In this document: one piece after another, positions 1 to 35,479 of the stretch | Layout: every line of letters begins with the position of its first letter | Numbering within the stretch: position 1 is the stretch's first letter | NCBI GenBank assembly: GCA_012271065.1 | Contig: JAAXHE010000351.1 | Span: 19,164 to 54,642 of the forward strand | Origin: Candidatus Latescibacterota bacterium | Lineage (GTDB): Bacteria; Latescibacterota; UBA2968; GCA-2709665 | DNA: 35,479 nt | Direction of reading: 5' to 3' | Made by a program: the position numbers and the translations under genes | The notes under the pieces: model-generated | What the model was told of the DNA's origin: nothing | What the model saw: the letters and a program-made list of their open reading frames with translations, nothing else | Databases searched by the model: none

Positions 1-22
1 CTGGGAATTTTAAGACAGCTTC

Positions 23-781
23 TTAGCCCGAGAGACCGTAGATTCTCGCCAGATTCTCCCCGAAAATCAGCCGCTCGGCATCCTCTCCCAAATGCAGCCT
101 CTGGATCGCCCGCTTCACCTGGACGGGTCGATATTCCGGCAGATTCGAGCCGAAGACCACACGTTCCGGCCCCAACCTCTCCACCGCTGTTCCGACCTCC
201 ACGGGAACGGTCTCCTCCGGGTTGTCCGCCCACCTTTTGTGGAAACGCAGAATCGTCGTACCCATGTATACGTTCCTGTGTTGCAGGCACACCGACAGCG
301 CCGCGTCGAAGTGGTCCGGGAAACCCATATGGTCAAGGATTATCGCTGTTTCCGGAATGCGCGCCGCGATCGCGCCGGCCCGATCGGCGCTGCAGTTCTC
401 CACCCCCGTATGGATTGAAACGACAATGCCCAGTTCCTGTGCGGCGTCTGCGAACGGAAAGACCATTGGATCGTCCACCTCGAACTTGTGGATCGCGCCC
501 ATCAGCTTCATACCCTCAGCGCCGCGGGACACGTAGTCCCTCAGCAACGAAACGCCACGATCCCCCCAGTGCGGATTCATCATCACGCAGGGCAGCAGGT
601 TCGGATGGTCCCCGGTCCGTTCCAACAGCCCGTCGTTGTCAGGATCCTCCTTCGCATCGGGCATGACCACCGCCATATCGATGTCCGCTTCCGCCTCACA
701 CTCCAGCAGTGCGGCGACGGACATGGGGCGGCCGTACCAGTCTTCCGCCAGATAGGCCTCAAAATCGCCCGTAATCGCCAT
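23..781 (-). CDS. Amidohydrolase-family TIM-barrel protein lacking the N-terminal HxH motif
   Basis: A 252-residue protein of the amidohydrolase_2 (metal-dependent TIM-barrel hydrolase) type. Family landmarks are present: a GMKLMG strand, SIHTG, ILDHMGFPD, and the closing block VVFGSNLPEYRP followed by LIFGENLARIYGL. I chose the internal start at 781 because AAGGAGG lies 7 bases upstream; an upstream in-frame ATG at 814 has no such site. The first strand, which in this family normally reads like D-x-H-x-H and supplies two metal ligands, here reads ITGDFEAYL, so both histidines are absent. It may therefore use a different metal site or be a non-catalytic homologue. It lies 50 bases downstream of the dioxygenase gene on the same strand, and the two are probably co-transcribed. 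The substrate is unknown. Family assignment is firm; activity is uncertain. Confidence 0.8.
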   Translation of the reverse strand: MAITGDFEAYLAEDWYGRPMSVAALLECEAEADIDMAVVMPDAKEDPDNDGLLERTGDHPNLLPCVMMNPHWGDRGVSLLRDYVSRGAEGMKLMGAIHKFEVDDPMVFPFADAAQELGIVVSIHTGVENCSADRAGAIAARIPETAIILDHMGFPDHFDAALSVCLQHRNVYMGTTILRFHKRWADNPEETVPVEVGTAVERLGPERVVFGSNLPEYRPVQVKRAIQRLHLGEDAERLIFGENLARIYGLSG

Positions 782-831
782 CCCTTGCCCTCCTTTTTCC
801 GCCTTCGCATTCATTCACAGGTTGACGGCAT

Positions 832-1629
832 TCATCCCAGTTGCAATGCTCTCCAACGGTCATACGCCGTATGCATGCTCTCCGGCAGAAATCCGCGTAC
901 ATTGTCCGCCAGCATCCATTTCACACGCCCGTCCGTTTCCTGCGGTTTCTCGTCCGGATTGTGTTTGTTCCAGCTCCCTGCCAGTGTCAATCTCTCGGGC
1001 CTGGTCCTGTAAATCCCTCGATGGACCGCATTGCCGCTCCAGAAAATCGTCTGTCCCGCCTTCAGGTGCATCACTTCCTGCGTTGAGATGTCGGCGTGTC
1101 GATTCTTCAACAGGCGATCCCGCTCCTCATCCGTACGGTACCGCCGGTGGCTGCCAGGCACCAGTTGCAGGCAGGAATCGTCAACCAGCGCCAGGTGCCA
1201 CTTCAACGACACCATCGGCCGGTTGAGTATCTCCATTTCCACTTCGTAGGACCCGTCCCGCTCGTTGCCGCCGAAATCCCGGTGCCACCCGCCGCTCCAA
1301 TCCACTTCGTCGGGAGATGTGAAAATGAGCACGCCGCCCAGGCGCAAATCGGCGCCGATAAACGGATCTACAAATTGCAACACCGGTTGAGACATCAGAT
1401 ACTCCGCAAAAACCGGTTCGTTGAATTCGGGAGCGAACAAGCCCCTGATCGCCCAGGGCTCTCCCTCGGGAGTCCGGTGCGTATAGATATCCACATCCCG
1501 CGTACGCGTTTTCGATTTCACCCGCCGCGTCGCTTCCAGAAGCGGTTCCAGCATATCCGGATCGACCGCATCATCCACGATGAAATAGCCCTGTGTCCGG
1601 TACTGTTCCCTGACCTCTTCCAAGTCCAT
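832..1629 (-). CDS. Phytanoyl-CoA dioxygenase (PhyH) family Fe(II)/2-oxoglutarate oxygenase
   Basis: A 265-residue non-heme iron oxygenase of the PhyH family, which hydroxylates diverse small molecules using 2-oxoglutarate and O2 in the cytoplasm. The iron-binding triad is visible: His116 and Asp118 in GGWHRDFGG, and His203 in GNAVHRGIYRTRPERL, whose arginines would bind the 2-oxoglutarate carboxylate. The N-terminal YRTQGYFIVDDAVDPDML is the usual family opening. The start at 1629 is preferred over upstream ATGs (1638, 1665) because GGAGG sits 9 bases before it and the longer forms begin inside that site. It is the first gene of a probable two-gene unit with the amidohydrolase-like protein. 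Family members of this kind are numerous in marine and uncultured bacteria, and the substrate cannot be inferred. Confidence 0.88.
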   Translation of the reverse strand: MDLEEVREQYRTQGYFIVDDAVDPDMLEPLLEATRRVKSKTRTRDVDIYTHRTPEGEPWAIRGLFAPEFNEPVFAEYLMSQPVLQFVDPFIGADLRLGGVLIFTSPDEVDWSGGWHRDFGGNERDGSYEVEMEILNRPMVSLKWHLALVDDSCLQLVPGSHRRYRTDEERDRLLKNRHADISTQEVMHLKAGQTIFWSGNAVHRGIYRTRPERLTLAGSWNKHNPDEKPQETDGRVKWMLADNVRGFLPESMHTAYDRWRALQLG

Positions 1630-1701
1630 GACGTTCATCCTCCACAGTTGTCCTGCGACGTTCATCCGGCGCAGATTTATACCACGAAATCCAATGGGGT
1701 T

Positions 1702-4700
1702 TTACCACTGCTTCTTCCAGAAGATCCCGAGTGAACTCCGGTCGCGTTCACGTTCGTTTCCCTCGCGCTGCTGGGCCTCCAGCGTGACGTTCGGCAACAG
1801 TTCGTATTCCACGACGACCTCCTTCCCCCGTGCCTCGGAGACGTCCTGTGCGTAGCTGACGAAAAACCGGGATCCGAAGTACTTCCCGGCCCGTACCCGC
1901 GTGGCCGTGTTGCCCATTCCCAAGTCGATTTCCACGACGTCGAGATTCAGTCGCTGTCCGATCGTCTGCTTCAACCGGTTCGCCGCCAGTCCCATTACAA
2001 GGACGGCGGCCCGTCCCTCCAGGCCGCTCCCCCCGCCGCCGCCTTCGCCAGCCATCATCTCAGACATTTCGTCCGGCGACATGCCGAGAAGCAGGTAAGA
2101 GAGGATGTCGTCATCGATCCGCTTATGGTCAGGGAGGTCGCTCTCCAACGATATCTGCGGGTTCAGAAACGTCCCTCCCACAACCACGCTGATCAGCACG
2201 TTTTCGCCGGATACCCTGACCCTGCGTGTGGCTATAATGTAGAGATCGGGGTTGATTTCCGTACTGCCGCGGAAGTTGATTTCTCCCCGGTCGATGGCGA
2301 AACTCCGGTTCTGGAACTCGTACCTTCCGTGCCTGCTGTCGAGAGAACCGTAAACCCTGAGCCCCTTTCGGTCCTTGACCAGATCGAGATCGCCGGAAAT
2401 CTCGACGTTTAACTCCTTGTCACGGATCCACACGTTTCGAGAGGCCGAAAGCCGGATATCGCATGTCAGACTCCGATAGAATGGAGATGCCATCCAGGCG
2501 ACGTCGGTCGGGTATTCGATGAAATCGGACAGCTTGAGCACCGCGCGGGACAGCGCCACCCTGCCCTTCATGCGACCGGCCAGTGAGTCGCCCTTCAATT
2601 GAAGATCCGCATTGAGGGTGGCCTTGAGTTCTGACAGGTCAATCGCCTCGAACTCGTTTGCCTTTAACGTAAGATCATAGCTTTCCAGGTTGAATCGATC
2701 CAGTGTCATTTCACCGTTGAGAGCGACCCGTTGGTTCTCTCTGCCTGCCTCCAGGCGTTCCAGGACGACTCTGTTCCCGTCAAGTCTCAGATCCGCCTCA
2801 ACCCTCTTGATGGTCGTATTAAGCGGCACAATGCGGGATTTTCCATCGCGAATCCGTACCCATCCGTCGTGGCGAAATCGTCGCGTCGTCCCCGTCACGT
2901 TCACCTCGGCCGTCAGAATACCCTCGGCGTCACGAATTCCGGAAACCGCATCGGGAAGGAGGCTGAGGTCAATGTCGTCCGCTTCGACCGAGACGTCTAC
3001 GGGCCCGTCGGGGAACAGGGTCTTGCTCTTCCCCGGCGACAGGTTCAGCGGGAATCGCCCCCTTCCCGACGCTTCCCGGCCGGTGGACTGCACCAGTCTC
3101 AAATCAATCGACGCCTGATGATCCACATAACCAAGCGATCCGGAAAGCGCCTGAAAACGAACCCCGAAGACGTCGCCATTCCTGATGTCCAGCTCGGACT
3201 TGACGCCGGGATCGTCGGGCGTTCCGGACAGGGAAATTCGCCCGCCAAGTGTGCCGCTCAGGTCCCCCGCCATCCCCAGGATCGTCGACCATGTCTTCAG
3301 ATCCAGCCCTTTAAGGCTTACAACCACGCCGTCGGACTCTCCGCTGTGTCCACGCGCGTGAATGGTCCCCGCGTCTCCAACCAGCCGGAATCTCTCCACG
3401 AACGCGCCCTCGTCGGGGCGATACGTCGCCCGTGAAAGGCCGTCGTTGGACAGCGACACGCCACCCACCTCGACGGTGAGCGAGTCGAGTTCGAGGTTGT
3501 ATCCCTCGCCGGCCCGAGCGGCCCGGGCCCTGAGATGCAGGTGATCAATGTCGTCAGGCCGGCTGCCCAGGACAAAGGATACGGAATCCGGGTTCAATGC
3601 CATATCGAGCGAGGGGCCGCGAAAGGACCGCCCGCCCCACACAAGGGAATCCGCACGGACGGAATAACTCCCCTCCGGAAGATGCGACCCGGTCATTCCA
3701 ATTCTGACGCCGTGGATCGGGACATCCATGTAATTCACGCTGTCGGCGGCCAGGATCGCTCGGACGACCGGCTGCTCCCAGGTCCCGTCAAGACGGGCAG
3801 TCAGGGACGCCGGCGTTCCCGAGAGGCCCCTCCCTACGATGCTCTCCAGAGCTTCGATCTCGAAAATCCGCCCGTTCGCACGGATCTCCATGCTGTCACC
3901 GGGGACGATCCAGCCACGAGCATCGACGTGCGCACGCGGGCCGGCCAGGATGAGTCGATTGACAATCGTCCGGCGACCCTGCTGCACGACGCTCGCCCTC
4001 GCGCTATCCAGCCTTCCGCCGAGAAAACGCGACGCCACCAGCATGACGTCGGCGGTGGTCCGCACCGAATCCGGGTGAAATCCCTCCCCGGTGACACCAA
4101 TCTGCAGCGTAACACCCTCCAGGAGGCCGGGGCGGCCCAGGAGCGTTTCCATTGCCAGGCCGTCCACCCGAAGCCCCGCACGATACGTGGGTTTTTCGCC
4201 ATCCGGGCGCCGGAGTCGTCCCAGATCCAGGCGGCCGTGCCCCCTGACCACGCCGTACGGGTCCGGCAGTCTTACGCCTACGCTGTCGATGTCGACAATG
4301 CCGTGCCGGTACGACCCCCTGAGCGCGAGTCCTTTCGCCGGGGGCAGCCCCTCGACATTCAGGAGATCGATCGAGGCATCGCCTCGCCATTCTCCGTCAC
4401 CCGAAAGTCTCAACCGAATGTCCCCCGTGACGTCGGTGATTCCTGGCAGTTCCGGTGAAATCCTGGTCAGGTCCAGATGGTCCATGCGGGTCCGCAGCAG
4501 GTAGGAAGGCGCCGTTGTCCTCCCCTCTGCTTCCAGCGTTGCGGCCAGGCCGCCAGCGTCCCCTTCCACCCTGAGGTCCATGAGGAACCGCCCTTCCGCC
4601 AGTGACGCCCGCAGACTCGCCGTATCCACCGATACGCCAAAGAGACGCGACTTTGAGAATTCACCGAGGAGAGCCGCGTCGGCCGTCTGACGGTCCAGGC

Positions 4701-5736
4701 CCCGACCCTTCAGATCTATGGTCACGTCGAACCGGGCGTCCAGGTCCAGTTCAGGGCGGAGCCGAGCTAAATCGACTCCCGTCGCAGTCGCGTGGAGGTC
4801 GTAAGAAACCAACTCCCGGGAAAACTCGACGAGCCCGGAAAGTGTTGCCGCAGTCGACCCGTCGTTGAACTTCAGGTCGAGGTTCACGCCGGACGGATCG
4901 CCCCACACTCTCCCGCCCGCTGCCAGACTCCCCTCCGGATACGTGCCGGGAAAAAGGCGACGGACCTCGTCGAACGCCAGAGAATCCGCATGCAGCACGA
5001 TGTCATACTCGGGTCTCGACAGCCCCTTCATCGTTCCGTCGATCCGCAGGCTGGAGTGCGGCGTGTGAATATGGAACCCGTCGAGCGCCAGGCGACCATC
5101 GACAAGCAGCGTCAACCCGGCGAGATCCCTGATTTTAAGAGGAGGATCGAAGACAAGGGACCGAAACCGGCGGAACTCCAATTCGTATCCGGCAGGACCC
5201 GCCCGAAGACCGAGAACCATGTTCAGGCTGTCCAGCCTGCCGCCGGTACCCGCACGCATTTTCCCGTCCACGACCTCCCCTTGTCGAATGCGGATATCCC
5301 ATTCGGGGCCAGCTTTCCACCACGCAGGGTCGGAACCGGGCAACCGGCTGGCGGCGGAATCGGCGGCGATCGATCTGTCCGGAAGCCGGACCGTCGGGGC
5401 GGTCAGGACGAGTCGTTCGACGTTCACCGATCCGCTCAACAGTGACGTCAGCCGGTAACTGGCTTCCACGGCTCTCGCGGTCAGCAGCGGTTCTTCCTTC
5501 GTGCCAAACCGTACGCGTTCCATCCGGAACCCCTTCAGGGGGTTGCCGCGCAGGTCGCCGATTTCCACCGGCACGCTCAGGTCGCTGGCGAGTCGCCGCT
5601 GCGCATAATGCCTCAGATGGGTGTTCAACTGTCCGGATCCCAGCGCCAGCAGGGAGAATCCAACGACCACGGCAATGACCGTCGAGAGAAGAGCGGCGAT
5701 GTTTACGATGCGTCTCAAGAAAGTTCGATTCGGCAT
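1702..5736 (-). CDS. tamB: TamB-like translocation and assembly module protein (DUF490/AsmA-like)
   Basis: About 1344 residues. An N-terminal signal anchor (RRIVNIAALLSTVIAVVVGF) is followed by a very long series of beta-rich repeats and a C-terminal TamB domain. The C-terminal landmarks are the FAIDRGEINFRG block, the NPQISLESDLP block, the DDDILSYLLLGMS block and a terminal ...LGIFWKKQW. A glycine run (GEGGGGGSG) sits near residue 1210. TamB is an inner-membrane-anchored periplasmic bridge that works with the outer-membrane BamA-family protein TamA and related barrels, and in some bacteria helps phospholipid transport. The gene follows tamA with a 69-base gap, which supports an operon. The start is ambiguous: ATG at 5736 has a weak AGG-type site, and an in-frame ATG at 5751 would add five residues. 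Length matches the family (about 1250-1400). Confidence 0.93.
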   Translation of the reverse strand: MPNRTFLRRIVNIAALLSTVIAVVVGFSLLALGSGQLNTHLRHYAQRRLASDLSVPVEIGDLRGNPLKGFRMERVRFGTKEEPLLTARAVEASYRLTSLLSGSVNVERLVLTAPTVRLPDRSIAADSAASRLPGSDPAWWKAGPEWDIRIRQGEVVDGKMRAGTGGRLDSLNMVLGLRAGPAGYELEFRRFRSLVFDPPLKIRDLAGLTLLVDGRLALDGFHIHTPHSSLRIDGTMKGLSRPEYDIVLHADSLAFDEVRRLFPGTYPEGSLAAGGRVWGDPSGVNLDLKFNDGSTAATLSGLVEFSRELVSYDLHATATGVDLARLRPELDLDARFDVTIDLKGRGLDRQTADAALLGEFSKSRLFGVSVDTASLRASLAEGRFLMDLRVEGDAGGLAATLEAEGRTTAPSYLLRTRMDHLDLTRISPELPGITDVTGDIRLRLSGDGEWRGDASIDLLNVEGLPPAKGLALRGSYRHGIVDIDSVGVRLPDPYGVVRGHGRLDLGRLRRPDGEKPTYRAGLRVDGLAMETLLGRPGLLEGVTLQIGVTGEGFHPDSVRTTADVMLVASRFLGGRLDSARASVVQQGRRTIVNRLILAGPRAHVDARGWIVPGDSMEIRANGRIFEIEALESIVGRGLSGTPASLTARLDGTWEQPVVRAILAADSVNYMDVPIHGVRIGMTGSHLPEGSYSVRADSLVWGGRSFRGPSLDMALNPDSVSFVLGSRPDDIDHLHLRARAARAGEGYNLELDSLTVEVGGVSLSNDGLSRATYRPDEGAFVERFRLVGDAGTIHARGHSGESDGVVVSLKGLDLKTWSTILGMAGDLSGTLGGRISLSGTPDDPGVKSELDIRNGDVFGVRFQALSGSLGYVDHQASIDLRLVQSTGREASGRGRFPLNLSPGKSKTLFPDGPVDVSVEADDIDLSLLPDAVSGIRDAEGILTAEVNVTGTTRRFRHDGWVRIRDGKSRIVPLNTTIKRVEADLRLDGNRVVLERLEAGRENQRVALNGEMTLDRFNLESYDLTLKANEFEAIDLSELKATLNADLQLKGDSLAGRMKGRVALSRAVLKLSDFIEYPTDVAWMASPFYRSLTCDIRLSASRNVWIRDKELNVEISGDLDLVKDRKGLRVYGSLDSRHGRYEFQNRSFAIDRGEINFRGSTEINPDLYIIATRRVRVSGENVLISVVVGGTFLNPQISLESDLPDHKRIDDDILSYLLLGMSPDEMSEMMAGEGGGGGSGLEGRAAVLVMGLAANRLKQTIGQRLNLDVVEIDLGMGNTATRVRAGKYFGSRFFVSYAQDVSEARGKEVVVEYELLPNVTLEAQQREGNERERDRSSLGIFWKKQW

Positions 5737-5805
5737 GGAAGACCTGCACATCCAGAAGGATGGTTGAATTTATCCGTCGATTTCGCCCTCAGCGGACGTG
5801 ATACT

Positions 5806-7596
5806 TCAGAACGCCTGTCCCAGACTGAAAAAGACCCGCCGGCGCGGCTCACCGGGATCGTCCGACAGCCGGTACGCGAAATCCAGCCGCAAAGGGCTTA
5901 TGGGGTTCAGATAACGCACGCCGACCCCTGCGGCCACGCGCAGGCGGCGGGGTTCGAAGGCCGAATACCGGTCCGTTCCCACGGCGCCCGCATCAATGAA
6001 TGCGGCCAGGCCAAAGCCCGGCAGAAGCCTGGTACGAACTTCGATGCTTCCTTCGAGTACGCTCCTGCCTCCCAACGGTTCGCCCTTGGCGTCTCTGGGG
6101 CCGAGCCGGTTCAGTCTCCATCCCCTCACGCTATTGGATCCGCCTGCAAAAAACCGCTCGAATGAGGGAATCGCCTCAACGCTTCCCTCGTTCAGGACCA
6201 AACCGCCCGATACCCTCAGGGCCAGCACGCTCTTCCAGAATAACCTCCGGTACCACCGCGCTTCGCCCGATACTTTGAGGAACTGTCTGAATCCTGCCGC
6301 CCTGACCGCGAGCTCGGCCAACAGCCCCCGCTGCGGATCGAAGACGTCGTCTCGCCGGTCTTCCAGGTATTCCACCGAAAAGGTCGCACGGGTGCTGTCC
6401 AACGCGAATTCGACGACTTCAGTTCTCGCCTCGAATACGACGCGACCGGTGGCGCGAAAGGTCCTTTCGAGCGCCGCGCTGGCGCCTCCCCGCTTTACCC
6501 TGACTTCCTTCGGCCGCTCCTGCTCCACAAAGCCCGTCAACTCCAGCCACGTCCTGCTCCCCAGTATGTACGGCTGCCTGACGCCAACCTTTGCCATGAC
6601 CTCCAGCGCCGAAGCGGAGGACTCGAAGTTCAACTGGCGCGCGTCTCCACCCAGGAAACTCCGGTGCCGCCACGCCAGCAGACCCCGAAGTTTCTCCTCG
6701 GTATCGAATCCCGCCCCCAGTTTCAGTCTGCGGGGCGGACGCTCGCGGACGACGATGGATACATCCACCGGACTCACCATGTCGACCGAATCCGGAAGGG
6801 AGACCGAAACCGATCGAAATGCCTCGGACCGATGGAGCAGGAGCCGGCTGTCCAACAGGTCCTTCTTCCGGTAGGCGTCTCCTTCACGAAAGGTCAGGCC
6901 TCGGTGGATCAGGCCCTTTGAAACCCTTTGATTTCCCTCGATTCGCACGCTCCCGAAACGGCACACGGGTCCGGGAGTCGCCAGGAACCTGACGTGAGCC
7001 ATGTCTCCTTGACGCGACACCTGTGCCACGACCCGCGCGAACGCGTGGCCGTCATTCTGAAGCCGGTCGGAAATCAGCTTGAGGTCCGCTTCCCGGCCCA
7101 AGCGTGTCAACGGACGACCCGGCCTGGTTTTCAATCCATTCACCAGGCGCAGGCTGTCCACGGCGGTATCCGCCGGCAGGACCTCCAGCCGTACGTCGGA
7201 TACCACGACCGGCCCACCTTCCTTGATCCGGACCCGGATTCGCACAAAACCGGGTCGGTACCTTTCGATAACCGTGTCCACGACGGCTTCAAGGTACCCC
7301 ATGTCCCGATAATGCGCCGCGATCCGGTTCACATCCGATCGAAATACAAGGGCATCGAATCTCCGCTCATCCGCGCCGGGAAAAATCCCGTACCACGGGT
7401 CCGTGCGGGTATACATCAGCCGCCGAAGATCCCCGGTCGAGATCACCCGGTTTCCTTCGATCACAACCGCCTCAACTATGGGTAATTCGCTATTCTGTGC
7501 ATCCTTTGCGGCAAGGGTCGCGGGAATGCCAACCAGACCAATGATGACCACGCTTCTGAGGAAGGTCAAATCGCTCCATCCTATCGGGTCAGGCAT
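5806..7596 (-). CDS. tamA: TamA-like outer-membrane protein (Omp85/BamA family, POTRA plus barrel)
   Basis: About 596 residues of an Omp85-superfamily barrel. A signal peptide (LRSVVIIGLVGIPATLAA) is followed by POTRA-type repeats: one opens VEAVVIEGNRVISTGDL, and a later one reads FGSVRIEGNQRVSKGLI. A C-terminal 16-strand-type barrel domain follows, with the diagnostic GGSNSVRGWRLNRLGP (the VRGF/Y loop) and a final ...VFFSLGQAF ending in phenylalanine, as expected for BAM-recognised barrels. It is immediately upstream of tamB, so the pair probably forms the TAM envelope-assembly complex. The start is uncertain. ATG 7596 lacks a ribosome-binding site. TTG 7569 has GGATGGAG just upstream and would give a compact signal peptide. 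A GTG at 7782 would add an implausible basic extension. The clpB terminator upstream suggests a separate transcript. Confidence 0.92.
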   Translation of the reverse strand: MPDPIGWSDLTFLRSVVIIGLVGIPATLAAKDAQNSELPIVEAVVIEGNRVISTGDLRRLMYTRTDPWYGIFPGADERRFDALVFRSDVNRIAAHYRDMGYLEAVVDTVIERYRPGFVRIRVRIKEGGPVVVSDVRLEVLPADTAVDSLRLVNGLKTRPGRPLTRLGREADLKLISDRLQNDGHAFARVVAQVSRQGDMAHVRFLATPGPVCRFGSVRIEGNQRVSKGLIHRGLTFREGDAYRKKDLLDSRLLLHRSEAFRSVSVSLPDSVDMVSPVDVSIVVRERPPRRLKLGAGFDTEEKLRGLLAWRHRSFLGGDARQLNFESSASALEVMAKVGVRQPYILGSRTWLELTGFVEQERPKEVRVKRGGASAALERTFRATGRVVFEARTEVVEFALDSTRATFSVEYLEDRRDDVFDPQRGLLAELAVRAAGFRQFLKVSGEARWYRRLFWKSVLALRVSGGLVLNEGSVEAIPSFERFFAGGSNSVRGWRLNRLGPRDAKGEPLGGRSVLEGSIEVRTRLLPGFGLAAFIDAGAVGTDRYSAFEPRRLRVAAGVGVRYLNPISPLRLDFAYRLSDDPGEPRRRVFFSLGQAF

Positions 7597-7826
7597 GGGA
7601 AATGGACGATGCCCGGACACAGGCCGGCTCCAGATTCGGCAGCGTCGACGTCCTTTCCGAAGCGACAGCCGGCAGGCAATCCCTTTTACGCCCGCCGATC
7701 CGGTCGGTTTCAGCCTGACGCCCCGCAGCGGAAGATATATCTCACCATTTCGGGCACAAGTGAATTCTCTCAGGCCATCCACTCAGGTCGGCCGGATTTC
7801 CGCAATCGAGACGATGGAGAATGGAA

Positions 7827-7859
7827 AGGCCCGTGTTTCCGGAACGGAAACACGGGCCT
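7827..7859 (-). terminator. Intrinsic-type terminator hairpin after clpB
   Basis: A perfect 15-bp inverted repeat (left arm 7827-7841, right arm 7845-7859) encloses a 3-base loop, 22 bases after the clpB stop codon. Read on the minus strand the stem is followed by only a short T run (TTCC), so termination may be helped by stem strength rather than a long U tract. It separates clpB from tamA. Confidence 0.72.
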
Positions 7860-7880
7860 GAAGCCACCGGTTCAGAATAC

Positions 7881-10511
7881 TCATGCGTCCGCGGCAGCGA
7901 CCTCACGCGGGGCATTGTCGTGGTGGAGCGCAAGCTTCCCATGCTCCAGGTCCACGCGAACTCGCGCGCCGTCTGGGATTTCGCCGCTGATGAGACCACG
8001 CCCAATTCGCGTTTCCAGCTCACGCTGCAGATACCGCTTCAGAGGGCGTGCGCCGTAGACCGGATCGAATCCCTCACGTGCGGCAAATTCACGGGCGGCA
8101 ACGGTGAATTCCAGCTCGATCCGCCGGTCCTCGAGCCGTTCGCGGAGATCCACGGTCAACAAGCCCACGATCTTCACGATCTCAGCCTGCGTCAAACCCT
8201 TGAAAAGGACAATATCGTCGACGCGATTGAGGAACTCCGGCCGAAAATGCCGCCTCATCTCCGCCATAACCGCCCGGCGGGCTTCGTCGTGGACCTCCCC
8301 GCTCTCCGCGACACGATCGACAATGTGCGATGCCCCTATATTTGACGTCATGATGATCACGGCGTTCTTGAAGTCAACGGTTCGCCCCCGGGCGTCGGTC
8401 AATCGCCCGTCGTCGAGGATTTGCAGCAATACATTGAACGCGTCGTGGTGTGCCTTCTCGATTTCGTCGAACAGAATCACCGAGTAGGGCTTCCTGCGGA
8501 CCGCCTCGGTCAGTTGTCCCCCGTCATCGTAACCGACATATCCCGGAGGCGCGCCGACCAGCCTCGAAACCGCGTGTCGCTCCATGTATTCGCTCATGTC
8601 GATGCGGACCATGTTTTCCTCGGAGTCGAACAGCGCCTCGGCCAGAGCTTTTGCCAGTTCCGTCTTGCCGACGCCCGTAGGCCCGAGGAAGATGAACGAG
8701 CCGATCGGCCGGCGCGGATCCTTGACCCCGGCCCGGGCCCGGATCACGGCGTCGGCCACCAGCGACACGGCCTCGCCCTGACCCACAACGCGCTCATGCA
8801 GAATTTCGTCCAGACGGAGGAGCTTTTCGCGTTCGCCTTCAACCAGGCGAGTTACGGGGATCCCGGTCCAGCGCGCGACGATTTCCGCGATCTCGCCTTC
8901 GGTAACCTCTTCCCGGAGCAGCCGGCCGTTGCCGTGCGACCGCGCTTCTTCCGCCTGCAGCATCCGCTCCAGTTCGGGCAGGCGTCCGTGACTCAATTCC
9001 GCCAGCCGGTTCAGATCGTACGCTCGCTCCGCCTCTTCGATTTCGCGACGCACCGCTTCAATCTGTTCGCGACGTTTGCGAACCGTGTCGATCACTTCCT
9101 TCTCGGATTCCCACCGGGCTCGCATCGCGTCTGCCTGCGACTTCAGATCGGCCAGCTCCTTGCGAAGGTCTTCCAGTCTCTGCGCACTGCCTTGATCCGA
9201 CTCCTGCTTCAGCGCCGCCTCTTCGATTTCGAGTCTCATCACTCTGCGGGTGACCTCGTCCAGCGGCGCCGGCATCGAGTCGATCTCGGTGCGGATCATC
9301 GCACAGGCCTCGTCAACGAGGTCGATTGCCTTGTCGGGTAGAAACCGGTCCGATACGTATCGGTTGGAGAGTACGGCGGCACTCACCATGGCGTTGTCCT
9401 GAATCCGTACGCCGTGGTGCAGTTCGTACCTCTCGCGAATTCCCCTGAGAATCGAAATGGTATCATCCACCGAGGGCGCATCCACCGTCACGGGCTGAAA
9501 CCGTCGCTCCAGGGCGGCGTCCTTCTCGATGTATTTCCGGTATTCGTCCAGCGTCGTCGCCCCGATACAATGCAGTTCCCCCCGTGCCAGCATCGGCTTC
9601 AGCATATTTCCCGCATCCGTGGACCCTTCCGTCCGACCCGCCCCGACGATATTGTGGACCTCGTCGATGAATAACAGGATGCGGCCCTCGCTCCGGGCGA
9701 TCTCGTTCAGGACGGCCTTTAGCCGTTCCTCGAATTCTCCTCTAAATTTGGCTCCCGCAAGCAGCGCGCCCATATCGAGGGAAAACATCGTACGCTCCAC
9801 CATCCACTCCGGAACGTCTCCCTTTACAATCCGCTGCGCGAGTCCTTCAACCACGGCGGTCTTTCCGACCCCCGGCTCCCCGATCAGGACCGGGTTGTTC
9901 TTCGTCTTCCGAGAAAGGATGCGCACGACCCTTCGGATTTCCGCGTCCCGGCCGATTACCGGATCGAGCTTGCCCCCGCGGGCCTGCGCGACAAGGTCCA
10001 CGCCGTATTTCTCCAGTACCTCGTAGGCGCATTCGGGTTCGGGGCCGGTCACCCGCTGATTGCCGCGGACACGGGTCAGAGCATCGAGGAAAGCCTCTTT
10101 TGTAACCTTGAATTCCCGCAGGATGCGCCCCCATCCCGCGTCCACCGCCCCGTCCAGTAACGCCAGTGCCAGGTGTTCCACTGAAACATACTCGTCCTGC
10201 ATCCCCTTCGCCTCCGCTTCGGCCTGCCGGAGCAATCTGCCAAAGCGAGGCGTCACGTACATCCGGCCGGGCTCGTGGTTGCCGCCGGTCTGCCGCGGTC
10301 GTCGGGCGAGTTCGCGTTCCACCTCCGTTTTCAGGGCGCCGGCGTCGATTTCCATCCGCGCCAGAATGCGCGCGACCAGCCCGTCGTGCTGTTCAAGTAA
10401 AGCCAGAAGAAGATGCTCGCCATCCAACTCCGGCTGCCCGTAACCGGAGGCGCGTGCCTGCGCGTCCCGAAGCGCATCCTGCGACTTATGTGTCAGTCTG
10501 TTCATGTCCAT
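7881..10511 (-). CDS. clpB: ATP-dependent disaggregase ClpB
   Basis: An 876-residue Hsp100 chaperone that rescues aggregated proteins with DnaK/DnaJ/GrpE in the cytoplasm. Domains in order: Clp-N repeats (about 1-150), AAA+ module 1 with Walker A GEPGVGKT at 211-218 and Walker B LLFIDE near 279-284, the coiled-coil middle domain (about 410-530, rich in E/K/R) that distinguishes ClpB from ClpA/ClpC, and AAA+ module 2 with Walker A GPTGVGKT at 610-617 and Walker [12 protein letters not shown]. The C-terminal D2-small block [21 protein letters not shown] is typical. Length is close to the usual 860. The ATG at 10511 has GGAGG 6 bases upstream. It is transcribed alone, divergently from the SDR gene, with a hairpin terminator behind it. 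No CIRCE element or clear heat-shock promoter was seen upstream. Confidence 0.97.
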
Positions 10512-10812
10512 TGCAGGCCTCCATTCTTGTTTGCAGGGATTCTGCGGCCAATTTCACCGTACCGGCTCAGGTTCAATTCCTTTATTTCCACTGATCGCCT
10601 AATACTCCGCCGGGCTGCGGCTTCCCGCGAATCGTTCGTATGCGGCGAATACCAGACGCGCTGTCACGCCGGATGTGTCGCAATGTTCGTGCCAGAATGA
10701 TGTGCAAGTCAGGAATCAGGGCAAAACACTTCCGGTTGAATAAAATCCGTTCATCGAGTATCTTTGCGGATCGCCCGTACGCCCTTTTACATCCCGTCCG
10801 GAGGATCGCCGG
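10512..10812. other. Divergent intergenic region between clpB and the SDR gene
   Basis: A 301-base stretch without a supportable gene. It must carry the clpB promoter on the minus side, but I could not pick out a convincing one. The plus side holds an FCB-like promoter, listed separately. No CIRCE inverted repeat, tRNA or riboswitch-like structure was recognised. Confidence 0.6.
10736..10766 (+). promoter_or_regulatory. FCB-type promoter for the SDR gene
   Basis: TTG at 10736-10738, a 20-base spacer, then TATCTTTG at 10759-10766. This is an exact match to the TTG-N(about 20)-TAnnTTTG pattern described for Bacteroidetes sigma-A promoters. Transcription would start near 10771, giving a leader of about 40 bases with GGAGG 8 bases before the ATG at 10813. 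Confidence 0.6.
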
Positions 10813-11658
10813 ATGAAAATCGACTCAGACGCCCTTTCGGTTTTCGCACCCGATCTCTTTGCCGGAAAAACCGCGCTCGTAACCGGCGGCGGCCGGGGAA
10901 TCGGCAAACGGATCGCCCTCGCGTTCGCCAGGCTGGGAGCGCAGGTTGTAATCGCCGGTCGTAACGCCGAAACGCTCGTGTCCACGTCCGGAGAGATTTC
11001 GGACATCGGCGCCCGATGTCTTGCCCTGACAGTCAATATCCGGGAAGTCGAACAGGTTGAAGACCTTGTCTCGAAGGCGCTGTCCGAATTCGGTGGCATC
11101 GACTTCCTGGTCAACAACGCTGGCGGACAATTCCCGGCACGACCCTCGGAAATCACCGACGGGGGCTGGCGTGCGGTCGTGGACCTGAATCTCAACGGGA
11201 CATGGAATGTGTGCAGCCGCGTCGGTCCATTCATGGCCTCGAACGGCTACGGATCCATCGTCAACATCGTTCACGTTTATGCGCTTGAACGGGGCGCGCC
11301 GCCATTTGCACATTCCGGCGCCGCGCGGGCGGGCTTGGTCAACCTGACCAAATCCCTGGCCTACCATTATGCCCATAACAAGGTACGGGTCAACGCACTC
11401 GCTCCAGGTTTTGTGGCCACCACCGGACTGCGGGAGCACGAATTCAAACCCCTCCAGAGGGAAGACTTCGAGTCAACGGCGCTCACCGATGTCCCCGCCG
11501 GCCGGTTCGCCGAGCCGGACGAGGTCGCAGCGATCACGCTATTCCTCTGTTCTCCGGCAGCGGCATACATCACGGGTACGACGATTGTCGCCGACGGCGC
11601 GCTGTCCCTGGGCAACTGGACACCCTGGATGGATCCGGAACCGTCACGGAATATCTGA
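10813..11658 (+). CDS. SDR-family oxidoreductase related to enoyl-/dienoyl-CoA reductases
   Basis: A 281-residue Rossmann-fold short-chain dehydrogenase. The cofactor motif TGGGRGIG is at 24-31, NNAGG at 101-105 and the C-terminal ITGTTIVADGALSLG is typical. Instead of the classical YxxxK catalytic pair, the active-site helix reads HSGAARAGLVNLTKSLA: Ser168 replaces Tyr and Arg172 replaces Lys. From memory, mammalian peroxisomal trans-2-enoyl-CoA reductase (PECR) has the same HSGAARAG segment, so this is probably a PECR/DECR-like subgroup and not a dead enzyme. The likely reaction is NADPH-dependent reduction of an unsaturated acyl-CoA or similar substrate, but this is inference. The gene is monocistronic, with a good ribosome-binding site, its own promoter and a strong terminator directly after the stop codon. 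Confidence 0.88.
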   Translation: MKIDSDALSVFAPDLFAGKTALVTGGGRGIGKRIALAFARLGAQVVIAGRNAETLVSTSGEISDIGARCLALTVNIREVEQVEDLVSKALSEFGGIDFLVNNAGGQFPARPSEITDGGWRAVVDLNLNGTWNVCSRVGPFMASNGYGSIVNIVHVYALERGAPPFAHSGAARAGLVNLTKSLAYHYAHNKVRVNALAPGFVATTGLREHEFKPLQREDFESTALTDVPAGRFAEPDEVAAITLFLCSPAAAYITGTTIVADGALSLGNWTPWMDPEPSRNI

Positions 11659-11660
11659 AA

Positions 11661-11698
11661 AAAGAGAGGCCGGGAGTTTCCCGGCCTCTCTTTTTTTT
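11661..11698 (+). terminator. Strong bidirectional intrinsic terminator
   Basis: The stem AAAGAGAGGCCGGG (11661-11674) pairs with CCCGGCCTCTCTTT (11680-11693) around a 5-base loop, followed by a run of T to 11698. It ends the SDR transcript 3 bases after the stop codon. The A run on the left side means it can also terminate minus-strand transcripts arriving from the sugar-isomerase gene. Confidence 0.93.
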
Positions 11699-11740
11699 CG
11701 TTCTCCGCGGTTTGATTATTCGTATCCGAGACAGCCATGT

Positions 11741-11800
11741 ATATGCCAATTTGGCATATGCCTTGACGCCATTCCGGCATTTTATGCTATATTGGCATTA
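11741..11800 (+). promoter_or_regulatory. Orphan promoter flanked by two operator-like dyads
   Basis: A perfect 19-base dyad ATATGCCAATTTGGCATAT lies at 11741-11759. A degenerate second copy (13 of 19 positions by my count) lies at 11782-11800. Between and overlapping them is a promoter-like arrangement on the plus strand: TTGACG at 11763-11768 and TATATTGG at 11788-11795, preceded by TGC. The dyad centres are 41 bases apart, about four helical turns. The site lies between two convergent genes, and no ORF of recognisable quality follows on the plus strand. Any transcript would run antisense into the sugar-isomerase gene. Confidence 0.5.
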
Positions 11801-11844
11801 TTCTTCTTGCGGCGTGGATTCCGGCTCGACCCGACCTTCCCGAC

Positions 11845-12651
11845 TCAATACCCGATTCGCCGCAAAAATGCGTACGTCCTCGCACTTCGCCTGGCTTCAC
11901 TGACGGGGTCGTCGGCGCCCGGAACGGGATTACCCGGGCAGCTCGTTACCCAACGGGAGAAGCCGATCTCCACCAGCGCGCTTCGAATATCCTCGAAGTC
12001 CAGGTCCGTCCCGTCGCCTACATCGCACCAGACCGGATCGTATCGACCGCCTTCATCCCGTGAGCTGGACGTGTAATCCTGAAGGTGGAGGTAATTCAGC
12101 CGGCTCTTGAAGTCACGTATCGAATCGGCCGGATCGTAGCCCCAGAGCCTGGCGTGGGACACATCGATACAAAGCTTCGCCTTACGAAGCCGTCCAGAGT
12201 AGAACTTCCAATCCGCTGCGGAATCCACGAGCGTATTGGTGTGAATATGGTAGCTGATCTCCAGCCCCAGCGTCTCCGCGTATTCCGCCCATGCTTCCGC
12301 ACCCTCGGCGGCAGCGGTCAGGTCGTCCGCGTTCACGGGCCGACCGGCCGGCTTCGCGCCGCTCATGTACATGAAGCAGTCGGCCCCCGCTTCCGCGGCG
12401 TACTCCATCCGACGGCGGTTACGCTCCACGTGCGCCCGATCCCGTACGTCCGGCGATCCGGCGGCGGTATATACCGCCATCGGCAAACCGGCGTTTTTAC
12501 ACACACGTCGCAGCCGGGAGGGGCTCCCCAGCCATTCCGGAGACATCCTTCCCTCCCAGCCGTCCCACCCCGCCTTTTTCAACTCCTCCAGCGCCGGTTC
12601 CAGGTCCGGCTCCTGCCATCGGAGTGTACTGTATCCCAGCTTGAATTCCAT
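11845..12651 (-). CDS. Sugar phosphate isomerase/epimerase-like TIM barrel
   Basis: A 268-residue protein of the xylose-isomerase-like TIM barrel (AP endonuclease 2) superfamily, whose members isomerise or epimerise sugars and inositols or cleave DNA. Visible landmarks: GWDGWEGR (a first metal-ligand glutamate), LEISYHIHTNT, KLCIDVSHARLWG (Asp and His), YLHLQDYTSS and VGDGTDLDFEDI. The last strand, which normally carries a glutamate ligand (a pattern like W-x-T-V-E-x-D), reads RWVTSCPGNP, so that ligand appears to be missing. The gene starts 39 bases after the CehA/McbA-like gene and is probably co-transcribed with it. A GGGGG stretch precedes the ATG. A DNA-repair role is unlikely given the context. 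Substrate unknown. Confidence 0.8.
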   Translation of the reverse strand: MEFKLGYSTLRWQEPDLEPALEELKKAGWDGWEGRMSPEWLGSPSRLRRVCKNAGLPMAVYTAAGSPDVRDRAHVERNRRRMEYAAEAGADCFMYMSGAKPAGRPVNADDLTAAAEGAEAWAEYAETLGLEISYHIHTNTLVDSAADWKFYSGRLRKAKLCIDVSHARLWGYDPADSIRDFKSRLNYLHLQDYTSSSRDEGGRYDPVWCDVGDGTDLDFEDIRSALVEIGFSRWVTSCPGNPVPGADDPVSEARRSARTYAFLRRIGY

Positions 12652-12690
12652 AGTTCCCCCTGTCTTCTTTCGGTCAGAAGCGGTGTGAAT

Positions 12691-15183
12691 TCAGGGCGCC
12701 CGCCGGCTCAACTCCTCGCAGGCCCGCCGAAACAGCGCGATCAGTCGCGCACGCGCATTCTCGTCACGGAACACGCCGATGTTCTCCGCCCATGCGATGC
12801 CGCCTTCCATATGGGTCAACAGATATTCTCCGTCGGCGGGTTCGAACGCGCATCGATTCCCCACGTCGATGTAGACCGGCGACGAATGGGCCATCACCGG
12901 GCCGGCGTCCGTTGCGAATTCGCCCCAGCAACGGGCCGCCACCCAGCAGGACTTTTCAACGCTCAGTTCCTGCTGCAGCGTCACCGTCCTGCCGTCTCCG
13001 GCCGCCAGCTGTCTGGCGGCCCGTTCCCCGTTCACGATCAATTCCACAGCGGTCAACGGCCACACGCTCTCCGCGGTGGCGACCACGTCCAGCGTCCCGC
13101 CGTTCCCCGGCAGCGCGATCTCGCCGCCCATCGGCGTTCCCTCGACGCGCAGATCGATCATCGCCCCGGTACTGGCGAATGTCGTGCCATTTTTTACAGC
13201 TTTACACCAATTATCAAATGTAAACTCCTCTCCACGTGTAAGTTTAGCATAGGTCCGCGAACCCCCAAGAATGCGTTCGTTCGACATCTTGTCCGTCCCG
13301 CCGACGATGGGAAGCTTCTGACCCGTGTTCAGCCACCGGTAGTACCCGCGCTCTCCGGCGCCGATCTGTTCGCCCTTCCAGATCCAGCACATCTCCGCGG
13401 CATCGGCCTGGCCCAGCACGATATTTGCTGCATTCTCGAAATCGGGCGTGGGCATATGCGGCATAATCACCAGTCCCCCCTGCTCCCGGCAGGCTTCCGC
13501 CCAATCCGCCATCAGGACCTGGACCTCGCCTCCGATCCAATCCTCCTGCGGCCCACCGGTACACATTGGCGCCACCATTTCCTTCAGACCCAGCAGGCTG
13601 ATGTGCCCCAACACGTGCTGCCGGTTTTCCTGGCTCACCCAGATCTTGTGAAATTCGCTGCTGGTTGGCGCGAGGCCGCCCGTAAACTCCTCCCAGCTGG
13701 TAAACAGCCGGCCCCACTGGCTGGCGAGCAGGTTCACGACGTTCAGGTCTTCACCCGCCGCCTCGAGATGGGCCGATTGAGACGACAGAAAATGCACGTG
13801 CGTGTCCCCGGAGTAGAACCCCCGGTCTTTCATGTCGAATGCCCGCTCAACCTCCAGCGTCAGATTCCGCTGTCCGGGCTTCACTTCGACAAGCTTCCGT
13901 AACGGGACATACTCGAACCCTCGCGCCACTTCCACGTAGACCGGCCCCACCGGCAGTTCGACCTGACAGGTACCTTCAATATAGGCGTACGGCGTCCCGT
14001 GTACCTTGCAGTCGCCGCCCGTGTCCTCGAACCAGGCCGTATTCACGTCTGCCTGATGGCCGTGCGGCGCGAAATAGGCGCCGTGGGGAGACCGGAAATG
14101 TATCCTGCATCCCACCGGCCGGCCGGCGGCGGCGTCATTCACCCTGACATGCACCCACTGCCTGCCCGCGGGCGCGATCAGGGCCACGCGCGTTGCGCCG
14201 CGCTGCACCGTCTTCTCTTTCAAAACGTCTCCCCATCGGAACGCCTCGCTGGCGTCTCCGCACCGGATGTTCAGCCGCCCTTCCCGCGAGCCATGGACTT
14301 CCAGATAGCGCCCCTCCTGAAACACCTGTCCGCCTGAACCCCATCCCGCGTTTTCCGACTCGATGAAATCCGCACCGGGCACATAGAGCCGGTCCTGCCG
14401 CGCGATCACGCCTCGATCCATGTCGACCGCAATCTCCTCCCGGCTTCCGGTCGAAACCGCAACCTCGCTGCGCGGATGCCACACGAGCGGGTCGCTCTCC
14501 TCGTGGCAGAGCGTGATTCCGCCCAGGGCGACCGCGGCCCCGGCCGACGCCGATACCTCAATTTTCGTGATGGACGCTTCGGGATGCGGATTGACCCAGT
14601 CGTACAGCCACCAACCCGTCAAATCGCTGCTTTCCGACCGGACGCCCACCTGTGCCGCGCCGTACGGAACGGACCGGTCGTCCAACCCCACCGGGAGAAA
14701 CTCGCGGCAATTCCGGCAGAGAAAGGGATGGTGCCCCCACGGCACAAACAGGTCGTGAATCTGGAAACGCCGTCTCAACGTCTGCGCGACGTCGATTCCT
14801 GTGTCGTATCGGAGCCGGTATTGTCCGACGACTTCCCCGGTGCCTTCAAGACTCGTTTCAGCGCAGCTGACCGGCGTACAGACGTGCGCGAACAACACCC
14901 GGCGCGCCTTCCGGCCTACCTCAATGGACACGGAACCTGCGCCCTCCTTGCCCGCGTGCCCCGAAACCACGATAAACGAAGGTCCGCCGGATCTCTTGTC
15001 ACGTTCCGCAAGCGCGAAGGGAATCCCCCAGAACCGGCAGTTTCCCCCCGGGAGCCGGTTCAGCCCGCTCAATGCAGGCGTTCCCGGCGCGGCCGGCCAG
15101 AGGTAACCGCCCGTTGTCTCGACATTTTCGGGTCCGCAATTCAGATAGACGTTCAGATCCAGCGGTTCAAATACGTCCGACAT
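12691..15183 (-). CDS. CehA/McbA-like metallohydrolase, large two-part protein (copy 1)
   Basis: An 830-residue protein. The N-terminal half (about 1-430) is beta-rich and unrecognised. The C-terminal half is a PHP-like metallohydrolase domain with GDTHVHFLS near 460, EDLNVVNLLASQWG, ENRQHVLGHISLLG, IMPHMPTPDFENAAN and VGGTDKMSNERILGG near 629. The HxH, the later histidines and the GGTD aspartate are the expected metal ligands. CehA, the name-giving carbaryl hydrolase, cleaves a carbamate ester; this protein's own substrate is unknown. The start at 15183 is favoured by GGAG upstream and because the paralogue at 17789-20290 begins with the same E-P-L-N/D-L segment; an ATG at 15213 is possible. 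No clear signal peptide. The sugar-isomerase-like gene follows in the same transcript. Confidence 0.82.
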   Translation of the reverse strand: MSDVFEPLDLNVYLNCGPENVETTGGYLWPAAPGTPALSGLNRLPGGNCRFWGIPFALAERDKRSGGPSFIVVSGHAGKEGAGSVSIEVGRKARRVLFAHVCTPVSCAETSLEGTGEVVGQYRLRYDTGIDVAQTLRRRFQIHDLFVPWGHHPFLCRNCREFLPVGLDDRSVPYGAAQVGVRSESSDLTGWWLYDWVNPHPEASITKIEVSASAGAAVALGGITLCHEESDPLVWHPRSEVAVSTGSREEIAVDMDRGVIARQDRLYVPGADFIESENAGWGSGGQVFQEGRYLEVHGSREGRLNIRCGDASEAFRWGDVLKEKTVQRGATRVALIAPAGRQWVHVRVNDAAAGRPVGCRIHFRSPHGAYFAPHGHQADVNTAWFEDTGGDCKVHGTPYAYIEGTCQVELPVGPVYVEVARGFEYVPLRKLVEVKPGQRNLTLEVERAFDMKDRGFYSGDTHVHFLSSQSAHLEAAGEDLNVVNLLASQWGRLFTSWEEFTGGLAPTSSEFHKIWVSQENRQHVLGHISLLGLKEMVAPMCTGGPQEDWIGGEVQVLMADWAEACREQGGLVIMPHMPTPDFENAANIVLGQADAAEMCWIWKGEQIGAGERGYYRWLNTGQKLPIVGGTDKMSNERILGGSRTYAKLTRGEEFTFDNWCKAVKNGTTFASTGAMIDLRVEGTPMGGEIALPGNGGTLDVVATAESVWPLTAVELIVNGERAARQLAAGDGRTVTLQQELSVEKSCWVAARCWGEFATDAGPVMAHSSPVYIDVGNRCAFEPADGEYLLTHMEGGIAWAENIGVFRDENARARLIALFRRACEELSRRAP

Positions 15184-15346
15184 ACGCAATTCGCTCCAAT
15201 CTTGTGACATCATTCTGAAATCTATTGACGGTTGACGGCTTTCTCCGTACTCTCAATCGGCCGTCGAATCACGTACACGACGCATTTCGGCGTCCGACCG
15301 ACGGGGGAGCGGAGCCGGTCTGCCGCATAGTACAGGAGTAAAGGAT

Positions 15347-16087
15347 ATGATTATCGACAGTCACGTACACCTCAGGCACGGCAACGCCGAGCGGACGGAA
15401 TACACAGCCCGCCAGATCGTTGAATCCATGGACGGGGCAGGCGTGGAGAAGTCCGTCGTCTTCGCCATCTGCACCACCGCGTTCGACGCCATTTCGCGGG
15501 CTCGAACCGCGCACGAGACGTATCCCGAGCGCCTCATACCGTACGCATACGCGCTGCCCAACGCCGAACGGTCCATTATCGGATGCATTGAAGAGGCCGT
15601 CACGGGCCTGGACTTCAAGGGAATCAAGATACACGCCGGCGAATGCACCCTCGCTGAATACGTGACGGACCCGATACTCAAACTTGCCGGCGACCACGGC
15701 ATCCCCTGCCTCATCGACTTCATCGGCCGTCACGCCGACCTCGAACGCATGGCCCGCGCCTTTCCGGACACCCCGATCATCGTCGCACACATGGGCCGGT
15801 ACCTGTGCACGGACCGTGGGCTCATCGACCGGTTTGTCGGCATCGCGGAAGCGTACGGTAACGTCTATATGGACATCAGCGGCGTGGTTGTAATATGGAA
15901 AATCCGCGAGGCCGTTGAACGGCTGGGACCTGAACGCATCATCTGGGGCACAGACGGCCCCTATCCCACGCCCGACCTGGCAACGTATATCCGGACGGAT
16001 CTCGCAAAGGTCCGCGCTTCCGGCGTTTCAGGGCCCGATCTTTCCTCTATTCTTGGCGGAAACATCGCACGCCTGCTGGCGCTCTGA
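15347..16087 (+). CDS. Amidohydrolase-family metal-dependent hydrolase
   Basis: A 246-residue amidohydrolase_2-type TIM-barrel enzyme with an intact metal site. MIIDSHVHL supplies His6 and His8, GIKIHAGE a lysine/histidine strand, IIVAHMGRY a histidine and IIWGTDGPYPTPD the terminal aspartate. The C-terminal ILGGNIARLLAL is the family's usual ending. Enzymes of this group decarboxylate aromatic acids or hydrolyse lactones and amides. GGAG lies 11 bases before the ATG. It is divergent from the CehA/McbA-like gene across about 160 bases, so the two may share control. A TTGACGG motif occurs twice in tandem in that gap, but no firm promoter could be assigned. No terminator was seen after it. Confidence 0.86.
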   Translation: MIIDSHVHLRHGNAERTEYTARQIVESMDGAGVEKSVVFAICTTAFDAISRARTAHETYPERLIPYAYALPNAERSIIGCIEEAVTGLDFKGIKIHAGECTLAEYVTDPILKLAGDHGIPCLIDFIGRHADLERMARAFPDTPIIVAHMGRYLCTDRGLIDRFVGIAEAYGNVYMDISGVVVIWKIREAVERLGPERIIWGTDGPYPTPDLATYIRTDLAKVRASGVSGPDLSSILGGNIARLLAL

Positions 16088-16260
16088 TGCAAGATCCGTG
16101 CGTCGAATGGACTTTCAAATATTATCATACTTACGGGTTACATACGACATTGGTGCTGGAAGTCGGGCGTCGGACCAGAAAGAAAACGGGGCGCCGGTGC
16201 GATTCCGGCCGCAGGCGTTCACGTGCAGCTCCCGCATCACCGAACCCCGACAATCGGCAA
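16088..16260. other. Non-coding stretch upstream of the asd regulatory leader
   Basis: The first part of a 578-base gap between the amidohydrolase and asd. Short reading frames cross it but have no convincing start sites or familiar protein features. I see no structure here; the remainder of the gap is the promoter, lysine riboswitch and terminator listed separately. Confidence 0.5.
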
Positions 16261-16277
16261 GTTGACAACACTTTTTC

Positions 16278-16305
16278 TTGACAAAAATCCGCGTTTATAT
16301 ATTTT
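16278..16305 (+). promoter_or_regulatory. asd: Probable promoter of the lysine-riboswitch/asd transcript
   Basis: TTGACA at 16278-16283, with TATATTTT at 16298-16305, lies just before the riboswitch in an AT-rich island that stands out from GC-rich surroundings. TTG to TA spacing is 17 bases, at the short end for the TAnnTTTG type. A second TTGACA occurs at 16262-16267. Transcription would begin close to position 16311, directly before stem P1. Confidence 0.55.
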
Positions 16306-16314
16306 TCTTGCGCT

Positions 16315-16497
16315 GCAAGGGTAGAGGCGCGGGTTTGCATCAGTAACCGGCAGTGGACGGCGGACCCAGAACTGCCGGATGAAAGGGCGAACCTGCCGAA
16401 GCCCGAGACTCCCGCCGCCGGGATGAACGGGCTGGGCTGCTGGATAAGATCCAGCGGACTGTCACGGGAAACAGCGTCCCGTGGAGCGCTCTCTTGC
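16315..16497 (+). promoter_or_regulatory. Lysine riboswitch (L box) controlling asd
   Basis: A complete lysine aptamer. P1 pairs GCAAGGG (16315-16321) with CTCTTGC (16491-16497). P2 pairs GGTTTGC (16332-16338) with GCGAACC (16387-16393). The inner P2 hairpin is CCGGCAGT (16347-16354) with ACTGCCGG (16371-16378). P3 pairs AGCCCG (16400-16405) with CGGGCT (16428-16433). P4 pairs 16439-16445 with 16449-16455. P5 pairs CACGGGA (16463-16469) with TCCCGTG (16477-16483). Conserved junction sequences are in place: AGAGG at 16323-16327, AGTA at 16342-16345, GAAAGGG at 16381-16387 and GCCGAAG at 16395-16401. L-lysine binding is expected to lower expression of asd, an early step of the lysine/DAP branch. 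Confidence 0.95.
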
Positions 16498-16519
16498 GAC
16501 GTGGCGCGGATTTGTCGTA

Positions 16520-16559
16520 GCCGGCGATGTCTCTACCCTTGGACATGCCGGCTGTTTTT
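16520..16559 (+). terminator. Regulated intrinsic terminator of the lysine riboswitch
   Basis: GCCGGC (16520-16525) and ATGTC (16527-16531) pair with GACAT (16542-16546) and GCCGGC (16547-16552), with one bulged G and a 10-base loop, followed by TGTTTTT. It begins 23 bases after P1 and lies about 105 bases before the asd start, so the switch most likely acts by transcription attenuation. TGCGAC near 16495-16500 can pair with GTCGTA at 16514-16519 and may take part in the alternative fold. Confidence 0.88.
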
Positions 16560-16665
16560 GTGCCGCCAGTCGATGTAACGCATCGTGCCGCGGGTCTCCG
16601 GAACGACGAAATCGCCGGATCGCGGACGGGCTGTCGAAAACCCTCATTAACGGAAGGAGTGGCAA

Positions 16666-17748
16666 ATGAAAAAACTCAAAGCCGGGGTTCTGGGCGCGAC
16701 CGGCATGGTCGGTCAGCGCTTCGTTTCACTCCTGGAAGACCATCCCTGGTTCGAGGTCGCGGTGGTGGCGGCCAGCCCCCGGTCTGCGGGGAAGCCGTAC
16801 CGCGACGCGGTCGCGGGCCGCTGGACCGTTGCCTCGGATGTTCCGGCGGATATCGCCGAACTGACGGTCAGAAACGTGAACGAAGTCGAATCGATTGCCG
16901 GCGAGGTCGATTTTGTCTGTTCGGCGCTGGATATGGAAAAAGAGGACATCCGTAAGCTTGAAGACGCCTATGCCCTGCGGGAAACGCCGGTGGCGTCCAA
17001 CAACTCCGCCCATCGGTGGACGCCCGACGTGCCGATGCTCATTCCCGAGATCAACGCGGGTCACGTGGCCATCATCGGGGCGCAGCGCAGGCGCCTGGGC
17101 ACCCGCTCCGGTTTCGTCGCCGTCAAGCCCAACTGCTCGATACAGCCTTACGTCCCCGCATTTGAGGCGCTGGCTGATTTCGGACCGCAGAGCGCATCCG
17201 TATGCACCTACCAGGCCATTTCCGGCGCCGGCAAGACCTTTCAGTCGTGGCCGGAAATGGAGGACAACATTATCCCGTTCATCGGAGGCGAAGAGGAAAA
17301 GAGCGCGATGGAACCGTTGAAGATCTGGGGCGAGATTCACAACGGTGAAATCCGAAACGCCAGCGGACCGGCGATTTCAGCGCAGTGTATACGGGTGCCC
17401 GTCAGCGACGGACACATGGCCGCCACGTCGGTGTCGTTTGAACGGAAGCCTTCCCGGGAACAGGTCATCGATTCCTGGCGAAACTTCCAGGGGGATCCGA
17501 AGGCGGCAAGCCTGCCTTCTTCGCCCAAACCGTTCCTGACGTATTTCGACGAAGAAGACCGGCCGCAGACCCGGTTGGACCGGGACGCGGGGAACGGCAT
17601 GGGCGTAACGCTTGGCAGGCTGCGCGACGACAATCTGTTCGACTACAGATTCATCGCCCTGAGCCACAACACCGTTCGAGGGGCTGCGGGCGGCGCCATT
17701 CTCATGGCCGAACTGCTTGCGGCCGAAGGATATCTGCAGGCCAAATAG
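16666..17748 (+). CDS. asd: Aspartate-semialdehyde dehydrogenase (archaeal/fungal-type)
   Basis: A 360-residue enzyme that reduces beta-aspartyl phosphate to aspartate semialdehyde with NADPH, the shared step toward lysine, DAP, methionine and threonine. The nucleotide-binding start VLGATGMVGQRF is at 8-19. The catalytic cysteine is Cys157 in KPNCSIQ, substrate-binding residues follow in YQAISGAGKTFQSWPEM, and the catalytic histidine is His250 in VPVSDGHMAATSV. The sequence resembles the long archaeal/fungal class more than the E. coli enzyme. GGAAGGAG precedes the ATG. Expression is controlled by the lysine riboswitch directly upstream. The gene is monocistronic; downstream is a 7-bp GC-rich hairpin without a U tract, then the convergent CehA/McbA-like gene. 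Confidence 0.95.
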   Translation: MKKLKAGVLGATGMVGQRFVSLLEDHPWFEVAVVAASPRSAGKPYRDAVAGRWTVASDVPADIAELTVRNVNEVESIAGEVDFVCSALDMEKEDIRKLEDAYALRETPVASNNSAHRWTPDVPMLIPEINAGHVAIIGAQRRRLGTRSGFVAVKPNCSIQPYVPAFEALADFGPQSASVCTYQAISGAGKTFQSWPEMEDNIIPFIGGEEEKSAMEPLKIWGEIHNGEIRNASGPAISAQCIRVPVSDGHMAATSVSFERKPSREQVIDSWRNFQGDPKAASLPSSPKPFLTYFDEEDRPQTRLDRDAGNGMGVTLGRLRDDNLFDYRFIALSHNTVRGAAGGAILMAELLAAEGYLQAK

Positions 17749-17765
17749 CCCAATCCCAACGCCTT

Positions 17766-17782
17766 GTCGGCGGTTCGCCGGC
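17766..17782. terminator. GC-rich hairpin between convergent asd and the second CehA/McbA-like gene
   Basis: GTCGGCG (17766-17772) pairs with CGCCGGC (17776-17782) around a 3-base loop, with one G-U pair. It lies in the 40-base gap between two convergent stop codons and could end transcription in both directions, but no T run follows on either strand, so the call is tentative. Confidence 0.35.
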
Positions 17783-17788
17783 AGCCTT

Positions 17789-20290
17789 CTAGTGTGGAAC
17801 TCCGTGCCGGTGCAACCGGCGGTGGATGGCCTCTCTCGCCTCCAGAAACGGCCGTTCCAGGTACGCCATATGGTCCTCTTCCCCGTGGTGGTGGGTGACC
17901 TCTCCCGGCCTGTGCTGCCGGCTGTTGTGTTCCATGTACGAAATACAGCCGTCCACCAGCGTCAACATGTATGACGCGGTTTCGGAGTCGAACATCCACC
18001 ACTCGCCGCCGCAGGCGATGTAGACCGGGGAGGTATGCGCCATGATCCCGCGCCCCCAGCCGTCCAGGTGCGGGACCGCCTGGAAATAACCCGGCCCCCC
18101 GCAGCGCGCCGCCAGCCACGCGTGCGCGCCCACCTCGATATCCGCCTTCAGACGCAGCTTTCGCGCGCCCCCGGATTCCTCGGTTGAAGCGACGACCCGC
18201 CCGTTCTGTACGATCTGCAGCGTATGGATGGGCAGCACGCTTTCGGCCTCCGCGACGGCTTCGACCGTACCCCCGTTACCCGGTAGTCTGACGGTGTCGC
18301 CGATTTCGCGGCCGTCCACCGTGAACCGGATGATCGGACCCCCGCTGTGAAAGGTGCGGCCGGCGGCCATGTTTCTGCACCAGGCCTCGTACGTGAACGG
18401 CTCATCCTCGGGAATCCTCACATACGTCCGATAAATGCCCACCGGCACGTCGCTGCTCATCTTGTCGGTACCGCCTACAAGCGGCAGCCTGTACCCGCAG
18501 CCGAGATACCGATAGTACTCATGGTGATTGTACATCGTATGTCTGAGCATCTCAACCGCGTCGGCCCGCCCCGTTGCGATGAGTGCGGCGGGCTCGCCGT
18601 TGGGATTGGGCAGGTGCGGAATCACCACGGTCCCGCCCTGTGCGTGACATCGGTCCGCCCAATCCGACATCGTCACCTCGAGCGTTCCGCCCATCTCCGC
18701 TTCTCCCGGGCCGTCGGAACACCAGGGCATCACGGTCTCTTTCAGACCGAGCAGAATCAGATGCCCCAGAAAGTGCTGCCGGTTTTCGGATCCGACGTAG
18801 ACGATGCTGCTCCCGTCCGGCGACACGCTCGCCCTGCCGGTAAACTCCTCGGTATTGGTGAAGAGGTTGCCCCACTGCGAGGGCAGCAGGTTGACAACAT
18901 TGAGATCCTCTCCCTGGGCCTCGGTATGGCTTCCCTGCGTGGAGAGAAAATGGACATGCGAGTCCCCACTGAACCACCGCTCGTCATTCATGCGGCACCA
19001 GCGTTTCAGCCGCAGTTCCAGTTCCCGTTGCCCGGGCCTGATCTCCACCCCGGCGCGGAGCGGTTCGTACTCGAATCCCCGCGCAACGTCTACGATGACC
19101 TTGCCTCTGGGTAACCATCCCTGACACGTGCCATTCGTGTACGCGTACGTAATCTGACCCAGCCGGACGTCGCCGCCGACGTCGATATGCCACGTGTCCA
19201 GGTTGGAGTTCACATGCGGATGGTGTCCGTGCGGCGCGTAGGGTATCCCCTCGGGCGACCTGAAGTGTACCCTGCACGGTACGGGCTGTCCCGTCTCGTC
19301 GTCCACCACGCGCGTGTGGACCCAGTTACGGCCGCGGCTGACGACTTCGATCTTCATCGCCGGGGTCTCGATTCTGCCCCGTTTCTCCAGCTCTCCCCAT
19401 TGCACGGCGCCGAGGGTTTCGGAGCCGTGCGTCACCGTAACCGTTGCCGAAGGTATCGCGGCCACCTCGACATAGGCCGGGCTGCTGGACGGATTCTGCG
19501 GTTCTCCCCAGCCCTTCCTGCTGTCCTTCAGAAAATCATCCGACGACCGCGCCGGCAGCGGAAAGGGGTACGTGGCAATGCCTCGATCCACCTTCACGTC
19601 CAGGTCGAACGGTTTTTCAGCGTCCTCCCGCACCGGCAGCGTAATCAACACTTCACGCGGCGCCTCCCGCGAGAACGGATGCTCGTCGGCGTGGCCCAGC
19701 GTAATACCACCGATGACGAACCGGGGACCCGCGGGGATGACCTCGATCCGCTCAACCGCGCGGTCCGGGTGAGGGTTCTCCCAGACCCAGAGCGTAAAGT
19801 CCCGCGATCGTCCCTGGAACGCCTCGGTCTGCCGGCGTCCGGCGTCACCCCACCGTCCTTCGTGACGCGGAAGCATTCCGTCGGTCCGGTCCTGGACCGC
19901 CAAGAACGGAAGCCCTGCCGTCGCCGGAACGGTGCCGATCTCGAAACGGTCCCTGACAGCCGCCGAAACCACGGCGCCTCCATCCAGATGGAAGCGATAT
20001 TCCGCCACACGCTCGCCGACCGGCCCGTTGACCGGAATCCCCGAGTCGAGCAGCCGGTGCGCCACGATCACCCGCAGCGCCTTCTTTTCAACCGGGATGA
20101 AAGCAGGCTGACCCTCAATTCCCTCGCCGAAACCCAGCAGACAGGGCGCTGCTGTCGCGTCGGCGCGACCAATCAGAAACGGCAGCCCCTGGCAGTACCG
20201 GGCACCCGCAGAGACACTCGATCCCTCGCCCAGGTACTCCGGTCCCACGTTGCACATATCGGACAGATTCAGCGGTTCGTACGCATCCAT
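17789..20290 (-). CDS. CehA/McbA-like metallohydrolase, large two-part protein (copy 2)
   Basis: An 833-residue paralogue of the protein at 12691-15183, alike from end to end (40-50% identical by eye in the C-terminal half). The N-terminal half is a beta-rich region with segments such as WVHTRVVDDETGQPVPCRVHF that match copy 1. The PHP-like domain has GDSHVHFLSTQGSHTEAQGE near 444, ENRQHFLGHLILLGLKE, VIPHLPNPNG and VGGTDKMSSD near 607. The metal-binding positions match copy 1. It is the last gene of the six-gene minus-strand run, 34 bases after the D-2-hydroxyacid dehydrogenase. CehA itself hydrolyses a carbamate ester; the substrate here is unknown. No clear export signal. Confidence 0.82.
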   Translation of the reverse strand: MDAYEPLNLSDMCNVGPEYLGEGSSVSAGARYCQGLPFLIGRADATAAPCLLGFGEGIEGQPAFIPVEKKALRVIVAHRLLDSGIPVNGPVGERVAEYRFHLDGGAVVSAAVRDRFEIGTVPATAGLPFLAVQDRTDGMLPRHEGRWGDAGRRQTEAFQGRSRDFTLWVWENPHPDRAVERIEVIPAGPRFVIGGITLGHADEHPFSREAPREVLITLPVREDAEKPFDLDVKVDRGIATYPFPLPARSSDDFLKDSRKGWGEPQNPSSSPAYVEVAAIPSATVTVTHGSETLGAVQWGELEKRGRIETPAMKIEVVSRGRNWVHTRVVDDETGQPVPCRVHFRSPEGIPYAPHGHHPHVNSNLDTWHIDVGGDVRLGQITYAYTNGTCQGWLPRGKVIVDVARGFEYEPLRAGVEIRPGQRELELRLKRWCRMNDERWFSGDSHVHFLSTQGSHTEAQGEDLNVVNLLPSQWGNLFTNTEEFTGRASVSPDGSSIVYVGSENRQHFLGHLILLGLKETVMPWCSDGPGEAEMGGTLEVTMSDWADRCHAQGGTVVIPHLPNPNGEPAALIATGRADAVEMLRHTMYNHHEYYRYLGCGYRLPLVGGTDKMSSDVPVGIYRTYVRIPEDEPFTYEAWCRNMAAGRTFHSGGPIIRFTVDGREIGDTVRLPGNGGTVEAVAEAESVLPIHTLQIVQNGRVVASTEESGGARKLRLKADIEVGAHAWLAARCGGPGYFQAVPHLDGWGRGIMAHTSPVYIACGGEWWMFDSETASYMLTLVDGCISYMEHNSRQHRPGEVTHHHGEEDHMAYLERPFLEAREAIHRRLHRHGVPH

Positions 20291-20324
20291 GCCGGATTCC
20301 CCTATGCCGATACGTTCCAGGATA

Positions 20325-21290
20325 CTACGTCACCCGGTTGCGCGGGCGACCCTCCAGAAATGCAATGACATTCTCCACGGCGCCGCCGTTCAGCAGATCG
20401 ACCCCTTCCGGGGTCATATCGGCGCAGTGGGGCGTCAACACCACCTGTTCGCAGGACAGCAGCGGATGGGACGGCGGAACGGGCTCCTCGTCGTACACGT
20501 CGATGGCCGCTCCGCCCAGACGCCCGGACCGGAGCGCCGTCACGAGCGCGTCCGTGTCGATCACCGGTCCCCTCGCGCCGTTCACCACGATGGCGCCGTC
20601 TTTCATCAGTCCGAACTCCCGGGCGCCGATCATTCCGCGACTGTCTTCGGTAAGCGCCACGTGCATGCTGACGACGTCGGCCTCGGAGAGCAGTTCGTCC
20701 AGGGTTACGAAACACACGTCCAGCCTCTCAGCCCGTTCCTGCGACGGATGGTAGGTCCACGCAATGACATCCATCCCGATCGCGCGCCCCAGCCTGGCCA
20801 TCTCGGCCCCGCTATTTCCGGCACCGACGATGCCCAGTACTTTGCCCTGGAGGAAGATACCATTCATCCGGGGCCACTCGCCGGCCTGCATACGCTTCGT
20901 GAAAAATGCCGCGCGTTTCGCCGCGGCAAACATCAATCCGAACATATGCTCGGCCACCACCGGCGCCGTTCGTCCCGGCTGATTGCAGATGACAATCCCG
21001 TGCTCGCGTGCGGCTTCCAGGTCGAACATATCGGTGCCTATCGAACAACTCGTAATCATACGCAGATCGGGCAACTGTTCGAATTCTTCCCGTCCCCAGG
21101 AAACGACCCCTCGCGTGTTGATAATGACAGCCGCACCCCGCGCGCGCTCGACTTTCTCTGCGGTCGAGTCCGGCCTCGAGTCGTGGAGAACCACCCGCCC
21201 GTATGGCGCGAGGCGATCCAGATGTGGAGACCCTGCGATCATCACGGGATCGTCTCCCGGGACCACCATCTTTTCATTTCTCTCTTCCAT
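20325..21290 (-). CDS. D-2-hydroxyacid dehydrogenase family protein
   Basis: A 321-residue NAD-dependent dehydrogenase of the D-isomer 2-hydroxyacid family (phosphoglycerate, glyoxylate and lactate dehydrogenase relatives). The Rossmann motif GAGNSG is at 156-161. The catalytic trio is visible: Arg240 in NGARGPVID, Glu269 in DEEPVPP and His288 in TPHCADMTPEG. I chose the start at 21290 because GGAGGT lies 6 bases upstream; an ATG at 21314 overlaps that site. It would interconvert a 2-oxo acid and a D-2-hydroxy acid in the cytoplasm, with a specific substrate not predictable. It sits between the class V aminotransferase-fold gene and the second CehA/McbA-like gene, and is probably co-transcribed with both. 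Confidence 0.9.
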   Translation of the reverse strand: MEERNEKMVVPGDDPVMIAGSPHLDRLAPYGRVVLHDSRPDSTAEKVERARGAAVIINTRGVVSWGREEFEQLPDLRMITSCSIGTDMFDLEAAREHGIVICNQPGRTAPVVAEHMFGLMFAAAKRAAFFTKRMQAGEWPRMNGIFLQGKVLGIVGAGNSGAEMARLGRAIGMDVIAWTYHPSQERAERLDVCFVTLDELLSEADVVSMHVALTEDSRGMIGAREFGLMKDGAIVVNGARGPVIDTDALVTALRSGRLGGAAIDVYDEEPVPPSHPLLSCEQVVLTPHCADMTPEGVDLLNGGAVENVIAFLEGRPRNRVT

Positions 21291-21365
21291 ATCAAAACCT
21301 CCGGTGTTTTCCATTCGGGCGACACGGATGCCGCAAGGCGCACAGAGACGCGGGCTGAACGTCTG

Positions 21366-22562
21366 TTACGCTTGACTGCCCGCCGACGGTCGCCCCGGAC
21401 CTTCGGAGGCCAACGTGGCCAGTGCGTGGAGCAGCAGGTCGATCTCCTCTTCAAGAAGAAAAAAGGGCACGCTCGCACGCAGACCCTGCCGCGTGGTGTT
21501 GAACGCCTTGACGACAATGCGCCAGCGTTTCCTCAGCGTATCCCTAACGTGGGAAGGCTGCCAGCCATCCAGATTAAATCCCACGACGGCGGCAGACTGT
21601 TCAGGAGACAGAGGCGTAATCAGCCTGACACCCGGAATCTCGTTCAATCCTCGCTTCAATCGCGTCGTCAACACCACGGTGCGTGCCCAGATCGCGTCAA
21701 GTCCGATGCACGTAAGGTATTCCACTGCAGCGGCCCACGCGTGAACCAGCGGCCACGACCAGGGTCCGAATTCAAATCTCTCCGTACTTTCCTTGAGTTC
21801 GAAACGATTTCTACGGAAGTCCACCCAATCCTGTGCACGACCTCCGGCGTAAGTCACACGGATCCGGTCCCGGCGGTCCTCTCTCGCGAACAACGCTCCG
21901 GCCGCATAGGGCGAATACATCCACTTGTAGGAGAGAATTCCCGCAAAATCGCAACCCAGTCGGTTCAGATTCATGGGGTAAAGCCCGGCGGAATGGGCCA
22001 TGTCGAGGAAACTGACGACGCCGCGCGCCCTTGCAGCCGCGCAGATCCGTTCGACGGGCAATCGGTGTCCCGAGTCGGAAATCACGTGGCTGAACCCGAT
22101 GAGACGCGTCCGGTCCGTGATGCGTCCGACAACCGCCTCGACCTGTTCGTCCAGGCCGTCCACCAGAGGAGCCTTGTCCACGACAACGCCGTACAGGTCC
22201 TGTAGATGAAGACACGGCACCAGCAGCGCCACCTCTTCCTCTTCCGAGATCAGGATACGGTCGCCGGCATTCCAGTCCAGGCCGCGAATCACGGTCTGGA
22301 ACGCTTCGCTCACCCCGCGCATCAAAGCCAGATCGCCAGACGAAACGCCGAAGAATGCCGCCAGGCGCTCCCTGCTCCGCTCCCGACGGGGATATTCCTC
22401 ATCGGGATAGGCAATGTGCATCGGGCCGCGTTCGAGCAACTCCCGCATCAACCCGATGTGCGCCTCGGCCACTGGCGCCGGGGTAATGCTTACGCCCCCG
22501 TTCTGGAACCAGACGAAATTGCCCAGCGCGGGAAAGTCGGACCGGATCTTCCCGATATTCAT
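21366..22562 (-). CDS. Class V aminotransferase-fold PLP-dependent enzyme
   Basis: A 398-residue PLP enzyme of the aminotransferase class V (IscS/NifS-like) superfamily. The opening MNIGKIRSDFPAL is typical. The PLP-contacting LDMAHSAG holds Asp187 and His190, and the Schiff-base lysine is Lys213 in LSYKWMYSPYAAG, where SYKW replaces the usual SxHK pattern. No catalytic cysteine loop of a desulfurase is evident, so an isopenicillin-N-epimerase-like, racemase or lyase role is more likely than cysteine desulfuration. The start at 22562 fits the family's N-terminus; an in-frame ATG at 22583 adds seven residues. The gene is co-directional with its neighbours at gaps of about 70 bases. Confidence 0.86.
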   Translation of the reverse strand: MNIGKIRSDFPALGNFVWFQNGGVSITPAPVAEAHIGLMRELLERGPMHIAYPDEEYPRRERSRERLAAFFGVSSGDLALMRGVSEAFQTVIRGLDWNAGDRILISEEEEVALLVPCLHLQDLYGVVVDKAPLVDGLDEQVEAVVGRITDRTRLIGFSHVISDSGHRLPVERICAAARARGVVSFLDMAHSAGLYPMNLNRLGCDFAGILSYKWMYSPYAAGALFAREDRRDRIRVTYAGGRAQDWVDFRRNRFELKESTERFEFGPWSWPLVHAWAAAVEYLTCIGLDAIWARTVVLTTRLKRGLNEIPGVRLITPLSPEQSAAVVGFNLDGWQPSHVRDTLRKRWRIVVKAFNTTRQGLRASVPFFLLEEEIDLLLHALATLASEGPGRPSAGSQA

Positions 22563-22631
22563 CTCTCGACGCCCCGATTCCATTCACGAATGTCAATTCC
22601 CGCGGCCGGCGGCCCGATGCGGGTCTGCGCC

Positions 22632-23537
22632 CTACCGCCAGTGGGCGGGCAGAATAACGTCCTTCAGTCCAAGGTGACGTGCTATCCAGCGCTCCTGGAA
22701 GACGCCATCCTTATAGCGCGAGTGTTCCGAGGCGCGGACCTCCGCGGAGCCTGGCATGGCTTCGACCATCGCCGCGAGCACGTGCCGGCTGCCCCACAAC
22801 AGGGTCGGGGCCGTGATCCGGGGCACAAAAAACAGGGGGTCGAAATAGGAAACCGTCCGCGCGACCAGGTCGCGGCGGTCAGGAAACTGCCTCAGATACT
22901 CGTTCACTTCCTCCAGCGGATAGCTTTCGGTGCCCGATGCGCGATCCATGGTGCCATAGAAGAAGGACGGAGACGCGACCAGGTGCGTCAGACCACCGCG
23001 CAGCGCGGCGGTCAGGAGCGGCATCTCGTTCTGCCCGATCCCCACGATCCGGCTCCGGTCCGCCTCCGGTCGGGTGAGGACGTAGTCCATGGCCCGGCAA
23101 CAGTCTGCCACGATACCCCGCAGGACGTAAGCCTCAGGGTCTTCGATACCGTCCACGAACAGACCGGGGAACGAAGCCGCATAGGGTTTGTCGGCGTTGC
23201 GCTGTCCCCTGGCCGCCATCGAAAATACCAGGAACCGACCCTGCTTCTCGATGGCGTCACCCTGAGGCAGCGGCTCCACCACGCTCTGAAGGCGCGTGAA
23301 ATACACCAGTGTTGGAAATGGGCCGTCCCCGTGGGGGATACTCAGATAGCCGAACAGCCGGTACGGCCCGATGCTCGTGAAACGCACCCCGTAGGTCGTT
23401 GAGAACCCGGTACACCGAATGGGCATGATTTCCGCTTCGGGCGCAATCGGGGTGGCGTCCAGCGCCTCCATCGTTCGATGCCAGTAGGCATCGAAATCAT
23501 CGGGCCTGGCCGCAGTCGGCTGAAATTGCTCCTGCAT
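22632..23537 (-). CDS. CE7-like alpha/beta-hydrolase homologue lacking the nucleophilic serine
   Basis: A 301-residue relative of the acetyl xylan esterase/cephalosporin-C deacetylase (CE7) family. It keeps the family's ARGQR element at 109-113 and the YPLEEVNEYLRQFPDR helix seen in its neighbour. At the nucleophile elbow, where CE7 enzymes read GxSQGG, it has GIGQNEMP (167-173), so the serine is absent and the elbow appears about four residues shorter. The triad aspartate region (LQDNICPP in the neighbour) reads LWGSRHVLAA. A histidine remains at EHSRY (His272). It is therefore probably not a classical serine esterase. It lies 57 bases after the intact homologue, an apparent tandem duplicate, and AAGGAG precedes the ATG. 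A regulatory or binding role is possible but unproven. Confidence 0.78.
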   Translation of the reverse strand: MQEQFQPTAARPDDFDAYWHRTMEALDATPIAPEAEIMPIRCTGFSTTYGVRFTSIGPYRLFGYLSIPHGDGPFPTLVYFTRLQSVVEPLPQGDAIEKQGRFLVFSMAARGQRNADKPYAASFPGLFVDGIEDPEAYVLRGIVADCCRAMDYVLTRPEADRSRIVGIGQNEMPLLTAALRGGLTHLVASPSFFYGTMDRASGTESYPLEEVNEYLRQFPDRRDLVARTVSYFDPLFFVPRITAPTLLWGSRHVLAAMVEAMPGSAEVRASEHSRYKDGVFQERWIARHLGLKDVILPAHWR

Positions 23538-23594
23538 CGACGCGTTCTCCTTGCTCCAGAAGTGCAGATAGAGACCTGCCCCCCGGATCCACCG

Positions 23595-24524
23595 TCATGC
23601 GTGATTCTTCAAATGTTTCTCGAAGAATGCGTGGATCACGGCGCCGTGCTCCACGACGCCCGCATCGTGTCCGTGGCCGTCGTATGCGTAGATTCGCTTG
23701 TCATTCGAGGCAATCGCCCGGTATGCCGCGTATCCGGTTTCGGGCGGGCAGATATTGTCCTGCAGGCCCACGTTGACGATAATCGGACACGAAATCCGCG
23801 GGCCGAAGTGAATTCCGTCGAAATATGCCAGCGTCTCTCTCACAACGGACTCCCTCTCGGGATACAGCCTCAGATAGTCACGTATTTCCTGGTAGGGATA
23901 GGTATGCGTGAGTTGGATCGCATCCATGAACCCGCACAGATAGGGTGCTCCCGCGGCTCCGGCCCTCGGGTCTCTGAGCGCGGCAACCACAAACGTCAGG
24001 CCGCCGCCCTGGCTGCTCCCGGTCACGCCGATCCGCTCTGAATCGACCTCCGTCCTGCTGGCCAGAAAGTCGAACCCGCGCACGGCATCGATATAAAACC
24101 CGCGATACGAATAGGTGTGCCGATCTACGATATTGTGCGTCAACAGCCCCGGATATCCGGGGTTGAACTGTCCGTTGCTTCGGAGTTTTCCCCGCGGAGC
24201 GACGCTGAAAACCGCGTAACCCCTCAGGGCCTCCTGTTTTGGCAATCGCGGCTCCCCGATATACCCTGGAACATGCAGGATCGCAGGCAGCGTCCTCTCG
24301 CGTTTCGCGGGCAGGCAGTACCAGCCCGCGATCCGGACACCGTCGATACTGTCATAGTGGACGTCATACACGTCCACTTCGGGCGTTGACCGAAGCGCGC
24401 TGTGTACCACCGAGCAGTTCAGAGGAACACGGTCCGCCGTATCGAGTACGTCGTCCCAGAACGCATCGAAGTCCCCGGGACGCACCATCGATGTTCCGTA
24501 ATCCTGAATTGCAATCCCGTTCAT
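23595..24524 (-). CDS. CE7-type acetyl xylan esterase / cephalosporin-C deacetylase family protein
   Basis: A 309-residue alpha/beta-hydrolase with the CE7 signature set: APRGK at 109-113 (the RGQ position), nucleophile Ser171 in GSSQGGG, acid Asp256 in LQDNICPP, and a C-terminal histidine in DGHGHDAG (His284 or His286). Such enzymes remove acetyl groups from sugars, short xylo-oligosaccharides or antibiotics. No signal peptide, so it is probably cytoplasmic and acts on imported small substrates. GGAGG lies 4 bases before the ATG. It follows the transglutaminase-like gene by 25 bases and precedes its serine-less homologue, so all three likely share a transcript. Confidence 0.88.
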   Translation of the reverse strand: MNGIAIQDYGTSMVRPGDFDAFWDDVLDTADRVPLNCSVVHSALRSTPEVDVYDVHYDSIDGVRIAGWYCLPAKRERTLPAILHVPGYIGEPRLPKQEALRGYAVFSVAPRGKLRSNGQFNPGYPGLLTHNIVDRHTYSYRGFYIDAVRGFDFLASRTEVDSERIGVTGSSQGGGLTFVVAALRDPRAGAAGAPYLCGFMDAIQLTHTYPYQEIRDYLRLYPERESVVRETLAYFDGIHFGPRISCPIIVNVGLQDNICPPETGYAAYRAIASNDKRIYAYDGHGHDAGVVEHGAVIHAFFEKHLKNHA

Positions 24525-24549
24525 TCAGCCTCCGTCCGTCCGCGAGCCC

Positions 24550-26484
24550 TCAACCCGAAGTGTCGCCGGCACGTACAACGACGGTACTCTCCGCACCGCG
24601 GCGCCCGAACGCATTCACAGGCCTCGCGGACAGCGTGTTCACCCCCGGATTCAGGCGCCAGTCGAAAGCGGCCCCCCCTTGTTCCTGCCAGGCTCCGTTA
24701 TCGATGCTTATCTCGAACCCCCTGAGATTTGCGGTTTCCGTATCCAGCAAGACGCGAAGCAAATCCGGTTCGTCTACCTGTTGAAGATGTATCTCGGTCC
24801 GATTCGGAGTCCAGTAGAGGTCGCCGGGTCGCTCCGTATGTTCGGAAAACCATGGCAACGGCGTTGTATCCGGGTCCTGCCAGAACAGATATCTGTTAAA
24901 ATGGTACGAGACCTTCCCATGTTCGGGCTCCCCCGGCCCCATCGTCTCCAGTTCGTCGTTCCGAAGTGAGATCATGAATCGTTCGAACAATGCCAACCGC
25001 TTTGCCACCTGAAACTGCCCGGCTACGGCCGGCGGCGGTTCCGGGACGATCTTTACGTCCGCGAAATCTTCCTCCACCCAGGCGCGGTGCGCTTCCAGCG
25101 CTGAGAGCGGCATCCCCCGGCGTTCGAAATGATACGTGAATTTCGTCTCGTCGTTGGAATCTCCACCGACGTCCATGGCCACCCACTTGCCGTGCTGGTT
25201 CGACCAGACTTCGTTGATGCAATGTGAACGCATGATTTGAGTTCGAGCCGTAAATCCCAGCGCTGCAGCGCAATGTGACATCACGGTCGCATAGTGCGTG
25301 CACATTCCGAGGCTCAGTTTGCGACTCGCGAGACTCAATATAACCATGGCGTCCCACGGAGGGCAGAATTCGATGGCACCCATGTTCCATCCATCTTCCC
25401 ACTGCTCCCTCACCCACTGTCGCAAATGCAGGAAGGCCTCGAACTCGGTTCTTGCGGGTCGGATGACCTCGTCAAGATGCCAGCGTTCCCGCAGGATCCG
25501 TCCCCGCTCTGAATCGGCCGGCAGATGAGAAAACCGGTAGGAACTGCGGACCAGCGCAGGGTTTTCCGAACCCACGATACAGGCCGCCGGCATTTCAACC
25601 CCTGCCGTGACCGCCAGCGATACAGCATCCACCTCCGGCGTCTTCGACGGCTGATCGGTCCGCAGGACGAGACGCCACTGCAGGAACCTGACGACGACGC
25701 CCGGCACGATCGAATCGGATGCCGGCGCCCACGCCGTCCACGATTTCGGGCAGTATGCCGGACATGGCCCGCCGCGCCACTCCAATGCCGCGTTACAACC
25801 CTCCGGCGTCCTGACGTCGGCCGACAGACGGATGGCGTCAACGGGTCCAGCGGCGGCAATCCCTCCCCTGGTTACAAGGCCGAGCAAGTCCACGGCATTG
25901 GAACAGATCTGGCCCCGCTCCGCATATTGGTCCAGCCAGAGCCGAACCATATATTCTCCACAAGCCCGGTCGTTGACGCCGATTGATTCGGTACGCCACG
26001 TCTGACCGCCGTCTTCACTTACGGCGCTTCGCCGCGGCTGGACGCTCTCCTCCACCAGTAGTGTCCAGACCGCGTCGTCTACGGCCTTGAAAGTCACCTC
26101 GTTTCGACCGGTACGGAGCCAGTCGGCGGGTATTTCCTGGGGCCGCCACCGGTCCCGCCAATAGTCCCGGTCGCCGGTCCAGCAGACCCTCAGTGCGTGG
26201 CCGTTGACCACGATCTCCATCTCGCCGTCATCTCTGTCACAAAGGAGATACGGGCACAGCAGCGCGCGGGACGCTCCGGTCGTCGGGATGTGGAATATCT
26301 TCCGTGCCTGCCGAAGCCCAAAGACTTCCTCCCGATCGTTCCTGCTGCAGTTGCCCATTTCGTCCGCGACCGTAACCCCCCGCCTGAGGCGGACGGTGTC
26401 TCCCGGCACGGAGATTCCCCTGCCTGTACACGCCACGAAATCACGTCGGAAGCGCCAGACTCTGGCGGCGTGCGCCAACGTCAT
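24550..26484 (-). CDS. Transglutaminase-like domain protein with beta-rich flanking domains
   Basis: A 644-residue protein. The N-terminal 310 residues are beta-rich, with lectin/carbohydrate-binding-like elements (DGEMEIVVNGHALRV and SVSEDGGQTW-type strands). A transglutaminase-like cysteine-protease core spans about 340-440. The triad candidates are Cys393 in LGMCTHYATVMSHC, a histidine near 420 in SHCINEVWS, and an aspartate near 436 in WVAMDVGGD. A C-terminal Ig-like segment (ISIDNGAWQE..LNPGVNTLSARPVNAFG) follows. Prokaryotic members usually act as peptidases or amidases rather than protein cross-linkers. No typical signal peptide is present. GGGAGG lies 5 bases upstream of the ATG. It is the first gene of the six-gene minus-strand run ending with the second CehA/McbA-like protein. 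Substrate unknown. Confidence 0.8.
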   Translation of the reverse strand: MTLAHAARVWRFRRDFVACTGRGISVPGDTVRLRRGVTVADEMGNCSRNDREEVFGLRQARKIFHIPTTGASRALLCPYLLCDRDDGEMEIVVNGHALRVCWTGDRDYWRDRWRPQEIPADWLRTGRNEVTFKAVDDAVWTLLVEESVQPRRSAVSEDGGQTWRTESIGVNDRACGEYMVRLWLDQYAERGQICSNAVDLLGLVTRGGIAAAGPVDAIRLSADVRTPEGCNAALEWRGGPCPAYCPKSWTAWAPASDSIVPGVVVRFLQWRLVLRTDQPSKTPEVDAVSLAVTAGVEMPAACIVGSENPALVRSSYRFSHLPADSERGRILRERWHLDEVIRPARTEFEAFLHLRQWVREQWEDGWNMGAIEFCPPWDAMVILSLASRKLSLGMCTHYATVMSHCAAALGFTARTQIMRSHCINEVWSNQHGKWVAMDVGGDSNDETKFTYHFERRGMPLSALEAHRAWVEEDFADVKIVPEPPPAVAGQFQVAKRLALFERFMISLRNDELETMGPGEPEHGKVSYHFNRYLFWQDPDTTPLPWFSEHTERPGDLYWTPNRTEIHLQQVDEPDLLRVLLDTETANLRGFEISIDNGAWQEQGGAAFDWRLNPGVNTLSARPVNAFGRRGAESTVVVRAGDTSG

Positions 26485-26509
26485 GCCCGCCTCCCGTCGC
26501 CATAGGTGA

Positions 26510-26541
26510 TTTGCGCCGTCATTGGCGTTTCACTATATTGG
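26510..26541 (+). promoter_or_regulatory. FCB-type promoter candidate for the flavoprotein gene
   Basis: TTTG at 26510-26513, a 20-base spacer, then TATATTGG at 26534-26541, which differs from TAnnTTTG at one position. The same TATATTGG element occurs in the orphan promoter near 11788. It would give a leader of about 200 bases before the preferred start at 26751. Confidence 0.42.
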
Positions 26542-26750
26542 AAACCCACTCGTCCGATCCGCGACAGCGGCGAATCCGAACGAATTCCGATACCCCTGTC
26601 GGCCCGCAGGTTGAATGCTTGACGCCGACGCACTAAAACGAACTGTGTAGCCTTCGTTTCAGAGCAACAACTGTAACGATGCCGAAGCGAGGCGGGAGAG
26701 CCGGCTTCAAACGAACCGAGTCTAATCAGGACCGTAGCAGGGATAAACTC

Positions 26751-28232
26751 ATGCCAGGCGGAGACATCGTCCGCATCGGACACCTGAAGACCATCGAGGC
26801 ATTTCAAAGACGCGTCGAGGCCCTCTGTCTGAAGTTGCCATGCGACAGGGACATCCTCGCGGCGCCCGAGTCACCCCTGGCGCACCCGTTTACCTTCTAC
26901 CCGGCATCCATCGGCAATCGGTTTGCCATCCATCCGATGGAGGGATGGGATGGGCTCACCGATGGCAATCCTTCGGATCTCACCCGTCGCCGGTGGCGCA
27001 ATTTCGGACTTAGCGGAGCAAAACTGATCTGGGGAGGCGAGGCGATTGCAGTTCGACCCGAAGCCCGCGCAAATCCCAACCAGCTTTACGCGGCGGACCA
27101 TACCCGGCGCGGCCTCGCCGAACTGCTGGAAATCCTTCGAGCAACCCACCGGCAACACGTTGGCGGCACGGACGACCTGGTGGTCGGGCTGCAACTCACG
27201 CACTCGGGACGGTTCTGTCGGCCCGCGCACGATAGGGGCATGGAACCCCGAATTCTGTACAGGCATCCCATCCTCGATTCCAGGTTCGGCGTGGATCCGA
27301 ATCACCCAGTGATGTCAGACGCGGAGATACGATCCGTAATAGACGACTACATCAAGGCTGCACGAATGGCGGCTGAACTGGGCTACCATTTCGTGGACAT
27401 CAAGCACTGCCACGGGTATCTGGGGCACGAATTCCTGAGCGCCGTCTCACGCGACGGTCCCTATGGTGGCACGCTCGAGAATCGGACCCGCTTTCTCCGG
27501 GAGATTGTACAGGGCATCCGTGCCGTTGCTCCGGATCTCCGGATCGGTGTGCGACTGAGCGCATTCGACTTTGTTCCGTTCCGGCCGGATCCGGAACGGT
27601 CTGACGGTCGCAGGAAGGGGCCCGGCATTCCGGAGGATTTCGACCACTGTCTGCCGTACGCATACGGGTTTGGCGCCAACCCGTCCAATCCCGTTGATAC
27701 GGACCTCACCGAACCCTGTCAGTTTCTGGACTTACTCGAGCGTCTGGATATACGACTGGTCAATCTTTCGGCCGGCAGCCCGTACTACAATCCCCACATC
27801 CAGCGCCCTGCGTACTATCCGCCTTCAGACGGATACCAGCCTCCCGAAGACCCCCTCGTCGGGGTCGCGCGTCAGGTCGACGTCGTTCGGCGAATCAAGG
27901 CGCGGAATCCCAACCTGATTGTCGTGGGTACGGGTTATTCTTATCTTCAGGAATTTCTGCCGCACGTCGCTCAACCACTCGTGCGCGACAAACAGGTCGA
28001 CTTTATCGGTCTGGGCAGGATGGCCCTCTCCTATCCGCAGCTTCCGTTGGACGTCCTCAGGAAAGGAAAACTGAACACCCGTGTACTCTGTCGGACGTTC
28101 AGCGATTGCACGACCGCGCCAAGAAACGGGTTGATATCGGGCTGTTTTCCACTGGATGCATACTATAAAAAAACCCCTGAAGCCAAACGCCTCAGGGAAA
28201 TTAAGAAAGCCGACCGTTCCGGGCAAGGGTAA
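26751..28232 (+). CDS. NADH:flavin oxidoreductase (Old Yellow Enzyme family), long form
   Basis: A 493-residue FMN-binding TIM-barrel oxidoreductase. Family elements in order: an N-terminal [11 protein letters not shown] segment, [28 protein letters not shown] (substrate/FMN region), [32 protein letters not shown] and [11 protein letters not shown]. The C-terminus carries three cysteines in the pattern [19 protein letters not shown]. Similar cysteine-rich tails occur in this subgroup, but the full Fe-S module of 2,4-dienoyl-CoA reductase is absent. The start at 26751 has AGGG 8 bases upstream; an earlier in-frame ATG at 26679 has no ribosome-binding site. It would reduce an activated C=C bond using NAD(P)H. 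Its last 60 bases also form the terminator for the opposing mreC transcript. Confidence 0.87.
28167..28197 (-). terminator. Intrinsic terminator of the mre operon, embedded in an opposing gene
   Basis: Read on the minus strand, CCCTGA (28197-28192) pairs with TCAGGG (28080-based arm at 28080+ positions 28220-28215 excluded; arms are 28192-28197 and 28215 is not involved), with the second arm at 28175-28180, an inner GC pair on each side, and then seven T residues (28173-28167). It lies about 70 bases after the mreC stop codon and entirely within the 3' coding end of the convergent flavoprotein gene. Confidence 0.82.
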
Positions 28233-28269
28233 AGCGGCGCGCCGCACGGTAGCACGACGCCCGATGCGC

Positions 28270-29079
28270 TCAACCGGGTCTGCCATCCTCCACAGCCGTG
28301 GACTTCAGGACGAAGACTTCCTCCAGATTGAAAAAATCAACACTGGGAATCAGCTGGACTTCTTTGAAAAGTGCCTGATCGTGTTCTCCCACCCGTGATA
28401 CCATGCCAATAGGAAGCCCCTTGGGAAACACACCTCCCAGGCCCGAGGAGATAATCCTGTCGCCTTCGGACACCTCGCTGCGCACAGGCACGTGTTTGAG
28501 AAAAAACCTGCCGTTTTCGCACGTAACGATACCCGAGATCCGCTCATCGCGCTGCACGATCGCGCTCACCCTGCAATTGCGATCCAGCAACAGTTGAACC
28601 ACGGCTGTCTGCGGGTGCACCTCGAGCACGCGTCCGACGAGCCCGTCCGCGGTTATCACCGGCATTCGTTTCCTCACCCCGTCCGTCTCACCCAGATCCA
28701 GAAGCACGGTGTTCAATACGCGGTTCGGGTCCCTGGCGACCACCCTCGCCACCAGATAGGTGCCTTCCGCCTTGGTACGAAAGTCGAGCATCGCACGAAG
28801 CCGGAGATTCTCCATCCGCGCTTCGCGGAGTTCGAGCAATTCGAGCGAGATGCGCAGGTTCTGATCCCGAAGAATACGATTCTCATGGCCAAGCCTGGAG
28901 AGTTCCATCGGCCATGTGAACAATCCGTGCCCGGCTTTCATAAGACCGGTGGCGATGCCCCTCGCCAACGCTACCCCGTCGGAACGGCCGAGCGCCATGA
29001 GACCAAACGACACAAGGACGGCCACGCCCAGTACAACGTAGGCGCCGTGTACACGCAAAAAAACGAACAGCCACTGCAT
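28270..29079 (-). CDS. mreC: Rod shape-determining protein MreC
   Basis: A 269-residue bitopic inner-membrane protein. A short cytoplasmic start is followed by one membrane helix (GAYVVLGVAVLVSFGLMAL, about 12-30), a periplasmic coiled coil (about 58-98, ENRILRDQNLRISLELLEL) and two beta-barrel lobes with the family landmarks VVARDPNRVLNTVLLDLG, MPVITADGLVGRV and SSGLGGVFPKGLPIG. MreC links the cytoplasmic MreB filaments to the elongasome enzymes that build the lateral wall. It follows mreB by 22 bases. The usual next genes (mreD, a PBP2 gene, rodA) are not downstream; the transcript ends at a terminator and the next gene is on the other strand. Confidence 0.95.
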   Translation of the reverse strand: MQWLFVFLRVHGAYVVLGVAVLVSFGLMALGRSDGVALARGIATGLMKAGHGLFTWPMELSRLGHENRILRDQNLRISLELLELREARMENLRLRAMLDFRTKAEGTYLVARVVARDPNRVLNTVLLDLGETDGVRKRMPVITADGLVGRVLEVHPQTAVVQLLLDRNCRVSAIVQRDERISGIVTCENGRFFLKHVPVRSEVSEGDRIISSGLGGVFPKGLPIGMVSRVGEHDQALFKEVQLIPSVDFFNLEEVFVLKSTAVEDGRPG

Positions 29080-29101
29080 CGGTCATCCAAAGCATTATCG
29101 A

Positions 29102-30121
29102 CTACAAAAGCATCTTCTGATACTGGTCGATATTTTCAAGAACACGCCCGGTACCGCGGACAACACAGGTGAGCGGGTCGTCCGCCACGATTACGGGCAA
29201 ACCGGTTTCTTCCATCAGCCTGCGATCCAGTCCCCGCAGCAGCGCCCCGCCGCCCGTCATGATGATTCCCCTGTCCAGTATATCGGCAGCCAGTTCAGGC
29301 GGCGTCTGCTCCAGGGTCTGCCGCACCGCTTCCAGAATGGAAGTCACCGTACCGTTCAGCGCCTCCCGAATTTCCACCGAATCGACAACAATGGTTTTCG
29401 GGATAAAACTCACTGTATCCAGGCCGCGGCACGGATGCTGGAATTCACTGTCCAGCTTCCCGGCGGAACCGATTTCACACTTGATCTGTTCGGCGCTCCT
29501 CTCTCCGACCAGAAGGTTGTGTTTTCGTCTCAGCATCGTGATGATGGCCTGGTTCATCCCGTCGCCAGCTGTTTTGATTGACCTTGAGGTCACGATACCC
29601 GAAAGGGCAATCACCGCGATCTCGGTGGTTCCGCCTCCGATGTCGATGACCATCGACCCCATCGCCTCTTCGACGGGCAGCCCGATACCGATGGCTGCGG
29701 CCATCGGCTCCGTGATGATATACACCTCGCGGGCGCCCGCGCGCTCCGCGGACTCCCTGACGGCCCGCATCTCGACGGCAGTCACCCCGGAAGGCACGCA
29801 GATCACGATCCGAGGACGCACGAGAAGCCTGTTTTTCTGAACCTTTCGGATGAAATGCCGAAGCATCTCTTCCGTCACGTCGAAATCGGCAATAACCCCG
29901 TTACGCAGAGGACGTATAACCTCGATGTCGGGGTTCTGGCGCCCCATCATCTGCTTGGCGTGAGAACCAATGGCAAGTGGCTTGTGGGAATTGCGTTCCA
30001 GCGCGACCACTGAAGGCTCGTCTACCACAATATTCTGACCCTTGACATAAACCAGGGTATTTGCCGTACCCAGGTCGATACCTATGTCGTTGGACAGCAG
30101 TCTGGAAAGAAAAAGTGCCAT
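29102..30121 (-). CDS. mreB: Rod shape-determining protein MreB (bacterial actin)
   Basis: A 339-residue actin homologue that polymerises under the inner membrane and directs cell-wall elongation. Nucleotide-binding landmarks are present: phosphate-1 DIGIDLGTANTLVYVKG near residue 12, VIDIGGGTTEIAV (phosphate-2), EPMAAAIGIGLPVEE, and the adenosine-site IIMTGGGALLRGLD. The N-terminal MALFLSRLLSN could serve as the amphipathic membrane anchor. Length matches the family (about 335-350). It lies 21 bases after the purC relic, so it is likely transcribed from the purN promoter unless an internal one exists; GGGG lies about 11 bases before the ATG. Confidence 0.97.
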   Translation of the reverse strand: MALFLSRLLSNDIGIDLGTANTLVYVKGQNIVVDEPSVVALERNSHKPLAIGSHAKQMMGRQNPDIEVIRPLRNGVIADFDVTEEMLRHFIRKVQKNRLLVRPRIVICVPSGVTAVEMRAVRESAERAGAREVYIITEPMAAAIGIGLPVEEAMGSMVIDIGGGTTEIAVIALSGIVTSRSIKTAGDGMNQAIITMLRRKHNLLVGERSAEQIKCEIGSAGKLDSEFQHPCRGLDTVSFIPKTIVVDSVEIREALNGTVTSILEAVRQTLEQTPPELAADILDRGIIMTGGGALLRGLDRRLMEETGLPVIVADDPLTCVVRGTGRVLENIDQYQKMLL

Positions 30122-30142
30122 AGCGGTTCGATCCCCAGCGGG

Positions 30143-30325
30143 TTAGCCGAGCAACCGATCTCGAACGTCTCGATATTTGTCCAGGGTCTTCTCTGCAATC
30201 TCGTCCGGCAGCTCCGGCGCCGGCGGAGGCTTGTCCCAATCCAGGGTTTCCAGATAGTCACGGACCTTACACCTTGCGAACAGAGGCACGCCGATTAACC
30301 GTGTCTCCGTCAACGCCGTGGCCAT
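30143..30325 (-). pseudogene. purC: purC relic: PurC N- and C-termini joined by an in-frame internal deletion
   Basis: A 60-codon reading frame with GAGGAGG 10 bases before its ATG. Residues 1-23 (LTETRLIGVPLFARCKVRD) match the start of SAICAR synthase, normally ...L-T-E-T-x-L...RGKVRD. Residues 21-60 (VRDYLETLDWDKPPPAPEL, EIAEKTLDKYRD, RLLG) match its end, where long-form PurC proteins read like F-V-R-D-Y-L-E...W-D-K-x-P-P-x-P-x-L-P...Y. The two parts overlap exactly at VRD. The simplest reading is that about 230 codons were lost by recombination between the two VRD-coding sites, leaving the start, stop and frame intact. The ATP-binding and substrate-binding core is gone, so it cannot make SAICAR. 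It sits between purN and mreB; a functional purC should be elsewhere. An assembly error is the main alternative. Confidence 0.8.
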
Positions 30326-30341
30326 GGACGTATTTCCTCCT

Positions 30342-31004
30342 CTAGTTCAATATACGAACCTTCCGGCCATCGACCCTGATTCTTCCCTCCGCGAACAATC
30401 GGATCGCTTCAGCATACAACTCGTGCTCCACGGCCAGTACCCTGCCTGCCAGGGAACCGGGCGTGTCTTCGGGCGAGACGCGGACCCTGCGCTGCAGGAT
30501 GATCGGACCGGTGTCGTATTCCTCCTCCACGAGATGCACCGTCGCTCCGGAAACCTGTGCGCCGCTCCGGACGACGGCTTTGTGGACGCGCTGTCCGTAC
30601 ATGCCCTTGCCGCCGAATGCCGGAAGGAGCGCGGGGTGTATATTGACGATGCGGTTTCTGTACATCTCGAGAGTCACGGGACCGAGCTTCTTCATATAAC
30701 CCGCAAGAACCACCAGATCGACGCCGTGGGAACCGAGCGTTTCAGCGACCGCGCGGTCAAGGGAGCCTGGTCGCGGATGCGTCCTTCCGCTGAGGTGTAT
30801 CGCCGGAACGCACGCACGCCTGGCACGGGCAAGTGCGCCGGATCGGCTATTGTTGCCGATTACGACGCCCACGCGCGCCGGGAGACGTCCCGAAGCGCAC
30901 CGGTCGAGTATCGCCTGCAGGTTGGTCCCGCCTCCCGAGGCCAGCACGCCCAGGCAATAAACGGCATTCCTTCCAGACTGGTTCGCTCTTCCACATTGCG
31001 ACAC
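30342..31004 (-). CDS. purN: Phosphoribosylglycinamide formyltransferase (GAR transformylase 1)
   Basis: A protein of about 220 residues that transfers a formyl group from 10-formyl-tetrahydrofolate to GAR, the third step of purine synthesis. The phosphate-binding ASGGGTNLQAIL is at 22-33. The catalytic Asn121 and His123 lie in NIHPALLPAFGGKGMYG, and Asp164 in EEEYDTGPIIL. The N-terminus is uncertain: the frame opens with a GTG at 31004 that lacks a good ribosome-binding site, and the conserved domain starts near residue 16. It is the first gene of the minus-strand unit purN, purC relic, mreB, mreC. A divergent promoter region separates it from galU. Confidence 0.95.
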   Translation of the reverse strand: MSQCGRANQSGRNAVYCLGVLASGGGTNLQAILDRCASGRLPARVGVVIGNNSRSGALARARRACVPAIHLSGRTHPRPGSLDRAVAETLGSHGVDLVVLAGYMKKLGPVTLEMYRNRIVNIHPALLPAFGGKGMYGQRVHKAVVRSGAQVSGATVHLVEEEYDTGPIILQRRVRVSPEDTPGSLAGRVLAVEHELYAEAIRLFAEGRIRVDGRKVRILN

Positions 31005-31187
31005 GGGGGTTCAGTCCGATGGCTGACGCTGCTACAGATGATTCGGCGGGGAAGATGTACAAACGCGGGAAATCACCGTTCCGGCGGGAACGGCGGCGGG
31101 ACTCGGGGACAAGTGACCCGGCCAAGTCCAAAATAACCCATTGCACGCCCGATGTCAAGGGCTTTACAGGTGAAGTCCAGGCGGCGC

Positions 31188-31234
31188 TAAAGATAAATTA
31201 CACTTGACAACAACGCGACAACATTCCTTATTTA
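31188..31234. promoter_or_regulatory. Divergent promoter region of galU and purN
   Basis: Within a 284-base intergenic region, an AT-rich island carries TTGACA (31204-31209) with TATTTA (31229-31234) for galU on the plus strand, spacer 19. On the minus strand TATCTTTA (31195-31188) is one base from TAnnTTTG and has TTG candidates upstream at spacings of 15 and 23. The two sets interleave, so the promoters may compete. I saw no riboswitch or operator in the rest of the gap. Confidence 0.4.
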
Positions 31235-31288
31235 AACCGATATATGTTAAGTACTTACTCATCTGTCGCACCAAACCGGAGGTCGTCT

Positions 31289-32185
31289 TTGAACATCCGC
31301 AAGGCGGTGATCGCGGCTGCCGGACACGGCAGCCGCATGCTGCCGGCCACCAAGGCCCTGCCCAAAGAGATGATGCCCGTCGTCGATAAACCGGCGATCC
31401 AGTACATCATCGAAGAACTGGTCGAAGCCGGTATCGAAGACATTCTGATCATCACAGGCAGAGGAAAACGGGCGATAGAAGACCACTTCGACCGCAACGT
31501 CGAGATTCACAACGCCCTGAGGAAGCGGGACGACCGCTCGATGCTGGACACCCTCGAACGCATCGAGCAACTTGCCGACATCCACTATCTCCGACAGAGG
31601 GAACTTCTGGGAACCGGACACGCCGTCCTCAAGGCCCGCAGACACATCGGCGACGAGCCGTTCGCCGTTTTGTTCGGAGACGACCTGGTCGTGTCTGGAA
31701 CCCCGTGCATCGGACAACTGATGGATCAGTACGCCATACTCGGCGCCCCGATTCTAGCCGTTAAGGAAGTGGCACGGGAACAGGTCGGAAGCTACGGTGT
31801 GATCCGGTCCGAATCCATCAACGGAGCGCGCCTCGTCAAGGGCCTCGTGGAAAAGCCCGAACCGGCGCGGGCGCCCTCCAACCTCGCTTGCCTGGGTCGG
31901 TATATCTTCGAGCCCGATATTTTCGATTTTCTGAATCGCATCGACCCGGCGGAAAGTGGCGAGTACCAACTGACCGACGCCATTCAACTGATGATCCAGT
32001 CCCGCCCGGTCTACGCTTGTCCGGTCAAAGGGGACTGGCACACGGTTGGCGACCTGCTTTCGTATCTTCAGACGACCGTTGCGCTTGCCCTGACACACCC
32101 CGATGTCGGCGAATCCTTCCGGGAGTATCTGAAAAAAACCGTCCGGCCACCGTCCTCCGACGCCGAAGATTCAAGCGGGGGCTGA
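31289..32185 (+). CDS. galU: UTP--glucose-1-phosphate uridylyltransferase
   Basis: A 298-residue nucleotidyltransferase that makes UDP-glucose from UTP and glucose-1-phosphate, the donor for envelope polysaccharides and lipopolysaccharide cores. The nucleotide-binding start AVIAAAGHGSRMLPATKAL and the KEMMPVVDKPAIQYIIEE block (25-43) are diagnostic, followed by LGTGHAVLKAR, FAVLFGDDLV, GLVEKPEP and GRYIFEPDIF. I place the start at TTG 31289 because GGAGGT lies 5 bases upstream and the resulting N-terminus (MNIRKAVIAAAG) fits the family; the ATG at 31244 has no such site. Its 3' end overlaps the convergent DUF402 gene by 15 bases. Confidence 0.95.
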   Translation: MNIRKAVIAAAGHGSRMLPATKALPKEMMPVVDKPAIQYIIEELVEAGIEDILIITGRGKRAIEDHFDRNVEIHNALRKRDDRSMLDTLERIEQLADIHYLRQRELLGTGHAVLKARRHIGDEPFAVLFGDDLVVSGTPCIGQLMDQYAILGAPILAVKEVAREQVGSYGVIRSESINGARLVKGLVEKPEPARAPSNLACLGRYIFEPDIFDFLNRIDPAESGEYQLTDAIQLMIQSRPVYACPVKGDWHTVGDLLSYLQTTVALALTHPDVGESFREYLKKTVRPPSSDAEDSSGG

Positions 32186-32671
32186 TCCAGCCTCCGCCAC
32201 GGCAAGAATGCCGTCGAAGTCATCCAGAATCTCGTCGACGTGGTCGGCAATTACACGTTCCTGCAGTGCGATCCATTCCGCGTCCTGCCTGCTCAGACCG
32301 TTACGCTGCCTATAGGTCTCCAGATCATCCCGATCAAGTACCGTAAGCCGGCCGTCAGGATCGAACCAGAGATCCAGCATGAGGTCGGTGTAGTCCACGT
32401 GGCGGTCGCCGACGATCAGATTCCTGCATATGTGAAAGAGATGCCCCAGCAGCCGGCCTTCCGGATCGTGCATCTTCCACAATACATACCCCGCTCCGTG
32501 CCGGTAGTATCCGTACGTTACCGATCCGGTGTGTACTGCCAGATCCCCAACCCGACCGGGCCGCGCATTCACATATTTGAGTACCACGTAATCATCGGCG
32601 CGCACAATGGGGTCACAATCGAAAACGGCATCCGGTTTGTCCAGATGCCGCTTAATCTCACGAAATTTCAT
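32171..32671 (-). CDS. DUF402 domain protein (FomD/nucleoside-phosphatase-like)
   Basis: A 166-residue protein with the DUF402 fold. Landmarks are VGDLAVHTGSVTYGYYRHGAGYVLWKMHDPEGRLLGHLFHI, VDYTDLMLDLWFDPDGRLTVLDRDDL and a C-terminal helix rich in D/E. Family members include nucleoside di-/triphosphatases (Ntdp) and FomD, which hydrolyse phosphate esters or anhydrides using the conserved acidic cluster. The start at 32671 overlaps the stop of the upstream membrane-protein gene as ATGA, indicating translational coupling; an extended frame to 32860 exists but would cover that gene. It is last in the operon with the thioredoxin-fold protein and Pcm. The substrate here is not known. Confidence 0.83.
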   Translation of the reverse strand: MKFREIKRHLDKPDAVFDCDPIVRADDYVVLKYVNARPGRVGDLAVHTGSVTYGYYRHGAGYVLWKMHDPEGRLLGHLFHICRNLIVGDRHVDYTDLMLDLWFDPDGRLTVLDRDDLETYRQRNGLSRQDAEWIALQERVIADHVDEILDDFDGILAVAEAGSAPA

Positions 32672-32844
32672 TGCGTAAAAGAACGGGTAAGCAGATAACA
32701 GGACAGCATGGTGCCGCTTGCCACCAGCCAGCACGCCCATTGAAGCAGTTTCGCCCGGCGTCCTTCCATACCGGAAGAAACGGACTGTCCAAGATAGCAC
32801 ACCAGGAACAACAGCGAAATACCGATACCCCAGATCGTGATCAA
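32668..32844 (-). CDS. Small two-helix membrane protein (58 residues, TTG start)
   Basis: A 58-residue frame with a TTG start and AGGAGGA 6 bases upstream, the site itself overlapping the end of pcm. Two hydrophobic segments (MITIWGIGISLLFLVCYLG and LLQWACWLVASGTMLSCYLL) are separated by a short basic loop (GMEGRRAK), giving a helical hairpin in the inner membrane. Its stop codon overlaps the start of the DUF402 gene as ATGA. The strong ribosome-binding site, tight packing and coupled stop argue that it is a real gene. No homologue is recognised. It may anchor or regulate one of its operon partners, but that is speculation. Confidence 0.75.
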   Translation of the reverse strand: MITIWGIGISLLFLVCYLGQSVSSGMEGRRAKLLQWACWLVASGTMLSCYLLTRSFTQ

Positions 32845-32856
32845 GAAATATCCTCC

Positions 32857-33594
32857 TCACTCCTGCGCCTCTCCCGTCATTGGTACAAACCGTACGGGAA
32901 TGACCTGTTCTTCCTTCACGCCATCCTTTTCCTTGACGAGAAGCGTCAAGTGTTGATTAACGGTGCCGACGGGTATCACCATGCGCCCGCCTTCCCGCAG
33001 TTGTTCGACCAGCTTCGGCGGAATATGATCGGGTGCCGCTGTCACAATCACAGCGTCGAAGGGCGCATGTTCCTCCCAACCACGGTACCCGTCGCCCAGG
33101 CGTACGCTGACGTTACCGTATCCCATTCGTTTCAGGCGTTCTTCAGCCTGCCGGGCGAGCGACGGCACGATTTCAATGGTAAATACCTCGCGCACCAGCT
33201 TGGCCAGAACGGCTGCCTGATAGCCGGATCCGGTTCCCACCTCAAGCACGGTCTCATTGCCTTTCAGGTCCAGCAATTCTGTCATTTTAGCCACAATGTA
33301 CGGTTGGGATATCGTCTGGTCTTCACCGATAGGCAGCGCGCCGTCGTCGTACGCGCGTTCCTTGAGGTGTTCGGGCACAAACAGGTGACGCGGCACCCCC
33401 ATCAATGCATTCAACACACGCCGTTCCCTGATCCCGCGACGCTCAATTTGGTTTTTTATCATCCGCTTGCGCATAACGAGAAACCGCGCCTCCTCATCCG
33501 CCGACACGTTCCGTCCGTCCGTCGAATCCGCGCTACATCCGGCGCAAAGTGCCAGCCACAGCGCCTGCAATGCGGCGCCACGCAAGCGATGCAT
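32857..33594 (-). CDS. pcm: Protein-L-isoaspartate O-methyltransferase with an export signal
   Basis: A 245-residue PIMT that methylates isoaspartate in damaged proteins with S-adenosylmethionine. The family opening RMIKNQIERRGI, the SAM motif VLEVGTGSGYQAAVLAKL (117-134), DAVIVTAAPDHIP and GGRMVIPVG are all present. Unusually it begins with a signal peptide ending in a cysteine (LWLALCAGC, Cys20), like a lipoprotein with an imperfect lipobox, so it probably acts in the periplasm or membrane-anchored. GGAGG lies 9 bases before the ATG. It follows the thioredoxin-fold protein by 21 bases, which supports an envelope protein-repair theme. How SAM would reach the periplasm is unclear. Alternatively the signal is uncleaved and only tethers it. 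Confidence 0.92.
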   Translation of the reverse strand: MHRLRGAALQALWLALCAGCSADSTDGRNVSADEEARFLVMRKRMIKNQIERRGIRERRVLNALMGVPRHLFVPEHLKERAYDDGALPIGEDQTISQPYIVAKMTELLDLKGNETVLEVGTGSGYQAAVLAKLVREVFTIEIVPSLARQAEERLKRMGYGNVSVRLGDGYRGWEEHAPFDAVIVTAAPDHIPPKLVEQLREGGRMVIPVGTVNQHLTLLVKEKDGVKEEQVIPVRFVPMTGEAQE

Positions 33595-33615
33595 GGTCTA
33601 CGGCCTCCAGTGGGA

Positions 33616-35238
33616 TCACTTTTTCCTGCTCTCCAGGTATGCCTTGTCCCGATGCAGGAGTTCAGGGTTCAGGCTGTAGAACAACTCCCGGGCCCGGGGA
33701 AGCATCCTGCTCGTGACGACGAACCGGCCGTCGAGCAATAACGAAGGATTCATCGACGGGTCGATTCCCGTTCTTGCCGCCGAAATCCGGGACCGCGCAG
33801 CCATCGCGGCGCCATCGGCGGCGGCGCAGCGACCGATTCGTTCGACATCGATCGCCTGCCGTTTCAGGCAGGCAGCGTGAGATTCCTCGATCCCGCGTTT
33901 CGGAGCGCCCCGGAATACGCACATCGCGAAGGCCCGGTACCGATCGGGATAGATCTGCCGAACACACAAGCTGGAGACCGCGCTTTCATCCTGCCCGATT
34001 GGATGGATGCGCAGACGCTCAGGGGCATCGACGGCGTCGAGCCAGGAGTGCAGGTCTCCGGCGATCCGCACCGTAAGCGGCGACGCACCCACAAAGAAGA
34101 ACTCCATTCGGCCCGGTATCGCCTTCCGGCCCATCAGCCGGGACACAGGCACGAGTGCGGGCCTTGGCATGTAACTTCCCCGGATCGGGTAAACGGCCTT
34201 TGCAAATCGCTCAAAACGGGCCGTTTTGGAAAAATCGGAGTCGAGGATAAACGCGGGCAACCGGTCAACCCGAAACTGGTCTGCCAGCTTCCTCCCCTGC
34301 CGGGAATGTACATTGAGCGTTTGAACGTCCACACCCGGAAACAACTCCCGAGTGGACCGGACAAATGTCGCCGGATCGCAAAGATCGCATCCGGTATCGT
34401 TCAAGACCGTCATCCTGAAGACGACCGGATCGCTGAACCTGCAAGAGGCCGCCGGCTTACCGGCGTTAACACAGACACCGACCCGGCCCGTCGAAACACA
34501 GTCGCGGTCCGTCCCGCAGACCGGTACCGACGCGCAGGGCCCCGCCAGACTGTCCAGCCCGCAGATGCGGCGGGCAAGACCATGCGTTTCGATTCCTCCT
34601 TCAACCTCCACGCCGTCCACGTACAGGGTTGGTGACGCCTTGACGCCCAGATGATTCGCCCTCCGGATGTTTTCGCGGAAGAGCGTCTCGCCTTTCGCGC
34701 CGGAAGCAATTTCAGCCACCCTTTCCGGATTGATTCCCGCGCGTCTGGCACTGGCCTGCCAATCCGGAGAATCCATATTTCCGTTTCTGTCCAGAATATA
34801 GTCATAGAATCGGTCGGGATACAAATGCATCATCACGACCTGCCTGATTCCCTCCTCCACTTCGGCGTCGCCATGCAGACTCAGGAATCGACCCGTTCCG
34901 GATACGGCGCCGGATTCGCAGGCTTCACCCTGGCTCCGGAGCGGCCGCAGCGGTCCAGCGGGCACGGACTCCTTTCCGGCTTCCTGAGCGATAAAATGCA
35001 GACGGAAGTCGATACCGTCGCCAAATGCCCTGACGGTTGGCGCGAGCGCGGTCTCCGCCCGCATCCCGTAGGGACAATGCGCCATCACGAACAATTCGAC
35101 CTCTACACGGCTGCCCTCATCACCCGCGCGAGTCCTCACAGCTTCGATTCCTGAAACGTCCGCAACCAGGCCCGGAATCCACTGCAGCAGGCCCGCAAGA
35201 ACAGGACCCCAAATCTTCCGCAACCCGGTAGCGTTCAT
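33616..35238 (-). CDS. Exported protein with three thioredoxin-like domains
   Basis: A 540-residue protein with a hydrophobic N-terminal export signal (about 8-26). Domain 1 (about 45-225) is DsbA/GILT-like: CPYG at 55-58 in the position of a CxxC motif but lacking the second cysteine, and a cis-proline loop ASPTLYVDG (Pro203). A short cysteine-rich linker follows (226-266, six cysteines). Domain 2 (about 272-350) has a true CxxC, CDLC at 284-287, with cis-proline at RLPAF (Pro328). Domain 3 (about 378-515) resembles domain 1 (LYPDRF against IYPDRY; SPTLYVDG against NPSLLLDG) but has no active-site cysteines. It likely handles disulfides or electrons in the periplasm. The start at 35238 has GAGG just upstream; a longer frame to 35409 is unlikely. 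It heads the operon with pcm. Confidence 0.78.
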   Translation of the reverse strand: MNATGLRKIWGPVLAGLLQWIPGLVADVSGIEAVRTRAGDEGSRVEVELFVMAHCPYGMRAETALAPTVRAFGDGIDFRLHFIAQEAGKESVPAGPLRPLRSQGEACESGAVSGTGRFLSLHGDAEVEEGIRQVVMMHLYPDRFYDYILDRNGNMDSPDWQASARRAGINPERVAEIASGAKGETLFRENIRRANHLGVKASPTLYVDGVEVEGGIETHGLARRICGLDSLAGPCASVPVCGTDRDCVSTGRVGVCVNAGKPAASCRFSDPVVFRMTVLNDTGCDLCDPATFVRSTRELFPGVDVQTLNVHSRQGRKLADQFRVDRLPAFILDSDFSKTARFERFAKAVYPIRGSYMPRPALVPVSRLMGRKAIPGRMEFFFVGASPLTVRIAGDLHSWLDAVDAPERLRIHPIGQDESAVSSLCVRQIYPDRYRAFAMCVFRGAPKRGIEESHAACLKRQAIDVERIGRCAAADGAAMAARSRISAARTGIDPSMNPSLLLDGRFVVTSRMLPRARELFYSLNPELLHRDKAYLESRKK

Positions 35239-35479
35239 AACGACCTCAACTCCTCCATCAAGATGGCTTTCGAAGTCAGGCGCCGCGGAGAAAGGGCAAG
35301 AGCGCGCCGCAAGCCCGGAAGGGAATTCACAAATCCGGATCGCAGGGGGAGTTATCGCGGCAGCGGAGCGTTCTCTGACGACAGTCGTCAAACGTATGCT
35401 GCAGAACAAGAAAGGCCGCCTCCGGCATAGAGACGACCTCTGGAAGCTGCTTCAAAATCCCCAGTGGTCTTCGCGCGGC
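35239..35479. other. Right-hand window edge, no supportable gene
   Basis: This 241-base stretch lies upstream of the thioredoxin-fold gene and should hold its promoter on the minus strand. A 57-codon basic frame on the plus strand starts near 35265 but has no convincing features. Bases 35443-35464, read in reverse, resemble window positions 1-22. Confidence 0.4.

What the first reader, a model, noticed from the sequence alone, without database searches (positions are those of the whole stretch)
30143..30325. A 60-codon purC with its whole core deleted in frame between purN and mreB
Seen directly: the frame starts like PurC (LTETRLIGVPLF..CKVRD) and ends like PurC (VRDYLETLDWDKPPPAPEL..EKTLDKYRD), with a single shared VRD at the junction, a strong GAGGAGG site and an intact stop. 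Family knowledge: long-form SAICAR synthases have RGKVRD near the N-terminus and (F)VRDYLE near the C-terminus, so these repeats are a natural site for microhomology deletion. Inference: about 230 codons were lost, perhaps preserved in frame because mreB translation or mRNA stability depends on this segment. It may be a fixed relic, a translated micropeptide, or an assembly artefact.
Basis: partly seen in the sequence, partly recalled or inferred. Interest (0 to 1): 0.75.

Follow-up and report, generated by a model that had tools for sequence, protein, structure and literature searches.

The report
Relic of a displaced purC gene
A bacterial purine-synthesis gene has shrunk to its two ends, one stage in a decay series visible across sister species, three of which carry a different version of the enzyme elsewhere, so it is an ordinary but unusually well documented gene fossil.

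Summary
The 60-codon frame holds residues 1-20 and the last 37 residues of a long-form PurC around one shared VRD; 232 codons are missing relative to three intact relatives with purC in the same slot. It is not an assembly artefact: G001 has the same junction, and a protein search gave ten other 60-61-residue clusters. Best reading: a decaying pseudogene. The other three held genomes of the genus lost purC here differently: 48-codon, 111-codon and near-total remnants. Three of the four held genomes (G001-G003) carry a distant PurC elsewhere, inside a tract 90-99% identical between species on contigs otherwise mostly 82-91% identical, so it spread horizontally. Between window and G001 the frame's nonsynonymous rate is not below the neighbours' synonymous rate. 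Two points stay open: G004 has neither an intact native nor the distant PurC in its assembly, and the frame stays open while its sequence drifts, which looks unlikely by chance, but the search sees only predicted ORFs. Dependence of mreB on this segment is not supported across the genus.

The parts
30342..31004 (-). purN, upstream neighbour
   Evidence: ORF; single strong match beside mreB in G001-G004
30336..30341 (-). AGGAGG, inherited purC ribosome-binding site, directly after the purN stop
   Evidence: sequence; also present in G001, G003 and, as AGGAGG, G004; lost in G002
30143..30325 (-). 60-codon purC relic ORF with TAA stop
30266..30325 (-). N-terminal purC segment, codons 1-20
   Evidence: alignment to intact purC of G005, G006, G020
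30257..30265 (-). shared VRD codons GTCCGTGAC, the deletion junction
30143..30256 (-). C-terminal purC segment, codons 24-60 and stop
   Evidence: NCBIfam PRK13961 249-292; alignment
30122..30142 (-). 21-bp gap between relic stop and mreB start
29102..30121 (-). mreB, downstream neighbour
   Evidence: ORF; strong match in 18 of 18 genomes searched

Best explanation
It is a decaying pseudogene of the native purC (SAICAR synthase) that once stood full-length between purN and mreB. A deletion of 232 codons between the two places that encode VRD removed the whole core; because both repeats are in the same codon phase the frame survived. RBS, start and stop were inherited, so a 60-residue peptide may still be made, but it cannot be a SAICAR synthase (shown: the core is absent; inferred: inactive). 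The native gene was expendable because a distantly related PurC of about 350-364 aa spread horizontally through the lineage (presence shown for G001, G002, G003; its enzyme activity, and its presence in the window's own genome, are inferred). Each species then lost the native copy by its own deletions.
For: Intact purC of 292-294 codons sits in this slot in G005, G006 and G020. In genus g1 the slot holds different remnants: 60 codons (window, G001), 48 codons made by two other deletions (G003), 111 codons with the C-terminus out of frame (G004), about 13 terminal codons only (G002). The window, G003 and G004 keep different parts, so their common ancestor had the full gene. The distant PurC is the only complete one found in G001, G002, G003, G016 and G021 and was not found in G005, G006 or G020, whose hits with it are their native purC. 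Its dS among G001-G003 is 0.06-0.13, against 0.34-0.43 for mreB and 0.42-0.58 for purN. Its contigs in G001, G002 and G003 are collinear and mostly 82-91% identical over the stretch before it, like the purN-mreB yardstick of 85-91%, then mostly 94-99% (some pieces 90-93%) over the part that holds it. It is 92% identical between G001 and G016 where MreB is 79%, and 76-79% identical to proteins named from Gammaproteobacteria, Verrucomicrobiae and Pirellulaceae. In the relic, nonsynonymous changes between window and G001 are 18.5 of 136 sites, against 45 of 435 synonymous sites in purN plus mreB (Fisher p 0.35) and 11 of 483.5 nonsynonymous sites in purN (p 2e-6). Three of four replacement statistics in ten clusters fit neutral drift, P 0.19-0.35. 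The slot has taken repeat-like insertions in G003 and G004.
Against: G004 has a broken native purC but no distant PurC and no segment around it was found, though it has purH: an assembly gap or a real loss, unexplained. The window's own genome is not held, so the replacement is not shown there. All 11 clusters of the 60-codon type and both of the 48-codon type are open frames; simulated drift gives 0.007-0.009 for no stop or start loss over about 100 substitutions, before allowing for the fact that only predicted ORFs can be found. One of four replacement statistics leans to conservative change (P 0.04-0.07). Within-frame dN/dS is 0.59, below 1 but not significantly (p 0.15-0.34). Four of five scorable deletions kept the frame (p 0.045; deletions judged by eye).
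Confidence: 0.85

Rival explanations
1. A pseudogene kept for its translation: the peptide sequence is free to drift, but the open frame, its strong RBS and its stop close to mreB are held by selection because ribosome traffic between purN and mreB (coupling, or protection of the message) matters in this clade.
For: All 11 clusters found have the same 60-61 codon frame; a second type, 48 codons, is open in two clusters at 81% identity; simulated chance of no stop or start loss 0.007-0.009; relic stop 21 bp from mreB in window and G001; 4 of 5 scorable deletions in frame, p 0.045.
Against: Only predicted ORFs could be sampled, so broken copies were invisible. G002 has lost RBS and start; in G003 and G004 the relic ORF ends 215 and 205 bp from mreB. 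In-phase repeats explain in-frame deletion without selection.
Confidence: 0.1
2. A functional microprotein made from the two ends of PurC.
For: Open frame with RBS in 11 clusters; one conservation statistic borderline, P 0.04-0.07.
Against: Nonsynonymous rate not below neighbouring synonymous rate (p 0.35) and far above that of purN (p 2e-6); other replacement statistics fit drift; structure model poor, mean pLDDT 65.1, pTM 0.25, from an 11-sequence alignment; different or no remnant in the three other held genomes of the genus.
Confidence: 0.03
3. Assembly artefact or collapsed repeat in the window.
For: The window comes from an assembly that could not be checked against reads.
Against: Same junction in G001 in an ungapped 1201-bp alignment with 28 differences inside the frame, so not a copy of the same assembly, and in ten other protein clusters.
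Confidence: 0.01

Closest known systems
Bacterial pseudogene left after horizontal displacement of the native gene (xenologous gene displacement)
   Same: Native gene broken in its ancestral slot, distant homologue elsewhere, unconstrained change in the remnant.
   Different: Several independent stages of decay of one gene are visible in one genus, and the window's remnant stays in frame. G004 lacks the replacement in its assembly.
Long-form SAICAR synthase PurC (NCBIfam PRK13961 and TIGR00081, Pfam PF01259)
   Same: Both termini and the place between purN and mreB.
   Different: Whole core absent; no Pfam match; far below the NCBIfam cut-off.
Partial purQ copy in M. marisnigri, suspected duplication or HGT followed by gene decay (PMC3261824, passages seen)
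   Same: A shortened purine-pathway gene read as decay beside a full-length copy elsewhere.
   Different: Other gene and organism; no series of sister genomes in the passages seen.

Membership tests
SAICAR synthase (PurC) | Pfam PF01259 match over its cut-off | tested here: not met
   0 families for the 60-aa protein
SAICAR synthase (PurC) | NCBIfam equivalog score over cut-off | tested here: not met
   41.7 bits against 251, only positions 249-292 of 297
SAICAR synthase (PurC) | Central core, including the DTKFEFG and SPDSSRFW stretches of intact relatives | tested here: not met
   absent from the translation, present in G005, G006, G020; that these stretches belong to the active site is recalled
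Pseudogene of the native purC | Intact orthologue in the same slot in relatives | tested here: met
   G005, G006, G020
Pseudogene of the native purC | Relaxed constraint | tested here: met
   nonsynonymous rate not below neighbouring synonymous rate (p 0.35) and above purN nonsynonymous rate (p 2e-6); one pair of genomes only
Xenologous displacement | Replacement enzyme encoded elsewhere in the same genome | tested here: inconclusive
   present in 3 of 4 held genomes of the genus, not found in G004; window's genome not held
Xenologous displacement | Replacement acquired horizontally | tested here: met
   dS 0.06-0.13 against 0.34-0.58; high-identity tract on collinear species-typical contigs; 76-79% identity to proteins named from other phyla
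Selected translated spacer or microprotein | Frame kept open more often than drift allows | tested here: inconclusive
   simulation 0.007-0.009, but only predicted ORFs could be sampled
Selected translated spacer or microprotein | Evidence of translation and a phenotype | not testable with these tools
   needs ribosome profiling or proteomics and genetics

The most novel reading that the evidence does not exclude
A dead gene kept as a translated spacer: selection holds the reading frame, ribosome-binding site and length while the peptide sequence drifts freely, because ribosome traffic between purN and the cell-shape gene mreB matters in this clade.
Probability: 0.1. Interest if true: 0.6.

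Novelty: new member of a known kind. Interest (0 to 1): 0.32.

Why it matters
It gives a natural series of how a core-pathway gene disappears after a foreign version has spread: intact gene, several independent partial deletions and near-clean removal, all in one slot next to mreB. It also shows that gene callers list such remnants as 60-residue proteins. If the frame proved to be selected, it would be a clear case of a pseudogene kept for its translation rather than its product.

Tried and rejected
Rejected: assembly artefact. Rejected: an RNA element as the reason for retention; the interval folds no better than shuffles (z 0.22, 111 of 200 shuffles at least as stable) and has no promoter-like or terminator-like site by simple consensus. 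Rejected: that the distant PurC lies on foreign contigs mis-binned into G001-G003. The genus-wide 193-bp repeat on those contigs does not by itself exclude a congener, so I compared the contigs: C19, C48 and C54 are collinear and mostly 82-91% identical before the tract, as the species' purN-mreB regions are. Composition could not decide: the regions with the distant PurC differ from the core loci.

A DNA pattern scan of viral contigs found nothing. Papers: searches gave listings with starts of abstracts only (no papers); passages of PMC3261824 were seen, and a term search of PMC12993501 found none of purC, purine, pseudogene, mreB. No listed title or abstract start described a purC relic between purN and mreB; only the held open-licence library was searched.

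Not achieved: an ORF-blind DNA sample of the 60-codon clade.

Full report
What is there. The frame lies on the minus strand, window 30325 to 30143, in the order purN, relic, mreB. It reads MATALTETRLIGVPLFARCK-VRD-YLETLDWDKPPPAPELPDEIAEKTLDKYRDVRDRLLG. NCBIfam PRK13961 (PurC) matches residues 16-59 at model positions 249-292 of 297 with E 8.2e-11, but with 41.7 bits against a cut-off of 251; Pfam finds nothing. AGGAGG follows the purN stop directly and the relic stop is 21 bp before mreB.

Origin of the frame. The window's own assembly is not held; the nearest genome held is G001. G005, G006 and G020 have an intact purC of 292-294 codons in the same slot, and in each the VRD near the N-terminus and the VRD near the C-terminus are 232 codons apart. 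The two sites share 9 of 9 bases in G006, 8 of 9 in G020 and 6 of 9 in G005 (by eye). The ancestor's own repeat cannot be known. A deletion between these in-phase repeats gives the window's frame.

Not an artefact. G001 aligns with the window over 1201 bp without a gap, 94% identical, and has the same 60 codons. Its contig matches a record titled Gemmatimonadota bacterium isolate RHO1_bin_28 by length and 60-mers; the other three genomes of the genus match records titled Gemmatimonadota (two) and Candidatus Latescibacterota (one). A protein search with the relic returned 40 proteins, 11 of them (the query's own cluster included) of 60-61 aa with the same junction. I read the sequences of the first 12; the other 28 are known from the listing only.

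A decay series. Distance from the end of the purN match to mreB: window and G001 about 220 bp, 60-codon frame; G003 381 bp, a 48-codon frame made by two other deletions, followed by a repeat insertion; G004 563 bp, a 111-codon frame whose first deletion is in frame and second is not, followed by another insertion; G002 69 bp, about 13 terminal codons, no RBS or start. These four are all the genus members held: the family search covered six genomes. The window keeps parts lost in G003 and the reverse, so their ancestor had the full gene and it was lost more than once. G016, in another family of the order, has about 180 bp with what look by eye like both purC ends, frame broken; G021 and G017 have 65 and 51 bp.

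The replacement. Of 60 relatives searched with PF01259, 56 matched. G001, G002 and G003 carry one complete PurC, a distant form of 364 aa (open frame) on other contigs. G016 and G021 likewise show only this form, and G044 has it beside another. It scores 127.5 bits to PRK12607, below that model's cut-off of 371, and matches solved PurC structures over part of its length (best E 4.2e-11), so its activity is inferred. Among G001-G003 its dS is 0.06-0.13, against 0.34-0.43 for mreB and 0.42-0.58 for purN. The contigs that hold it (C19, C48, C54) are collinear; from the start of C19 to about 80 kb most pieces are 82-91% identical, with a patch of 93-96% near 17-22 kb and a few lower, probably paralogous, pieces, while from about 88 kb to the end of C19 most are 94-99%, some 90-93% (pieces of at least 500 bp; C54 was compared from 1-20 kb and 100-260 kb only). 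The yardstick at purN-mreB is 85-91%. This excludes foreign mis-binned contigs and shows exchange between species. G001 and G016 share the protein at 92% where MreB is 79%. A protein search listed 120 of 1216 hits; besides Latescibacteria, names from Gammaproteobacteria, Verrucomicrobiae, Akkermansiaceae and Pirellulaceae appear at 76-79%. Of the order's 21 held genomes, five have only the distant form (G001, G002, G003, G016, G021), three the native form in this slot (G005, G006, G020), twelve a third score class (185-228 bits) whose surroundings I did not examine, and G004 only a fragment.

Against this reading. G004 has neither an intact native purC nor the distant PurC nor its segment, although it has purH and is rated 97% complete. 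An assembly gap is possible but not shown. The replacement is not shown for the window's genome.

Selection. Between window and G001 the relic has 18.5 nonsynonymous changes in 136 sites and 9.5 synonymous in 44 (dN 0.150, dS 0.255); purN has dS 0.136 and dN 0.023, mreB dS 0.095 and dN 0. Nonsynonymous change in the relic is not lower than synonymous change in the neighbours (p 0.35) and far above purN's nonsynonymous rate (p 2e-6); dN below dS inside the relic is not significant (p 0.15-0.34; half counts rounded). Simulated drift on the protein tree of ten clusters, P0011 left out for its different end, reproduces three of four statistics (P 0.19-0.35 under three settings); the fourth is borderline (0.04-0.07). 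The chance of no stop or start loss in that simulation is 0.007-0.009, but the clusters were found because they are open frames. The 48-codon type is open in two clusters at 81% identity. Four of five scorable deletions kept the frame (p 0.045); G002 and G016 were left out because start or frame could not be scored. Drift explains the sequence; the persistence of the frame is not settled.

No other cause found. RNA folding is like shuffles, there is no promoter or terminator pattern, and the peptide model is poor (mean pLDDT 65.1, pTM 0.25).

Verdict. A purC pseudogene, one of several independent remnants in the genus, after horizontal spread of a distant PurC. Ordinary in kind, well documented in its steps.

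Noticed in passing
One copy is the insertion between purC relic and mreB in G003. No copy in the window with this query.
   Followed up: partly
G001:C19 about 88-116 kb, G002:C48, G003:C54 about 216-242 kb: A rearranged tract of 90-99% identity shared by three species whose flanking sequence is mostly 82-91% identical; it carries the distant PurC. A recently exchanged island.
   Followed up: partly
L113:1079-1223 (G004:C2); near L166:3-149 and L165:15-56: The insertion between relic and mreB in G004 resembles sequence upstream of purH in G003 (80% over 147 bp) and part of it in G002 (98% over 42 bp): perhaps a second repeat family.
   Followed up: partly
G004 (whole genome): No intact PurC of any type found although purH is present: purine auxotroph or assembly gap.
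   Followed up: partly
G016:C45:271971-272735: Three neighbouring purH (PF01808) pieces in separate open frames, beside a longer purH match on another contig: perhaps a second decaying purine gene.
   Followed up: no
P0011: A 61-aa relic whose N-terminal half is like this genus and whose C-terminal end differs (EKYLEAEHRLTGR): recombinant or chimeric contig.
   Followed up: no
G006:C66:37520-37639: A weak second PF01259 match (31.5 bits) beside an intact purC elsewhere in that genome.
   Followed up: no
window 12691-15213 and 17789-20290, minus strand: Two long ORFs (840 and 833 aa) that look alike by eye, probably paralogues.
   Followed up: no
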